Below, piece by piece: positions 1-64,000 of a DNA stretch of 64,000 nt. Numbering within the stretch: position 1 is the first letter of the stretch; each line of letters begins with the position of its first letter. This stretch comes from an uncultured Rhodospira sp. (lineage in GTDB: Bacteria; Pseudomonadota; Alphaproteobacteria; Rhodospirillales; Rhodospirillaceae): assembly GCF_937138205.1 (NCBI RefSeq), contig NZ_CAKZOT010000045.1, positions 62,001 to 126,000 on the forward strand. The letters are read 5' to 3'. A program made the translations under genes and the position numbers. The notes under the pieces were generated by a model, which saw only the letters and a program-made list of their open reading frames with translations, did no database searches and had not been told where the DNA came from.

Positions 1-534
1 GGTTGCGGATGACGGCAGACATTTCCTGACTATCCCTGCCTGCACTCCAAGGTGACAAACACGAAACTCCTCATACCACATCATGTGTTTCGCCACAATC
101 ATCCGGTGGCAGTGTTGAGGTTTTCGCTCATAGCACAGGAGGCAAGACGTGCCTTCCGTGGATAAGGTCATGGCTTGTTTCAGATCCGACTGCGCTTGTG
201 GTGTTTTCATATGAGACTCAAATATCCTGGTAAACAATTCGTAGTTTCTTGCCTTCGCGGCCTCTCTGCCTTCTTTGGGGTCTCCAAGGCCAGAAAGATG
301 GACGTAGCCGATATCGTGCGCGGCGGCGTCCTCTTCCAAGGCCCTTTTCGAGAAGCCGCTCTTGCGCGAGAATGGTTTGTCCCGGATGTCAATGAGGATC
401 TGTACGCGAGCCGCCACCAAGGTCGCCCAAAAATCCCCTGGGCACGCCCCTTCGTATCCAATCGTGTAAAGAGTTTTGTTTCTCAAAGGGTTAGGCTCCA
501 AGCGGTTCGGATCTCGAACATACTCTTTGCCCAC
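1..534 (-). CDS. DUF488 family protein (3' end outside window)
   Basis: The ORF track misses this gene because it lacks an ATG and runs off the left edge. Translating the minus strand gives one open frame to base 1, with an early KTLYTIGYEG strand and the DUF488 hallmark LLCYERKPQHCHRM near the visible C-terminus. DUF488 proteins are small alpha/beta proteins of unknown biochemical role. I place the start at a GTG (534). An in-frame TGA lies about 70 bases further upstream, so a slightly longer product from another non-ATG codon is possible. The visible 178 residues are close to a full-length family member. The family call is solid from the Cys-Tyr-Glu...Cys-His-Arg motif; start and function are uncertain. 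Confidence 0.8.
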   Translation of the reverse strand, partial: MGKEYVRDPNRLEPNPLRNKTLYTIGYEGACPGDFWATLVAARVQILIDIRDKPFSRKSGFSKRALEEDAAAHDIGYVHLSGLGDPKEGREAAKARNYELFTRIFESHMKTPQAQSDLKQAMTLSTEGTSCLLCYERKPQHCHRMIVAKHMMWYEEFRVCHLGVQAGIVRKCLPSSAT

Positions 535-699
535 TGCCCAAATGTAAACCTTTGATCTGTCGCGGCCGCGGCTTGAAGCTCCCGCCGGCCGAGGCGCGGT
601 CGGTGCTCATTGCCGACGAACGCGGGAACTCAAGACAGTGAGTGATACCGGGCGACGAAAATCGTGACACGTTTTCCGGACCGTCGACACACGGCCTTG

Positions 700-800
700 G
701 GAGATCCCTCGCGTCCTAACGGACGCTTCGGGATGACGTATGTATTTGTTTTTTTAAGAAAATTGTCATCCCGAGCGAGCGAAGCGAGCCGAGGGATCTG
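700..800. repeat. REP-like pair of inverted palindromic elements
   Basis: Two related elements face each other. The left one reads AGATCCCTCG...CGGGATGAC with an internal GCGTCC-taac-GGACGC stem. The right one is its reverse orientation, GTCATCCCGAGCG...CGAGGGATCT, with its own GCTCGC-type stem. They are separated by an AT-rich spacer of about 27 bases. The outer 9-10 bases match perfectly. The layout resembles bacterial interspersed mosaic or REP elements in an intergenic position. No gene is visible from 535 to 870. Confidence 0.75.
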
Positions 801-898
801 CCGCGTCGGCACTGCGCCCGGCGAATGGCGACGAGTCATGACTTCGGTCGGCTGATATGAGTGAGCACGAGTGCTCACGCTTGCGCATGTCGCTTTCA

Positions 899-928
899 GG
901 CGGGCCGCGCCAGTGGCGCAGGCCCGCC
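899..928 (-). terminator. Hairpin downstream of nrdJ
   Basis: Reading the minus strand after the nrdJ stop gives GGCGGGCC, then TGCGCC-ACTG-GCGC, then GGCCCGCC. This is a long, nearly perfect GC stem with a four-base loop, starting about 15 bases after the stop codon. It lacks a T-run, so it may be a weak terminator or an mRNA 3'-end stabiliser. Confidence 0.5.
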
Positions 929-942
929 CCAACCCGCAATCC

Positions 943-3900
943 TCACGAACACCCGCTCGTTGCCCCGCAGGTGTCGCACTTCAGGCACGTTCCGTTGCGC
1001 ACCAGGGTGAAGTTGCCGCATTCGCCGCAGGAATCGCCCTCATAGCCCTTCATGCGCGCCTCGCGGATGCGGGCCATGGTGGAGTCTCCGGAGCCGCCGC
1101 CGGCGCCCCCGCCGCCACCGCCGACCGGGGCCATGGCCATGGTCTGCCCCACCGCAAGCGCCTGCACCGCCGTCCCGCCGGCGGCCTCGCGGGCCTCGGT
1201 CGCGACCGCCTCGGCGCCGTGCGCCCGGCCGTTCCCGTGCAGCACGTACAGGTTCGAGCGCACGTACCCGGCCGACACCTCGCGCGGCAGGTGCTCCTCC
1301 TCCCACTCCTCGGTGAAGTCGCCCTCGTCGTTGCCACGGCCCAGGGTGTCGGACCGCAGGTCGTCCGGTTGCACGTGGGCCAGGTCGTTGCGGCCCAAGT
1401 AGGAAATGGCGATCTCGCGGAACATGTAGTCCAGGATCGACGTGGCCATCTTGATGGCGCCGTTGCCCTCGACCATGCCCGACGGCTCGAAGCGGGTGAA
1501 GGTGAACGCCTCGACGAACTCCTCCAGCGGCACGCCGTACTGCAGGCCGATGGAAATGGCGATGGCGAAGTTGTTCATCAGCGAGCGGAAGGCGGCGCCT
1601 TCCTTGTGCATGTCGATGAAGATTTCGCCCAGGCTGCCGTCCTCGTACTCGCCGGTGCGCAGATAGACCTTATGTCCGCCGATCACGGCCTTCTGGGTGT
1701 AGCCCTTGCGGCGATCGGGCAGGCGGTGGCGCTGCAGGCGGTGCACCACCCGCTCGACGACGCGCTCCGCGACCACCGTGGTGCGCTCGGCGGCCGGCGC
1801 GTCGGCGATGTCATCGGCGAGGTCGCCGTCCTCGTCGTCCAGCACCTGGGCGTTGAGCGGCTGCGACAGCTTGGAGCCGTCGCGGTACAGCGCGTTGGCC
1901 TTCAGCCCCAGCTTCCACGACGTCCGATAGGCGCGGTCGCAATCGGCGATCGTCGCGTCGTTGGGCATGTTGATGGTCTTGGAGATGGCACCGGAAATGA
2001 ACGGCTGCGCCGCCGCCATCATCTTGATGTGCGCATCCATCGACAGATAGCGTTTGCCGATGCGGCCGCACGGGTTGGCGCAGTCGAACACCGGCAGGTG
2101 CTCGGGCTTCAGGCCCGGCGCGCCCTCCACCGTCATGGCGCCGCAGACGTAGGTGTTGGCGGCCTCGACGGCGGCCTTGCCGAAGCCCAGGGCCGCCAGC
2201 ATGTCGAACCCGGGGTCGTTGATCTGCTCCGCCGACAGGCCGAGCCCGCGCACGCAGAAGTCCTCGCCCAGGGTCCAGACGTTGAAGGCGTAGCGGATGT
2301 CGAAGGCGGTGCCGAGGGCATCTTCCAGCCGGCCCAGGGCCTCGTCGGTGAAACCCTTGGCGCGCAGCGCGGCGTGGGTCAGGGCGCCGTCGCCGCCGGG
2401 CGCGCCCTTCAGCGTGCCGTGGCCGGTGGCATAGCGGCCGATGCGCTCGATCGTCGTCTCGTCATAGCCGAGCGCGCGCAGGCCCGCCGGCACCATGCGG
2501 TTGATGATCTTGAAATAGCCGCCGCCGGCCAGCTTCTTGTGCTTGACGATGGCGAAGTCGGGCTCGATGCCGGTGGTGTCGCAGTCCATCACCAGGCCGA
2601 TGGTGCCGGTCGGCGCGATCACCGACACCTGGGCGTTGCGGTAGCCGTGGGCGGTGCCCAGCTCCAGCGCGCGGTCCCAGGCGGCGACGGCGGCGTCGAT
2701 CAGGTCCGGCTGCGGACAGTCGGCGTGGTCGAGCGGCACCGGCGTCACCGACAGGCCCTCGTAGCCCTTCAACTCGCCCCGGGCGGCGCGGCGGTGGTTG
2801 CGCATGACGCGCAGCATGGCGTCGGCGTTGTCGGCGTAGTGCGCGAACGCACCCATCTCTTCCGCCATCTCGGCGGACGTGGCGTAGGCGGTGCCGGTCA
2901 TCAGCGCGGTGATGGCGCCGCACAGGGCGCGGCCGGCCTCGCTGTCGTAGGGCAGGCCGCTGGCCATCAGCAGGCCGCCGATATTGGCGTAGCCCAGGCC
3001 CAGCGTGCGGTAGTCAAAGGACCGCTCGGCGATCTCCCGCGCCGGAAACTGGGCCATCAGGACCGAGATCTCCAGGGCGATGGTCCACAGCCGCACCGAA
3101 TGAGCGAACCCCTGGGCGTCGAACGTGCCGTCCTCGCGGCGGAAGCGGATCAGGTTAAGCGACGCCAGATTGCACGCCGTGTCGTCCAGGAACATGTACT
3201 CCGAGCACGGATTGGACGCGTTGATGCGCCCGCCCGCCGGGCAGGTGTGCCACTCGTTGATGGTGGTGTCGAATTGCAGGCCGGGGTCGGCGCAGTTCCA
3301 GGCGGCCTCGCAGATCTGTTCCCACAGGTCGCGGGCCTTCATGGTCTTCGCGGTCTTGCCGCTCAGGCGGTGGGTCAGGTTCCAGTCGCCGTCGCGCTCG
3401 ACCGCCTCCAGGAAGTCGTCGGTGACGCGCACCGAGTTGTTGGAGTTCTGCCCGGCCACGGTCTGGTAGGCCGCCGAGTCCCAGTCGGCATCGAAGGTCT
3501 CGATCTCCAGCGTGGCGTAGCCCTGGCGCGCGTACTGGATGGCGCGCTGGATGGAGTTCTCCGGCACCAGCGCCTTGCGCGCGGCGACGATGGCCTTCTT
3601 GAGCGTCTTGTTGACCTTGGGGTCGAAGCGATCAGGCGCGTCGGCGGCGCCGTCCCACTGGCGGCAGGCGCCCAGCACGGCGTTCAGGTGGTGCGCCAGC
3701 GTCTTGGAACCGGTCACCAGGGCGGCGACCTTCTGTTCCTCGCGGACCTTCCAGTTGATGAAGGTTTCGATATCGGGGTGGTCGACGTCGCAGATGACCA
3801 TCTTGGCGGCGCGCCGCGTGGTGCCGCCCGACTTGATCGCCCCGGCCGCGCGGTCGCCGATCTTGAGAAAACTCATCAGGCCGGACGACTTGCCGCCGCC

Positions 3901-4638
3901 GGACAAGGGCTCGCCCTCGCCGCGCAGGGACGAGAAGTTGGTGCCGGTGCCGGAGCCGTACTTGAACAGGCGCGCCTCGCGCACCCACAGGTCCATGATG
4001 CCGCCTTCGTTCACCAGGTCGTCGTTGACCGACTGGATGAAACAGGCGTGCGGCTGCGGGTGTTCATAGGCGCTGTGCGAGGCGACCATCTCGCCGGTCT
4101 TGTAGTCGACGTAGTAGTGGCCCTGCGACGGCCCGTCGATGCCATAGGCCCAGTGCAGGCCGGTGTTGAACCACTGCGGGCTGTTGGGGGCGCCCATCTG
4201 GGTGCAGAGCATGAAGCGTAGTTCGTCGAAGTAGGCGCGGGCGTCCGACTCGGCGTCGAAGTAGCCGGCTTTCCAGCCCCAGTAGGTCCAGGTGCCGGCG
4301 AGCCGGTCGAACACCTGGCGGGCGCTGGTCTCGCCGCCGGTGCGCGCGTCGGCCGGGCGGTCGGCCAGGGCCTCGGTGTCGGCCTCGTGCCGCCACAGCC
4401 ATGCGGGCACGTCGTCCTCGCGCACCGGGCGCAGGGCCAGGGGCACGCCGGCCTTGCGGAAGTACTTCTGCGCCAGCACGTCACTCGCCACCTGCGACCA
4501 GTCGGCGGGCACCTCGATGTTTTCCTGCCGGAACACCACCGAGCCGTCCGGGTTGCGGATCTCGCTGGCGGTGGCGCGGAAGGCAATGTCGGCGTAGGGG
4601 TCCTGGCCCTCGGTCGTATAGTGGCGGTCGATGCGCAT
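943..4638 (-). CDS. nrdJ: Adenosylcobalamin-dependent class II ribonucleoside-diphosphate reductase
   Basis: This enzyme reduces ribonucleotides to deoxyribonucleotides using vitamin B12, independently of oxygen. I start it at the ATG giving [20 protein letters not shown] (1,231 aa); the longer track ORF adds an Arg/His-rich leader that would cover the promoter. The family active-site motif NPCSE lies at about residues 476-480, GQNSNNSVR lies upstream, and the extreme C-terminus carries a cysteine cluster (CGECGNF...CLKCDTCG) that fits the zinc/redox tail of this NrdJ class. Length fits the long alphaproteobacterial form. It is transcribed alone, with a NrdR-box pair and promoter upstream. 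No cobalamin riboswitch was recognised in the leader. Confidence 0.96.
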
Positions 4639-4734
4639 GGCTCGCGTGTCCCCTCTGCGTGTGGCTGGCGCGGGTCGACGGCGTGACATCGTGTGGTGCA
4701 CAGGATGTTGTGTCTCCGTCGACGCGTGGACCCA

Positions 4735-4763
4735 ACAGTATGCGTGGCGGGGACCGATGGCAA
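4735..4763 (-). promoter_or_regulatory. Candidate nrdJ promoter
   Basis: The minus strand reads TTGCCA, 17 bases, then TACTGT, about 100 bases upstream of the nrdJ ATG. The -35 hexamer overlaps the proximal NrdR box, the arrangement expected if NrdR represses this promoter. The -10 match is only moderate. Confidence 0.5.
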
Positions 4764-4775
4764 TAGATTTTGTGT
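4760..4775. promoter_or_regulatory. NrdR box (proximal)
   Basis: GCAATAGATTTTGTGT matches the NrdR consensus ACACWATATATWGTGT at 12 of 16 positions, including the full GTGT end. It overlaps the candidate nrdJ -35. A second box lies exactly 31 bp away. Confidence 0.65.
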
Positions 4776-4784
4776 CCACAGGGG

Positions 4785-4793
4785 TGTGGATAA
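4785..4793 (-). promoter_or_regulatory. DnaA box in nrdJ control region
   Basis: TGTGGATAA is a perfect consensus DnaA box (TTATCCACA on the minus strand). It lies between the two NrdR boxes and overlaps the distal one by three bases. An imperfect inverted partner (GTGTCCACA, 7 of 9) lies just before it. Known precedent: DnaA acts on nrdAB in E. coli. Confidence 0.5.
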
Positions 4794-4806
4794 CTATATC
4801 TAGTGC
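4791..4806. promoter_or_regulatory. NrdR box (distal)
   Basis: TAACTATATCTAGTGC contains the core CTATATCTAG of the NrdR consensus and starts 31 bp from the proximal box, the three-helical-turn spacing typical of paired NrdR sites. NrdR is the ATP/dATP-sensing repressor of ribonucleotide reductase genes. Confidence 0.7.
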
Positions 4807-5070
4807 ATGTGCGAAAGACAGAAGGCCCGCGCCCGGGCGCTGAAAGCGCGGGCGTCTGGCAAGGGCGGTCCGGATGCGGCCGCGCGGCAGGGCAGGGGAG
4901 GGGCTCTCTTAAACCCGGAGCATAAGCCAAGAACGGATATGATTCAAGAGATTATAAGCGTTTGTTCCAGCGGTTTGTTTGATGCACGAAGCGTGCCGAT
5001 GCTTGCATTCGACCCGTGGCGCGGTACGGTCGAGGCATTCTGATTCGAGCCGCGCGCGAGGCTTCCGTCC

Positions 5071-5379
5071 ATGCTTGAAACCAAACGCAAGCCGGCCACG
5101 GTAGGCGAAATCCTGACCGAGGAGTTCCTGCGGCCGATGGGCCTGACACAGGCCGCGCTTGCCGAGGCCATGGGCGTGCCCCGCAAACATGTAAATGAGC
5201 TGTGCAACGACCGCCGCGCCGTGACCGCGTCGACCGCCTTGATTCTGGCGCGTGTGTTCGGCAACAGCCCGGAGTTCTGGCTGAACGTGCAGCGCCGCAC
5301 CGATCTATGGGAGGCCATGCACTCCCCCCGGGAGCGGATGCGGATTGAGCGCGCGACACCGGTGTCCGGCGCCGCCTGA
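5071..5379 (+). CDS. higA: HigA-family addiction module antitoxin (no toxin seen)
   Basis: The product is a 102-aa XRE-type DNA-binding protein. The helix-turn-helix reads LTQAALAEAMGVPRKHVNEL, followed by the HigA-typical region ALILARVFGNSPEFWLNVQ. HigA normally neutralises the HigB RNase and represses the operon, with higB immediately upstream. Here the upstream 130 bases hold no intact HigB frame. A short out-of-register stretch (DYKRLFQRFV) resembles the start of HigB but is interrupted by a stop, so the toxin may be decayed. The gene is probably an orphan antitoxin. Family call is firm; current role is not known. Confidence 0.85.
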   Translation: MLETKRKPATVGEILTEEFLRPMGLTQAALAEAMGVPRKHVNELCNDRRAVTASTALILARVFGNSPEFWLNVQRRTDLWEAMHSPRERMRIERATPVSGAA

Positions 5380-5401
5380 CACGCGGCACCAGGACGCGAC
5401 T

Positions 5402-7477
5402 CTATTGCGCCAGGGCGCCCGGTGTCAGGCGGGTGGTGCCCTGCGTCATCACCGCCTCGAATCGGGCCATGGCCTGCTTGAGACCGTTCACGCCCTGGTT
5501 GGCCTTGGTGCTGGCGGCGATGGCCTGCCGCGCGGCGTCGCGCGGGGTCCAGTCCACGGCGGGAGCCGGATCCTGTGCCAGCACGACCCGCAACTGTTCC
5601 GACAGTGCTCCGAATCGCGTGACGGCGGCCCGCAGGCTGGATTCGGCGGTCGTGATAATGTCGCGCACCTCGGCCATGCCGGCGCGGCGCGGATCGTCGG
5701 GCGCTAGCGCCTCCATGCGGCGGGTCAGGTCGCTGCGCACGGGATCGATTTGCCCCAGGATCTCCTTGGCCTTGGTGTGATGGGCCGCGACCTGAACGGC
5801 GATGTCGGCGAACTGCGCGCGCGCGTCGGGCGCGCGGGACTCGGCCGGCGGCGCCGAGTCGGCCGGACCGAGGGCGAAGGGCTGCACGCCGGCGGTCTCG
5901 GTCCGCCGCGGCAGGGGCGCGGGCGCGGCGACGGCCGGCGGCGGGGGCGGCGCGGCGGTGGTCTCGGTCTCCGCGATCGTGGGCGGCGGCGGCGGCGGAT
6001 CGTCGCGATCGGCCGGAGGCGGACGCGACGGCGCCGGCGGCGTGGCTGTGTTGGTTGGCGTTGGCTCCGGGGGCGGCGCGGCGGCCCGGGGCTTCGGCTC
6101 CTCGGGTGGGGTGGTGTCGGTCTCGGGGGGCGCGTCGCCGGGCGGCGCCAGTTCCAGCGGCCGCGTGCGCGCGGGGGCCGTGTCCGCATAGGCGCGGGTG
6201 CTGGCGGCGGCCGGCAGCGCGTCCGGAACAGCCGGGCCGGCGAAATCGGGATGGACCACGACCGACGGGTCACCCGGCGGCCGGGCCAGCGGGTTCAGTG
6301 CGGGGCGCCAGTCGGCCGGCCCGCCGCGTTCGAACGGCGGCTGTCCTTCGGGTGGAAGGGCGGCGGTGCCGGTCATCTCGACCGCTGGGGGCGAGGGCAG
6401 GGTGCGACCCAGGTTGTCCACCAGCGTGCTGCCGTGCGGGGCGTCGGGCGCGGGTGTGGTCGCCGTGAGGCGCGCGGTCTGGGTGACGGGGCCGGTGGCC
6501 GGCAGCGGGTCCAGGGTGCGCAAGGCGTTGGTGGTCGTCCGCGTTGGGGCGGACGGGTCGTCCGGCGGCGGGCCGGGCTGGGGTTGAGCGGTCGCGACCG
6601 GCGGCGCCGGCCGTACCGTGGAGGCGGCGGCTGGCCGGGCCGGACCGGCCGGCTTGGGTGCGCCGGCCAGGGGCGGCGGTGGCGCGGGCGGCGTTGGGTC
6701 GCGAGGGGCTGGCGGGGTCACCGTCTCGGGCGGCGGAGGGGCGGCCGTGTTGCTTGCCGTCTCCGGCGGCGGCGCGGACTCGGGTTCGGGCTCGGGCTGG
6801 GCCGGAGGTTCCGCCGTCGCTTTCGCCCTGTCGGCGGCCGGCGGTGTCAGGATGCGGAACAGCGCCGGCGGCGGCGCCGGTGGCCCCTGCGTGGCGTCCG
6901 CCGCAACAGCTGGCTCGGGCGGTGCGGGGTCGGGCAGCGCGGCGGGCGCCGAGGTTTCGGCAGGAGCCGCCGTGTCCCGGCGGCGGGCCTGGGCAAGCAA
7001 GGCATCGGCGCGCCGCACGGCGGCTTCGGCCGCGTCGGCATCGGCACGCGCCCGGACCACGGTGGCGGCGTCGACGGGCGTGGGCGCATGACCCAGCGCG
7101 CGCGAGACAATGGCGAAGCCGGCCCGGCCTTCGGACAGGGCGGCGACCGCCTCCCCGAGAAGGCGGCGCGTCTCGCCGGTCGCGGTCGCGTGCTCCTTCC
7201 TGACCAGGGCGAGCCGCCGCGTCAGGCGCAACACCTCGGCCTTGGCCTGGTCGGCCAGGTCCTGGGCCGGAAACGCGTCGACGGCCAGCGACGCCGGCTC
7301 GTCCCGCGCGGCCGCCGGCTCGGGCGCAAGCTGGGTGGCCAGCGCCATGCCGGCAAAGGGCGCGCAGATCACCAGGGCCACGCCCGCCAGGCGGTACCAC
7401 GGCCAGCGCGACGGGCCGGCGCGGTGGGACCGGGCCGGGTGTCGCGCGATCGCGCCTGGGGCGCGTGGTGGGGTCAT
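5402..7477 (-). CDS. Large proline-rich membrane-anchored protein of unknown function
   Basis: I start at the ATG giving [18 protein letters not shown] because GGGGGAG lies 7 bases upstream; the track start adds 35 residues lacking such a site. The 691-aa product has a short basic N-terminus, one transmembrane segment at about residues 28-47 ([18 protein letters not shown]), and an Ala/Glu/Arg-rich helical region. A disordered Pro/Ala/Thr linker of roughly 350 residues follows, then a helical C-terminal domain of about 150 residues (starting near [20 protein letters not shown]). The linker could span a cell-envelope layer, as in TonB-like or divisome proteins, but no TonB or SPOR motif is seen. 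It is divergent from the rpmH operon. No function assigned. Confidence 0.65.
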
Positions 7478-7642
7478 CGGTCGCTCCCCCGGGAGGACAG
7501 GCGCGGAGCGGGGCATCGCGCCCATGTCCGCCGAACTTCTCACATTACCTTTAAAACACTGGACACCATATTGTTTTGCCACATAGTCTTAACTTTTGCC
7601 AGCGAGAAGTGCGGCGGCGAATCCGTGAACGTCGGCTCGGCG

Positions 7643-7671
7643 TTGACAGGGCCGGGGGGCGCCAGTATAAA
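7643..7671 (+). promoter_or_regulatory. Sigma-70-type promoter of rpmH operon
   Basis: A perfect TTGACA (7643-7648) and TATAAA (7666-7671) are separated by exactly 17 bases. They sit 47 bases upstream of the rpmH start. This is the best housekeeping promoter in the window and fits a highly expressed ribosomal protein operon. Confidence 0.85.
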
Positions 7672-7717
7672 CCCGCCCTTCCCTTTCAAACTTGTTCTGG
7701 CCGACGGAGTCGCCACC

Positions 7718-7852
7718 GTGAAACGCACGTATCAGCCCAGCAAGCTCGTCCGCAAGCGGCGGCACGGGTTCCGCAGCCGCAGCGCGACCGTGGGCGGTCG
7801 CCGCGTCCTGGCCAACCGCCGCGCCAAGGGCCGCAAGCGCCTGTCCGCCTAG
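7718..7852 (+). CDS. rpmH: 50S ribosomal protein L34
   Basis: This is a 44-aa basic protein read from a GTG start: [20 protein letters not shown] to KGRKRLSA, a textbook L34 sequence. It is too short for the ORF track, which buries it at the end of a 700-aa antisense artefact. L34 is a structural component of the large ribosomal subunit. It is the first gene of the conserved rpmH-rnpA-yidD-yidC order and follows the TTGACA/TATAAA promoter. Confidence 0.98.
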
Positions 7853-7860
7853 GACCGGGT

Positions 7861-7884
7861 ACCCCACACCCCACACCCCACACC
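7861..7884. repeat. Short tandem repeat between rpmH and rnpA
   Basis: The 7-base unit ACCCCAC is repeated three times plus a partial copy in the rpmH-rnpA spacer. C-rich and unstructured on the plus strand; no function can be assigned. Confidence 0.7.
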
Positions 7885-7911
7885 TCTCCACAGCACGGGG
7901 TCGCAGCCAGC

Positions 7912-8394
7912 ATGACCGCGTCTTCGCCCGGATGCACGGCGGCCGACCCGCCCCGGCAAGCGGTGGAGCGGTTGAAGCGCCGGGGCGACTTCCTGCGCGT
8001 GGCCGGCGCCCGCACCAAGTGGGTGGCGCCGGGTTTCATCCTGCAGGCCGCGCCCAATCCGGCCGTGCGTCGGCTCGGTGTGGATGCGCTGGCCCCGCGC
8101 CTGGGCTTCACCGTCAGCCGCAAGGTCGGCAAGGCCGTGGTCCGCAACCGCGCCCGGCGCCGCTTGCGCGCGGCCGCCGATCAGGTGTTTCCGGTCGCCG
8201 CCCGGCCGGGCTGGGACTATGTGCTGATCGGCCGGCGCGAGACCAACGAGCAGGATTTCGCGCGGATGCTGGGCGACATGCGCAAGGCGCTGGACCGGCT
8301 GGCCGCCGGTGCTGGCGGTGGCGGCGGTGGCCGGGCGGGCGGACGCGGCGATGGGCGCCGGCGCGGGCGGGGCGCCGGGAAGGCCCCGTCATGA
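7912..8394 (+). CDS. rnpA: Ribonuclease P protein component
   Basis: The protein subunit of RNase P matures tRNA 5' ends together with the M1 RNA. The 160-aa product starts at an ATG inside a longer track ORF. It contains the family signature region [24 protein letters not shown] and the start motif [11 protein letters not shown]. The C-terminal 35 residues are a Gly/Arg-rich tail of low complexity beyond the usual fold. It follows rpmH by 59 bases and overlaps yidD by four bases (ATGA), implying translational coupling. Confidence 0.95.
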
Positions 8395-8723
8395 GCTGGC
8401 GGCTCCCGCCTTTGGCGCACTGGCCGCGCCACGCCCTGCGCGGTGTCATCTGCGTCTATCAGCTTGTTTTGTCGCCCTATCTGGGACAGAACTGTCGCTA
8501 CCTGCCGACCTGTTCGGCCTATGCCATGGAGGCGTTGGAGCGCCATGGCGTGCTGTACGGCGGATGGTTGGCCCTGAAGCGGATTCTTCGTTGCCATCCT
8601 TGGGGCGGCATGGGATACGATCCCGTCCCCGCGCCACGGCGTGCCCGAGGGGGTGCGGGGGATCCGGCCCGGGCCGGCGCGGCCGACGCGCCCGCCGACC
8701 CGCCTTCCGATTCAGCGCCATGA
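8391..8723 (+). CDS. yidD: Membrane protein insertion efficiency factor
   Basis: YidD is a small membrane-associated protein that assists YidC-dependent insertion. The 110-aa product contains the hallmark [20 protein letters not shown] and the later [13 protein letters not shown]. The first 75 residues form the family domain; the remainder is an Ala/Pro/Asp-rich tail. The ATG overlaps the rnpA stop as ATGA. Position between rnpA and yidC is the conserved bacterial order. Confidence 0.95.
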
Positions 8724-8810
8724 TTGACACCGCGTGGGGCGCCCGCGCCGGCGCGCCCGCTCTTCCGACCGGCCGGACCTCGGCCGGATCGTGTGACGGA
8801 CAAAGGACCC

Positions 8811-10607
8811 ATGGTCGACCAGCGTAATCTGATCCTCGCGATCGTGCTTTCGATTGCCGTTCTGTTCGGTTTCGAGTTCGTGTGGCGGACGATGTTCCCG
8901 CCGCCCCCGACGGAGCAGACCGAACAGGCCCAGACGGCGGACGGCACCGCGACGGGCGACGGCGCGAGCGTCGTGCCGGGGTCCGCGCCCCAGGCGCCCG
9001 GCGGTACGGAGGCGGGCATTCCCCCGGCGCCCGGCGCACCGGGACCCGTGATGGACGCGGACGTGGTGTCGCGGGCGCAGGCGCTGGCGGCGTCGGACGG
9101 GGGCCGGGTGACCATCGACACGGCCGAGCTGCAAGGATCGATCCGCCTGCGCGGGGCGCGAGTGGACGACCTGATCCTGACGGACTATCGCGAGTCGCTT
9201 GAGGAGGACAGTCCGCCGATTCATCTGTTCTCTCCGGCCGGCGCGCCGGATCCGTACTATGCCGAGTTCGGATGGGTGGCCGCCGGACAGGGGGGCGGGT
9301 CCGTCTCCATGCCGCTGCCCGGCGCGGACACCCCGTGGACGGCGTCTTCGGACACGCTGCGGGTCGGCGAACCGGTGACGCTGACCTGGGACAACGGCGC
9401 CGGCCTTCGCTTCACGCGCACGTATGCGGTGGACGAGCATTTCATGTTCACCGTCACCCAGCGGGTCGAGAACACCGGCGAGACCCCGTTGACGATGTTC
9501 CCCTACGGGCTCGTCTCGCGCACCGACCGGCCGGCCACCACCGGCATCTGGATCCTGCACGAGGGGCCGCTGGGCGTCTTCGACGGCACCCTGACCGAGG
9601 TGAACTACGGCGACCTGGAAGACGAGTCGACCCAGTCCCACACCACCACCGGCGGCTGGATCGGCATCACCGACAAGTACTGGCTGGCGGCGCTGGCCTT
9701 CGATCAGCAGCGCGAGGCCAACGCCCGCTTCATCCGCCACGTCACCGACGGCCGCGAGCGCTTTCAGGTGGACTACCGCCTGAGCGGGCAGACGCTGGCG
9801 CCGGGCGGCAGCGTGGAAACGACAAACCGCCTGTTCGCCGGCGCCAAGAAAGTGCAATTGCTGGACGGTTACGGGGACCAGTACGGCATCACCAATTTCG
9901 ACCTGGCCATCGACTTCGGCTGGTTCTACTTCATGACCAAGCCGTTTTTCTATTCCCTGCTCTGGCTGGAAAACCTGCTTGGCAACTATGGCCTTGCCAT
10001 CATCGCCTTCGTCATTCTTCTGAAGCTGGCCTTCTACCCGTTGGCCAACAAGGCTTACACGTCGATGTCGAAGATGAAGAAGATGCAGCCGGAGCTGAAG
10101 AAGATCCAGGAGCGCTTCAAGGACGACAAGCAGCGCGCCCAGCAGGAGATCATGGGCCTGTACAAGCGCGAGAACGTGAATCCGCTGTCGGGCTGTCTGC
10201 CGATCCTGATCCAGATCCCGGTGTTCTTCGCCCTGTATAAGGTCTTGTTCGTCTCCATCGAGATGCGGCACGCGCCGTTCTATGGCTGGATCCAGGATCT
10301 GTCGGCGCCCGACCCCACCAACATCTTCACGCTGTTCGGGCTGATCCCGTGGGATGCGCCGACGTTCCTGCACATCGGCATCTGGCCGCTCATCATGGGC
10401 GCGTCCATGTACCTGCAGCAGAAACTGAACCCGACGCCGCCCGACCCGACGCAGGCCCGCATCATGGCCATGTTGCCGATCCTGTTCACCTTCATTCTGG
10501 CGCGTTTCGCCGCCGGGCTGGTGATCTACTGGACCTTGAACAACATCCTGTCCATGGCGCAGCAGTGGTACATCATGCGGCGCATGGGGGCGAAGGTGAA
10601 TCCCTGA
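8811..10607 (+). CDS. yidC: Membrane protein insertase YidC
   Basis: YidC (Oxa1 family) inserts and folds inner-membrane proteins alone or with SecYEG. I start at the ATG giving MVDQRNLILAIVLSIAVLFG, preceded by AAAGGA; the upstream track extension lacks support. The 598-aa product has an N-terminal signal-anchor (about residues 6-25), a large periplasmic beta domain to about residue 365, then the conserved membrane core (WFYFMTKPFFYSLLWLENLLGN, YTSMSKMKKMQPELKKIQ, NPLSGCLPILIQIPVFFALY). Length fits Gram-negative YidC. It follows yidD by 87 bases and precedes engB. Confidence 0.97.
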   Translation: MVDQRNLILAIVLSIAVLFGFEFVWRTMFPPPPTEQTEQAQTADGTATGDGASVVPGSAPQAPGGTEAGIPPAPGAPGPVMDADVVSRAQALAASDGGRVTIDTAELQGSIRLRGARVDDLILTDYRESLEEDSPPIHLFSPAGAPDPYYAEFGWVAAGQGGGSVSMPLPGADTPWTASSDTLRVGEPVTLTWDNGAGLRFTRTYAVDEHFMFTVTQRVENTGETPLTMFPYGLVSRTDRPATTGIWILHEGPLGVFDGTLTEVNYGDLEDESTQSHTTTGGWIGITDKYWLAALAFDQQREANARFIRHVTDGRERFQVDYRLSGQTLAPGGSVETTNRLFAGAKKVQLLDGYGDQYGITNFDLAIDFGWFYFMTKPFFYSLLWLENLLGNYGLAIIAFVILLKLAFYPLANKAYTSMSKMKKMQPELKKIQERFKDDKQRAQQEIMGLYKRENVNPLSGCLPILIQIPVFFALYKVLFVSIEMRHAPFYGWIQDLSAPDPTNIFTLFGLIPWDAPTFLHIGIWPLIMGASMYLQQKLNPTPPDPTQARIMAMLPILFTFILARFAAGLVIYWTLNNILSMAQQWYIMRRMGAKVNP

Positions 10608-10626
10608 GCGGGCGGGGATCGGGGTC

Positions 10627-11307
10627 TTGGCGGAGGATGACGCGAAGGACGAGGCGGCAGCCCGGCTGGAAGCCGGCCGGGTGCTGTTCGCCCAGCCCTG
10701 CACCTTCCTGCGCGGCGTCGCCGACCTGTCGGGCCTGCCCGCCTCCGACCTGCCGGAGGTCGCCTTCTGCGGCCGCTCCAACGTTGGCAAGTCCAGCCTG
10801 GTCAACGCCCTGACCGGCCGCAAGACGCTGGCTCGCACCTCCAACACGCCAGGCCGCACGCAGGAGATCAATTTGTTCACGCTGGGCGGAGAGGGCCGCC
10901 CGCGCCTGATGCTGGCCGACCTGCCCGGGCACGGCTTCGCCCGTGCGCCCAAGGCCAAGGTCGACGCCTGGACGCGGCTGGTGAACGCCTACCTGAAAGG
11001 TCGGCCGCCCCTGCGGCGGGTGTTGTTGCTCGTGGACGCGCGCCACGGCCTGAAGGGCATCGACCGCGAGGTCATGACCATGCTCGACGGCGCTGCCGTG
11101 AACTATCAGGTGGTGTTGACCAAGGCCGACAAGCCGGGCAAGAAGGCGCTCTTCGACGTGCTGGCGGCCACGCGGGCGGCGCTGTCCGGCCATGTGGCGG
11201 CCCATCCGGACGTGCTGACGACCAGCGCGCAGACGGGCGAGGGCGTGCCGGAGGTGCGCGCCGCGCTGGCCGAGATCGCGCTGCCGGCGGGCGACGGCAC
11301 GGCGTGA
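10627..11307 (+). CDS. engB: Ribosome biogenesis GTP-binding protein YsxC/EngB
   Basis: This GTPase helps assemble the 50S subunit. The 226-aa product starts at TTG, the only plausible initiation codon near the conserved N-terminus. The P-loop GRSNVGKSS lies at residues 49-57, followed by the switch region [14 protein letters not shown], the DLPGHGFA G3 motif, and TKADKPG (G4). It lies 19 bases after yidC and 28 bases before argB, so it is probably cotranscribed. Confidence 0.95.
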
Positions 11308-11335
11308 CAAACGGATCGTGAAGGGGGACCGGGGC

Positions 11336-12262
11336 ATGGGCGGCCACGACGGAATCGGTCAGGACAAGGAGGCCTTGCGCGAGGTCTGGCTGGAAAAGGC
11401 CAAGACCCTGTCGGAGGCGTTGCCCTACATGCGCCGGTTCTCGGGCGAGACCGTGGTCATCAAGTACGGTGGCCACGCCATGGGGGACGCGCACCTGTCC
11501 ACCCTGTTCGCGCGCGATGTGGTGCTGCTCAAACAGGTGGGCATCAACCCGGTGGTGGTGCACGGCGGCGGGCCGCAGATCCAGAGGATGCTGGAGCGCC
11601 TGAAAATCCAGTCCGAGTTCATCGACGGCCTGCGGGTGACCGACCGGGCCACGGTGGACATCGTCGAAATGGTTCTGTCCGGCTCCATCAACAAGGAGAT
11701 CGTCACCGCCATCACCCAGGCGGGCGGCTTCGCCATCGGCCTGTCCGGCAAGGACGGCCACATGATCCGGGCCACCAAGCTGCGCCGCGCGCGCCGGGAC
11801 CCGGACAGCAACATCGAAAAGCTGCTGGACCTGGGCTTCGTCGGCGAGCCGACCGAAATACAGCCGCACGTCCTGAACTATTTCGAGGGCTCGGACGTCA
11901 TCCCGGTGATCGCCCCAATCGGCCAGGGCGATGACGGCGAGACGTTCAATATCAACGCCGACACGGTGGCCGGGGCCATCGCCGCCGCCGTCGATGCCCG
12001 GCGGCTGCTGGTGCTGACGGACGTCAAGGGCGTGCTCGACGGCGCCGGGACGCTGGTCGAGGAGATGTCGGCCGGCGAGGCGCATTCGGGCATCGCCGAT
12101 GGCTCGATCTCGGGCGGTATGATCCCCAAGGTCGAGACCTGCCTGAAGGCGGTCGAGAACGGCGTCGAGGCGGCGGTGATCCTGGATGGCCGCGTGCCGC
12201 ACGCCATCCTGCTGGAACTGTTCACGCCGCACGGCGCGGGCACGCTGATCCGGGCGCGATGA
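11336..12262 (+). CDS. argB: Acetylglutamate kinase
   Basis: ArgB phosphorylates N-acetylglutamate in the second step of arginine biosynthesis. I choose the ATG giving [14 protein letters not shown], with GGGGGA about 8 bases upstream, rather than the GTG 18 bases earlier. The 308-aa product contains the kinase motifs VIKYGGHAM and [12 protein letters not shown] (about residues 41-82) and the nucleotide-binding [15 protein letters not shown]. The N-terminal helix [19 protein letters not shown] resembles that of arginine-sensitive hexameric enzymes, so feedback inhibition by arginine is likely. It ends the rpmH-argB run and is followed by a terminator. Confidence 0.97.
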
Positions 12263-12394
12263 GTCGGATCATCGTGCTCTGGTATCGGTGTTATATGAAT
12301 GAGATGTAATATACGGGTAAGCCCACCGTCAGGCCCGCATCGCTACTGTCTGGCCGCAGAAGACGGCGTTTGTTCGCGTTCTTCTGTCCCCCCG

Positions 12395-12430
12395 CCGGCG
12401 GTGCGTTTCCCCCACGCACCGCCGGTTTTT
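12395..12430 (+). terminator. Rho-independent terminator after argB
   Basis: A perfect 12-bp stem, CCGGCGGTGCGT / ACGCACCGCCGG, with a 7-base loop is followed directly by TTTTT. It lies about 130 bases after the argB stop and is the strongest terminator in the window. The 132-base leader before it holds no recognisable ORF. Confidence 0.9.
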
Positions 12431-12464
12431 CGTGCGCGGTTGGGCTGGCGGCACCGGCCCAGTG

Positions 12465-12500
12465 CACTCTTCCGTCCACTCTTCCGTCCACTCTTCCTTG
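12465..12500. repeat. 12-bp tandem repeat, three copies
   Basis: CACTCTTCCGTC is repeated twice exactly, with a third copy diverging at its last two bases, between the argB terminator and the EipB-like gene. No function assigned. Confidence 0.8.
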
Positions 12501-12598
12501 GACTTCGGCGGCGTCCCGACCCAAATTGGGGCGGTGCGGGATGGACGGCCAAACCCGGCGGTCCCGGTGACCATGGAACAGGACAGGAGGCTCCCGGC

Positions 12599-13489
12599 AT
12601 GACGATCAGCGGCGCGCGTGTGACCCAGAGGCGGCATTCGACGGGCTGGCGCGGCCCCGGTCGGGCAATCCTTGGGATGATCCTGGCGGCGCTGACGCTT
12701 GGCCTGGCGGCCGCGCCCGCCACGGCCGAGGACGACGGCGGCGCGTCGGGGCAGGCGGTCTCCCTCACGCCGCACGAGGCCCGCTACGAGTTGCGCCTGA
12801 TCAGCCGGGCGGACGGCAGCCCGGTGATTGGCGCGCGCGGCGCCATGCACTACCGGATCACGGATACCTGCGACGGGTGGGCCATGGAAAGCCGCACCCA
12901 CCTGGACCTGTCCTACGCCCGCGCCGACTCGGTCCGCACCGACTGGTCGTTCATTTCCTGGGAAAGCAAGGACAGCACCCAGTACCGGTTCCGGATCCGC
13001 TCGGAACGGAACGGCGCGGTCCAAGAGCTGATCGACGGCAGGGCGCGCATGGACCCGGGCGAGGGCGGCGTGGCCACCTTCTCGCACCCCGAGGAAAAGA
13101 CGATGGACCTGGCGCCCGATGTTATGCTGCCGGCGGAACACACCTTCGCGGCGCTGCGGGCGGCGCGCCAGGGCAAGCGCATCTTCACCGTGCCGATGTT
13201 CGATGGCTCCGAACCGGCCGGCCCGATGCAGGCGACGGCGGTGCTGATCGAGGCCGTGCCGGCCGGCGCGCCGTCGGAACTGGCGGATCATGCCCTGCTG
13301 GCCGGGCCGTCCTGGCGTATGGTGCTCAGCTTTTTCGCGCCCGACAGTACGGGCAGCCTGCCCGAGTACGAAATCCGGCTGCGCTACCACGCCAACGGGG
13401 TGGCCCAGGAGATCATTCAGGACTTCGGCACCATGGCCTTGCGGGCGTCGCTGAAGGAATTGACGCCCCTGGACGACGACGGCTGTTGA
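12599..13489 (+). CDS. EipB-like cell envelope integrity protein (DUF1849)
   Basis: The product is a 296-aa periplasmic protein. The ATG I choose has AGGAGG 8 bases upstream and gives a signal peptide with the hydrophobic core ILGMILAALTLGLAAAPATA. The track ORF extends about 100 residues further upstream through the terminator and repeat, which is not credible. The mature part matches DUF1849: LTPHEARYELRL, then GARGAMHYRITDTCDGWAMES and the later FDGSEPAGPM. The Brucella member EipB forms a beta-spiral barrel needed for envelope integrity. DUF1289 follows 29 bases downstream. Family assignment is from memory of the motifs. Confidence 0.85.
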   Translation: MTISGARVTQRRHSTGWRGPGRAILGMILAALTLGLAAAPATAEDDGGASGQAVSLTPHEARYELRLISRADGSPVIGARGAMHYRITDTCDGWAMESRTHLDLSYARADSVRTDWSFISWESKDSTQYRFRIRSERNGAVQELIDGRARMDPGEGGVATFSHPEEKTMDLAPDVMLPAEHTFAALRAARQGKRIFTVPMFDGSEPAGPMQATAVLIEAVPAGAPSELADHALLAGPSWRMVLSFFAPDSTGSLPEYEIRLRYHANGVAQEIIQDFGTMALRASLKELTPLDDDGC

Positions 13490-13518
13490 GCCCCACCGAG
13501 GACCTTTCGGAACGCGCG

Positions 13519-13722
13519 ATGGCGGAGTCTCCCGACGAAGACGACGAGGTCCCCTCGCCCTGCATCTCGGTCTGTCGGCTGGATGAGGCGGGGGCGGTGT
13601 GCGTGGGCTGTGGGCGCACCCTGGCGGAAATCCGCGATTGGAAACGGATGACGTCGCCCCAGCGGCGGGCCGTGTGGGCGCGTTTGCGCCGCGAGGGGCA
13701 CGCGCCGGACGGGCAGGCCTGA
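13519..13722 (+). CDS. DUF1289 domain protein
   Basis: This is a 67-aa cysteine-containing protein missed as a separate entry in the ORF track. It contains the DUF1289 pattern PCISVCRLDEAGAVCVGCGR followed by EIRDW, with four cysteines that probably bind metal. The family's function is not established. It follows the EipB-like gene closely in the same direction and is probably cotranscribed. Confidence 0.9.
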   Translation: MAESPDEDDEVPSPCISVCRLDEAGAVCVGCGRTLAEIRDWKRMTSPQRRAVWARLRREGHAPDGQA

Positions 13723-13818
13723 TCCCAAGGCGTGGCTGGTGCCACCGTCGCCGTGGTCTGTCCCGTGTTGGGCTTTCGGGAGCCCCCCCGCGCAATGTCG
13801 GGGCAACCCACGGCATGT

Positions 13819-15585
13819 CTAACGCATCGTCCCTGTCGGCGCGATCACCCGCCACGCGGGCAGGCGTACGGTGACCGTGGTGCCCTCGCCGACCGTGCTG
13901 GCCAAGTCCAGGGTGCCGCCGTGCAGTTCGACGAGACCCTTGGTCAGGGGCAGGCCCAGGCCGGTGCCCTCGTGCTTGCGCGAAAGGGAACTGTCCACCT
14001 GGCCGAATTTGGACATGGCGGTGGCCAGGCCGTCCGCGTCCATGCCGATGCCGGTGTCGCGCACGGTGATCACCATCGCCCCGTCCGTGTCGATCCGGGC
14101 GTCGCAGTCGACCCGGCCGCCTTCTGGCGTGAACTTGACGGCGTTGGACAGAAGATTGAGCAGGATCTGTTTCAGTCGCCGGGGATCCGCCTCGACCAGC
14201 GGCAGGTCGCGGCCGATGGTGCTGTTCAGCGTGACCCCGGCGGTCTCGGCGTGGGGCATCACGAGACGCGAGGAGGACTCGAAGATGTCGGCCAGGCTGA
14301 CCGGCTCCTCGTTCAGGGTCAGACGGCCGGCCTCGACCGCCGAGACATCCAGGATGTCGTTGATCAGGTCCAGCAGGTGCGTGCCGGACGACCGGATAAA
14401 GGCGGCGTACTCGCCGTACCGCTCATCGCCGAGCGGACCGAACAGGCCGTCCGTCATCGCCTGCGAAAAGCCGATGATGGCGTTCAGCGGCGTGCGCAAC
14501 TCATGGCTCATGTTGGCCAGCAGGTCCGTCTTGGCCTTGTTGGCCATCTCGGCGGCGTGGCGGGCCTCGATCATCGACTCCTCGGCCAGCTTGCGCTCGG
14601 TGATGTCCTCGTGCAGGGCGCCGAAGTGGGTGATCGCGCCGTCCGTGTCCTTGATGGGGGTTATGGCGACGGTGGCCCAGAACTCGCGGCCGTCCTTGCG
14701 GCGATCCTTCAGTTCGCCGCGCCAACTGCGGCCCGCGAGGATCGTGCGCCACAGGTCCTCGTACACGGCGCGCGGCGTGTCGGCCGACTTGATCAGGCGT
14801 GGCGTCTGGCCAAGGGCCTCGGCGGCCACGTATCCCGTCACCTCTTCGAACTTCGGGTTCACGTATTCGATCACCCCGTCGCGATCGGTGATGAAGATCA
14901 TGACCGGGCTTTGCTCGACCAGCATTCCGCGCTTGCGGAGTTCGGCCTCGGCGCGCCGGCGCATGTCGATCTCGGCGGCCAGCGAGGCGGTGCGCTCCGC
15001 GACCTGCTGCTCCAGGGTGTCGCGGGCCGCGTTCAGGTCGCGGGTGCGGGTGGCGATCTCCTCCTCCATCGGCCGCAGGATCCAGCGGAAGAGGATGTAC
15101 CAGAGGGTCAGGGCCGTCAGGCCGATCAATGAGACCGTTAACAGAACGAGCCCACCCCGCAGGGAGGCCATGGCGCCGGTAAGCTCCGCCACGTCATGGC
15201 ACAGGGTCAGGGTCAGGGCGCGGTCGTGGTACCGGAACACGCGCTCGACCGCCAACGGCGTGCTGCCGGTGTGGCCCTGTGCTCGATAGACGAAGAAGGG
15301 CCGGCCGTTGTCCAACTCGACGGTCAGGACCACGACCTCGGTGTGCTTGGCCGTCCAGTCGGCCAGCAGGCGCTGCCCCTCGGCGTAATCGTGGCGCAGC
15401 ATGGCGTCGGTCAGGACGGCGCCGATCAGATCGGCCTCCATCCGCATCCTGCGGACGTGGTCCTCGGTCAACCGGGCCTTCTGTTGACCATGCACCAGCA
15501 CGCTGGCGAGCGAGGCGAACAGCGTCAGAACCAGGACAATGGTGACCAGCAGCCCCCACCGATTGTGTTTCAGGGTGCGCCCCAT
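13819..15585 (-). CDS. PAS-domain membrane sensor histidine kinase
   Basis: The 588-aa kinase has two transmembrane segments (about residues 11-31 and 145-167) bounding a periplasmic sensor of about 110 residues. A coiled-coil linker (RDLNAARDTLEQQVAERT) follows, then a PAS/PAC domain (VIEYVNPKFEEVTGY to GALHEDITERKLAE), a HisKA domain with NMSHELRTPLNAIIGF (phospho-acceptor about His361), and a HATPase domain (NLLSNAVKFTPEGG, DTGIGMD, GTGLGLPLTK). It lies 10 bases after the PhnD-like binding protein in the same operon, so that protein probably delivers the periplasmic signal. No response regulator is adjacent. Confidence 0.93.
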   Translation of the reverse strand: MGRTLKHNRWGLLVTIVLVLTLFASLASVLVHGQQKARLTEDHVRRMRMEADLIGAVLTDAMLRHDYAEGQRLLADWTAKHTEVVVLTVELDNGRPFFVYRAQGHTGSTPLAVERVFRYHDRALTLTLCHDVAELTGAMASLRGGLVLLTVSLIGLTALTLWYILFRWILRPMEEEIATRTRDLNAARDTLEQQVAERTASLAAEIDMRRRAEAELRKRGMLVEQSPVMIFITDRDGVIEYVNPKFEEVTGYVAAEALGQTPRLIKSADTPRAVYEDLWRTILAGRSWRGELKDRRKDGREFWATVAITPIKDTDGAITHFGALHEDITERKLAEESMIEARHAAEMANKAKTDLLANMSHELRTPLNAIIGFSQAMTDGLFGPLGDERYGEYAAFIRSSGTHLLDLINDILDVSAVEAGRLTLNEEPVSLADIFESSSRLVMPHAETAGVTLNSTIGRDLPLVEADPRRLKQILLNLLSNAVKFTPEGGRVDCDARIDTDGAMVITVRDTGIGMDADGLATAMSKFGQVDSSLSRKHEGTGLGLPLTKGLVELHGGTLDLASTVGEGTTVTVRLPAWRVIAPTGTMR

Positions 15586-15595
15586 CGTTGGCCTG

Positions 15596-16474
15596 TCACT
15601 CCCCGAGGACGGGCAGGACGTCCGCCAGAATCGTCCGATGCAGGTCGTAGTCGCGATCGCGCACCGGGGCGAATCCGGTCAGGGTCGGGCTGATCGCGCC
15701 CAGGATCGCCGGGCCGCGCGGATCGTCGCGCAGGCTTATGAGCGCCGTGGCGATGGTCTGCCGCAGAGCCGGGTCCATGGTCGTGCGGGTCACGAACACA
15801 TGGGTCGACAGGTCCGGCGACAGGGCCAGGGCGCGGATCGTCCCGTCATCATGCTCGTTGAAGACCTCCTCGGCCACCGCGCCGGCGTCGAAGTCGCCGA
15901 ACCGTACGCCCAGGATGACGTTCTCGTGGTTGCGCAGATGCGTTGCGGCGGCCAGGTCCCCCAGTCCCACCCCGGCCTGCATCAGCATGTACAACGGAAC
16001 CTGCGTGCTGAGGGTGGAGTTCACGTTGCCGAAGGCCATGCGTTTGCCCGCCAGGTCGGCCAAGGATTGGACCCCGCTGTTGGCGTCGACCAGGATGACT
16101 GAACGGAAGGTCGGTTTGCCCGAGAACACGTACCGGACCAGAAGGGGCTTGAGGCCATAGCGCTCGCCGATCACGACATAGGGGCTGCCGCCGAGGAAGG
16201 CGATATCCAGCCGATCCTCCCCGGTCAGGCGGATGTGCTCGTTGTAGTTGCGGGCCACGGTGATCCGGACCGGCCGGTCCAGGTGGTCCGACAGATAGTC
16301 GGCCAGGGGCGTGTACTTCTCGATCAGGTGTTCGGCGTTCAGGTAGGGCATGAACCCGAGGCTGAGCGGCTCCGGCTCCGTCGCATTCGCCGGGGCGAGG
16401 CGCGCGGCGCCGGCCATGATCAGGGCAAGCAACAGGAACGCTCTGATCAAGAAAGCCTTGGAACGCATGGGCAT
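15596..16474 (-). CDS. PhnD-like periplasmic substrate-binding protein
   Basis: The 292-aa product has a signal peptide (FLLLALIMAGAARLAPANA) and a phosphate/phosphite/phosphonate-type binding fold: LSLGFMPYLNAEHLIEKYTPLADYL, then DIAFLGGSPYVV and GKRMAFGNVNSTLSTQVP. ABC-transporter PhnD proteins have partner permease and ATPase genes; none is here. Instead a membrane histidine kinase follows after 10 bases. I infer a sensory accessory that presents its ligand to the kinase, as known for other binding-protein/kinase pairs. The ligand is not predictable; oxyanions or phosphonates are possible. Confidence 0.88.
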   Translation of the reverse strand: MPMRSKAFLIRAFLLLALIMAGAARLAPANATEPEPLSLGFMPYLNAEHLIEKYTPLADYLSDHLDRPVRITVARNYNEHIRLTGEDRLDIAFLGGSPYVVIGERYGLKPLLVRYVFSGKPTFRSVILVDANSGVQSLADLAGKRMAFGNVNSTLSTQVPLYMLMQAGVGLGDLAAATHLRNHENVILGVRFGDFDAGAVAEEVFNEHDDGTIRALALSPDLSTHVFVTRTTMDPALRQTIATALISLRDDPRGPAILGAISPTLTGFAPVRDRDYDLHRTILADVLPVLGE

Positions 16475-16595
16475 GGTCCTTGTTTCTTCGGGTCCCAGGC
16501 CGCATCGCGCAGTGCGGCGCCCCTGGGGCCGCCATTCTGCACGCCCTTGCGCGCCGGGTCATGCCCTTTGAACAATTGTCATCCGCACCGGCGCG

Positions 16596-17111
16596 TCACG
16601 GTCCGGGCTTGCCGCCCAGCCCGTTCCGGGCCAGGGGCTCGTTGGGCTTCAGTTCGGCATCCCACGGGAACAGCAGCCACAACTCGCTCTGCACCGGGAC
16701 GGCGAACAGGTCCACGGCCGCCTGGCCTTCCGGCTTCGCGTACACCGTGGCGATGATGGCGCGGGGCAGGAGGCGGCGGACGACTCCGGCCGTCACGCCC
16801 GAATCCACAAGGTCGTCGACGATCAGCCAGTTGTGCCCGTCGCCGACGAGTTCGGTGTCGACGCCCTTGAGCATACGCGGCTCGCCCTGGGACCGATCAT
16901 CATAGCTGGCGACGCTGACCGCCTCGACGGTGCGGATGTCCAGTTCCCGGGCGATGATGCACGCGGGGATCAGGCCGCCACGGGCGATGGCGATGATCCC
17001 GTCGAAGCGCCGCCCCGTGGCCAGGACCCGCTGTGCAAGCACGCGCGTGTCGCGATGAAAAATCTCCCACGGAATGGGCATGTATATGCTATGGGTGTAG
17101 TCTCGTTTCAT
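16596..17111 (-). CDS. gpt: Xanthine phosphoribosyltransferase
   Basis: This purine-salvage enzyme converts xanthine/guanine and PRPP to nucleotides. The 171-aa product starts at MKRDYTHSIYMPIPWEIFHRD; the longer track ORF is an artefact of read-through upstream. It contains the PRPP-binding loop LIVDDLVDSGVTA and the family region IIAIARGGLIPACIIARELD. Slightly longer than E. coli Gpt, with a Pro/Gly C-terminal tail. It is divergent from the gamma-glutamyltransferase gene. Confidence 0.92.
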   Translation of the reverse strand: MKRDYTHSIYMPIPWEIFHRDTRVLAQRVLATGRRFDGIIAIARGGLIPACIIARELDIRTVEAVSVASYDDRSQGEPRMLKGVDTELVGDGHNWLIVDDLVDSGVTAGVVRRLLPRAIIATVYAKPEGQAAVDLFAVPVQSELWLLFPWDAELKPNEPLARNGLGGKPGP

Positions 17112-17262
17112 TGCGCCTTTTCCGCCGGGCTTTCGCGGGAGCGCCCCTTCCTTACTCCGCTCCGCCGGACCGGGCAACCTGCCAAGAGGTGCTGGACGAA
17201 GGTGGGGCCGATCCCGCATACATGACGAACGTCCGATACGCCGACGACGGGATCGAGGAGCC

Positions 17263-18861
17263 ATGCTGCACACCCTGATGGCCGATGGGGGCATGGTGGT
17301 CGCACCGCACCATCTGGCGGCGCAGGCGGGATTGCGAGTCCTGCGCGAGGGCGGCAACGCCATCGAGGCCATGGTGGCCACCGCCGCCGCGTGCGCCGTC
17401 GTCTATCCGCACATGAACGGCCTGGGCGGCGATGCCTTCTGGCTGGTGGCCCGGCCCGGGCGCGCGCCCTTGTCCATCGAGGCCGCCGGCGTGGCCGGCA
17501 AGGCCGTCACCGTCGACCTGTACCGGTCCCAGGGACTGGACCGCGTGCCGGTCCGCGGTCCTCTGGCGGCCAACACGGTGGCCGGCGCGGTGTCCGGCTG
17601 GGCCTCGGCGCTGGAGATCAGCGGCCAGCATTGGGACGGCGCGCTGCCGCTGGCGCGCCTGCTGGAAGACGCGATCCACTACGCCGAGGCGGGCTGTCCC
17701 CGGGCACAATCGCTGGCCGGGACCACGGCGCAGGTCAGGGATCAACTCGCGGACCTACCGGGGTTCGCGGACCTGTTCCTGGAGGACGGGGCGGCGCCCG
17801 CCGCCGGTGCGAGTCTGCGCAACGCGGCCCTGGGCGAGACGCTGCGCCGCCTGGCCGAGCGCGGTCTGGGGGACTTCTACAGGGGCGAGGTTGGCCGCGC
17901 CATCTCGGCCGAGTTGAAGGCGGTGGGCAGCCCGCTGGTTTCGGATGATCTGGCCAGCCACCGCTCGGTGCGGCGCCGACCGCTGGTCCTGAAGCTGGAC
18001 CACGGCACCGTCTACAACACGCAGCCGCCGACCCAGGGGCTGGCCTCGCTGATGATCCTGGGCCTGTTCGAACGCCTGGGGGTGACCGAGGCGGGATCGT
18101 TCGACCATGCGCACGGGCTGATCGAGGCGGCCAAGGTGGCCTTCGCGGTGCGTGACCGGCATGTGACCGATCCGCGCTACATGGCGCTGCACCCGACGAC
18201 CTACCTGTCGGACACCATGCTGGATCAGAGCGCGGCCCGCATCGACCGGCGCCGCGCCGCGCCGTGGCCTTCGGCCAACGGGGTCGGCGACGGCGATACC
18301 GTGTGGATGGGCTGCATCGACAATGCAGGGCGTTCGGTCAGTTGCATCCAGAGCCTGTACCACGAGTTCGGCGCCGGCGTGGTGTTGGGCGACACGGGGA
18401 TCCTATGGCAGAACCGGGGCACGAGTTTTCAGCTCGACGCGGCCCGGCCCAACGTGTTGAAGCCGGGCCGGCGGCCGTTCCACACCCTGAACCCGCCCAT
18501 GGCGCGGCTGCCCGACGGCGCGACGATGGTCTACGGCACCATGGGCGGTGACGCGCAGCCGCAGGTGCAGGCGCAGATCTTCACCCGCCACGTGTTGTTC
18601 GGCCAGGGGCTGCAGGAGGCCGTGACGGCGCCGCGCTGGATGCTGGGTCGGACCTGGGTCGGGCGTACCGACGACGTGAAGGTCGAAAGCCGGCTCGATC
18701 CGGCGGTGATCTCGGCCCTTGAGGCGGCGGGGCATACCGTGACCCGGTTGGGGCCGTTCGACGAGGTGACCGGCCATGCCGGGGCGATCGTGCGCCGTCC
18801 CGACGGCGTTCTGGAGGGGGCGACCGATCCCCGCGCCGATGGGGTCGTGGCGGGGTATTGA
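17263..18861 (+). CDS. Gamma-glutamyltransferase family protein
   Basis: The 532-aa protein belongs to the Ntn-hydrolase gamma-glutamyltransferase family, which cleaves gamma-glutamyl bonds (for example glutathione) after self-processing into two subunits. Features are the N-terminal LREGGNAIEAMVATAAACAVVYPHMNGLGG and the region DTVWMGCIDNAGRSVSCIQS, whose Thr is the likely processing nucleophile. The later FGAGVVLGDTGILWQNRGTSF is also typical. There is no signal peptide, so it is probably cytoplasmic, unlike classical periplasmic Ggt. Related amidases such as glutaryl-acylases cannot be excluded. Confidence 0.88.
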   Translation: MLHTLMADGGMVVAPHHLAAQAGLRVLREGGNAIEAMVATAAACAVVYPHMNGLGGDAFWLVARPGRAPLSIEAAGVAGKAVTVDLYRSQGLDRVPVRGPLAANTVAGAVSGWASALEISGQHWDGALPLARLLEDAIHYAEAGCPRAQSLAGTTAQVRDQLADLPGFADLFLEDGAAPAAGASLRNAALGETLRRLAERGLGDFYRGEVGRAISAELKAVGSPLVSDDLASHRSVRRRPLVLKLDHGTVYNTQPPTQGLASLMILGLFERLGVTEAGSFDHAHGLIEAAKVAFAVRDRHVTDPRYMALHPTTYLSDTMLDQSAARIDRRRAAPWPSANGVGDGDTVWMGCIDNAGRSVSCIQSLYHEFGAGVVLGDTGILWQNRGTSFQLDAARPNVLKPGRRPFHTLNPPMARLPDGATMVYGTMGGDAQPQVQAQIFTRHVLFGQGLQEAVTAPRWMLGRTWVGRTDDVKVESRLDPAVISALEAAGHTVTRLGPFDEVTGHAGAIVRRPDGVLEGATDPRADGVVAGY

Positions 18862-18879
18862 GCCGGTGCGAAAAAGCGT

Positions 18880-20262
18880 TCAGGCGTTCGTGTGCTCCGC
18901 CCGCTGCTCGCCCATCCACGCCGCCAGATCCTCCAGCGCCCGGCGCGCATACGCCGCCTTGCGGTCGCGGCCGCGCAGCTTGCGCTTGCCGACCCGGGTC
19001 AACTCCGGCGGCAGTTCCGGGAACAGGCCGAAGTTGACGTTCATCGGTTGGAACGTCTCGGCGTGGGCCGGGTTGGTGATGTGGTTCAGCAAGGCCCCCA
19101 GCGCCGTCGTCGCTGGCGGCGACGCCGGCGTCTCGCCGCGCGCCTCGGCGCTCGCGAACAGGCCGGCCATCAACCCCACGGCGGCACTTTCCACATACCC
19201 CTCGCACCCCGTCACCTGCCCGGCGAAGCGCACCCACGGCCGGCTTTTGAGGCGCAGGGTACCGTCCAGCAGACGCGGGCTGTTGAGGAACGTGTTGCGG
19301 TGGATACCGCCCAGGCGAGCGAACTCGGCCCGTTCCAGGCCCGGGATCATGCGGAAGATGCGCGCCTGCTCGCCGTGGCGCATCTTGGTCTGGAAGCCGA
19401 CCATGTTGTAGAGCGTGCCCAGCGCGTTGTCCTGGCGCAACTGGACGATGGCGTGTGGCTTGCGGTCGGGTGCGCGCGGATTGGTCAGGCCGACCGGTTT
19501 CATGGGGCCGTGGGCCAGGGTCTCGCGGCCGCGCTCGGCCATGACCTCGATGGGCAGGCAGCCCTCGAAGTAGGGCGTGCCCTCCCACTCCTTGAAGGCC
19601 ACCGTCTCGGCGCTCAAAAGGGCGTCGATGAAGGCGTCGTATTGGGCGCGGTCCAGCGGGCAGTTGATGTAGTCCGATCCCTCGCCCTTGTCATAGCGCG
19701 ACTGGAACCAGGCCACGTCCATGTCGATGCTGTCCCGATGGACGATGGGGGCGATGGCGTCGAAAAAGGCCAGGTGGTCCTCGCCCGTCTCGGCGCGGAT
19801 GGCCTCGGCCAGCGCCGATGAGGTCAGGGGGCCGGTGGCGATGATCGTCGGGCCGTCGTCGGGGCCGGGCAGGGCGGTGATCTCGCCGCGCGTGATGGTC
19901 ACGTTGGGATGGCTCTCCAGCGTGGTATGGACGTCGCGCGAGAAGGCCTCGCGGTCCACCGCCAAGGCGCCGCCGGCCGGCACCCGGTTGCGGTCGGCCG
20001 CCGCCATCACCAGCGAGTCCAGCCGGCGCATTTCCTCGTGCAGCAGGCCGACGGCGTTGCCCTCGGCATCGTCGGAGCGGAACGAGTTGGAGCACACCAG
20101 CTCGGCCAGGCCGTCGGTGACGTGGGCGTCGGTGGCGCGGATGGGGCGCATTTCGATCAGCTCGACGACGAGGCCAAGGCGCGCGCACTGCCACGCAGCC
20201 TCGCTGCCGGCGAGGCCGCCGCCGATCACGCGGATCCGGGAGGGGAGAGAGGTGTCTGTCAT
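18880..20262 (-). CDS. trmFO: Methylenetetrahydrofolate-tRNA-(uracil-5-)-methyltransferase
   Basis: TrmFO uses FAD and methylene-THF to make ribothymidine at tRNA position 54. The 460-aa product is started at [12 protein letters not shown]; the track start adds 18 residues. The FAD-binding fold is at the N-terminus ([20 protein letters not shown]), followed by the family-specific [12 protein letters not shown] and [20 protein letters not shown]. Convergent with the gamma-glutamyltransferase gene, 18 bases apart. No trmA-type gene is seen nearby, as expected. Confidence 0.95.
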
Positions 20263-20344
20263 GGCCGGGGATGTAAGCCCTGCGGGTCGGTGTGTCCATG
20301 CGGACGCCAGCGCCACGCGGCCGACGACACCTCGGGGAGGCGGG

Positions 20345-20638
20345 TCAGGTAATCGTGCTGACGAAATCGGCGGCCACGCGGACGTCGCGCAAGGGCCGCA
20401 CGATGTCGATGGCTTCCTGGTAGACGGGGTGCCGGCGATAGGCCTCCAGCGCGGCCTCGTCGTCGAACACGGCGTGCACGATCAGGTCGACGCCGTTGCC
20501 GATCGGATCGGACTTCAGGTTGACCGAGACCTCAAGCGCGCGAGCGTGCGGATTCGTGGCCAGCCGCTCAAGCCCCGCCCGCGCCGTCTCCAGGTGTTCC
20601 GGCGACGTAAGGCTGAACAGCACGACATGACGGATCAT
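20345..20638 (-). CDS. Dabb family (stress-responsive alpha/beta barrel) protein
   Basis: The 97-aa product starts [20 protein letters not shown] and contains [31 protein letters not shown], typical of dimeric alpha-beta barrel (Dabb) proteins. Their biochemical role varies and is often unknown. The longer track frame (135 aa) includes implausible upstream sequence. It lies 82 bases upstream of trmFO in the same orientation. Confidence 0.85.
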
Positions 20639-20818
20639 AGGGCGAAAGGTCCTTTGGGGTTCGGGGGCAAACGGTGGGGCATCCTCCATCACCGACGGGC
20701 GGGAGTCGAGCCCGTCGTGACGAGGGGCGGCGGACCCGCGGGCATTGCCCATTCTTGACAGCGCCCCGGCGCGGGGTTACCTCCCGCACACCCTACGTTC
20801 CCGCCGCCAGAACAGGAC

Positions 20819-21280
20819 ATGACCACCGTGGACGGCTTCGATCTTGTCTCCATGGAGATCCTTGTGCCCGTGCTGATCGGCATGGCGGCGCTTCTTCTGT
20901 TCCGCGCCATGCCGCGCCTGATGGCGGGCGGTGTCCCCCTGGTGGCGCCGTCCGTGTTGCGCGAGCACCTGGATCGTGGCGACGACGTGCTGGTGGTTGA
21001 TGTCCGCACGCCGGGCGAGTACGCGGGCCGCCATGGCCATGTTCCGGGGGCGTTGAACCTGCCGCTGGACCAGCTTGGCCGGCGCGTGGAGGAGGCGGGT
21101 CCCGGCCTGAGCGCGTATGCCGACACGCCGGTGTTCCTGATCTGTCAGACGTCCAGCCGCGCCGCCCACGCGGCCCGGATCCTCAAGAAGGCGGGCTTCC
21201 AGCAGCTTGCGGTGGTCAGCGGCGGCATGTCGGCCTGGCGGGCGCAGGGCCACCCGACGCAACACGGGGACGCGGCCTGA
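20819..21280 (+). CDS. Membrane-anchored rhodanese-domain protein
   Basis: The 153-aa product has one N-terminal transmembrane segment (about residues 12-30, MEILVPVLIGMAALLLF) and a single rhodanese domain: VLVVDVRTPGEYAGRHGHVPGALNLPL, then the active-site loop ICQTSSRA with Cys109. Rhodaneses transfer sulfane sulfur via this cysteine. The domain would face the cytoplasm or periplasm depending on topology. It is convergent with the GGDEF/EAL gene. Confidence 0.92.
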   Translation: MTTVDGFDLVSMEILVPVLIGMAALLLFRAMPRLMAGGVPLVAPSVLREHLDRGDDVLVVDVRTPGEYAGRHGHVPGALNLPLDQLGRRVEEAGPGLSAYADTPVFLICQTSSRAAHAARILKKAGFQQLAVVSGGMSAWRAQGHPTQHGDAA

Positions 21281-21294
21281 GCGATCGTTCGCTC
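21279..21294. terminator. Short hairpin between convergent genes
   Basis: GAGCGA-TCGT-TCGCTC forms a perfect 6-bp stem at the rhodanese stop codon, between two convergent genes. It has no T-run on either strand, so it is only a weak terminator candidate. Confidence 0.35.
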
Positions 21295-21320
21295 GGCCGG
21301 CGCCGGCGGAGGGCGGCGCG

Positions 21321-24300
21321 TCAGGGTCCGACGCGCGCCGCCGCTCGGCCGATGCGGCCGGTTTCGGTGCGCAACAGGTCCTCCATCTCTTCCCTCGGAA
21401 TCGGCTTGCTGAACAGATACCCCTGCACCACGTCGGCGCCTTCCTGGCGCAGATACTCGAACTGCGCCTGTGTTTCGACGCCCTCGGCGATGACGGTCAT
21501 GCCCAGGCTGTGCCCAAGGTTGATGATGGCGCGAACCAGGATGGCGTCGTTGGTGTCCGTGTCCAGGTGCTGAACGAAAGACTGATCGATCTTCAGCTTG
21601 TGCACCGGGAACCGCTTCAGATAGGCGAGGGACGAGTACCCCGTGCCGAAGTCGTCAATGGCGATCCGAAAGCCGGCGCCCGTCAACTGGTTGAGGAAGG
21701 CGACGGTGCCGACGTGGTCGGTCATCAGGACGCTTTCCGTGATCTCCAGGTCCAGAACCTCGGGCGGCAGGTCGTGGGCCTCGAGCGACTCGCGGATGCG
21801 GTCCACCAGGCCACCGTCGCGGAACTGCACCGCCGAGAGATTGACCGCCACCGGCAGGGTCGGCAGGCCGTGCGCTCGCCAGGCGTCGATATCGGCGAGG
21901 GCGCGGCGCAGGACCGCCTCGCCCAGGGGCAGGATCAGGCCGCTGTCCTCGGCGGCGCCGATGAACTGCCCGGGCGGGACGAGCCCTCGGGTCGGATGGC
22001 GCCAGCGGACCAGGGCCTCCATACCGACCAGCGTTCCGGTCATGTCATACTGCGGCTGATAGAAGTTCTCCAACTCGTCGCGGTCCAGCGCCCGGCGCAA
22101 GTCGGCCTCCAGGCCCAGTCGGATCTGGGCCTCATTGTTGATGTCATTCGAGTAGAAACGGTAGTGCTCGCCCTCATGGTGGGCCACGCGGTGCATGGCC
22201 AGGTCGGCGTTGCGGATGATCTGGTCGGGGTCGTTGCCGTCGTCCGGATACATGGCGATGCCGACCGTGGCGCGCAGGGAGACGGTGTGTCCGCCCACCT
22301 CGACCGGCGTTTCGATGATCTTCGCCACCCGGCGGGCCAGGGTTGCGGCGGCGTCGGCGCCGCCCACGACGCTTTGGATGATGGCGAACTCGTCACCGCC
22401 CATGCGGGCCACGGTGTCCACGTCCTCGGCCACGGCGGCGTTGATGCGCGAGCCGACGGTCATCAGGATCCGGTCGCCGATGTCGTGGCCCAGTGTGTCG
22501 TTGACGCGGCTGAACTTGGTCAGGTCCACGAACAGGACGGCGACAGTGCCGTCGGTGCGGCGCGCCTGCTGGACGACATGGATGAGGCGGTCTCGGAACA
22601 GCGCCCGGTTGGGCAACCGTGTCAGGGTGTCGTAGTTTGACATGTAACGGATGCGTTCCTCGGCCCGCTTGCGCTCGGTCACGTCCTCGTGCACCGCCAC
22701 GTAGTGCACGGAAACTCCGTCCGGGCCGGTGATGGGGGTGACGGTCTGGCAGACGGTGTAGAGCGTGTTGTCCTTGCGGCGTTCCACCAGTTCGCCGCGC
22801 CACACCTCGCCACGGCGGATGGTCGCCCACATGTCGGCATAGGTGGCCGCGTCCTGGTGCCCGGAAAACAGGATATGAGGCGTCTTGCCGATGATCTCGT
22901 CGGGACTGAAGCCCGAGAGGCGGCCAAACGCCTCGTTGGCCCATTCGATCCGCCCCTGATCGTCGGTGATGAACACGGCGTTGGCTGCCACCGTCATGGC
23001 GGTGGCCTGCAGCCGCAGGAACGATGAATTGCGGATCAGTTTGGTCATGATGGCCAACCGCCGAGCAATGAACTCGGCGCGCTGGCGCAGCCCGCGGTCC
23101 GAGGCATCGCCGGCCGGGTGCACCACCAGGCAGCCAAGCACCTCGTCTCCGGCCCTGAGGGCATAGGCGAACCCCGGCCGCAGACCGTCCGGGGCGACCC
23201 GGATCGGCTCGCCCGTGCCGCCGGGTTTCCGGCGGTCGCCGTCCGGCGCGTGCGGCGGGGCGGCGAACGGATGCAGCGTGGCTTGGCGGAACAGCGGTTC
23301 GATGGTTCCCGCCAAAGAGTCTGGCGGGGGACCGCCCAGGCCATCGCACAGGTCGACGGCCTCGGGACCGGCGGCGGCGGCGAGGATTGGCGTGTCACGG
23401 TCGGTCCGCAAGGCGATCCATGCCAGCGGCACGCGTTCAATGTCGGTCAGCCGATCGCAGGCGAGCCGGCACAACGCCTCGGCCGAGTCGCCGGCCAGGA
23501 CGGCCGCGTCCATGTCCCGCGAGAGATGCACCAGGCCCGTCAACAGACTCGTGCCTGACGAGGCATGGACCACCACACCCGTCATCGCCTCGCCGCTCGG
23601 TCCGGGAATGGGGAGACGGGTGATCTCCAGCCCCAGCTCGGCCCCGCCCAGCGTCCGGCCGAGACTCGATCGCGCCGTCGGCGAGGAAGGCACGCCGGTG
23701 CCCTTGCCGGGCGCGTCGGTGATCCGATGGCCGAAGTCCGGGAACAGCAGGCGTATGTCCTTGCCCAACAGCGCCGACCGGGTGCCCTCGGCGAACAGGC
23801 GGCCGGCCTCCGCGTTGGCCCAGGCGACGTGCCCGTCCGTCCCGACCACCAGCGCGGCCTGACCCATGGCCTGCATGAGGTGATCCGCCCAGCCCTCGGG
23901 CGACCGAGGGGCGATCGCGCTGTCCTGACGCGTGTGTCCCGGCAGCAACAGAACGGTCAGCCCCAGCCCGTAAAGCGCGATTTCCTCCAAGACCCCCGCC
24001 CAGGAGGTCACGGCCGCGAAGGCGGGATCGGAACCGGCGGACAGCGCATCCAGACCGATGCCAAGGGCCACCCCAGCAGCGAACACGCCGGCGGTCGCGC
24101 CGATGCCCGCGACCGCGCGGCCGCGCCGGCCAAGGGCGCGGGTGATGAGCCACGCCGCGCCGAGAAACACGCCGGCTCTGAACACGTGCAGGCAGAACAA
24201 CACTGTGGCCGTGGGGACGTCGGCGACCATCGCCGTGCCGAGCCCGCCCACCGTGATGCCGACCAGGGCCAGCAGCACGGCGTTCTGCTCGCCGCCCGGC

Positions 24301-24560
24301 CGCTGGCGCCCGGCGCCGGCCAGCACCAGCACCGGCACCAGCCCATGCAGGGCCGAGTACAGAAACACGCCGGTCTCGGTGCCCAAACCGACGGTGACGG
24401 AGACCAGCACGGCGGCGGCCTCCAACGTGAATGCCCCGGCCGTCCAACTGGCCAGCCTGTCACGGGCCGCTTCGCCCCGCCGGCCCAGCCGGAGCGCCAG
24501 GGCAAAGACCAGGGCCGTCAGCGCGGCACCAATCTGCATGAGCGGGTCTGTTGCGTCCAT
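21321..24560 (-). CDS. Membrane PAS/GGDEF/EAL cyclic-di-GMP signalling protein
   Basis: The product of about 1,079 aa starts at MDATDPLMQIGAALTALVFA; the track start is 26 residues earlier with no ribosome site. Seven or so hydrophobic helices fill the first 220 residues. Next come a PAS-like segment (AALVVGTDGHVAWANAEAG), a GAF-like region, a second PAS (AVFITDDQGRIEWANEAFG), GGDEF at about residue 720 (ARMGGDEFAII, intact) and EAL at about 846 (MEALVRW). Both catalytic motifs look intact, so it may make and degrade c-di-GMP. It is divergent from motA/motB, consistent with control of motility. Confidence 0.93.
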   Translation of the reverse strand: MDATDPLMQIGAALTALVFALALRLGRRGEAARDRLASWTAGAFTLEAAAVLVSVTVGLGTETGVFLYSALHGLVPVLVLAGAGRQRPGGEQNAVLLALVGITVGGLGTAMVADVPTATVLFCLHVFRAGVFLGAAWLITRALGRRGRAVAGIGATAGVFAAGVALGIGLDALSAGSDPAFAAVTSWAGVLEEIALYGLGLTVLLLPGHTRQDSAIAPRSPEGWADHLMQAMGQAALVVGTDGHVAWANAEAGRLFAEGTRSALLGKDIRLLFPDFGHRITDAPGKGTGVPSSPTARSSLGRTLGGAELGLEITRLPIPGPSGEAMTGVVVHASSGTSLLTGLVHLSRDMDAAVLAGDSAEALCRLACDRLTDIERVPLAWIALRTDRDTPILAAAAGPEAVDLCDGLGGPPPDSLAGTIEPLFRQATLHPFAAPPHAPDGDRRKPGGTGEPIRVAPDGLRPGFAYALRAGDEVLGCLVVHPAGDASDRGLRQRAEFIARRLAIMTKLIRNSSFLRLQATAMTVAANAVFITDDQGRIEWANEAFGRLSGFSPDEIIGKTPHILFSGHQDAATYADMWATIRRGEVWRGELVERRKDNTLYTVCQTVTPITGPDGVSVHYVAVHEDVTERKRAEERIRYMSNYDTLTRLPNRALFRDRLIHVVQQARRTDGTVAVLFVDLTKFSRVNDTLGHDIGDRILMTVGSRINAAVAEDVDTVARMGGDEFAIIQSVVGGADAAATLARRVAKIIETPVEVGGHTVSLRATVGIAMYPDDGNDPDQIIRNADLAMHRVAHHEGEHYRFYSNDINNEAQIRLGLEADLRRALDRDELENFYQPQYDMTGTLVGMEALVRWRHPTRGLVPPGQFIGAAEDSGLILPLGEAVLRRALADIDAWRAHGLPTLPVAVNLSAVQFRDGGLVDRIRESLEAHDLPPEVLDLEITESVLMTDHVGTVAFLNQLTGAGFRIAIDDFGTGYSSLAYLKRFPVHKLKIDQSFVQHLDTDTNDAILVRAIINLGHSLGMTVIAEGVETQAQFEYLRQEGADVVQGYLFSKPIPREEMEDLLRTETGRIGRAAARVGP

Positions 24561-25101
24561 CGGGCTGAGGCCCCAAAACAGTGCAATTGTGCAGGCGGTT
24601 CCCGCCGACCGGCTTGGGTGGCGACGGTATTCTATCATCGAGGATGCAGTGTTTCGCCAGCCCTGTCGCGATGCTGAGTCTTGGTCCCTGAAAAACGGGC
24701 TGTGCCGACGGCATCCCCCGCGCTCGTACCCTGTTTGACTAGAGTGCGGCGGTTAAGCTTTCGTTGCCATGCCTCAGCTTTGTTTTGATGCCGTTACGGA
24801 TGTTCAAGCTTTCTAAACCTTCTCCGGGCAATATCCGCGCTTGCGTGTCGCGGCCCAAGACGTGTTAAGGTGCCGCCCGATCCGTTGGTAGTCTCGTCGA
24901 GAGGGCGGTCTGTGGACGGTCCTTCGTGAACGAGGTCATCAGGGATCCCGCCGGGGCAATGCGAAGCTGTTGCAGCCTGGGTGTTAGGTCAGGGAACACC
25001 GGACGCAAGCGGTCATCTGTGGGGCCGTCTTGGCGGTTCGCAGGATTTTCGTTCGGTGCCAACAAATTGATCCAGTTTTTTCGTTCTGGGATCCTGTCTT
25101 A
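24561..25101. other. Long intergenic region between the c-di-GMP gene and motA
   Basis: About 540 bases with no convincing ORF. The centre (around 24740-24830) is AT-rich compared with its surroundings and probably holds promoters for both divergent genes, but I could not define hexamers. Just before motA an imperfect inverted repeat, GATCCAG...CTGGGATC (25069-25093), would enclose the only GGGA ribosome-site-like sequence. Confidence 0.5.
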
Positions 25102-25941
25102 ATGTCCATCGCTACGATCCTCGGCGTTATCTTCGGCTTCGGTCTGTTCGTCGGCTCGATCATTCTGAGCACGGACAACGTCTTTATCTTTCTCAATTTG
25201 CCCAGCTTCATCATGGTGTTGGGCGGGACGCTGGCGGCCACCTTCATTTCCTTCGAACCGCGCTTCGTCGTCCATTCCCTGCGGACGATGGCGGGCATCC
25301 TGCTGGCCCACGAGGTCGGCCGCGCCATCCTGACGCACGAGGTGGGACGTGTGATCCGCTGGGGCTATGTGATCCAGAAGGGCGGCCTGGCCGGCCTGGA
25401 AACCGATGCCGCACGGGCGCGCAAGATCGACCGCTTCCTCAGTTACGGGATCGACCTGGTGATCACCGGCTACACCGGTCAGGAAGTGCGGGAGATTCTG
25501 GCCAACACGGTCGAGACCACGTTCCAGCGCAACACGGTCTATTCCGACATCCTGCGCAACATGGGCGCGACATCGCCGGCGTTCGGCATGATCGGGACGC
25601 TGGTCGGCCTGATCATCATGCTCGACAAGATGGGCGAGGATCCGGCCTCGCTGGGACCAGGCATGGCGGTGGCCCTGGTGACCACGCTCTACGGCGTGTT
25701 GGCGGCCCGTCTGATCTTCCTGCCCGCCGCCAACAAGGTGCAGCAGCGCGAGGAGATCGTGCGCTTCCGCAACTACTTGCTGGCCGAAGGGCTGGCGTTG
25801 CTGGCGGAACGCAAGAGCCCGCGCTACATCCAGGACAAGATGAACAGCTACCTGGATCCGGCCCTGCACTTCAGCATCGACAGCATGATGCGCGGTCGGC
25901 CGGAGGTCGCGAAACCCACGAACGGTCCGTCCGAGGCGTAA
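25102..25941 (+). CDS. motA: Flagellar motor stator protein MotA/PomA
   Basis: MotA is the inner-membrane stator subunit that couples ion flow to flagellar rotation. I start at MSIATILGVIFGFGLFVGSI; the track start is a TTG 72 bases upstream. The 279-aa product has four hydrophobic segments. The third and fourth are in the conserved block NMGATSPAFGMIGTLVGLIIML and GMAVALVTTLYGVLAARLIFLP. Organisation resembles the PomA/MotA class, ion unknown. motB follows after 60 bases. Confidence 0.92.
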   Translation: MSIATILGVIFGFGLFVGSIILSTDNVFIFLNLPSFIMVLGGTLAATFISFEPRFVVHSLRTMAGILLAHEVGRAILTHEVGRVIRWGYVIQKGGLAGLETDAARARKIDRFLSYGIDLVITGYTGQEVREILANTVETTFQRNTVYSDILRNMGATSPAFGMIGTLVGLIIMLDKMGEDPASLGPGMAVALVTTLYGVLAARLIFLPAANKVQQREEIVRFRNYLLAEGLALLAERKSPRYIQDKMNSYLDPALHFSIDSMMRGRPEVAKPTNGPSEA

Positions 25942-26001
25942 GGGCGGCACCGCGGCCGTCCGCTCACGGCGGGGCCGGGGTCCGGGCGGTTGGAGGTGTT
26001 C

Positions 26002-26679
26002 ATGTTCGAGAACCTGGGCCAAAGCTGGACTCGGAAGGCCCCGCGCCGGGACGAGGACAACGACTGGGTCACCACCTTCGCCGACATGGCGACGCTGCTG
26101 CTCGCGTTCTTCATCCTGCTGGCCGCCATCTCCAAGGTGGACCCGATCCTGTTCGAACAGGTCAAGGCCGGCATGGCCAAGGGCATCGGCAAGCGCGAGA
26201 TCGAACGCCCGATCGAGTCGCTGCGCCAGGACATCGAGTCGGCCGTGAACCTGATGAAGGTCGACGACGCCGTGGCGGTGGGCCAGGACCAGCAGGGCCT
26301 GGTGATCGAGTTCGCCAGTGCCGCGTTCTATAATCGCGGCGAGGCCGAGGTCCGGCCTGAGGCGGTTCCGGTGTTCGAGCGCATCGCCAACACCCTGCGG
26401 TCGCCCAAGTATCGGAACTTCCAGATCGAAGTGCAGGGGCACACCGACGACACGCCCATCAGCTCGCGGCGCTTTCCGTCGAACTGGGAGCTATCATCGG
26501 CCCGGGCCTCGGGTGTGGTGCGGGTGCTCGAGGACCAGGGCGTGGCCGACCAGCGCATGAGGGCGATCGGCTTCGCGCATACGGCGCCGAAGGTTCCGAA
26601 CCGGGGGCCGGACGGAAGCCCGCTCGCCAACAACCAGGAAATCAACCGGCGGGTGGCGATCCGCGTGATGCCGCGCTGA
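26002..26679 (+). CDS. motB: Flagellar motor protein MotB (OmpA-domain stator)
   Basis: The 225-aa product starts at MFENLGQSWTRK with GGAGG upstream. It has one N-terminal transmembrane helix, WVTTFADMATLLLAFFILLAA, with the ion-binding Asp at residue 28, a plug/linker, and an OmpA-like peptidoglycan-binding domain (EVQGHTDDTPISS, NWELSSARA, NQEINRRVAI). MotB anchors the stator to peptidoglycan and carries the ion channel aspartate. The pair forms a stator operon; no other flagellar motor genes are adjacent. Confidence 0.95.
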   Translation: MFENLGQSWTRKAPRRDEDNDWVTTFADMATLLLAFFILLAAISKVDPILFEQVKAGMAKGIGKREIERPIESLRQDIESAVNLMKVDDAVAVGQDQQGLVIEFASAAFYNRGEAEVRPEAVPVFERIANTLRSPKYRNFQIEVQGHTDDTPISSRRFPSNWELSSARASGVVRVLEDQGVADQRMRAIGFAHTAPKVPNRGPDGSPLANNQEINRRVAIRVMPR

Positions 26680-26690
26680 CGGCGGGGTCG

Positions 26691-27368
26691 CTATGGGGCC
26701 AGCCGTTCCAGGGCGTCCAAATCGCCGTCCACCAGTGTCGGAATGGCGGCGATGACGCGGTTCGCCGGCCAGGTCCACCACGCCAGATCGAGCAGCCGAG
26801 AAACGATCGCCGGCTCAAAGCGGAACCGGATGACGCGGGAGGGGTTGCCGGCCACGACCGCATAGGGCGGCACCGAGTCGTGGACCACCGCGCGGGCCGC
26901 CACCACGGCGCCGTCGCCCACCGTTACGCCGGGCAGGATCAGGCTCTCATAGCCCAGCCAGACATCGTTGCCGATGACGGTGTCGCCCTTGTTCGGAAAT
27001 GGCACGTCGGCCAGCGGCATCGCTTCCGCCCAGGCGCCGCCCATGATCGGGAATGGGTAGGTGCTCGGCCCGGCCATGGTGTGCGCGGCACTGGCCATGA
27101 CGAAGGTCGTCCCGTGGGCCAGGGCGCAGAACTTGCCGATCACCAGCCGTTCCGGCGAAAACGGAAAATGGTAGCGCACGTTGCGGCTGAAGAAGCGGGT
27201 CGGGTCCTCGAAATCGTGATAGTAGCTGTACGCGCCGACCTCGGTCGGTCCCGCGCCCTCGGCCGGCGGATGCGCCGCGAGCAACGGGCGCAGGAAAACG
27301 ACGCCGGCACGCCGATCAATGGGGTGCAGGCGGTCGGGATCGGGCGGCAGGCTCGGCGTGACGGGCAT
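26691..27368 (-). CDS. CatB-related O-acetyltransferase (left-handed beta-helix)
   Basis: The 225-aa product belongs to the hexapeptide-repeat xenobiotic acetyltransferase family. Features: GAYSYYHDFEDPTRFFSRNVRYHF, VIGKFCALAHGTTFVM, catalytic His region SAAHTMAGPSTYPF, then hexapeptides VIGNDVWLGYESLILPGVTVGDGAVVAARAVV. These enzymes use acetyl-CoA; family members acetylate chloramphenicol or streptogramins, but many chromosomal copies act on unknown substrates. Resistance cannot be inferred. Convergent with motB, 11 bases apart. Confidence 0.9.
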   Translation of the reverse strand: MPVTPSLPPDPDRLHPIDRRAGVVFLRPLLAAHPPAEGAGPTEVGAYSYYHDFEDPTRFFSRNVRYHFPFSPERLVIGKFCALAHGTTFVMASAAHTMAGPSTYPFPIMGGAWAEAMPLADVPFPNKGDTVIGNDVWLGYESLILPGVTVGDGAVVAARAVVHDSVPPYAVVAGNPSRVIRFRFEPAIVSRLLDLAWWTWPANRVIAAIPTLVDGDLDALERLAP

Positions 27369-27404
27369 GGGGGGACTCCACCGCCAAGTTTTCTGGACCG
27401 GAGA

Positions 27405-28232
27405 TCAGGGCCGCAAGGTCACTTCCATGCCGTCGCGCGCCACCAGCGCCGGGGGCCAGTGCCGGCGGACTTCGTCCTCCAGGCGTTCCATGACCGAGTC
27501 CGTGTGGTCCGGATCATGATGGAACACGGCCAGTTGGCGCGCGCCGGCCGCCTGGCACAGACGCACCCCCTCCTGCCACGTCGAATGGCCCCAGCCGATC
27601 CGCTCGGCGAATTCCTCGTCCGTATAGGTGCAGTCGTAGATGACGAGATCGGCGCCGTCGATCAGGCCTAGCACGTTTTCGTCGGGATGGCCCGGTCGGT
27701 GCTCTGTATCAGTGATATAGCAGATGGCCAGTCCGTCGTACTCCAGGCGGTAGCCCGTGGCCTCGTTCGGATGGTTCAACGGCGCCGTGCGCACGTGCAC
27801 GGCGTCCTCGATCACGAACGATTCGCGCGGCTTGAAGTCCCGAAAGGTGATGTGGGCGCGCAGGGCGTCCAGCGGTACCGGAAACATGGGGTCCGACATG
27901 TGGCTCGAGAACAGGCGCCGGATGCCGCCGTTGTCCGCCACGTGTCCGGCCATGATGTCGAGCGTGAAGTCGGCCCGATGCGCGGGGGCGAAGAACGGAA
28001 AGCCGATGATGTGGTCCCAGTGCGTGTGCGTCATGAGCAGCGTGGCATGGGTCACGCCCCGTGCGTTGAGCGACTGCCCCAGGCCGCGCAGGCCGGTTCC
28101 GGCGTCGAACACAATGTGCCGTCCGTCGAGATGCACCTCGACGCAGCTCGTGTTGCCGCCGTACACGACATGGTCGGGAGACGGGCAGGGAATGCTACCG
28201 CGGACGCCCCAGAACTTTACCCAGCACGCCAT
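27405..28232 (-). CDS. Metallo-beta-lactamase-fold hydrolase
   Basis: The 275-aa product has the metal-binding HTHWDH motif at residues 69-74, an upstream GGNTSCVEV and FDAGTGLRGLG, and further ligands in YITDTEHR and FHHDPDHTD. This arrangement matches cytoplasmic MBL-fold phosphodiesterase-like proteins often near signalling genes. Exact substrate unknown; cyclic nucleotide or RNA phosphodiesters are possible. It starts MACWVKFWGVRGSIPCPSP, typical of this subfamily. Confidence 0.9.
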   Translation of the reverse strand: MACWVKFWGVRGSIPCPSPDHVVYGGNTSCVEVHLDGRHIVFDAGTGLRGLGQSLNARGVTHATLLMTHTHWDHIIGFPFFAPAHRADFTLDIMAGHVADNGGIRRLFSSHMSDPMFPVPLDALRAHITFRDFKPRESFVIEDAVHVRTAPLNHPNEATGYRLEYDGLAICYITDTEHRPGHPDENVLGLIDGADLVIYDCTYTDEEFAERIGWGHSTWQEGVRLCQAAGARQLAVFHHDPDHTDSVMERLEDEVRRHWPPALVARDGMEVTLRP

Positions 28233-28365
28233 GGCCCGAGTTCAACTCCTCCCAATGGTCACTCTCGCCCCCGGCGGCTCAACCGAAGGCATTCCAGTTG
28301 CAGACTATGCCAGACGCGCCACGGCTTCGAGCCTTTTTCCGCCATCGAGCCGGTGTTGTCGAGCC

Positions 28366-29115
28366 TCATGACCCGCCCCGGCGCGGCGGGCGGATCGTGA
28401 CCGCGTCCCCCTGCCGCACCCCCAGGGCTTCGCTCGCCCGCCCCTGGTTGACGGCCAGTTCCGCCAAGCCGTTGGCGTTCTCGTACCAGAAGGCCTGGCC
28501 GACGGGAACGTCCGAGAACGTGCGGGCGCGGCGCGCCGGGCGCCCGTGGGCGATGATGTCCGTCCCGGCCTCCAGGCCGGCGGCCCTGACCCCGGTCATG
28601 GCGTTGCCGTAGCGATCGATGTAGACGATGCGCGGCAGATCGTCGGGCCAGTCCGGCCGGTCGACGTGCCCCGGCCCACTGGCTAGCGCCGGGTCGGGTC
28701 GCTCGCCGCGTCCCAGTCGCGCGGCGGCGGGCGCGAACAGGTCGCGGCCGTGAAAGCTGGCGCTGATGGGGCCGTCCGCCGCGAACACCGGAAAGGCCCG
28801 CGCCTTCGCGGCCCGTCGCGCCACCAGGGCGAACAGGCCGTTGTCCGGCCCCACGTACCAGCGGTCGTCGGCGCACAGCATCACGGTGCCTCGCTGCGAG
28901 CCGACGCCCGGATCGACCACGCCCAGCACGATCGTGCCGGGGGGCAGCGTCGGTGCCAACGCGGCCAGCAGGTAGGCCGAGGCCATGGGATCGAACATCG
29001 GCGCGTCGGCGCACAGATCGACCACCGGGACCCCCGGCGCGTCCCGATGCAGGACCGCCTTCACCTGCCCGGTATAGGGTCCCTCCAGCCCGAAATCCGT
29101 GAACAGCGCGAACAC
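28366..29115 (-). CDS. SAM hydroxide adenosyltransferase (DUF62 family)
   Basis: The 249-aa product is started at a GTG giving MFALFTDFGLEGPYTGQVKA, with GAGG upstream; the track ATG adds 24 Arg-rich residues. It contains the duf-62 signature blocks PGTIVLGVVDPGVGSQR, WYVGPDNGLF and IVYIDRYGNAMT. Characterised members hydrolyse S-adenosylmethionine to adenosine and methionine; relatives include the fluorinase and chlorinase. The lack of the halogenase insert cannot be judged from sequence alone. Role in SAM pool control is inferred. Confidence 0.9.
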   Translation of the reverse strand: MFALFTDFGLEGPYTGQVKAVLHRDAPGVPVVDLCADAPMFDPMASAYLLAALAPTLPPGTIVLGVVDPGVGSQRGTVMLCADDRWYVGPDNGLFALVARRAAKARAFPVFAADGPISASFHGRDLFAPAAARLGRGERPDPALASGPGHVDRPDWPDDLPRIVYIDRYGNAMTGVRAAGLEAGTDIIAHGRPARRARTFSDVPVGQAFWYENANGLAELAVNQGRASEALGVRQGDAVTIRPPRRGGS

Positions 29116-29385
29116 CTTCCGCCACCTCAACCGCCGCCTCCGTGTCGGCGCAACTCTCGCGCAGACGTCGGGCCACTGCAACACCAACCCAAATACCCGA
29201 CGGAAATGATCCTTTCGTTTCAGGGCATCTTGGTCTACTCATGAGTCCTTCTGGGGTGCCCGGCCCGGCGCGACGACCGCGTCCGGGCGGTGGACCCGGT
29301 TCCCTGGGGGGCCGGACCGTGCGAGGGTACCAGCCCCAGGGGTCCCGTCCGAACAATCAAGGACAGACGAGGGAGATAACGTCTC

Positions 29386-30489
29386 ATGAAACGCCGCGAG
29401 TTTCTGTCCGGCGCCGCCGTCGCCGGCGCCGGTGCCGCCGCTGCCTCCACGCTGGCCACGCCCGCCATCGCTCAGGACAGGCGCGAACTGAAGATGGTCA
29501 CCACATGGCCGAAGAACTTCCCCGGGCTGGGCACCAGCGCGGAGCGGCTGGCGCAACGCATCACCGCCATGTCCGGTGGTCGCCTGACGGTGAAGGTGTT
29601 CGCGGCCGGCGAACTGGTGCCACCGTTCGAGGCGTTTGACGCCGTGTCTTCCGGGACCGCCGAACTGTACCACGGCGCCGAGTACTACTGGCAGGGCAAG
29701 TCCAAGGCGTTCAACTTCTTCGCCGCCGTGCCGTTCGGCCTGACGGCCACCGAGATGAGTTCCTGGATCCATCACGCCGGCGGTCAGGCGCTGTGGGACG
29801 AGTTGTCGGCCGGCTTCAACATCAAGCCGATGATGGTGGCCAACACCGGCGTCCAGATGGGCGGTTGGTTCAACAAGGAAATCAACAGCCTGGAAGACTA
29901 CAAGGGCCTCAAGATCCGGATGCCCGGCCTGGGTGGCGAGGTTCTGCGCCGCATCGGCGCGGCCGCCGTGTCGTTGCCCGGCGGCGAGATCTTCCCGGCC
30001 CTGCAGTCCGGCGCCATCGACGCCACCGAGTGGGTCGGCCCCTGGAACGACCTCGCGTTCGGCTTCTACAAGGTCGCCAAGTACTACTACTATCCCGGTT
30101 TCCACGAGCCGGGCACGACCCTGTCCGGCGGCGTCAACCTGGACGTCTGGAACAGCCTGAGCGATGAGGACAAGGCCATTATCGAGGCCGCCGCCACCGC
30201 CGAGAACGACTACTCCCTGGCCGAGTTCAACGCCCGCAACGGCGACGCGCTGGACACACTGGTCAACGAACACGGCGTCGAGCTGCGCAAGTTCTCCAAC
30301 GACGTCATGACGGCCATCGGTACCGCCGCCGGCGAGGTTGTCGCCGAGGTGGCCGCCGAGGATCCGATGACGCAGAAGGTCTACGACTCGTTCATCGACT
30401 TCCGCGCCAAGGCCATGGGCTGGGCGCGGATCGCCGACCAGGCGTACTGGAACGCCCGCGAGTTGCCGTATGAGTACACCAAGGGCTGA
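29386..30489 (+). CDS. dctP: TRAP transporter solute-binding protein (TakP/DctP-like)
   Basis: The 367-aa product has a twin-arginine-type signal (MKRREFLSGAAVAGAGAAAA, cleavage near AIAQ) and a DctP-family binding domain: VFAAGELVPPFEAFDAVSSG, TGVQMGGWFNKEINSLEDYKGLKIRMPG, GAIDATEWVGPWND, KYYYYPGFHEPG. These blocks closely resemble TakP, the Rhodobacter alpha-keto-acid binder, so 2-oxo acids are the best substrate guess. It captures substrate in the periplasm for the DctQM permease encoded downstream. Confidence 0.93.
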   Translation: MKRREFLSGAAVAGAGAAAASTLATPAIAQDRRELKMVTTWPKNFPGLGTSAERLAQRITAMSGGRLTVKVFAAGELVPPFEAFDAVSSGTAELYHGAEYYWQGKSKAFNFFAAVPFGLTATEMSSWIHHAGGQALWDELSAGFNIKPMMVANTGVQMGGWFNKEINSLEDYKGLKIRMPGLGGEVLRRIGAAAVSLPGGEIFPALQSGAIDATEWVGPWNDLAFGFYKVAKYYYYPGFHEPGTTLSGGVNLDVWNSLSDEDKAIIEAAATAENDYSLAEFNARNGDALDTLVNEHGVELRKFSNDVMTAIGTAAGEVVAEVAAEDPMTQKVYDSFIDFRAKAMGWARIADQAYWNARELPYEYTKG

Positions 30490-30535
30490 CGTGCCGGGTC
30501 GCGGGGTGTGCCCCGTGTCCCAGCGTGCCCTGACC

Positions 30536-30594
30536 GGCGGCGCGTGCCCACACCCTTCCTGGGGTGATGGGGCGCGCCGCCGCCCATTTCGGGC
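30536..30594 (+). promoter_or_regulatory. Intercistronic hairpins between dctP and dctQ
   Basis: A 9-bp perfect stem, GGCGGCGCG / CGCGCCGCC, encloses a 28-base loop and is followed by a small GCCC/GGGC hairpin, all within the 167-base gap after dctP. Such structures often stabilise the upstream mRNA or attenuate transcription, giving excess binding protein over permease. No T-run. Confidence 0.5.
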
Positions 30595-30656
30595 GGGCGC
30601 CAGCAGGAGGCGTAACCGCTTCTGGCTCCTCCCATTTGTCGTAGCAGGGAGAAATC

Positions 30657-31202
30657 GTGGTGTCGTCGCTCGCCGCGTTGGCCCGCGCCCTTGACGCGTT
30701 CAGCCGCTTTGTCGGGCACACCACCGCCTGGCTGGCGCTGATCATGGTGCTCGTGCAGTTCCTGGTGGTCGTGCTGCGTTACGTGTTCGGGCTCGGCTTC
30801 ATCTGGATGCAGGAAAGCATCGTCTACATGCACGGCCTGCTGTTCATGGTCGGCGCGGGGTACACGCTGTTGATGGACGGCCACGTCCGGGTGGACGTGT
30901 TCTATCGAGAGGCGTCGCCGCGCCGCCAGGCGATCGTCAATCTGGTGGGTAGCCTGCTGTTCCTGGTCCCGTTCTGCGCGCTGATCCTGTGGGTTTCCTG
31001 GGACTACGTCATGAACGCCTGGAGGGTCATGGAGGGGTCGAAGGAAACCAGCGGCGTTCAGGGCATCTACCTGCTCAAGACCGTGATCCTGGTGTTTGCC
31101 GGTCTGGTCCTCCTACAGGGCCTGTCGCTGATCCTCCGGTCGGTGTTGACCCTCGCCGGAGTCGAGGCCGATGGCGCGGCCGAGCAGGAGGCAGCCCGAT
31201 GA
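30657..31202 (+). CDS. dctQ: TRAP transporter small permease (DctQ)
   Basis: The 181-aa product starts at GTG with AGGGAGA just upstream. It has four transmembrane helices and the DctQ pattern FGLGFIWMQESIVYMHGLLFMVGAGYTLLMDGHVRVDVFY. The small permease scaffolds the large transport subunit. Its stop overlaps the dctM ATG (ATGA). Confidence 0.93.
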   Translation: MVSSLAALARALDAFSRFVGHTTAWLALIMVLVQFLVVVLRYVFGLGFIWMQESIVYMHGLLFMVGAGYTLLMDGHVRVDVFYREASPRRQAIVNLVGSLLFLVPFCALILWVSWDYVMNAWRVMEGSKETSGVQGIYLLKTVILVFAGLVLLQGLSLILRSVLTLAGVEADGAAEQEAAR

Positions 31203-32782
31203 CCCTGATGGAGCGCGAAATCTACGCCCTCGTCATGTTCGCCGGCACCTGCCTGTTCCTGGTAAGCGGGTTTCCGGTCGCCTTCACCCTGGGCGGCTCG
31301 GCGCTGTTGTTCGGCATCGTCGGCTGGTTCATCGGCGCCTTCGACATGAGCTTCGTCGCGGCCATGCCGCAGCGCATTTTCGGCACCATGACCAACGAGG
31401 TGCTGATCGCCGTGCCGCTGTTCGTGTTCATGGGCGTGATGCTGGAGCGCTCGCGCGTGGCCGAGGAACTGCTGGACAGCATGGGCAAGCTGTTCGGCAC
31501 GCTGCGGGGCGGCCTGGGGATCTCGGTGTGCATCGTCGGCGCCCTGCTGGCGGCCTCCACCGGGATCGTCGGCGCCACCGTGGTCACCATGGGTTTGCTG
31601 TCGCTGCCGACCATGCTGCGCCGGGGATACTGTCCGGCCTTGTCCTGCGGGACCATCTGCGCGGCCGGCACTCTGGGGCAGATCATTCCGCCGTCCATCG
31701 TGCTGGTGCTGCTGGGCGACCAGATCTCCAACGCCTACACCGATGCCCAGCGGGCCATCGGCAACTGGTCGCCAGAGCCGGTGTCGGTGGGCGATCTGTT
31801 CGCCGGTGCCCTGCTGCCCGGCCTGGGCCTGGTGGTGCTGTACATCACCTATGTGGCGCTGGTCGCGTGGTTGCAGCCGAAACGGGCGCCGGCCATCCAC
31901 GACGCGGCGGACGTCGGCATGACCGGGTGGGAGACGGTCCGCACCCTGGCCAATGCCCTGCTGCCGCCGGTGTTCCTGATCGTCGCCGTGCTGGGTTCGA
32001 TCCTGACCGGCGTGGCCACGCCCACCGAGGCCGCCGCCGTGGGCGCCGTGGGCGCCTTGCTGCTGGGCGGCCTGAAGCTGGAGGGCAGCACCCGATGGCC
32101 CATCATCCTGACCTTCGGCGCGCTGGTGGTCATGCTGCTACTTGCGCGCTGGGTGGACCTGCGCGTGGCCCGCGATGCCATCGGCCCGGGTGACACCGTG
32201 GGCATCTGGGCGGCGGTGGCCTGTACCGGCATTGTCTTCCTGGGCATCGGCGAGAGCCTGCGGCGCGTCTGGTCGATGGGCATCCTGCAAGAGGTCATGC
32301 GCCAGACGCTGATCATTTCCTCGATGGTGTTCATCATCATCGTCGGCGCCGGTCTGTTCTCGCTGGTGTTCCGGGGCCTGGGCGGCGAGGAGATGGTGCA
32401 TGAGTTCCTGACCAACCTGCCCGGCGGCGCCTTTGGCGCCATGCTGGTGGTCATGCTGGTGATGTTCGTCCTGGGCTTCTTCCTGGACTTCATCGAGATC
32501 ATCTTCGTCGTGGTGCCGATCGTCGGGCCTGTTCTGCTGAGGATGGACCTCGATCCGGTCTGGCTCGGCGTGATGATCGCCATGAACCTGCAGACGTCGT
32601 TCCTGACGCCGCCGTTCGGTTTCGCGTTGTTCTATCTGCGCGGGGTGGCGCCGCCGTCAATCCGCACCATGTCCATATACAAAGGCGTGCTGCCGTTCAT
32701 TCTGATCCAGCTTGTGGGACTCGGGGCGCTGGCCCTGTGGCCGGAAATGGCCACTTGGCTGCCGGACGTGATCTTCGGGTAG
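31199..32782 (+). CDS. dctM: TRAP transporter large permease (DctM)
   Basis: The 527-aa product has twelve or more transmembrane segments of the ion-transporter superfamily. Blocks include GFPVAFTLGGSALLFG, AAMPQRIFGTMTNEVLIAVPLFVFMG, ASTGIVGATVVTMGLLSLPTML and AAGTLGQIIPPSIVLVLL. It carries out sodium-coupled uptake of the substrate delivered by DctP. The ATG overlaps dctQ. Somewhat longer than minimal DctM (about 430 aa), with an insertion around residues 285-350 typical of the mannitol/chloroaromatic-like and TakM subgroup. Confidence 0.94.
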   Translation: MTLMEREIYALVMFAGTCLFLVSGFPVAFTLGGSALLFGIVGWFIGAFDMSFVAAMPQRIFGTMTNEVLIAVPLFVFMGVMLERSRVAEELLDSMGKLFGTLRGGLGISVCIVGALLAASTGIVGATVVTMGLLSLPTMLRRGYCPALSCGTICAAGTLGQIIPPSIVLVLLGDQISNAYTDAQRAIGNWSPEPVSVGDLFAGALLPGLGLVVLYITYVALVAWLQPKRAPAIHDAADVGMTGWETVRTLANALLPPVFLIVAVLGSILTGVATPTEAAAVGAVGALLLGGLKLEGSTRWPIILTFGALVVMLLLARWVDLRVARDAIGPGDTVGIWAAVACTGIVFLGIGESLRRVWSMGILQEVMRQTLIISSMVFIIIVGAGLFSLVFRGLGGEEMVHEFLTNLPGGAFGAMLVVMLVMFVLGFFLDFIEIIFVVVPIVGPVLLRMDLDPVWLGVMIAMNLQTSFLTPPFGFALFYLRGVAPPSIRTMSIYKGVLPFILIQLVGLGALALWPEMATWLPDVIFG

Positions 32783-32847
32783 CCGTGCGCGCCGCCGGCT
32801 CGCTGTGATAGGCTTGGCAGAGCGGAGCACGGAGAGGTGAACGGGGC

Positions 32848-33267
32848 ATGATCGCCGATCGCAGGGCCACGGCATGGCTGAGGCAGGCCGAGCGTGACCT
32901 TGCGCACGCCCACCGCTCGGCTGATCAAAGTGATCCGGAATGGGCCTGTTACGCCGCCCAGCAGGCAGCGGAAAAAGCGCTGAAGGCCGTGCTGATCGAC
33001 CTGGGGACGCGGCCCGCGCCGGTGCATGACCTGGCGGCGTTGGCGCACGCTGTTGTCCAGCACGGGGGCATGGACACCGCTACGGTCGAGACACTGGGCG
33101 ATTTGGCGGCCCTGACGGAGTTCAGCGTGACGGCGCGATACCCTCTGGGCGATGGCCTCACGGCCCCCGGGGATGTCATCTCGTCGCCGCGCGTTCAAGG
33201 CGCGTTGGAGACAGCCGACCGTGTGCTGGCCTGGGCGCGGACCCAGCTCGGGGTCGGCGACCCATGA
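32848..33267 (+). CDS. HEPN domain protein (toxin of MNT-HEPN pair)
   Basis: The 139-aa product is an all-helical HEPN protein: WLRQAERDLAHAHRSADQSD, then CYAAQQAAEKALKAVLIDLG, then RPAPVHDLAALA and SVTARYPLGD. HEPN partners of minimal nucleotidyltransferases are RNase-type toxins in characterised MNT-HEPN systems, inactivated by AMPylation from the MNT. The MNT gene overlaps its stop by four bases. The pair is a complete MNT-HEPN module. Confidence 0.88.
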   Translation: MIADRRATAWLRQAERDLAHAHRSADQSDPEWACYAAQQAAEKALKAVLIDLGTRPAPVHDLAALAHAVVQHGGMDTATVETLGDLAALTEFSVTARYPLGDGLTAPGDVISSPRVQGALETADRVLAWARTQLGVGDP

Positions 33268-33602
33268 GCCGGCCGCCGGACATGCAACGGGTCCGCGACC
33301 GGGTGCGGCACGAGGTCATCGCCGCCCTGCGGACAGCGTGTGCGCGGGCGGTTCGCGATCCGGCCCGCATTGAGGCCGTCATGCTGTTCGGGTCCCTGGC
33401 GCGCGGTGACTTCGACGGCCTGTCGGACGCTGATATCGCGGTCATCGGCGATCGGCAGGCGTTCGACAGCGGGGTCTTCTCCGCCTTCGACCGGCCGGTG
33501 GACGTGGTGGCCGTCGCCCCGGCGCGGTGGCGCAGCGCGGACCTGGCGGCCGGCGACATGGTCGCCGACATCCGCGCCGAGGCCATCCCGCTCTGGCCGT
33601 AG
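33264..33602 (+). CDS. Minimal nucleotidyltransferase (MNT antitoxin)
   Basis: The 112-aa product contains the nucleotidyltransferase active site FGSLARGDFDGLSDADIAV (GS plus a DxD acid pair) and a later PVDVV strand carrying the third acidic residue. It matches the MntA-type antitoxins that AMPylate or di-AMPylate their HEPN partner. Its ATG overlaps the HEPN stop (ATGA), so expression is coupled. Confidence 0.9.
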   Translation: MSRPPDMQRVRDRVRHEVIAALRTACARAVRDPARIEAVMLFGSLARGDFDGLSDADIAVIGDRQAFDSGVFSAFDRPVDVVAVAPARWRSADLAAGDMVADIRAEAIPLWP

Positions 33603-33702
33603 GGTTTCCGATCTCGGTGCGACCGCCCAACGATTCGATTGACCGGTGTGTCGCGCGCCTGCGATCCTGTTTGGTGAAATGCTCCCCTCGGAGGGCGCCC
33701 CG

Positions 33703-34176
33703 ATGAATCCCCGAGATGCGGCGAAGGGCTGGCTGCGGCAGGCCCGTTACGATCTGGTCCATGCCCACTGGTCCATGCGCGCCGGACATGCCGACTGGGC
33801 GTGCCTGGCGGCCCACCATGCCGCCGAACGGGCGCTGAAGGGATTGGCTCTGGACGCGGGCCATCGGCCACTGGCCACCAACAACCCGGCCCTGCTGGCC
33901 ATGGACCTGATGGAACTGGGCGTGCTGGGCGAGGCCGACGTGGCGCGTCTGGGCGACCTGGAAGCGCTCCAGTCGATCGCCGCCCGGCTGCGCAGCCCGG
34001 ACCGAGCCGTGCTGCAGGACGGACCCGACGACTCGGTGGCCCTGGCGCGCGACGCCGTCGCCTTGACGGAACAGCTTCTGGGGCTTGTCGCCGAGGCTGC
34101 CGAAGGCCGTGCGGGGGGTCTGGATCTGGCCGCCGACGACCATCGTGGCCCGCCGCGCCCGTCGCTGGCCGGGTGA
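33703..34176 (+). CDS. Second HEPN-like protein, diverged paralogue
   Basis: Start MNPRDAAKGWLRQARYDLVHAHW has GGAGG upstream; the track start is 19 residues earlier. The 157-aa product aligns along its first 110 residues with the HEPN gene 0.8 kb upstream (WACLAAHHAAERALKGLALDAG versus WACYAAQQAAEKALKAVLIDLG). The HDL block is replaced (RPLATNNPAL) and the ARYP block becomes ARLRSPD. It therefore looks like a duplicated HEPN that has lost conserved residues; it could be inactive or serve as an accessory of the module. No second MNT gene follows. Confidence 0.75.
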   Translation: MNPRDAAKGWLRQARYDLVHAHWSMRAGHADWACLAAHHAAERALKGLALDAGHRPLATNNPALLAMDLMELGVLGEADVARLGDLEALQSIAARLRSPDRAVLQDGPDDSVALARDAVALTEQLLGLVAEAAEGRAGGLDLAADDHRGPPRPSLAG

Positions 34177-34370
34177 GCGCGGCGCGACGGTGCCGTGTTC
34201 GGCCCGTTTCCAGGCACATATCCAAGCTCTTGTAGACAGTCCGTGCCCGACTCGACATTGGGCGCGGCGCCGGGCGACCGTGTGGTGTAGAAAGAGTCAG
34301 GCAACCGGATCAGGGCCTTCGCGGTCGGTCCGGAGCCAGCCGGTCGCATCGTTAGAGGAGACTCCCGACC

Positions 34371-34778
34371 ATGGCCACCGTCCGCCCCCCCGAGCACCCG
34401 GAGAGCGACCCCCGTGTCAAGGCGGTATTCGACGACATCCGCGCCACGCGCGGCACGGACTTCATCAATAACGTCTGGCGGTATCTGGCCTTTGATCCGG
34501 TCCTGCTGGAGCAGGTCTGGGCCGACATCAAGACGGTGATGGCCACGGCCTCGGCCCTCGACCCGAAGACCAAGGAAATGATCTACGTCGCCGTCTCCAT
34601 CGCCAACGGCTGCGACTACTGCACCCACTCGCACACGGCGGCGGCGCGCGCCAAGGGCATGACCGAGGCCGAGTACGCCGATCTATTGCGGGTGGTCGGC
34701 ACGGCGTCGCGTCTGAACGCGCTGCTGAACGGTCTGCACATCCCCGTCGACGCCGCGTTCGACGCGGACGCGACGTGA
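34371..34778 (+). CDS. AhpD-like carboxymuconolactone decarboxylase family protein
   Basis: The 135-aa helical protein carries the redox motif CDYCTHSH (Cys81, Cys84, His88) preceded by LDPKTKEMIYVAVSIANG. That pattern matches AhpD-like alkylhydroperoxidases that use a CxxC pair, rather than true carboxymuconolactone decarboxylases. Likely an antioxidant or thiol-dependent reductase. Single gene with AGAGGAG upstream. Confidence 0.9.
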   Translation: MATVRPPEHPESDPRVKAVFDDIRATRGTDFINNVWRYLAFDPVLLEQVWADIKTVMATASALDPKTKEMIYVAVSIANGCDYCTHSHTAAARAKGMTEAEYADLLRVVGTASRLNALLNGLHIPVDAAFDADAT

Positions 34779-34788
34779 TCGGCGGCGG

Positions 34789-35424
34789 CTACCCGAACAG
34801 CACGGCGTCGCTGTTCGTCAGGCGCACCCCGGCCTGGAGCATGTTGGTCATGGCCGAGGCGAGCGAGCCGTCCATGTCGATGGCGCGGCAGGCGTCCTCG
34901 ACCAGGCTGACATTCAGGCCCAGGGCGCGGGCATCCAGGGCCGACCAGCACACGCAGTAGTCCGTGGCCAGCCCGGCCAGCACCACATGCTCGACCCCCA
35001 GGTCGGACAGCGCGCCGGCCAGACCGGTCACCGAGACGCGGTCGTTCTCGAAGAACGCGGAATAGGAATCGATGGCCGGGTCGGTGCCCTTGCGCAGGAC
35101 CAGGCGCGCCCGCCGCGTGTCCAGATCGGGGTGGAACGCGGCCCCCTCCGTGCCCTGGACGCAGTGGTCCGGCCACAGCACCTGCGGTCCATACGGCATT
35201 TCCGTCATCGAGAACGGCTCCGCCCCCGAATGAGCGGAGGCAAACGAGGCGTGGCCCGGCGGGTGCCAGTCCTGGGTGAGGATAACCACCTGAAACGCCT
35301 CGATCAGCCGATTCGCGGCCGGGACCACGGCGTCGCCGTCGGGGACCGCCAGGGCGCCGCCGGCGCAGAAATCGTTCTGCACATCAATGACCACGAGCGC
35401 GGCGTCTTCGAGGATGGATGGCAT
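34789..35424 (-). CDS. pncA: Nicotinamidase
   Basis: PncA deamidates nicotinamide to nicotinate in NAD salvage. Start MPSILEDAALVVIDVQNDFC is preceded by AAGAGG. The catalytic triad is visible: Asp14 in VVIDVQNDF, Lys in LRKGTDP, and Cys in LATDYCVCW. The metal ligand region reads TQDWHPPGHASF. Length 211 aa is normal. The product nicotinate would feed the nicotinate phosphoribosyltransferase encoded at 54.5 kb. Confidence 0.94.
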   Translation of the reverse strand: MPSILEDAALVVIDVQNDFCAGGALAVPDGDAVVPAANRLIEAFQVVILTQDWHPPGHASFASAHSGAEPFSMTEMPYGPQVLWPDHCVQGTEGAAFHPDLDTRRARLVLRKGTDPAIDSYSAFFENDRVSVTGLAGALSDLGVEHVVLAGLATDYCVCWSALDARALGLNVSLVEDACRAIDMDGSLASAMTNMLQAGVRLTNSDAVLFG

Positions 35425-35525
35425 GGAAGCCTCTTCCGCCAATGAACCAGATCGTCACCGTCATCACGCCGGGGCGGCACCCCGCCAGCGTTGACGCGAT
35501 GGCAAGCCTGCATCACCATCCGCGC

Positions 35526-36389
35526 ATGTCAACGTCCGTTCTCCGCCTCGCCCCGCAAACGATGCCGCTCGCCCTGACCCGGTCGGGTGAGGGCACGGAA
35601 TCAGATACCTGTCGTGACGGACCGGGGGAGCCGGCCCACGCACTCGACCTCGCCTTGTGGACGCTGCAACCCGACGCCGCCGGGCAGCCCGATCTTGACG
35701 CCATGCGGCCGCACCTGTCGGTCAACGAATGGACCCGCGTGACGTCGTTCCGCGACCCACGGCACGCGTGGTCGAGTGCCGCCGCGCGGCTGCTGCTGCG
35801 GACCATGCTGAGCCGGTTTCACGGTGCCGACCCGCTGGCCTGGCATTTCGTCACCGAGCCGGGCGGTCGCCCCCATGTCGACATGACGCGGCCGCCGTAT
35901 CCGCTGACCGCCGAGACGCGGCCCCGCTTCAGCCTCAGCCACACGGTGGGTCTGGCCGCGTGCGCCGTCAGCCTGGGGCCGTGGCCGCCGGGGGCCGACC
36001 TGGGCGTCGACGCCGAGTGGACCGGACGCCCCAGCGTGCCGGCCGTGCCCCTGGCCCGTCGCTTCTTCCATCCGGACGAGGCGGCGGCCCTCGAGTTGGT
36101 TCCGCGCGGTCCAGAGCGCCAACAGCTGTTCATGACACTGTGGACCCGCAAGGAAGCGGTGCTGAAGGCGCTTGGTCTGGGCATCGCCAACCACCTGAGC
36201 CTGTATGCGTGCCTGGGCGACCCCGCGCGTGTCGACGGCCCCGCCGACCTGATCGGCGACTCGGCCCGATGGCACCTGGCCAGCGAGGATGCGAGCCCCA
36301 GCCACCGCCTGTCATGGGCGGTGCGCGGGCCGGACGGCGGCGGCGATTTCGAAAGCCCGTGCCCAGCCGTGCGCGTCCATCGGCGGTAG
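35526..36389 (+). CDS. 4'-phosphopantetheinyl transferase (Sfp-type)
   Basis: Start MSTSVLRLAPQTMP is a guess; the track begins 36 codons earlier and a ribosome site is not clear. Within 287 aa are the Sfp/PPTase motifs FSLSHTVGLAACAV, LGVDAEW and LWTRKEAVLKALGLG. These enzymes load coenzyme A-derived phosphopantetheine onto carrier proteins of fatty acid, polyketide or nonribosomal peptide synthesis. The target is not apparent; no carrier gene is nearby. Confidence 0.88.
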   Translation: MSTSVLRLAPQTMPLALTRSGEGTESDTCRDGPGEPAHALDLALWTLQPDAAGQPDLDAMRPHLSVNEWTRVTSFRDPRHAWSSAAARLLLRTMLSRFHGADPLAWHFVTEPGGRPHVDMTRPPYPLTAETRPRFSLSHTVGLAACAVSLGPWPPGADLGVDAEWTGRPSVPAVPLARRFFHPDEAAALELVPRGPERQQLFMTLWTRKEAVLKALGLGIANHLSLYACLGDPARVDGPADLIGDSARWHLASEDASPSHRLSWAVRGPDGGGDFESPCPAVRVHRR

Positions 36390-36666
36390 ACGTCGGCCAA
36401 AGCTCGCCGAACGCCGCAGCCCACAATCCGGTGTTCACTTTTTCGGGGCAAACTCACCATTCGGTTCCCCCATTTTGGTGGGGCGCCGGCGGCCTTTCAC
36501 GGCCAAGCCAAGAATGGACGAGGGCGAACGGACAGAACGCAAGGGCAGCACGACCTATTTCCATATTCACACCCAGTGGGGAACTTGTGCTATGATCGGC
36601 ACGAATGATATGGCTCGCGGCGAACCGTCGGGCCGAGTGCGTCCCACTTGATAGGGAAGAAGACCC
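36390..36666. other. Intergenic boundary of the flagellin island
   Basis: About 277 bases in which base composition falls from the GC-rich flank to more AT-rich sequence. A weak CCCC/GGGG hairpin lies at about 36467-36483. AGGGAAGA precedes the next gene. No sigma-28 or sigma-54 promoter could be defined. Confidence 0.4.
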
Positions 36667-37767
36667 ATGGTGAACGCCCTGACCGCAGGTTCCTCCTCGC
36701 TGTTGTCGTCCGACCCAACGGCGTTTCTCATGAACCGGATCGCCGGTCGATTGTACGCGGATATGACCAAGGAGGTCACCGCCGTCGAGACAAAATACAA
36801 TCCTGAGCTCCAGTCAATTTTGGCGCGTCGCGGGACGGTCGTGGGCCGTCTGAAAGAGGTGCAAAACGTCTTGGACGGTGTGAAAAACGCCGAAACCCAA
36901 ATCGAAGAGATTAGACAAGTCTTGCGCGATATGAAGGTGATGCTGTCGAAGGCGAAGACCACGACCTCGGCAACTGCGAAAGAGTTTTATGCCAAGCAGT
37001 TCAACGAAAACTTGAAAAAATTGAATGAGGTGGCGGATCAGTATGCTGCCGAGTATAACTTGATCGGTCGAGCGGATGAGCGCACGCTTCTTCCTGAGAC
37101 AAAAGAACTCTCCAGCGATTACGGTACGACGACTGACATCGATACCCTTTACGGTGGGTCTTCTTTCAACTTGATCGGAACCAATGCGAGCGAAGGCGAG
37201 TATTACCAGAACGATCCGAGCGGCAATTTCATGTCCAAGGTTGAAAGTCTCGGCGCCGAAGACCCACTCTTTGTAATCGCGCACGGGACGAGCATGTTTG
37301 AGACCATCACGATTGATCGCGATGCCAACACGATAGAGTTTAAACTCAATAGCAGTGATGGGAACGGGGATGAATTCGAGGGGACGATTCAGAAGGGTGG
37401 CCTCGGACTCATGCCGGCTTGGTACTACAACGACTTCGAAGATGATGCTGGTATTGATGCTGCCCGCGAGGCTGTGAACGACGCCTTCACGCAACTGAAT
37501 AGGGTTTCGTTCTCGGTCACGATGGCCGAAGCGAAGGTTAAGCCGATCGCCACCTCCCTTGAGGCGGAGAAGAAATCGCTTTTGGACGACTTCACCGCCA
37601 CGAGTCGCCTGATGGACGACAAGATCGCGGACATTGAGGACGAGGCTCGCCGGGAGTTCAACGCGATCGAATCCAGCCTGAACGCCCAGTCCGGTGCACT
37701 GAGTGGTTATCAGCGCATTCTGGCCCAGGTCGGTGGCGGTGGGTCGTTCGTGAATATCCTGGGGTAG
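36667..37767 (+). CDS. Unrecognised coiled-coil protein with flagellin-like layout
   Basis: The 366-aa product has long helices at both ends (LQSILARRGTVVGRLKEVQN near the N-terminus, AKVKPIATSLEAEKKSLLDD near the C-terminus). Between them is a Gly/Ser/Asp-rich, beta-prone middle (GGSSFNLIGTNASEG, DRDANTIEFKLNSSDG). It ends in hydrophobic VNILG. No signal peptide or transmembrane segment. The helix-beta-helix plan and the neighbouring flagellin and Maf genes suggest an exported flagellar filament- or hook-associated protein. This is inference; I do not recognise the family. Base composition is lower in GC than the flanks. Confidence 0.6.
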   Translation: MVNALTAGSSSLLSSDPTAFLMNRIAGRLYADMTKEVTAVETKYNPELQSILARRGTVVGRLKEVQNVLDGVKNAETQIEEIRQVLRDMKVMLSKAKTTTSATAKEFYAKQFNENLKKLNEVADQYAAEYNLIGRADERTLLPETKELSSDYGTTTDIDTLYGGSSFNLIGTNASEGEYYQNDPSGNFMSKVESLGAEDPLFVIAHGTSMFETITIDRDANTIEFKLNSSDGNGDEFEGTIQKGGLGLMPAWYYNDFEDDAGIDAAREAVNDAFTQLNRVSFSVTMAEAKVKPIATSLEAEKKSLLDDFTATSRLMDDKIADIEDEARREFNAIESSLNAQSGALSGYQRILAQVGGGGSFVNILG

Positions 37768-37789
37768 CGGTACCCGGGGAGCGCCGGCC

Positions 37790-37948
37790 TTCAACACGAA
37801 AGTGGCCCTTGCCGTCCTCAAGAGCGATTAGACGCTGGATAAGCTGGCGCAGCAGTTCGACGTTCACTCGAACCAGATCACGCCAAGGCGCGCCCAGCGC
37901 CTGGAGGGCGCAACGGGGTTGTTCGATGACCACGCGCCCAACGGCTGA
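37790..37948 (+). pseudogene. Remnant of IS3-family transposase OrfA
   Basis: The frame reads FNTKVALAVLKSD, a stop (TAG), then TLDKLAQQFDVHSNQITPRR and QRLEGATGLFDD, followed by TGA. This matches the N-terminal helix-turn-helix region of IS3-type OrfA (consensus like [27 protein letters not shown]). The internal stop and missing remainder show it is dead. No OrfB or terminal repeats are visible nearby. Confidence 0.8.
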
Positions 37949-38185
37949 GCCCATCCGAGGCGCTCAATGAGCGGCACGCGAAGATCGACCAGTAAATCCG
38001 CCCGCTATCTGAACGACTCCGGCCATCTCACCCGTCTGGTGCCAGGAACGGGCCGTTATGATACACTGACGCTGTTCCCGTGCCTATTTGCGGACGGGCG
38101 GACGGCGAATGGGTATTCGTTTTTTGTTAGGGGCGCGGCGCGGATCGACCGAGAACGCGACCGCGCCTCAAGTGGAGGTAGGTAA

Positions 38186-40132
38186 ATGGAGATCGAATTT
38201 TCCGACAAGATTTATACTGATCCCGTCCTGTATCCGAGTAATCTTAAGTGCTTGTCGGCCCGGGTCTTGGGTCTACAAAAATTCTTTGAAATGGAACGGT
38301 GTAGCTATCGGCTTCACGAGACACCGGACGGGCTGGTTTTCCGTGATCGCACGGGCCGTTCCGTGCTGGCGGAGGCGGAGCCGGCGTATTCTCGAAAGCG
38401 GGTCGATGCTTTTTTGACCGCCCCAACCCAGCTTTCTATGTACATTCGCTTAGAGAATGTCAGCACCGGCGACCCCGCCTATTGGCATGACCACCTCGGG
38501 GCCGTACAGGACCTCTGCGATGATGCCTTCTGGGCGCGCCCCTTCGCACCAGAACACGCACTGACGCTCGCCATCGTGGATCCGCCATCGACGGATGGCG
38601 TTGCGCGTCTCATTAATGCTTTCCCGATGCTCGATACTCTTCTGATTTTTATTCTCGACGTCGATCTTTTCATGGCCTCTTTGCACGTCATCAACTGGAG
38701 CGAAGTTTTTTCACTGTGTGATCGTCGCGACATTGGCATCAGCTTTCATGTGCTTCCGCCCGGAAATGAAGGCGCTGCCAAGATGGTGCACCAGCTTCAT
38801 CGGGCCGCACGGATGATGCCTGACAACATTATCCTGTATCCGCATGGTGACGGCAGCCGATACGTGGATTTGTGCCGGACCGTGGTTCGCGATTTCCGTT
38901 CTGCCGTCATTGGGGTCGGGTTTTTCCGGGATGAAATCATCATGCTGGAATCAACCACCGATAATATCTTGGAGCACGACCGGCCGCTCCTGAAGCGGCA
39001 GCCGGTTCACGACGGGACCGCTCTGGTGATCGGCTCCGGTCCGTCGCTTGACCAGAACTTGGACACGATAGAACGGTTGAGCCAGCATTGCGCTGTCATC
39101 GCCTGTGGCACCGCGGTGGAGCCTTTGCTGGCGAGGGGCATCCGTGTTGACGCGTGCGTGGTGCTGGAGCGTGGAACAGCACTGCGGCCCATCTACGAGC
39201 GAATAGCGGAAAGAGTCGATCTGGCATCCGTTCCGATGATTGCCAGTTCAACGGTGCACCCCGATCTGGAGCAGTTCTTTGCTCGGGGCCTGTACTTCTA
39301 CCGGCCGGGACTCAACGTTGCGATCGGATTTGGTTGGGGGTCAGAACATATTCTCCTCAATTGTGATCCAACCGTAGCGAACACGGGCACGGCTTTGGCC
39401 GTGTTTCTTGGGTTCCGGCGCTTGGTCCTCTTTGGCATTGATGTCGGTTCGGTGGACCAAGCCCGGCATCACAGCGCACAAAGTGCGTATTACACGGATG
39501 AGGACCTGAAAAAAACCGATCTAAAACTGCCAATCGAGGTGGAGGCCTCGTTCGGTGGACCCGCCTATACCAGCGTTGTGTTCGACTGGACGCGCTACAG
39601 ACTGCAACAGCTTCTGGCGGCGCAGACCGATGCGATCGCCCTGAATCTCTCCGATGGCGTCCGCATTGCGTCCGTACCGCCGCTCAAGGGGCCCGTCGGA
39701 GAGTTTCTCGATCGCGTGTTTCCACTCGCCGACACGGGCGCGGCATCATTGGTGATTGAAGGGGAGAACTTCGACAGGGAAAAGTATAACTATGCTTCAG
39801 AGGACCTTGACTCCTTCGTCCGGAACGTGCGCCGAGCCTTCGAAAGGCTGTCTTGGACGCGACGGCGGGAAACGCTGAAGTCGCTGGCCATGTTGCTTTG
39901 GATCCAACCGTTGACTCATCCATTCCAGAGCATATTTCGTGGCACCCTTTCGCAGATGGTCTGGAGCGTGATGGGGGCGCTTGGACGCATGTCACAGGAC
40001 GAGAGGACAGTGTACGAGCCCGTGTTGCGGCAAGCCTTGATGGCCGGCCTCGACGGTATGCACAAGGAAGTCGGCGATCTGATCCGACACGGCATCCGTG
40101 TCGTGCCACCAGACGACCCGCGTCGAAACTGA
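38186..40132 (+). CDS. Motility accessory factor (Maf/DUF115) flagellin modification protein
   Basis: Start ATG follows GGAGG. The 648-aa product carries the DUF115/MptE-like signature TALVIGSGPSLDQNLDTIERL (about residues 277-297) with later CGTAVEPLLARGIRVDACVVLE and RLVLFGIDVGS. In Aeromonas, Campylobacter, Helicobacter and others, Maf proteins with this domain transfer nonulosonic (pseudaminic or legionaminic) acids to flagellin. The N-terminal 260 and C-terminal 170 residues are variable, as in the family. Flagellin lies 3 kb away. Sugar-biosynthesis genes are not in the window. Confidence 0.85.
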   Translation: MEIEFSDKIYTDPVLYPSNLKCLSARVLGLQKFFEMERCSYRLHETPDGLVFRDRTGRSVLAEAEPAYSRKRVDAFLTAPTQLSMYIRLENVSTGDPAYWHDHLGAVQDLCDDAFWARPFAPEHALTLAIVDPPSTDGVARLINAFPMLDTLLIFILDVDLFMASLHVINWSEVFSLCDRRDIGISFHVLPPGNEGAAKMVHQLHRAARMMPDNIILYPHGDGSRYVDLCRTVVRDFRSAVIGVGFFRDEIIMLESTTDNILEHDRPLLKRQPVHDGTALVIGSGPSLDQNLDTIERLSQHCAVIACGTAVEPLLARGIRVDACVVLERGTALRPIYERIAERVDLASVPMIASSTVHPDLEQFFARGLYFYRPGLNVAIGFGWGSEHILLNCDPTVANTGTALAVFLGFRRLVLFGIDVGSVDQARHHSAQSAYYTDEDLKKTDLKLPIEVEASFGGPAYTSVVFDWTRYRLQQLLAAQTDAIALNLSDGVRIASVPPLKGPVGEFLDRVFPLADTGAASLVIEGENFDREKYNYASEDLDSFVRNVRRAFERLSWTRRRETLKSLAMLLWIQPLTHPFQSIFRGTLSQMVWSVMGALGRMSQDERTVYEPVLRQALMAGLDGMHKEVGDLIRHGIRVVPPDDPRRN

Positions 40133-40220
40133 CGGGGCGGCGTATTTCGTCTGGGGCGTTCGAGTAAAGGTGCCCACGCGGGACAGATCCCGAGCACGAT
40201 CTTCGTTCGCCGGCGTTCGA

Positions 40221-41144
40221 TCAGTCCGCGAAGAACCAATTGAGTTCGGCGTGGGGGACCTGATCTACAACTCTTGCGATTGGGAGCCGAGCGCCCGGAT
40301 GATCTGGCGCCAGCATGGTCCCGCGTCGGTGGTTGATCGCGGCGCCTTCGGACCGCATCATGAAATACAGAACATACGCCATGCCAAAATAGCCCTGCGG
40401 CGCCTCTGGCCGAAGAGCAACGGCGGCTCGGATCACATCACGGGCCTCAAAAAGATCGCCCTGGTCAGTCAACACGCGGGCGTAACCGTAGCGTGGGCGT
40501 ACCGCCTTGGGGCGCAACTGAACGGTTCGCGCGTAGACATTGGCCAGGTCCAGGGTGTCCTCGGTGGCACTCATTACGTCGGCGAGTGCCGCATACGCTT
40601 CGGCAAACGCCGGTGCCGCGGCCACAATCCGCCGCAACGCGTCAACACTTGGCACGGACCCAGCCCGGTGAAGCCGGGCCAGAACGGCCGCTTGTCGATC
40701 TTGCACCTCGTCCACGTGGGGCAGGTGGGCGGCTTCGGCCTCACGCCCGCCTTTGGTCAGGATTGCCGCCAGGGCTTGCACCGCCAGGGGGTTTTCGGGG
40801 TCGCGGCTCAGGCTTTCCCGCAGCGACTCCTCTGCTTCGGGATCGCGACCAAGCGCGACCAGGATTTCGCCGCGCAGGCGGTGAAGATCCGCCGAGCCGG
40901 GGATCATGCGCAAGGCCGTATCCACGCTGGACAAGGCCCTCAAGACCTGTCCGCCTTGAAAAAGGCTTTCCAGGTGAATGATCCAGCCAACCTGATCGGT
41001 CGGTGTTTCCTTCACGACGGAAAATGCAAGCAAACTACTGTGTTTGAAGTCGCCCTCCTGGTACGCCTCCAGCATCTGTCTTGGCAGCGTGTCCAGGCGA
41101 GTGACATCTGTCGGCACCGGGGCGTCCTCATCTGGATTTTGCAC
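40221..41144 (-). CDS. Tetratricopeptide repeat protein
   Basis: The 307-aa soluble protein is built of TPR-like helical pairs, for example VLRALSSVDTALRMIPGSADLHRLRGEILVALGRDPEAEESLRESLSRDPENP and later TVQLRPKAVRPRYGYARVLTDQG. No signal peptide or catalytic domain. Convergent with maf (88 bases) and cotranscribed with the 518-aa gene and perhaps the flagellin gene. TPR proteins near flagellin/Maf genes may be scaffolds for glycosylation or secretion; the actual role is unknown. Confidence 0.75.
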   Translation of the reverse strand: MQNPDEDAPVPTDVTRLDTLPRQMLEAYQEGDFKHSSLLAFSVVKETPTDQVGWIIHLESLFQGGQVLRALSSVDTALRMIPGSADLHRLRGEILVALGRDPEAEESLRESLSRDPENPLAVQALAAILTKGGREAEAAHLPHVDEVQDRQAAVLARLHRAGSVPSVDALRRIVAAAPAFAEAYAALADVMSATEDTLDLANVYARTVQLRPKAVRPRYGYARVLTDQGDLFEARDVIRAAVALRPEAPQGYFGMAYVLYFMMRSEGAAINHRRGTMLAPDHPGARLPIARVVDQVPHAELNWFFAD

Positions 41145-41280
41145 GTTTTCGTCTCCGCTTCACGGGGCTTGTCGCACGTGGAAACACGCTTGGTAAGGTT
41201 CGCGTAAGGCGCTGCGCGGCATAACGTTCAAACTCAAAGGCCGCACTGTGCAGACGTCAGCCTCGCGCTTTCGATCCCCC

Positions 41281-42837
41281 TCAGACGGGGTACAGCAGAT
41301 GGCGCAGGTAGTGGCCGGTTTGCATCAGTCTTCGGCGGTTCTGCCGGTGAACACCGAGCAGCGCGAGTATCCTAATCATCCCGGATGGTCGGCGCCAGCA
41401 CAGGACCCGATCAACGCCGTCGACCGGCAATCCCGCCGCCGCGAGGTCGTTGACCACGTCAGGCGTTGGCACACACAGGACATAACCGGCTGCCGGCCAC
41501 AAGGCGCGTATGGCCTCCAGCGATTGTGGATCGGCAACCAAATGAAACACGGGGCGGCCTGGTTGGACCCCCGCGCGGGCCTGCACCAGCCGATCCCAAG
41601 CCCCGCGCAAAACGGAGGCGTGCCGTGCAAGGGTCGAAGGGTCGGATGCGCTGACGGTGGCATCCAGCTTGGCGGCATTGTCTAGAATCGTCCCCAGGCA
41701 ATCGAACCATACGATCGGTGCTGTGCTGACGGCGGAGACGGCCAAACCGATGTCCTCGACCCGCTTAGGTGGCGCTACAATCACGAAGCGTTTTTCTCTG
41801 CCGTGCATTTCTTCGCCGGCCTGGTCGGACTGCAGCGCGGCGCCGCCCGACCGGGTGACCGGGTCATGCGCAAGTTGGTGGCAGATATGGGCGACATCGT
41901 TCGCCAAGTCGATGTCGGCAAACGCGAAGCAAGGGGCGCCAAACGGCGAATCCGGACGCGGGGTGGCCCGCAGATCTTCCCGGCGCACGGCGAAGGCCGA
42001 ACGGTCACCGACCTCGCGGAGTGCCCGCAGCCCAACATCCGCGCTCGTCGTGTTTGCGTCGTCAATCCCGAACAAGCAAAAGACCCGTTCCGCCAGGCGT
42101 TCGTCCACCCCCGAGCAGGACCACGCGTTCAAGAGCCAAGCCTTCGCGGTGGTTGGTGCATTCACGGCGAGCGCTTGGCGATACATCAGGTAGAAGATGT
42201 GTCCGCTGTCCCGGTGACGGTTCATCAAGACCCGCAACATGCGGTCGACAAAGTGTTCATGCCCGTTTTCGATATGGTACAACAAGAGGCAGAAGGTGTC
42301 GCCTTCGGTCAGATCCTCAGAAGAAAAGAGCGTGTCAAGGGCTGTGCCCAGTCGAGGCCGCGTATACACCAGAAGCCGGATGAAGATGTAGCGATGAAGC
42401 GAGGAGTTCCACTGTTCCGGCACCTGGTTTCTCAGGATATCCGCAAGAGAGTCTTCCAGCAGAGTAAGCATCGCCATCACCAGGGCCACCGAGGCGTCGC
42501 CTTCCGTTGGCGTTTCCTCTTCAGGCGTGTCCGGTGGCGGCTGGAAAAGAACGACGGCGTCCAGGGCCCGCTGAACACCCGGGTCCGTGACGTCTGGCCG
42601 TAGCGCCTGTACGGCCTTGAAATCGAATTGAAACAACGCCACGGCCAGCCGATCCAGGACGGGCAAGGGCGCCATGGTGCCCGCGTTCAGAAGACTGTCG
42701 ATCTGGAACAGTGCTCCCGCCTCAATCAGCGCCCGAACGTGTGCCGCCTGTGCCGACTCGCTCTGCAGGGCACCAAGCCCCGGGTCCGAGGGATGCGCCA
42801 CGTCGCTCGTTTCGGTGTCGCCTGCGACCGAGGTCAT
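41281..42837 (-). CDS. Unrecognised 518-aa protein of the flagellin island
   Basis: The N-terminal 270 residues are helical and repeat-like (ALIEAGALFQIDSLLNAG, MLTLLEDSLADILRNQ), reminiscent of degenerate TPR. The C-terminal part is alpha/beta: KRFVIVAPPKRVEDIGLAVSA, APIVWFDCLGTILDNAA, PVFHLVADPQSLEAIRALWP and LCVPTPDVVNDLAA. This could be a glycosyltransferase- or nucleotide-binding-like fold but no motif is diagnostic. No signal or membrane segment. Lies between flagellin and the TPR gene, same strand; a role in flagellin modification is inferred from context only. Confidence 0.6.
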   Translation of the reverse strand: MTSVAGDTETSDVAHPSDPGLGALQSESAQAAHVRALIEAGALFQIDSLLNAGTMAPLPVLDRLAVALFQFDFKAVQALRPDVTDPGVQRALDAVVLFQPPPDTPEEETPTEGDASVALVMAMLTLLEDSLADILRNQVPEQWNSSLHRYIFIRLLVYTRPRLGTALDTLFSSEDLTEGDTFCLLLYHIENGHEHFVDRMLRVLMNRHRDSGHIFYLMYRQALAVNAPTTAKAWLLNAWSCSGVDERLAERVFCLFGIDDANTTSADVGLRALREVGDRSAFAVRREDLRATPRPDSPFGAPCFAFADIDLANDVAHICHQLAHDPVTRSGGAALQSDQAGEEMHGREKRFVIVAPPKRVEDIGLAVSAVSTAPIVWFDCLGTILDNAAKLDATVSASDPSTLARHASVLRGAWDRLVQARAGVQPGRPVFHLVADPQSLEAIRALWPAAGYVLCVPTPDVVNDLAAAGLPVDGVDRVLCWRRPSGMIRILALLGVHRQNRRRLMQTGHYLRHLLYPV

Positions 42838-43194
42838 GTCTTCCCGTTCCTCTTGTCAAAAAAAAGACCGCCGTACGCTCAGGATTCTCAAGGAAATCCA
42901 ACCAAATGGCAAGCGCCATGGGTCAAACGCGCGACGGCCGATCGCCCAAGGTCGGTCGGACGGTGCGATCTGACTTGGGGAGGTGGGGGGGGAGCGCGTT
43001 TGCGCGATAAGCGGGAGGGTGGCCTGCCAATCACGCTAAAAATTGCGCTTGCCGCGCACGACGCATTTTTGCCCTGTCGTCGCCCGCGCTGGCGCCACAT
43101 GCACGTGGCAGGCTCCGAAGCGATGCCCGGACCCTGACGCCGAAAAAGGAAGGGGCACCGGCCCGATCTTTGCATAGACCAAGCCGATGCCCCG
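42838..43194. other. Gap between flagellin terminator and the 518-aa gene
   Basis: About 360 bases with several short overlapping frames on both strands but none with coding character or a ribosome site. Probably the promoter region of the 518-aa/TPR pair; a poly-A stretch (aaaaaaa) lies about 20 bases upstream of the 518-aa start on the plus strand. Confidence 0.4.
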
Positions 43195-43245
43195 AAAAAC
43201 CAACCGATGTCCGCGTTCCCGTACAGCGTGGGGCACGGACCTCGG
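43195..43245 (-). terminator. Terminator downstream of flagellin gene
   Basis: On the minus strand, CCGAGGTCCG pairs with CGGACATCGG (9 of 10) around a 22-base loop, followed by TTGGTTTTT. It starts 9 bases after the flagellin stop codon. Confidence 0.6.
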
Positions 43246-43253
43246 TCTGCCAC

Positions 43254-44066
43254 TTAGAACAGACGCAGCACCGACGATTCGGCCTGGTTGGCGATCGACA
43301 GTGAGATCGTGCCAAGCTGCTGACGGGTCTGCAGCGCCAGCATGTTCGCGGACTCTTCGTTCATGTCGGCGTTCACCAGTTCGCCGGCGCCAACTTCCAG
43401 GGTGTTCACCAGATTGTCGGTGAACTCACGACGCGTCTCAAGGATGGCGTTGTCGGTACCGAACGACTTGGAGTAAGCGCGCAGGTCGTCGATGACCTCG
43501 TCCATCATCCTGATCTGGCTTTGGACGTCGGTCGCGGCATCTTGGGTCGCGAGAGCGGCTGCAATACCGCCGGTCCCTGCGCCGGTCCAGGCACCCACGG
43601 CGGTCATCGTCAGGGTGCTCGAACCCTTTTCGTCAAACTTGACTTTGAGCTGGTCGCCCGTGTTCAGCAGGTTGATGCCCTGATAGTGCGCGTCCTTGAT
43701 CAAATCGTTGATGGCCGAATAGATCCCGGACATATCGGAGGAGATGGTTCCAGGATTGCCAGTATCGGCGGCATAAGCTTCCTGGATGGCCTGGGCCTGC
43801 TTGACCAGCTTGGTGATGGCGTCCAGCGCGTTGGTGGCGGCTTCGATGGTTTTCTGGGCCTGGACGACGCCGTCCTTACGGGCCGCCAAGTCAGAAGCGC
43901 GGTAATTGAAGTCCTGCGCCTTGAAGAAGGCAATCGGATCGTCAAGAACGCTGTTCACTTTTCTGCCGGTCGACAGCTTGAACTGCGTCTCTTCGATATT
44001 AGACGTCGTCCGCTGCAGCGACAGCAGGTTGTTCTGAATGCCCGTGGAGAGGGTAATGTCAGCCAT
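43254..44066 (-). CDS. Flagellin
   Basis: Start MADITLSTGIQNNLLSLQRT has AAGGGA upstream; the track adds 19 residues. The 270-aa product has the flagellin D0/D1 N-terminus (KLSTGRKVNSVLDDPIAFFKA), a short central domain (NLLNTGDQLKVKFDEKGSST), and a C-terminal coiled coil (MNEESANMLALQTRQQLG, ending SSVLRLF). It polymerises into the filament after export. It is a compact alphaproteobacterial type. A Maf protein and TPR gene nearby imply it is modified. The GCAAGA-CAAT-TCTTGC palindrome lies about 120 bases upstream. Confidence 0.95.
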   Translation of the reverse strand: MADITLSTGIQNNLLSLQRTTSNIEETQFKLSTGRKVNSVLDDPIAFFKAQDFNYRASDLAARKDGVVQAQKTIEAATNALDAITKLVKQAQAIQEAYAADTGNPGTISSDMSGIYSAINDLIKDAHYQGINLLNTGDQLKVKFDEKGSSTLTMTAVGAWTGAGTGGIAAALATQDAATDVQSQIRMMDEVIDDLRAYSKSFGTDNAILETRREFTDNLVNTLEVGAGELVNADMNEESANMLALQTRQQLGTISLSIANQAESSVLRLF

Positions 44067-44523
44067 TGTTTTCGTCCCTTCTGGATCGCGGCCCCACCAA
44101 AACCTTATGTGGCGGCGGGGCAACTAGGTTGAATGGCCGTCTCCTGACGACCAATCACATCCTAGCGCCCTGGATCCGGTCGTGCAAGACAATTCTTGCC
44201 TCCTGGACCAAAGACGCGTTGCCTCGGGAGCAAACGCTCGCGGACGTCGACGAAGGTTGGGGTCCCCTACGGAAAGCGCAAGTCGAGCAATTTGACTTGA
44301 TTTCTAAACGAATCGTCAGAATTCCCCCGCGCAATGGGCGCGGGGGCGGCCGGTGCGTCTCCCCACCCTTCGTCATCGTGGAGCGGACGCAGGTCGAAAC
44401 CGCCCAAGCGGTAGGGCAGCGACGCCGTCAAGGGGATACACGCTTGACGGCAACCGTCGCTGCACAACTTTCTGATCCTCAATTCCCCAGTTGGGCGCCA
44501 AGGCTTTGTGAGCCCTGGCCCCC
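44067..44523. other. Gap between flagellin and fixC, with two palindromes
   Basis: About 457 bases without a convincing ORF. It contains a perfect palindrome GCAAGA-CAAT-TCTTGC (44184-44199) on the flagellin promoter side, and a perfect 9-bp stem CCCCCGCGC-aatgg-GCGCGGGGG (44324-44346) that could end fixC transcription. No T-run follows the latter. The frame expected for fixX is not here. Confidence 0.55.
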
Positions 44524-45825
44524 CTACCGCCACGCCCGGCCCAGCTTGACGAGGTCGGTCATCAGCCCGCGCAGCTTCCGCGTGCTTCGGAACGAACCCA
44601 TGATGGCGCGTTCCTTGTCGCGCTTGGGCACGCCGTCCACGCGCAGCATGGTTTCGGCCGCGTTGGTGAGCAGGCGCGGGTAGTCGGTGAAGAAGTGCTT
44701 GTTGGTCTCCAGAATCTTGGGCAGGCGGCGGTACTTCTTCAGGTCGCGCAGGACGAAGCTGTCCTCCAACGCCTTGCGGTAGGCCTTCAGGGTGGCCGCC
44801 GTCATCGGCTTGCCCTCTTTCTTGGCCGCGACGATGGTCTCGGCCGCCAGCCGCCCGGAGGTCATGGCCAGGTTGGAGCCCTCGCGGTGCATGGCGTTGA
44901 GCAACTGCGCGGCGTCGCCGGCCATCACCCAACCGTCGCCGTGCACCTGCGGCACCGCGTTGTATCCGCCCTCGGGCAGCATGTGCGCGGCGTATTCCTT
45001 CGGTTCGCCGCCGGCGATCAGGGGGGCGATGGCCGGATGCTGCTTGAAGCGTTCCAGCAGGAAGTACGGCCGCACCTGGCTCTTGGCGAAGTCGCTGATC
45101 AGGCAGCCGATGCCCACCGACAGGCTGTCGCCGTTGGTGTACAGGAACCCGGTGCCGGTCATGCCCGCCGTGATCGAGCCGGCGGCCTCGATCACCACGC
45201 CCTCGTTGCCCTTCAGGTTGAAGCGCGCGTCGATGGTCTCGCGCGGCATGAAGATGGTTTCCTTGACGCCAAGGGCCACCTCCTGCGGTTTCAGTTCGGG
45301 GCGCAGGCCGGCGCGGCTGCCGACCAGGGCGTTCACACCGTCGGCCAGCACCACCACGTCGGCGGTCACCTCGCCGTCGTCGCGATCCACCTTGACGCCG
45401 ATGACCTTGCCCTTCTTGTCGCGCAGCAGACCGGTCACCGTGGTCTCGCAGATGAGCAGGGCGCCGGCCTCCTTGACCTTGCCGCTGAACCACTTGTCGA
45501 ACTGCGCGCGGATGATGGTATAGCGGTTCGGGCGCTGTTCGTTGAACGTGTCCGAGCGGAAGTGCGAGCCCACATAGGCGTGGTCGTCCAGCATCCACAT
45601 GCGCTGTTCGATGATGTGGCGTTCCAGGGGCGCGCTGTCGCGGAAGTCGGGGATCACCTGTTCCACCGCGTTGGCGTACAGGATGGCGCCCTGCACGTTC
45701 TTGGCGCCGGGGTACTCGCCGCGCTCGATCTGCAACACGGACAGTCCGGCGCGGGCCATCACCAGGGCGGCGCTGTTGCCGGCCGGCCCGGCCCCGACCA
45801 CGATGGCGTCGAAATGTTCGGTCAT
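44524..45825 (-). CDS. fixC: Electron transfer flavoprotein-quinone oxidoreductase FixC
   Basis: FixC is the FAD protein of the FixABCX complex, which bifurcates electrons from NADH to quinone and to ferredoxin/flavodoxin for nitrogenase. The 433-aa product has the FAD fold [19 protein letters not shown] at residues 6-24, then [14 protein letters not shown], and [23 protein letters not shown]. Start MTEHFD lies 92 bases after the fixB stop. FixX, the ferredoxin-like subunit normally next, is missing from the 400 bases downstream. Confidence 0.95.
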
Positions 45826-45917
45826 GCTCTCTGGTCTCCGTGAGACCGGCGGCCCTGGGCGGGCATCGCCGGGTGATCGCGGGCCGGGTTCAGGCCCTTT
45901 GGTTTTTTTGCGGGTCG

Positions 45918-47009
45918 TCAGCCGGCCATCCGGTCGACGGCGAGGCGCTTGCGGAAGGCCTCGGTCAGGGCGGGCAGCAGTTCCAGCACGTCGCCGACGA
46001 TGCCGTGATGGGCGAAGTCGAAGATCGGCGCGTTCGGGTCCATGTTGATGGCCAGGATCTGGTCGGCCCCCTCGGACCCCACGCGGTGCTGAATGGCGCC
46101 CGAGATGCCGCAGGCGATGTACAGGCGCGGGCGGATGGTCTTGCCGGTCTGGCCGATCTGCCGGTCGGCGGTCATCCACCCCTTCTGCACCAGTGGGCGC
46201 GAGCAGCCGTACTCGGCGCCCAGCACCTGGGCCAGGTCGACCACCAGCCGGATGTTCTCCGGCCGTTGCAGGCCCATGCCGCCGGCGACGACGATGTCGG
46301 CGTAAGCCAACTGCGCCTGGTTGGTGTCGGAGTCCGGAATGAAATCCAGAACCTTGGTGACGATGGACTCCTCGGCCATGTCGAGCGGTTCGCGCACCAC
46401 CTCGCCGGTGCGGCCGCGGTCCGGGTCGCCCATGGCCATGACGCGCGGGCGCACGGTGGTCATCTGCGGCCGGGCGGCGCGCGTCATGATGGTGCACAGC
46501 AACGAGCCGCCGAAGGTCGGCCGCGTGGCTGCCAGCGACTTGTCGTCGTCGATGGCCAGTTCCGTGCAGTCGGCGGTCAGCCCGGTTTGCAGCGTGGTGG
46601 CCACGGCACCGGCCAGATCGCGGCCCAGGGTCGTGGCGCCCAGCATCAGAATCTCGGGCTTGTGTTTGTTGACCAGGTCGGTCATCGCCTTGGTGTAGGG
46701 CTCGTTGCGGTACTCGGCCAGCAGCGGATCCTCGATCACGTAGACGCGGTTGGCGCTGTAGTGGAACGCCTCGGCCACCGCCTTTTCGGTGCCCTCGGCC
46801 TTCGGGCCGAGCACGACGCCGCACAGATCGACACCCAGGGCGTCGGCCAGCTTGCGGCCCTCGGTCAACAGTTCCCACGACACGGGGTGGACGCGGCCGT
46901 GTTCCAGTTCGACGAACACCCAGACGTTCTTGTAGGCCTTCAGGTGTTCGGGCAGTTCCTCGGTCTTCTTGCGACCCTTGGCCGGGGGAGCGGCGGGGGC
47001 TTGGGCCAT
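45918..47009 (-). CDS. fixB: Electron transfer flavoprotein alpha subunit FixB
   Basis: The 363-aa product contains the ETF alpha region [35 protein letters not shown], the FAD-binding site, and the N-terminal [31 protein letters not shown]. It pairs with FixA. An Ala/Pro/Lys-rich extension of about 25 residues precedes the fold. It sits 42 bases after fixA in the same operon. Confidence 0.95.
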
Positions 47010-47051
47010 GATATGGTCTCCTTGAAATCTCGCTCGGGCGCGCGGGCCGGG

Positions 47052-47915
47052 TCAGGCGACGGTCGTCTGCTTGGTGAGCACGCTCAAGAGGCGCGGATCA
47101 GCGTCAAGCAGCGTTTCGACGGCGGCGGCGGCGACACTGGCGGGCGCGCCGTCCTCGGCGGTGATCATCTTCGCCTTCTCGGCGCGCGGCTTGGGCGCGA
47201 ACACCTTGCTCACCTTGGTCGGCGAGCCCTTCATGCCGCACTTGCCAAGGTCCTCGACCCCGGCCGCCTCGGCGTTCCACACCTTGATCTCGGCCCGTTC
47301 CGCCCGCAGCACGTCGGGCAGCGAGCCCCGGCGCAGTTCGTTGGTGGCCTCCAGCATGGTGATCAGGCACGGCAGCTTGGTCTTCAGCACCTGCACGCCG
47401 CCCTCGGCGCGGCGGTGCACCGAAATCTCGCCGGCCTCCAGATCAATGGAGGGAATGGCGGAGACATAGGTGAGCTGGTTTAGCCCCATGCGGCGGGCGA
47501 TGCCGGGGCCCACCTGGGCGGTGTCGCCGTCGATGGTCTGCTTGCCGGTGAACACAATGTCGACCGGCCGTTCGGCGCCGATCTTGTTAATCGCCGCCGT
47601 CAACGCATATGAGGTGGCGAGCGTATCGGCGCCGGCGAAGAAGCGGTCGGACAACAGGATGGCGTCGTCGGCGCCGTGACCCAGCGCCTTGCGCAGGGCC
47701 GAGGCGGCCATGGGCGGCCCCATGGTCAGGACCGTCACCTTGCCGCCCAGTTGGTCGCGCAGCTTCAGAGCGGCTTCCAGCGCGAACAGGTCGTACGGGT
47801 TGATGATCGTCGGCACGCCCTGGCGCATGATGGTGTTGGTCACCGGATGCACGCTGATCTGGGCGCTGTCGGGCACCTGCTTGATGCAGACGACCATGTT
47901 CGGGCCTTGGCTCAT
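47052..47915 (-). CDS. fixA: Electron transfer flavoprotein beta subunit FixA
   Basis: The 287-aa product has the ETF beta features [36 protein letters not shown] and [28 protein letters not shown], then [29 protein letters not shown] start at MSQGPN, 8 bases after a GGGGAGAG site; the track uses a start 9 bases earlier. It begins 5 bases after the nifW stop, so is coupled to it. FixAB bind FAD and NADH for electron bifurcation to nitrogenase. Confidence 0.95.
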
Positions 47916-47920
47916 CGGGC

Positions 47921-48247
47921 TCACTCTCCCCTGGATGATGGTGGGGACGGGGACAGCGCCTCCAGGGGAATGAAGGCGCGGCCGGCTCCGTCGGTCTGTT
48001 GTTGGAAGACCGCGAACACCTTCTCGCGGCGGGCGGTCGACGTGACGAAATCGTCGTGCGCGCGCCGCAGGCAGTCACGCAAGATGCTTTCGTCCGGGTC
48101 CTCGTACGCGATCAGGAATTCCCGAAACCGCTTTAGCACATGCAAACGGCTGACGGCCAGTACCTGGGGGTCATAGGCCACGTCAAGGGCTTCGAAAAAC
48201 TCTTCCGCCGCCGAAAGGCCGGCAAGACGCTGCAGTGCGGCATTCAT
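47921..48247 (-). CDS. nifW: Nitrogenase-stabilising/protective protein NifW
   Basis: The 108-aa product contains [37 protein letters not shown] and [18 protein letters not shown], matching NifW. NifW associates with the MoFe protein and protects it or aids its maturation. The ATG overlaps the nifV stop (ATGA); the long track ORF includes antisense nifV tail. It sits between nifV and fixA. Confidence 0.93.
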
Positions 48248-49533
48248 GACGGGATCACCCCTTCTGTTGGAGCCAGCGACCCGCCGATCAGGGGCGGTGT
48301 CATCATCGAGTCGCACGGAGTCGCGTCCCGAGTCGCGGCCGGACCCATGAGCGTTGCGGCGGTCAGTGTCCGGGCTGTCAGGGCGTGCCACTGGCGCAGG
48401 TCATTGGCCTGCGGCGGCCGTTTGCTGTGGCGATAGTGGGCGCGCAACAGCCCGACCATCCGCTGCGCCTGCCCGGCCTCCAGCGTCAGGCCCAGGTCGG
48501 CGCACGCCCGCGCCATGCCAGCGGCGCCCGAGTGCTTGCCCAGCACCAATTGGTGGACGCGGCCCAGGCACGCCGGATCAAGGCCGGTGTAGGTGTCGGG
48601 CTCGCGCAGCAGGCCATGCACATGGATCCCGCTTTCATGACTGAACGCGCCGGATCCCACAAGGCTCTTGCCGCAGGGCACGGGGCGCTCCGCCGCGCGG
48701 GACACAAGATCGGCCAATGCCGGCAACTGACGGGCATCCACGCCCGTCGCGCAGCCGTGCAGGGTTTCCAGGGCGACGGCCACCTCTTCCAGCGCGGCGT
48801 TGCCCGCGCGCTCGCCCAAGCCGACAACGGTCGTGCTGACGTGCGTGGCGCCACCCAGCACGGCGGCCAGGGAATTGGCCACCGCCAGCCCCAGGTCGTC
48901 GTGCGCGTGCATTTCCAGATCCAGGTCCGTCCCGGCCCGCAAGCGTTCGAACAGGGCGCGGGTCGTGAACGGCTCCATCACGCCCAGGGTATCGGCGAAG
49001 CGGAAGCGCTCGGCGCCGGCCGTCGCCGCCGTGTCGATGACCCGGGCGACGAAATCCGCGTCGGCGCGCGAGGCATCCTCGCCGCCGATGCTGACGCGAA
49101 GGCCGTGGTCCCGCGCCCGGCGGACGAGGCGGTCCAGCTCGCTCAGCACCCAGGCGCGCGTCCGCCCCAGCTTGCCGGCGATCTGCCTGTCCGAGACGGG
49201 CGCCGACATGTGGATCATGGACACACCGCAGGCCAAGGCCGCGTCAAGGTCGCGGTCGCTCAGACGGCACCAGACGAACACGGTCGCCCGCAGCGGCAGC
49301 GCCAGAATAGCGCGGATGTCGGCCTGTTCCTCCGCCCCCATGACCGGGATGCCGACCTCCAGCTCCGGCACGCCGGCCTGGTCGAGCGCCGTGGCGATGG
49401 CCAGCTTTTCGTCCCGACTGAAGGCGACGCCGGCGGTTTGCTCGCCGTCGCGCAACGTCGTGTCCGTCAGAACCACCGGCGTACCGGGCCGTTGTGGCAC
49501 GGACCGGTCGATCGCGGCGCCGACTGTGCTCAT
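48244..49533 (-). CDS. nifV: Homocitrate synthase NifV
   Basis: NifV condenses acetyl-CoA and 2-oxoglutarate to homocitrate, the organic ligand of FeMo-co. The 429-aa product starts [12 protein letters not shown] with AAGGGGAGG upstream. Motifs: [22 protein letters not shown] (residues 22-43), [26 protein letters not shown] with the metal-binding HxH, and [18 protein letters not shown] nonconserved tail of about 45 residues follows the LeuA-like domain. It lies 20 bases after iscA. Confidence 0.94.
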
Positions 49534-49553
49534 GCGATGGGCCTCCCCTTGGC

Positions 49554-49871
49554 TCAGGCGCCGGCCTTGGCGCAGCTGCACCGGCCGGCGGCGTTCGGGT
49601 TGTCGAACACGAACCCGGCGCCGCGTTCGTCCTCGACGAAGTCGATGGTCGTTCCGGTCAGCAACGGCGCGCTTTCGGGATCAACGAACACCGACAGGTC
49701 GTCGAAGGTCGTCACGGCATCACCCTCCTCGGCGCCGGCGGCCAAGCCGAGCCGGTATTGAATCCCGGCGCAGCCGCCGGCCGCGACGACAATCCGCAGT
49801 CCGCGCGCCGCGTCGGACCGGCTCACCGCACGTCGGATGGCGCTTTGGGCCGTGTCGGTCAGGGACAGCAT
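49554..49871 (-). CDS. IscA/HesB-type iron-sulfur assembly protein
   Basis: The 105-aa A-type scaffold/carrier has the three conserved cysteines: Cys34 in [14 protein letters not shown] and Cys98/Cys100 in GRCSCAK. Such proteins in nif loci (nif-IscA) deliver Fe-S clusters for nitrogenase maturation. First gene of the minus-strand operon, with AGGAG upstream and a sigma-54 promoter about 60 bases before the start. Confidence 0.93.
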
Positions 49872-49929
49872 GGCGAGGATCTCCTAACAGGTCGATCGGC
49901 GAGCACAAAAAAGAGTCGCCGTGCGGTGC

Positions 49930-49945
49930 AGCAATCAGCGTGCCA
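49930..49945 (-). promoter_or_regulatory. Sigma-54 promoter of iscA-nifVW-fixABC
   Basis: The minus strand reads TGGCACGCTGATTGCT, a perfect match to TGGCACR-N4-TTGCW with GG and GC ten bases apart. It lies 59 bases upstream of the iscA ATG. NifA sites lie about 70 bases further upstream. Confidence 0.9.
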
Positions 49946-50011
49946 AGGCGGTTGAGGCGTGAAATCCGGCCTGGGACAAGGGGTTCCGTCCCCGCCGACG
50001 CAGGACCGCCA

Positions 50012-50027
50012 TGTCGGTGTTGCGACA
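50012..50027. promoter_or_regulatory. NifA upstream activator site 1
   Basis: TGTCGGTGTTGCGACA fits TGT-N10-ACA exactly. It lies between the two divergent sigma-54 promoters, with its partner 31 bp away, so both face the same side of the helix. Confidence 0.85.
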
Positions 50028-50042
50028 ATCCGACAGGCGGCG

Positions 50043-50058
50043 TGTCGCGCCCCGGACA
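50043..50058. promoter_or_regulatory. NifA upstream activator site 2
   Basis: TGTCGCGCCCCGGACA fits TGT-N10-ACA exactly and lies 45 bases upstream of the nifB -24 element. NifA bound here would activate nifB and probably also the divergent operon through looping. Confidence 0.85.
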
Positions 50059-50102
50059 GGCGTACGGTCGCGTAACGTCCTGAAATCGCACAACTTCCAA
50101 AC

Positions 50103-50118
50103 TGGCATCGGGATTGCT
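50103..50118 (+). promoter_or_regulatory. Sigma-54 promoter of nifB
   Basis: TGGCATCGGGATTGCT matches TGGCAC-N5-TTGCW at all but one position, with the invariant GG and GC ten bases apart. It lies 39 bases upstream of the chosen nifB ATG, which rules out the longer track start inside the promoter. Confidence 0.9.
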
Positions 50119-50157
50119 GAGTGGGTCCTGTCCCGCATCGCCAGGGAGACCGGACAC

Positions 50158-51678
50158 ATGACCTCGATGCCGCGCATTCCGCTCGACGGACTGGGATCCG
50201 TCACCACCGCCGCCGACCTTCGCGCCTCGCTGGCGCCGGCATCGGCGGCGGCGCCGGGCCGGACCGTCCGCCTGCCGCATAACAAACGCCGCGAGGCACA
50301 GGGGCCGGCGGAACCCGCCCGCGTCGACCCGGCGGTCTGGGCCAAGGTGAAAGAGCACCCGTGCTACTCCGAGCAGGCGCACCACCATTTCGCCCGGATG
50401 CATGTGGCGGTGGCGCCCGGCTGCAACATCCAGTGCAACTACTGCAACCGGAAATACGACTGCGCCAACGAGAGCCGGCCGGGCGTGGTCTCCGACCGCC
50501 TCACGCCCGAACAGGCGGTCGAGAAGGTGCGCCAGGTGGCGGCGCGCCTGCCGCAGCTCTCCGTGGTGGGCATCGCCGGTCCCGGGGACGCGCTGCACAA
50601 CGCGCCCCGCACGCTGCGGACCTTTGAGTTGATCCGCGCCGAACTGCCGGACCTGACGCTGTGCCTGTCCACCAACGGACTGGCGCTGCCCGACCATGTC
50701 GACGCGCTCAAGGCGCTGGACGTGCATCACGTCACCATCACCCTGAATGCCCTGGACCCCGAGATCGGCGCGGAAATCTACCCCTGGATCGCGCACGACC
50801 ACCGCCGCTGGCACGGGGTGGAGGCCGCCCGGATCCTGCTGGAGCGCCAGATGGAGGGCCTGGAGCGCGCCGTCGCCGCCGGCATCCTGGTCAAGGTCAA
50901 CTCGGTCATGATCCCGGGGATCAACGACGCGCACCTGAAGGACGTGAACCGGGTGGTGCGCGAGAAGGGCGCGTTCCTGCACAACGTCATGCCGCTGATC
51001 TCCGACCCGGCGCACGGCACGCACTTCGGCCTGACTGGGCAGCCCGGGCCGACACCGGTGGAACTCCATGCCCTGCGCGAATCCCTCGGCAACGACGCTC
51101 GCCTGATGCGCCATTGCCGCCAGTGCCGGGCCGACGCGGTCGGAATGCTCGGCCAGGACTCGTGCGGCGACGGGGCAGGGGAGGACGCGACCCCGGCCAC
51201 GGTGGATGCCGATGCGCGCGCCGCCTACCGGGCGGTGGTCGAGGACAGCCGCGCCGAACAGGTCGCCGAGGCGGCCCGCGCCGATGCCCTGGCCGGGTCG
51301 GTGGCCCCGGCCGATGACCGCCGCCTGGTGGCCGTGTGCTCGCGCGGCGGGGGGCGTGTGAACCTGCACTTCGGCAAGGCGACGGAGTTCCATGTCTACG
51401 AGGTGGGCGCCGCCGGCGTGCGCTTCGTCGGCATCCGCCGCGCCGACAACTACTGCCTCGGCGGATACGGCGACGCCGAGCGCATGACGACGATCCTGTC
51501 CGTGCTGGAAGGGATCGACGCCGTGCTGTGCGTCAAGGTCGGCACCGGACCCCGGCGCCGACTGGAGCAAGCCGGCATCGCCGTTCATGAGACCACGGCG
51601 CACGATCTGATCGAGACCACGGTGGCACAGTGGTACGCGGGCGCGGTTCCGGCGGCGCCCGCCGCGCGCCGCGCTTAA
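50158..51678 (+). CDS. nifB: Nitrogenase FeMo-cofactor biosynthesis protein NifB
   Basis: NifB is the radical-SAM enzyme that builds NifB-co, the 8Fe core of FeMo-co with the central carbide. Start MTSMPRIPLDGLG follows AGGGAGA and the sigma-54 promoter. The 506-aa protein has the cluster motif CNIQCNYCNRKYDC (Cys89/93/96) after HHFARMHVAVAPG, the core to about residue 330, and a C-terminal NifX/NafY-like domain from about residue 388 (LVAVCSRGGGRVNLHFGKATEF) that carries the product. An Ala-rich linker joins the two. First gene of nifB-fdxN-nifZ-nifT. Confidence 0.97.
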   Translation: MTSMPRIPLDGLGSVTTAADLRASLAPASAAAPGRTVRLPHNKRREAQGPAEPARVDPAVWAKVKEHPCYSEQAHHHFARMHVAVAPGCNIQCNYCNRKYDCANESRPGVVSDRLTPEQAVEKVRQVAARLPQLSVVGIAGPGDALHNAPRTLRTFELIRAELPDLTLCLSTNGLALPDHVDALKALDVHHVTITLNALDPEIGAEIYPWIAHDHRRWHGVEAARILLERQMEGLERAVAAGILVKVNSVMIPGINDAHLKDVNRVVREKGAFLHNVMPLISDPAHGTHFGLTGQPGPTPVELHALRESLGNDARLMRHCRQCRADAVGMLGQDSCGDGAGEDATPATVDADARAAYRAVVEDSRAEQVAEAARADALAGSVAPADDRRLVAVCSRGGGRVNLHFGKATEFHVYEVGAAGVRFVGIRRADNYCLGGYGDAERMTTILSVLEGIDAVLCVKVGTGPRRRLEQAGIAVHETTAHDLIETTVAQWYAGAVPAAPAARRA

Positions 51679-51710
51679 GTTCACGGCTCATAGAGAGGGG
51701 ATAATCTTCC

Positions 51711-51905
51711 ATGGCTTACAAGATTCTGGGCTCTCAGTGCACGGTCTGCGGGGCGTGCGAGTTCGAGTGCCCGACCGGGGCCATCGCCATGAAGGGCGAT
51801 ACCTACAAGATCGACGCGGCGACCTGCACCGAGTGCGAGGGCCACTTCGACGCGCCGCAGTGCGATGCCGTCTGTCCGGTGCCCGGCACCTGTGTTCCGG
51901 CCTGA
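51711..51905 (+). CDS. fdxN: 4Fe-4S ferredoxin FdxN
   Basis: The 64-aa bacterial-type ferredoxin has two cluster motifs: [12 protein letters not shown] (Cys10, 13, 16, 20) and [18 protein letters not shown] (Cys39, 42, 51, 55), plus Cys61. The eight-residue insertion between the second and third Cys of the second motif is typical of FdxN-type ferredoxins. It donates electrons to nitrogenase reductase or to NifB. It follows nifB by 32 bases. Confidence 0.95.
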
Positions 51906-51922
51906 GCGGCGCGAGGCAGACC

Positions 51923-52237
51923 ATGGCCGAGCCCACACAACACAAAGGTGGCGACGACGGGCTGGTCGAGATCGACCGGCCCCCCGTCTTCGAACCCGGA
52001 ACCAAGGTGCGCGCGCGGGTCCCGGTGCGCGACGACGGCACGACGGCCGGTGCGCGCATCGGCGACGTGCTGGTCGAGGCGGGAGACGTCGGCTACGTCC
52101 GCAGCGTCGGTGCCTTCCTGCAACGCCACTGGATCTACGACGTCGATTTCATCCGAACCCTGCGCGTGGTCGGGATGCGCGCCCACGAACTGGAGAGCGC
52201 GGAGAGCGATCCGCCCCCACCACAAGAGGACGCCTGA
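51923..52237 (+). CDS. nifZ: NifZ family nitrogenase maturation protein
   Basis: The 104-aa product contains the NifZ core FEPGTKVRARVPVRDDGT, then GDVLVEAGDVGYVRSVGAFLQ and WIYDVDFIRTLRVVGMRAHEL. NifZ helps mature the second P-cluster half of the MoFe protein in Azotobacter. The acidic tail DPPPPQEDA is disordered. It lies 17 bases after fdxN and 2 bases before nifT. Confidence 0.93.
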   Translation: MAEPTQHKGGDDGLVEIDRPPVFEPGTKVRARVPVRDDGTTAGARIGDVLVEAGDVGYVRSVGAFLQRHWIYDVDFIRTLRVVGMRAHELESAESDPPPPQEDA

Positions 52238-52239
52238 TC

Positions 52240-52452
52240 ATGAAGATCACCATCCGCAAGGGGACGAATGGGTTCGAGGCCTATGTGCCGAAAAAGGACC
52301 TGGAGGAGCCGGTCACGGCCAGCGAAAAGCCGGACCTGTGGGGCGGCTGGATCGAACTGGCCAACGGCTGGCGCTTTGAGATGCCGGACATGCCGGCCGA
52401 GACCCCGTTGCCGCTGACGCTGGACGCGCGGCGGATCAGTACGGGGGATTGA
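52240..52452 (+). CDS. nifT: NifT/FixU family protein
   Basis: This 70-aa protein is not in the ORF track because of its length. Sequence MKITIRKGTNGFEAYVPKKD and DLWGGWIELANGWRFEMPD matches NifT/FixU. Its role in nitrogen fixation is not clear; mutants usually have little phenotype. The start lies 2 bases after nifZ, so it is coupled. It closes the nifB operon. Confidence 0.93.
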   Translation: MKITIRKGTNGFEAYVPKKDLEEPVTASEKPDLWGGWIELANGWRFEMPDMPAETPLPLTLDARRISTGD

Positions 52453-52630
52453 CAGGGATTCGTTTATCGACGAAATTGCTTCTGCGTAGGCACTTTCGGA
52501 CCGGTAGCGTACTTGTTCCCCGCTGCAGTCTGCGAAGACCAAACACGTGCCACCGTTGGCGTTCAACAGCAACGCCGTCGGCTAGGATGCAATGGTCAGT
52601 CGCGGACGAGCGTTGGGAGACAAGAGCACG

Positions 52631-53005
52631 ATGGCACCTCAACAAACGCAATCCTACTCCGTCCGCCGCTATCTGACGGCAGGGGAGGGGCGAGACCTCT
52701 TCGCGGCATGGCTTTCCGATGTTCGGGACCAGAAAGCCAAGGTTGCCATCCTGAGGCGAGTGAACCGCCTTTCGCTGGGGAATTTCGGCGACTGTAGGCC
52801 ATGCCGCGAAGGGGTTTGGGAACTGCGTTTGGATGTCGGTCCCGGCTATCGGGTTTACTACGCGCTGGCAGGACAGGCGGTGATCCTGTTGCTGTGCGGC
52901 CGGGACAAAAGAACGCAGGATCGCGACATCGACAAAGCCTGTGCGTGTTGGCGGGATTGGTGCCAGCGAGGCGGCGAGGCGGCGAAGCGAGGTGATCGTC
53001 CGTGA
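52631..53005 (+). CDS. RelE/HigB-like addiction module toxin
   Basis: Start MAPQQTQSYSVRRYL; the track adds 13 residues. The 124-aa product has the RelE/Gp49-type pattern FAAWLSDVRDQKAKVAILRRVNRLSLGNFGD, then VWELRLDVGPGYRVYYALAG and LLLCGRDKRTQDRDIDKA. It is expected to be a ribosome-dependent mRNA interferase, inhibited by the antitoxin whose GTG overlaps its stop (GTGA). Confidence 0.92.
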   Translation: MAPQQTQSYSVRRYLTAGEGRDLFAAWLSDVRDQKAKVAILRRVNRLSLGNFGDCRPCREGVWELRLDVGPGYRVYYALAGQAVILLLCGRDKRTQDRDIDKACACWRDWCQRGGEAAKRGDRP

Positions 53006-53304
53006 GGGATCGTTCCCACGATGAGGCCATGGCCGAGGTGTTCCGCGAGGACCCGGAGTTGGCTGTGGCGTTGCTCAACGACATCCTGGCGGATGGCGAC
53101 CAGGGGGAACTGCTGATCGCCCTCCGGCAGATGTCGAAGGCGTTCGGGGGTGTGCCAAAGGTCGCCGAGGAGGCCGGCCTGAACCCGACCCAGCTTTACC
53201 GGACCCTGTCGGAGAGCGGCAATCCAGAACTGCGCGGGTTGCAGGCGATCCTGAAGGCCATGGGTCTGCGCTTGGCCGTCCAACCTCTGGACAAGGCGTC
53301 CTGA
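53002..53304 (+). CDS. Antitoxin of the RelE-like module (HigA/XRE type)
   Basis: The 100-aa product starts at a GTG overlapping the toxin stop. It contains AEVFREDPELAVALLNDILADGDQ, then ALRQMSKAFGGVPKVAEEAGLNPTQLYRTLSESGNPELRGL, a helix-turn-helix typical of addiction module antidotes. It should bind the toxin and autoregulate the operon. The module ends the accessory region next to nif. Confidence 0.92.
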   Translation: MRDRSHDEAMAEVFREDPELAVALLNDILADGDQGELLIALRQMSKAFGGVPKVAEEAGLNPTQLYRTLSESGNPELRGLQAILKAMGLRLAVQPLDKAS

Positions 53305-53400
53305 CCCCCCAAGGCCCAGCGGCTGCCGTATTGCCATTGATCGGTGTTGCCACGGAACGCGTGTTGTCACTCGCCTCTACCACATCGCCGCGTCGCGGCC

Positions 53401-54366
53401 TCAGGATCCGGCTGGTTCCCCGACCGTATCGGCGGCGACGGCATCGCGCTCGCCCATGGGACGGGGCGGGCCGACCGTGGTGTCCCGGCACGTCTCACGC
53501 TCCATCTCGGCGTTGATCACCCCGCCGAGCAGGACGATGAAGGACGTGATGTAGAACCAGAACATCAGCACCACGACGCCGGCCAGTGCGCCATAGGTCT
53601 CGCTGTAGCTGCCGAACGTCGACACGTAGACGGAAAACAGGATCGAGGCGATGATCCACAACGTGGTCGCCACCACGGCGCCGGGCGACAGCCACCGCCA
53701 TTGCGCCGGCCGGCGGTTCGGCGCGAGCCGGTAGATGGCGGCCAGCGCCAGAATGGCGAGCCCGAGGATGACCGGCCACCGGGCGAGGGTCGCCAACCAC
53801 TCCACGGCCTGGCCCAGCCCCACCGCCTTCAGCACCGCCGGGACGCCGGCGACCAGCAGAAGGGCCACGATCGAGAACACCAAGCCGCCGGCCGTCAGGC
53901 CCAGAACAAGAAGCGTTTGCTTGATGAACCCCCGATCCTCGCGTTCGCCATAGGCAATGTCCAGGCCCTGAACCAGGGCGTTCATGCCGCGCGAGGCGCT
54001 CCACAACGCCACCAGGATGCCGATGGCGGTGCCGATCTGCAGCGTGGCGGCCGAGGAGCCGACCAGTCGCTGCAATTGGTCGGTCAGCACCGCCTGCGCG
54101 CTTTCGGGCAGAACGCCGCTGACGGCGGCGATCTGGTTCGTCACCGCCTGGGGGTCGGAGATCAGGCCGTAGAGGGCCACCACGGCGGCCAGCGCCGGAA
54201 AGACCGCCAGCATCGCGAAGAATGTCACGCCCCCGGCAATGATCGGCAAGTTGTCGCCGGAAATCTTGCCGAAGACGCGCTGGGCGACATTCCATAGCCC
54301 GCCCCACGTGACGTCCCAGGGACGAGCCGGGTCGTATCCTGCAACTCCTGCGTACGTACCGTTCAT
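53401..54366 (-). CDS. YihY/BrkB family membrane protein
   Basis: Start MNGTYAGVAGYDPARPWDV follows GGAGGG. The 321-aa product has six predicted transmembrane helices and the family pattern DNLPIIAGGVTFFAMLAVFPALAAVVALYGL, then GTAIGILVALWSASRGMNALVQGLDIAYGE. Despite the old RNase BN label, this family does not have shown RNase activity; function is unclear. The track start is 32 residues earlier. Confidence 0.9.
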   Translation of the reverse strand: MNGTYAGVAGYDPARPWDVTWGGLWNVAQRVFGKISGDNLPIIAGGVTFFAMLAVFPALAAVVALYGLISDPQAVTNQIAAVSGVLPESAQAVLTDQLQRLVGSSAATLQIGTAIGILVALWSASRGMNALVQGLDIAYGEREDRGFIKQTLLVLGLTAGGLVFSIVALLLVAGVPAVLKAVGLGQAVEWLATLARWPVILGLAILALAAIYRLAPNRRPAQWRWLSPGAVVATTLWIIASILFSVYVSTFGSYSETYGALAGVVVLMFWFYITSFIVLLGGVINAEMERETCRDTTVGPPRPMGERDAVAADTVGEPAGS

Positions 54367-54489
54367 GCCACACCCTCCTGTCCGATTGCCATGACTGCGC
54401 TGACGAAGCAACGCATCAGGGCGCTCGCGGTTGCGGACGCGAAGGGAGATGGCGGCGGTCAAATGGAGGCGGGCGCACCTGCGGCCGGA

Positions 54490-55674
54490 CTACTGGCTCG
54501 GCTGGTCCTCTTCCAGGCGGCGCAGCAGGAACTCGCGGCCGATCTTGACGCGCGGTTCGCCGTCATAGGCGACGATATCGGCGGTGGCGTAGGTCTCGTT
54601 CCAGTTGTCGGGCAGATAGCTGCCGGTGCCGATGACGTCAATGGGTCCCTTGGCGTAGCCCATGACCCGGCACTTGGCCGGCCCGAACCCGGACGAGGCG
54701 ACGATCCGCACGCGGTCGAACCCGGCGTCGTTCAGCCGTTCGCGCGTGTGCCAGACGGCGGCCGCCGAAACGCCGGTGCCGATCAGATAGCGCAGCTCCG
54801 TCTCGGAGCGATAGCCGCGAATGGCGTCCGGACAGTGCCGGTCCAGCACTTCGTAGGACTTCTGCGTGTCCAGTCCCTCGATGAAGCGGCCGCCGTGGGT
54901 GTCCAGCCGGATGCTCAGCCGGCCGGCGGCGGCCAGCATCGGGAACCGCCGGCAGACCTCGAGCGAGTCCGTGATCTCCTGCCCGAAATAGTCCACCAGC
55001 ACGACCAGCGGTGTGTCGGGGAAGGTCTCGTGGAACATCTCGGCGGCGCGCACGGTCGAGCCGGCATAGCCGATCAGGCCGTGCGGCATCGTGCCCAGGC
55101 CCTTGTCCTGGCCGAAGAAGTGCGCGGTGGCGTCGGTCGCGTTGCCGATGAAGCCCTTGGCCCCCGACTTGCGCCGCGCCCGTGTGGAGCCCACCGAGGC
55201 GGCATAGGCCATCAACTCGGCCATCTCGGTGCCGGCGCAATGCCGCGCGTCCATGGCCAGGAACGCCACCTCCGGCAGTTCGGTGCTCATGGTGAAGGCA
55301 TTGTAGGCCGCCACACCGCAGGCGCCCAGCTTCTGCAGGAACAGGGTCTCCAGGTCCGCCAGCCCGGCGAACGAGCCGGTCAGATACATCATGGGCTCGC
55401 CGGCGCCAACCCACTGGCTTTCGCGGAACGCCTCGTCGATCGTCACGTCGAAGCCGCGCGCCGCCGCCGTCGCCCGCAACCAGGTCAGGGCCAGGCGCGG
55501 CGCGTAGACGACCGGGCGCCGCATGAAGATGGCATAGGTCACCCGGCAGTCGCCGAACCGCTGGACGATCTCCCGCGTGCGGACGAAATAGGTGTCGGTC
55601 CACGCCTGGATCCGGTCGGCCGGGGGCCAGGTGGCGCCAATGCTGCCGTAGTCGTCTGAGGGAAAGGAGTCCAT
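54490..55674 (-). CDS. pncB: Nicotinate phosphoribosyltransferase
   Basis: The 394-aa product matches the NAPRTase family: DTYFVRTREIVQRFGDCRVTYAIFMRRPVVYAPR, then MDARHCAGTEMAELMAYAASVGSTRARRKSG and RLDTHGGRFIEG. It converts nicotinate and PRPP to nicotinate mononucleotide in NAD salvage, downstream of PncA (35 kb). Sequence resembles the longer bacterial subgroup rather than E. coli PncB, so the gene symbol is by function. Confidence 0.85.
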   Translation of the reverse strand: MDSFPSDDYGSIGATWPPADRIQAWTDTYFVRTREIVQRFGDCRVTYAIFMRRPVVYAPRLALTWLRATAAARGFDVTIDEAFRESQWVGAGEPMMYLTGSFAGLADLETLFLQKLGACGVAAYNAFTMSTELPEVAFLAMDARHCAGTEMAELMAYAASVGSTRARRKSGAKGFIGNATDATAHFFGQDKGLGTMPHGLIGYAGSTVRAAEMFHETFPDTPLVVLVDYFGQEITDSLEVCRRFPMLAAAGRLSIRLDTHGGRFIEGLDTQKSYEVLDRHCPDAIRGYRSETELRYLIGTGVSAAAVWHTRERLNDAGFDRVRIVASSGFGPAKCRVMGYAKGPIDVIGTGSYLPDNWNETYATADIVAYDGEPRVKIGREFLLRRLEEDQPSQ

Positions 55675-55706
55675 GGTTGCTCCAGCATGGGTCCGAACGG
55701 ACGACG

Positions 55707-57101
55707 TTACGAGACGGCGGCCAGTCCGGGCGGGGCCAGCTTGCCCAGGCTGCGTTCCTGCTTCAGGCCCTCCGCGATCAGGAAGGCCAACTCCAGCGCC
55801 TGGTTGGCGTTCAGGCGCGGATCGCAGTGGGTGTGGTAGCGGTCGCCCAGCCGGGCCTCGGTGATGGCCTGGGCGCCGCCGATGCATTCCGTCACATCGC
55901 GCCCGGTCATCTCGAAGTGGACGCCGCCAGCGTGCGTGCCCTCGGTGTGGTGCACGGCGAAGAAGCCGCGCACTTCCTTCAAGATGCGATCGACCGAGCG
56001 GGTTTTGAACCCGCTGGAGGCTTTCACCGTGTTGCCGTGCATGGGATCGCAGGCCCAGACCACGGTGCGGCCTTCGCGCTTCGTGGCCCGGACCAGTGGC
56101 GCCAGTTGCGTTTCGATGGCGTCGGCCCCCATGCGCGAGATGATGGTCAGGCGGCCGGGGTCGTTGTTGGGATCGAGGATGTCGATCAGCCGCAGCAGCT
56201 CGTCCTCGGTCATGGTCGGCCCGGCCTTCAGGCCGATGGGATTGCGGATGCCGCGCAGGTATTCGATGTGGGCGCCGTCGCGCTGGCGGGTGCGGTCGCC
56301 GACCCACAGCATGTGCGCCGTGGTCGAGAAGAACTCGCCGGGGTGGGTCGAGTCCTCGCGCGTCAACGCCTCTTCGTAGTTCAACAGAAGGGCCTCGTGC
56401 GCGGTATAGAACTCGGTCTCGCGCAACTGCGGCACCGACTCGCCCGTCAGTCCGCAGGCCTCCATGAAGCCCAGGCTCTCGGTGATGCGGTTGGCCATGT
56501 CCTCGTAGCGCTCGGCCTGCGGGCTGCCCTTGACGAAGTCCAGCGTCCAGCGGTGCATCTGGAACAGGTCGGCGTAGCCGCCCTGGGCGAAGGCGCGCAA
56601 CAGGTTCAGCGTCGCCGCCGATTGGTGGTAGACGCGCAGCAGCCGGTCCGGATCGGGCGTGCGGACGGCCGGTTCGAACTCCATGCCGTTGACCATGTCG
56701 CCCCGGTAGGAGGGCAGTTCGACGCCGTCGACCACCTCCATGGGGGCCGAGCGCGGCTTGGCGAATTGCCCGGCCATGCGGCCCACCTTCACCACGGGGC
56801 AGGCGGCGCCGTAGGTCAGCACCACGGCCATCTGCAGGATGACGCGGAAGGTGTCGCGGATCGAGTTGGCCCCGAATTCGGCGAAGCTCTCGGCGCAGTC
56901 ACCACCCTGCAACAGGAACGCCTTGCCCTGCGCCACCTGCGCCAGGGACTTGCGCAGCCGCCGCGCCTCGCCGGCGAATACCAGCGGCGGCAGCGCGGCC
57001 AGTTCGGCCTCGACGATGCGCAGGCGGTCGGCGTCCGGATAGTCCGGCACCTGTTGGATGGGCTTGTCGCGCCAGCTTCGCGCGTTCCAGTCCAGGGCCA
57101 T
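55707..57101 (-). CDS. Class II 3-deoxy-7-phosphoheptulonate (DAHP) synthase
   Basis: First enzyme of the shikimate pathway, condensing PEP and erythrose-4-phosphate. The 464-aa product has class II (plant-type) blocks: [35 protein letters not shown] (metal-ligand Cys), [15 protein letters not shown] and [19 protein letters not shown] near the C-terminus. Start ATG has AGGA upstream. Lies between pncB and metK, divergent from metK. Confidence 0.95.
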
Positions 57102-57414
57102 CGTCCTGTTTTCCCTCGCTTGCTATGGGGTCTCCCGCCGCCGGCGCCCGGCCGGATGGCCAGCCGGATGGCCAGCCGGATGGGACGAAGCACCCTGATA
57201 TAATCGGCCCTCCCCCGAGAGGAAAGGACGAAAGCGCCACGCGACTCCCGAAACCGGGCCGCAGCGCCCTTGTCAAGCCCCCGCGTTTCGTGCCAAGAAC
57301 CCGCGCTTGTTGGCGGTCGGGGGAGGGGCCGTCACGGGACGGTCGCCCGTCCGAAGCGCGACCGCGCAGCCTCCCGCCGGATCCGTCCCGTCGTCCGCCC
57401 GAAGGAGCCAAATC
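57102..57414. other. aroG-type/metK divergent spacer
   Basis: About 310 bases between divergent genes. It holds a 12-bp tandem repeat (see separate entry), a TATAAT-like hexamer at 57199-57204 without a good -35, and several GC hairpins in the metK leader (e.g. GGACG...CGTCC near 57335). I looked for SAM, SAM-II and SAM/SAH riboswitch cores and did not recognise one. Confidence 0.4.
57152..57183. repeat. 12-bp tandem repeat upstream of metK
   Basis: CCGGATGGCCAG is present in two exact copies and a partial third. It ends 16 bases before a TATAAT-like hexamer. Function unknown. Confidence 0.8.
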
Positions 57415-58593
57415 GTGTCGCTCAAAGACTACCTGTTCACCTCCGAGTCCGTGTCCGAGGGTCACCCCGACAAGGTGTGCGACCGCATTTCCGATGCCGT
57501 CGTCGATACCTTCCTGGCCGCCGATCCCGTCGCCCGCGTGGCCTGCGAAACCCTTGCCACGACCAATCTCGTCGTGCTGGCCGGCGAAGTGCGCGGCCCG
57601 GCCGAAGTGGCGGAGAACAAGGACCTGCTGGTCCAGGTGGCGCGGGACGCGATCCGCGACATCGGCTATGAACAGGACGGCTTTCACTGGCAGACGGCGG
57701 ACGTGCAGGTGCATCTGCACGCACAGTCCGTGGACATCGCGCAGGGCGTGGACGCCGCCGGCAACAAGGACGAGGGCGCCGGCGACCAGGGCATCATGTT
57801 CGGCTACGCCTGCGACGAGACCGACGAGCTGATGCCGGCGCCGATCGCTTTTTCGCACCGAATCCTGAAGTCGATGGCCGAGGCCCGCAAGTCGGGCGCG
57901 GCGCCGATCCTGGGGCCGGACTCCAAGAGCCAGGTGACGCTGCGTTATGTGAACGGAAAGCCGGTCGGCGCCACCAGCGTGGTCGTCTCCACCCAGCATG
58001 ACGCGGCGGCCGCGTCCGAGGAAGTGCGCGAACTGGTGCGCCAGCATGTGCTGAAAGCGCTGCCCGACGGCTGGATGTGCCCGGAGGACGAGTTCTACGT
58101 CAACCCGACCGGCCGCTTCGTCATCGGCGGGCCGGACGGTGACGCCGGCCTGACGGGCCGCAAGATCATCGTCGACACCTACGGCGGCGCGGCGCCGCAC
58201 GGCGGCGGCGCCTTCTCCGGCAAGGACCCGACCAAGGTCGACCGCTCGGCCGCCTATGCCGCGCGCTATCTGGCCAAGAACATCGTCGGTGCCGGGCTGG
58301 CGCGCAAATGCACCATCCAGCTGTCCTATGCGATTGGCGTGTCCAAGCCGCTGTCGGTGTATGTGGACACCCACGGTACCGGTCAGGCCGAGGAGGCCGC
58401 CATTGCCCTGGCCCTGCGCGAGGTGATGAACCTGTCGCCGCGCGGCATTCGCGAGCACCTGAACCTGAGCCGGCCGATCTATGCCCGCTCGGCGGCGTAC
58501 GGGCACTTCGGCCGCGCGCCGGAGGACGACGGTGGGTTCTCGTGGGAGCGCCTGGACCTGGTCGCCGACCTGAAGAGCGCCCTTGGTCTCTGA
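57415..58593 (+). CDS. metK: S-adenosylmethionine synthetase
   Basis: MetK makes SAM from methionine and ATP. The product of 392 aa starts at GTG ([23 protein letters not shown]) with AAGGAG 8 bases upstream. Motifs: GHPDKVCD at residues 16-23, [39 protein letters not shown]. Length is standard. The next gene trmB overlaps its last 11 bases in another frame, implying coupling. Confidence 0.97.
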
Positions 58594-59317
58594 CGACGAC
58601 ACGCGGCCCGGGCCCCGCACCGAGGACGTCCGCTTCTACGGCCGGCGCAAGGGCAAACCCCTGCGCGCCGGTCGGCAGGCGGTCATGGACCGGCGCCTGC
58701 CCGCGTTGGCCATTCCGATGCCGGGGGAGGGCGAGACGCTCGACCCGGCGGCCCTGTTCCCCGAGTCGACACGCGCGCTGTGGCTGGAGATCGGCTTCGG
58801 CGGCGGCGAGCATCTGGCGGCCCAGGCGGCGGCGCATCCGGACGTGGGCTTCATCGGCGGCGAGGTGTTCGAGTACGGCGTCGCCAAGCTGGTGGCGGCG
58901 GTGGACGAGGCCGGCTTGACCAACGTGCGGGTCTATCCGGACGACATCCGGCCGCTGCTGGAGCACCTGCCGGACGCCTGCCTGGAGCGCATTTTCGTTC
59001 TCTTCCCCGACCCCTGGCCCAAGAGCCGGCACGCCAAGCGACGCATGATCGCGCCCCGGCGGCTGGACCTGTTCGCACGCCTGCTGGTGGACGGCGGGTC
59101 CCTGCGGGTGGCCAGCGACGACATGGGCTATATCCGCTGGACCCTGATGCACGCCACGGCGCACCCGGCCTTCGCCTTGACCGCGCGGCGGCCCGACGAC
59201 TGGCGTGCGCCGCCGGCCGACCACGTCCAGACGCGCTACGAGGCCAAGGCGCTGGAGCAGGGGCGCCGGCCGATCTACTTGGATTTCCGCCGGCGGGGGC
59301 GGGGCGATCGGCCCTGA
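58583..59317 (+). CDS. trmB: tRNA (guanine-N7)-methyltransferase
   Basis: TrmB methylates G46 of tRNAs using SAM, so a shared operon with metK is functionally apt. The 244-aa product is read from TTG overlapping metK by 11 bases. Motifs: [34 protein letters not shown] (SAM site) and [18 protein letters not shown] (family signature). A start at a later codon would still keep the domain. Confidence 0.94.
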
Positions 59318-59325
59318 GGATTCGC

Positions 59326-60801
59326 TCACACCGATCCATTCACCCGCGCCAGGGTGGCGGTGGTCGAATGGCCTTCCTCCAACCGTGCCAGCAGGACGCG
59401 CCCCCCATATCCGTGCACGATGTCGGCGCCGACGACGGTCTCGACCGTGTAGTCCGCGCCCTTGACCAGCACGTCAGGCCGCAGGGTGCTGATCAGCCGC
59501 AGGGGCGTGTCCTCGCCGAAGATCACCACCCGGTCCACGTCGGCCAGCGAGGCGAGCACGGTGGTCCGCGCCGCCTCGGTCTGCACCGGGCGGGTGGGGC
59601 CTTTCAAGCGCCGCACCGAGGCATCGGAGTTGAGCCCCACCACGAGTCGGTCACAGGCCGCGCGCGCCTGCGCCAGCAGCGAGACATGGCCCGGGTGCAA
59701 CAGATCGAAACAACCGTTGGTGAAGCCGACGCGCAGGCCGCCCCGGCGCCAGCGTTCGACCGTCTCGGTCAGGGTCTCAAGCCGCACCACCTTGTCCTCG
59801 GCGCGGGCGAGGTCCTGGTGGTGCAGCGCCGCCGTCAGGTCATCGGCGCGCACGGCCGCCGTGCCCACCTTGCCGACCACCAGGCCGGCGGCCGTGTTGG
59901 CCAGCCGGGCGCCGACCGACAGGGGGGCCCCGGCGGCCAGGGCGGCGGCCAGGGTGGCGACCACCGTGTCACCGGCGCCGGAGACGTCGAACACCTCGCG
60001 GGCCTCGGTCGGCAGGTGCTCGACCGGGCCGGACGCAGGCACCAGTGTCATGCCCTCCTGACTGCGGGTGGCGAGCACCGCGCCCAGGCCGCAGGCGCCC
60101 AGCACCTGCCGGGCGGCGGCCTCGATGGCCGCGTCGCCCTCCGTGGCGCGGCCGCCGGTGGCCTCCGACAACTCCTTGCGATTCGGGGTGACCACGGTGG
60201 CGCCAGCGTAGCGACGGTAGTCGGCGCCCTTTGGGTCGACAATGACCGGCACGCCCGCCGCCGTCGCCAGTTCGATCAGCGCGCGAGTGAACGGCTGCGT
60301 CAGCACGCCCTTGCCGTAGTCGGACAGGACCACGGCGCCGCTCGTCTCCAGATGCGTCCGCGCCGCCGCCAGCAAATGATCGCCGCACGCGTCGTTCACG
60401 GCGCTGGTCGTCTCGGCGTCGGCCCGCAGAAGCTGCTGCCCGCCGGCGACGAAGCGGGTCTTGACCGTGGTCGGCCGCGCGGGGTCCACGGCCAGATGCG
60501 GCTCCACGCCCGCCAGGGACTCGACCAGGGCGGCGATCTCGCGGCCGGCGTCGTCGTCGCCCACCGCCGACAGGAACACCACCCGCGTGCCGAGGCCCAC
60601 GAGGTTGCGGGCGACGTTGCCGGCCCCGCCCAGCATGGCCGATTGGCCCCGGATCCGCAGGACCGGAATCGGCGCCTCCGGCGAGACGCGGTCGACATCG
60701 CCGTGCACGAAGCGGTCTAGCATGACGTCGCCCACGCACAACACGCGCGCGGTGGCGAGGCGGTCCACCCAGTCGGCCAGGGCGGCGGGTTCAACGGTCA
60801 T
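59326..60801 (-). CDS. hldE: Bifunctional heptose-7-phosphate kinase/heptose-1-phosphate adenylyltransferase
   Basis: HldE makes ADP-heptose for lipopolysaccharide inner core. The 491-aa product has a ribokinase domain ([25 protein letters not shown], then [18 protein letters not shown]) and, from about residue 350, a cytidylyltransferase-like domain ([39 protein letters not shown]). The fused form is the proteobacterial type. Convergent with trmB. Confidence 0.96.
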
Positions 60802-60883
60802 GGGGCGGGGAGTCCTGATGGTGTGCGTTGGGCTCGGCGTCCTCTAGCATGGGTTGGCGGCGCCCGGAACCCGCCAAGGACTG

Positions 60884-61099
60884 CTATCGGAGAGCGCGCG
60901 GCGTGATCGTCTCGCCGGTGATCAGGCTGCCCAGGTGCGCGACCAAGCCGAGCAGCAGCACCAGCGCCACGGCCATGATCGCGTGCCAGGGCACGCGCCA
61001 CACGCGGCCGGGCCGCCATGGCTGGCGGGCGCGCCAGCCGGCCACCAGGATGATGGCGAGAACGCCGCCGAGCGCCAGACCGGTCTCCGTCAGGTCCAT
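60884..61099 (-). CDS. Small two-helix membrane protein
   Basis: The 71-aa product has two hydrophobic segments, LTETGLALGGVLAIILVAG and AIMAVALVLLLGLVAHLGSLI, separated by an Arg/Trp/Pro-rich loop. No homologue recognised. It is 10 bases after the SemiSWEET-like gene in the same direction and ends 83 bases before hldE. Could be an accessory of either; function unknown. Confidence 0.6.
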   Translation of the reverse strand: MDLTETGLALGGVLAIILVAGWRARQPWRPGRVWRVPWHAIMAVALVLLLGLVAHLGSLITGETITPRALR

Positions 61100-61109
61100 G
61101 CGTCCCGCC

Positions 61110-61385
61110 TCAGGAGTCCGGCTCGGCGCGCGGCGCGAACGCCAGGCGCATGACCACGATCGAGCCAGCCAGAAGCAGCGTCACCAGATTGGCGACGATG
61201 ATCGGCCAGTCCACGGTCAGAATGCCATAGACCAGCCAGCAGGCGACGCCGATGGTGAACACCAGAAAGGTGGACAGGGACAGATCCGCGACCGATCGTG
61301 TGCGCCACGCCTTGAGGGCTTGGGGCAGGAAGGCAACGGTTGTACAAAGAGCGGCGGTGAAGCCGATGGCCTGAGTCAGGATCAT
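61110..61385 (-). CDS. SemiSWEET/PQ-loop family transporter
   Basis: The 91-aa product MILTQAIGFTAALCTTVAFLPQALKAW has the PQ motif at residues 21-22 and three transmembrane helices, with LVYGILTVDWPIIVANLVTLLLAG at the third. SemiSWEETs are dimeric sugar uniporters; the track frame that fuses it to upstream sequence is wrong. Substrate not predictable. Confidence 0.9.
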   Translation of the reverse strand: MILTQAIGFTAALCTTVAFLPQALKAWRTRSVADLSLSTFLVFTIGVACWLVYGILTVDWPIIVANLVTLLLAGSIVVMRLAFAPRAEPDS

Positions 61386-61403
61386 GGGATCCGCGCGAGG
61401 CAA

Positions 61404-62009
61404 ATGGACAAGGGGACGATGCCAGTGGGCTGGGCACTGCGCAAGCTGGATTCCCTGGGCGGGGCCGCCGTCGCGGCCGTCGGCGGCGGCGCGGCGTCGC
61501 AATGGCGCGCGTACCTGCAGCAGTACCTGCAGCGCCTGGGCGGTCACGCGGACGAGGCCCGGCTGAGCCTGGAGGGCACGAAGGCCCATGTGGCCGAGAT
61601 CGTCGACGTGGTCGACCCGGCGCAGAAGGCCGTTCTGTCCGAGATGCTGCGCACCGGCGAGGCCCGTGTGTCGGAGCTGACCGAGGCGTTGCGGGCCATC
61701 GCCGAGGCCGGTCCCGTCCTGCAGCCCGTGGCCTTCCTGCGCCACATGGACCCGGCCATTGCCCGCGCCACGCTCGACGGCTTCCAGCCGGCGCTGCCGC
61801 TCGACGCGACGTCGCTCATCTGGGCCGGTGCCGGCATCGTGCTGACGCTGGTGGCGTATGAACTGGTCAAGGGGATCCTGTGGACCCCCGTGGCGGTGAC
61901 CAAGGGCATGGCCCGCAAACGCCGCCGCCGCCCCGCCCGCGATGGCCGCGATGCGCGCAAGAACACCCGCCGCCGCGCCGCGCCCGAGCGCGTCGAGCCG
62001 AGGCTGTGA
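61404..62009 (+). CDS. DUF2937-like membrane-associated protein
   Basis: The 201-aa product (MDKGTMPVGWALRKLDSLGG) has an N-terminal small hydrophobic stretch, a helical middle (GHADEARLSLEGTKAHVAEIVD, SEMLRTGEARVSELTEAL), and a transmembrane helix near the C-terminus (SLIWAGAGIVLTLVAYELVKGI) followed by an Arg-rich tail. The layout resembles DUF2937, a family of unknown role; I rely on memory of the pattern. The start could be the ATG 15 bases later, which has a closer ribosome site. Confidence 0.7.
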   Translation: MDKGTMPVGWALRKLDSLGGAAVAAVGGGAASQWRAYLQQYLQRLGGHADEARLSLEGTKAHVAEIVDVVDPAQKAVLSEMLRTGEARVSELTEALRAIAEAGPVLQPVAFLRHMDPAIARATLDGFQPALPLDATSLIWAGAGIVLTLVAYELVKGILWTPVAVTKGMARKRRRRPARDGRDARKNTRRRAAPERVEPRL

Positions 62010-62029
62010 CGGGGGTGGGCTTGACAACG

Positions 62030-62048
62030 GTGTCGCGATCAGTGACAC
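62030..62048. promoter_or_regulatory. Candidate operator upstream of XRE regulator
   Basis: GTGTC-9 bases-GACAC forms an inverted repeat ending 7 bases before the XRE gene start; TTGACA lies at 62021-62026. The placement suits autoregulation by the XRE protein. Evidence is positional only. Confidence 0.35.
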
Positions 62049-62055
62049 GCGAAAA

Positions 62056-62415
62056 ATGAAACGGATGTTGGAGTCGATGGAGGACGCCCAGGACCGTCTG
62101 GCCCTGACAACGGCTGAGGAGCGCGAGGCGCGCCTGGGAAAGGCGGCGGCGCGCGCCAACCACCTGCCGGTCGATCTGGTCACCCGCCTGATGGCCGGCG
62201 AGCACCCGGCCCGGATCTGGCGCGAACGGCGCGGTCTGTCGGTGCAGGCCCTGGCGGACGCATCCGGCGTGGCGCGCAGCTATCTGATGGAGATCGAGGC
62301 GGGCAAGAAGCCTGGTTCGGTGGCCGCATACCGCCGATTGGCGGCGGCGCTGGAGGTCTCGGTCGATGAGCTACTGCCGCCCGAAGCCGAAGGCTCCAAG
62401 ACCAGGACACCCTAA
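62056..62415 (+). CDS. XRE-family helix-turn-helix regulator
   Basis: The 119-aa product has an N-terminal linker (MLESMEDAQDRLALTTAEEREARLG) and a C-terminal HTH: IWRERRGLSVQALADASGVARSYLMEIEAGKKPGS, then YRRLAAALEVSVDELL. The N-terminal half resembles antitoxins of DUF-type TA modules, but no toxin gene is adjacent. Start ATG is chosen after GCGAAAA; the track start overlaps DUF2937. Confidence 0.8.
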   Translation: MKRMLESMEDAQDRLALTTAEEREARLGKAAARANHLPVDLVTRLMAGEHPARIWRERRGLSVQALADASGVARSYLMEIEAGKKPGSVAAYRRLAAALEVSVDELLPPEAEGSKTRTP

Positions 62416-62707
62416 CGTTTGGCGTGTCGTCTGCCTTGCCCGGACTGGATCGTTTTCCTGCGCGGCGGGTTGACCATACTGCCGCTGCCCGTGACGCGGG
62501 ACACCGGCGGCTGGCGCCCTTGAACAAAATGCGGCTAAAATTGTTCCGCCAAACCGGTTTGCAGGCGCGGAGTTCTGCACTAATGTGCGGCCCGCCGATG
62601 TCGCCGCGCCGCCGTGACCGGTGGGAGGCTGGTTGCGCGCGAGCCAAGAGCAAACATCCGCTACTCGACCCAAGGTCGGGATCCCGGGAACGAGGAGGAA
62701 GTTGCCC

Positions 62708-64000
<1,293 letters not shown>

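Follow-up and report, generated by a model that had tools for sequence, protein, structure and literature searches.

Two operons for nitrogenase maturation and electron supply diverge from one intergenic region in Roseospira, a marine purple nonsulfur bacterium, and this region is best explained as a bidirectional NifA enhancer that switches on both operons together. We consider this explanation likely, given the motif geometry and its conservation between genomes. Bidirectional NifA/sigma-54 control as such, already proposed in the preliminary description, is well supported by phylogenetic footprints in five Roseospira, by the presence of one NifA and one RpoN, and by the NifA dependence of Rhodobacter operons (PMC6925177). 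We further infer that NifA occupies the sites, that both promoters use the pair jointly, and that binding is cooperative.

The iscA/nifB intergenic region and its two operons

Coordinates refer to the window, the whole 64-kb stretch of DNA that was analysed. The start codons of iscA (49871, minus strand) and nifB (50158, plus strand) are separated by a 286-bp gap, which, with its surroundings, contains:

43254..44123, minus strand, flagellin-like gene
44524..45825, minus strand, fixC-type FAD oxidoreductase (PRK10015/PRK10157 models, below the curated cut-off)
45918..47009, minus strand, fixB-type electron transfer flavoprotein subunit (PF01012 and PF00766)
47052..47924, minus strand, fixA-type electron transfer flavoprotein subunit (PF01012)
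47921..48247, minus strand, nifW (PF03206, above cut-off)
48244..49533, minus strand, nifV, homocitrate synthase (TIGR02660, above cut-off)
49554..49871, minus strand, iscA/hesB-type Fe-S assembly gene (IscA-nif, 'iscN'; TIGR00049, above cut-off)
49930..49945, minus strand, putative sigma-54 -24/-12 promoter of iscA-nifV-nifW-fixABC (TGGCACGCTGATTGCT; 12/12 consensus positions, kept in 5/5 Roseospira)
50012..50027, UAS1, candidate NifA site, iscA-proximal (TGTCGGTGTTGCGACA; exact TGT-N10-ACA with a TGTCG/CGACA palindrome)
50028..50042, spacer between UAS1 and UAS2, 15 bp (length kept at 15, 15, 15, 15 and 14 bp in five species while the sequence drifts)
50043..50058, UAS2, candidate NifA site, nifB-proximal (TGTCGCGCCCCGGACA; exact TGT-N10-ACA)
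50103..50118, plus strand, putative sigma-54 -24/-12 promoter of nifB-fdxN-nifZ-nifT (TGGCATCGGGATTGCT; 10/12 consensus positions)
50158..51678, plus strand, nifB (TIGR01290, above cut-off)
51711..51905, plus strand, fdxN-type 2[4Fe-4S] ferredoxin (ferredoxin models below cut-off; position after nifB; kept in relatives)
51923..52237, plus strand, nifZ (PF04319, above cut-off)
52240..52452, plus strand, nifT (TIGR02934, above cut-off)

Promoter boxes were scored over the 12 informative positions of TGGCACG-N4-TTGCW, with NifA and RpoN consensus motifs as given in PMC4999443, and the iscA box is the sole 12/12 match to the -24/-12 consensus within the window. Both boxes contain GG-N10-GC and have TGT-N10-ACA less than ~150 bp upstream, the features of a NifA/RpoN-dependent promoter. 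UAS1 and UAS2 start 31 bp apart, as first described, and the two divergent promoters said to flank them are conserved in the genus. The symmetry also claimed for the region is only approximate: the UASs lie 66 and 97 bp from the iscA box but 44 and 75 bp from the nifB box. The 286-bp gap shows no clear IHF site, and matches to the IHF motif number only two, each with two mismatches.

Profile searches confirmed the ten genes under the names first given to them, with fdxN as a 4Fe-4S ferredoxin. The genome has one full-length NifA (TIGR01817, above cut-off) and one RpoN (TIGR02395, above cut-off), each at a single locus, and nifA lies on the same contig as nifH (C57). No fixX follows fixC: the gap before the flagellin-like gene, at 44130-44524, lacks any ORF that encodes a FixX-type cysteine motif, and a motif search detected none in the window or in loci L061, L062 and L199. 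FixABC may rely on a different ferredoxin, possibly FdxN. Directly after nifT, at 52592-53304 on the plus strand, two overlapping small genes read in translation as a RelE/HigB-type toxin-like and an HTH antitoxin-like protein.

IscA-type proteins have housekeeping roles too. For this reason it is conceivable, but very improbable, that nifB alone is NifA dependent and that iscA uses another promoter, its -24/-12 box being idle. The perfect 12/12 iscA box is kept in five species, a scan of 43900-53200 returned no sigma-70-like promoter, nifV and nifW come after iscA, and in Rhodobacter capsulatus NifA is required for the iscN-nifU1-nifSVW operon as well as the nifB operon (PMC6925177), all of which argue against an idle iscA box.

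The motifs themselves are short, and the window as a whole is not enriched in TGT-N10-ACA (4 seen versus 5.8 expected), as might be anticipated if short motifs had simply co-occurred in GC-rich DNA. It is the local UAS pair, not the window-wide motif count, that is unusual. Two TGT-N10-ACA sites in 286 bp are rare, since the 4.0-Mb genome holds only 186, or about one per 21.5 kb. When the gap was shuffled 4,000 times with its dinucleotide content preserved, no shuffle contained two sites and none contained both promoters at a score of at least 10. Chance co-occurrence, to which we assign almost no probability, was rejected because conservation of the region in four further Roseospira genomes already refutes it.

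Conservation within Roseospira

The window was compared with the four other Roseospira genomes that have a complete, readable nifB locus. Divergent iscA and nifB, both sigma-54 promoters and the UAS pair are kept in all five loci, and R. marina, R. visakhapatnamensis and G002 also share the order of the ten genes. The five sequences align with 62% per-column identity overall, and the invariant columns are concentrated in the four elements (iscA box 11/16, UAS1 12/16, UAS2 10/16, nifB box 12/16). These are thus 62-75% invariant, as against 6/15 columns in the spacer and 24/207 (12%) in the remainder of the gap.

Distances between elements differ in how strictly they are held. The two UASs are 31, 31, 31 and 30 bp apart in the four other genomes, and this is the least variable gap of the region. 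UAS1 lies 65-66 bp from the iscA promoter in four species and 77 bp in one. UAS2 lies 44 bp from the nifB promoter in three species and 91-92 bp in two, a shift of 47 bp; strict phasing to the promoter is lost in these two, because 91-92 bp is about half a turn off the 44-bp register.

A second UAS pair of similar spacing occurs at the nifH promoter, with distances of 32, 32, 32 and 31 bp in four of the five Roseospira species; the fifth has one exact UAS only. Promoter-to-UAS gaps in the four are 90-92 and 121-124 bp, close to the nifB geometry of two species (91-92 and 122-123 bp). In the genome studied here the nifH promoter faces draT (draT and draG were identified by reading the translation), and the nifH/draT gap (G000:C57:69400-69730; loci L161 and L195) combines the 32-bp UAS pair with a weaker box toward draT, CGGCATGGGGTTTGCG. 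The nifH/draT region is possibly a second bidirectional NifA element. Elsewhere in the genome, a nifE-like gene (G000:C79:29355-29437; locus L197) is associated with a strong sigma-54 box that has one exact UAS 52 bp farther upstream.

Spacing of NifA sites across nifB promoters

We surveyed 162 distinct nifB promoters from 80 genera, each combining a sigma-54 box with one or more exact UASs, and set their orientation by the NifB radical-SAM motif. A UAS pair is present in 54 of the 162 and a single exact UAS in the other 108. A pair is therefore unnecessary for NifA activation in general. Where pairs occur, the distances fall into two classes: with each distance counted once per genus, 23 are at 17-21 bp and 14 at 28-33 bp, and none of the surveyed promoters has a spacing of 22-27 or 34-37 bp. 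This clustering at two and three turns supports helical phasing, first suggested for the 31-bp distance, as a preferred spacing in about 20 families; the preference may reflect cooperative NifA binding. With one value per family, Rayleigh R is 0.68 at 10.5 bp (p ~6e-5 versus uniform; ~19 families, 16-45 bp) and distances would miss both half-turn zones by chance with a probability of ~5e-4; both values are rough because families are treated as independent. Restricted to 25-66 bp, periodicity is marginal (p ~0.04) with a poorly resolved period, and a clean 10.5-bp period running through all distances was sought but not seen outside the two main classes. In the 80 large loci, TGT-N10-ACA pairs less than 66 bp apart are almost absent away from sigma-54 boxes (2 versus 24 pairs).

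Within its family, Roseospira stands out by its three-turn spacing, since the other genera use 17-20 bp (one 52). Across the 80 genera, the proximal UAS of nifB promoters tends to lie about 44-46, 55-56 or 72-75 bp from the -24/-12 box, which suggests face-of-the-helix placement relative to the promoter.

The chief rival to a shared enhancer is that each promoter has its own site, with UAS1 serving mainly iscA and UAS2 mainly nifB, without cooperation. A single UAS is, after all, the commonest state of nifB promoters, and the 44 bp between nifB and UAS2 and the 65-66 bp between iscA and UAS1 are both within the range of other nifB promoters. Independent sites, however, sit poorly with a UAS-UAS distance of 30-31 bp that is the least variable of the region when a UAS-promoter gap varies by 47 bp, with the preference of nifB pairs in many families for two or three turns, and with the recurrence of similar UAS spacing at nifH/draT. 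We regard this alternative as unlikely, if worth serious consideration.

More generally, and tentatively, NifA enhancers across Proteobacteria may hold paired sites at two or three turns and avoid half-turn offsets, and the three-turn enhancer of Roseospira may nucleate a single oligomer that serves both outward-facing promoters.

Proposed mechanism, related systems and significance

Under nitrogen-fixing conditions, NifA dimers would bind both TGT-N10-ACA sites. With the two UASs on one helix face and three turns apart, an active AAA+ oligomer would assemble there and, by DNA looping, remodel RpoN-RNA polymerase at either flanking -24/-12 promoter. The FeMo-cofactor and accessory genes of both operons would thereby be switched on together.

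Published work on NifA and related activators, together with the Rhodobacter data (PMC6925177), makes a shared, same-face enhancer the best reading. An isolated UAS is bound only weakly by a NifA DNA-binding domain (Kd 20-35 uM), and the authors of that work point out, from the precedent of NtrC/NtrC1, that sigma-54 activators at full length may bind cooperatively to paired UASs (PMC10590331). For CbrB, it is suggested that placement on the same face may matter more than how well the sites are conserved, and having several UASs is described as favouring oligomerisation (PMC6296734).

The two promoters could also compete, with one NifA oligomer looping to one promoter at a time and so fixing the ratio of operon output. 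A pair of UASs has room for two dimers of one oligomer, and the two promoters lie within 100 bp on either side. Competition is a refinement of the shared-enhancer explanation and not an exclusive alternative, and the two are indistinguishable by sequence; we hold it to be improbable.

Several known systems resemble the shared enhancer in part. The NifA/RpoN-dependent iscN-nifUSVW and nifB-fdxN operons of Rhodospirillales and Rhodobacter (PMC4999443, PMC6925177) have the same TGT-N10-ACA sites, -24/-12 promoters and gene groups, whereas in Roseospira the operons are back to back with one common UAS pair, and iscA is followed by nifV-nifW-fixABC without nifUS. The nifB promoters of neighbouring genera, such as Caenispirillum, also have two UASs and one sigma-54 promoter, with a proximal gap of mostly 44-47 bp, but they lack a divergent iscA and space their UASs at 17-20 bp (two turns, not three). 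At the anfH promoter of R. capsulatus, two AnfA dimer sites likewise lie upstream of a sigma-54 promoter and both are needed for full expression, although AnfA is a different activator with the motif TAC-N6-GTA and acts in one direction only (PMC7294313).

Further afield, the NtrC pair at E. coli glnA is about three turns apart and its binding is cooperative. Its spacing is thus about the same as that of the Roseospira pair and its activator belongs to the same class, but it is NtrC, not NifA, and serves a single sigma-54 promoter. Another partial parallel is the nifB/nifH region of a UBA1303 alphaproteobacterium (locus L119), in which a UAS pair is also placed between two divergent sigma-54 nif promoters; there, the partner gene is nifH and the UAS spacing is 38 bp.

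An opposite-pointing sigma-54-like box within reach of the UASs occurs in 15 of 157 distinct nifB promoters. Five of these, all Roseospira, lead to iscA-nifV, one (L119) leads to nifH, and the remainder are weak or without clear assignment. An orientation-independent tblastn search of 110 nifB loci found no back-to-back iscA/nifB outside Roseospira, and no published divergent iscA/nifB NifA region was found in a literature search that covered few subscription papers. Shared or paired NifA sites are already known; iscA back to back with nifB was seen, among the loci searched, only in Roseospira.

The arrangement would place ten genes for nitrogenase maturation and electron supply under a single control element of 190 bp, small enough to be moved and dissected. 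Natural variants within the genus, with a promoter gap of 44 or 91-92 bp and a UAS spacing of 30 or 31 bp, provide ready-made test pieces, and with the spacing rule of nifB promoters the cooperativity of NifA on neighbouring sites becomes directly testable.
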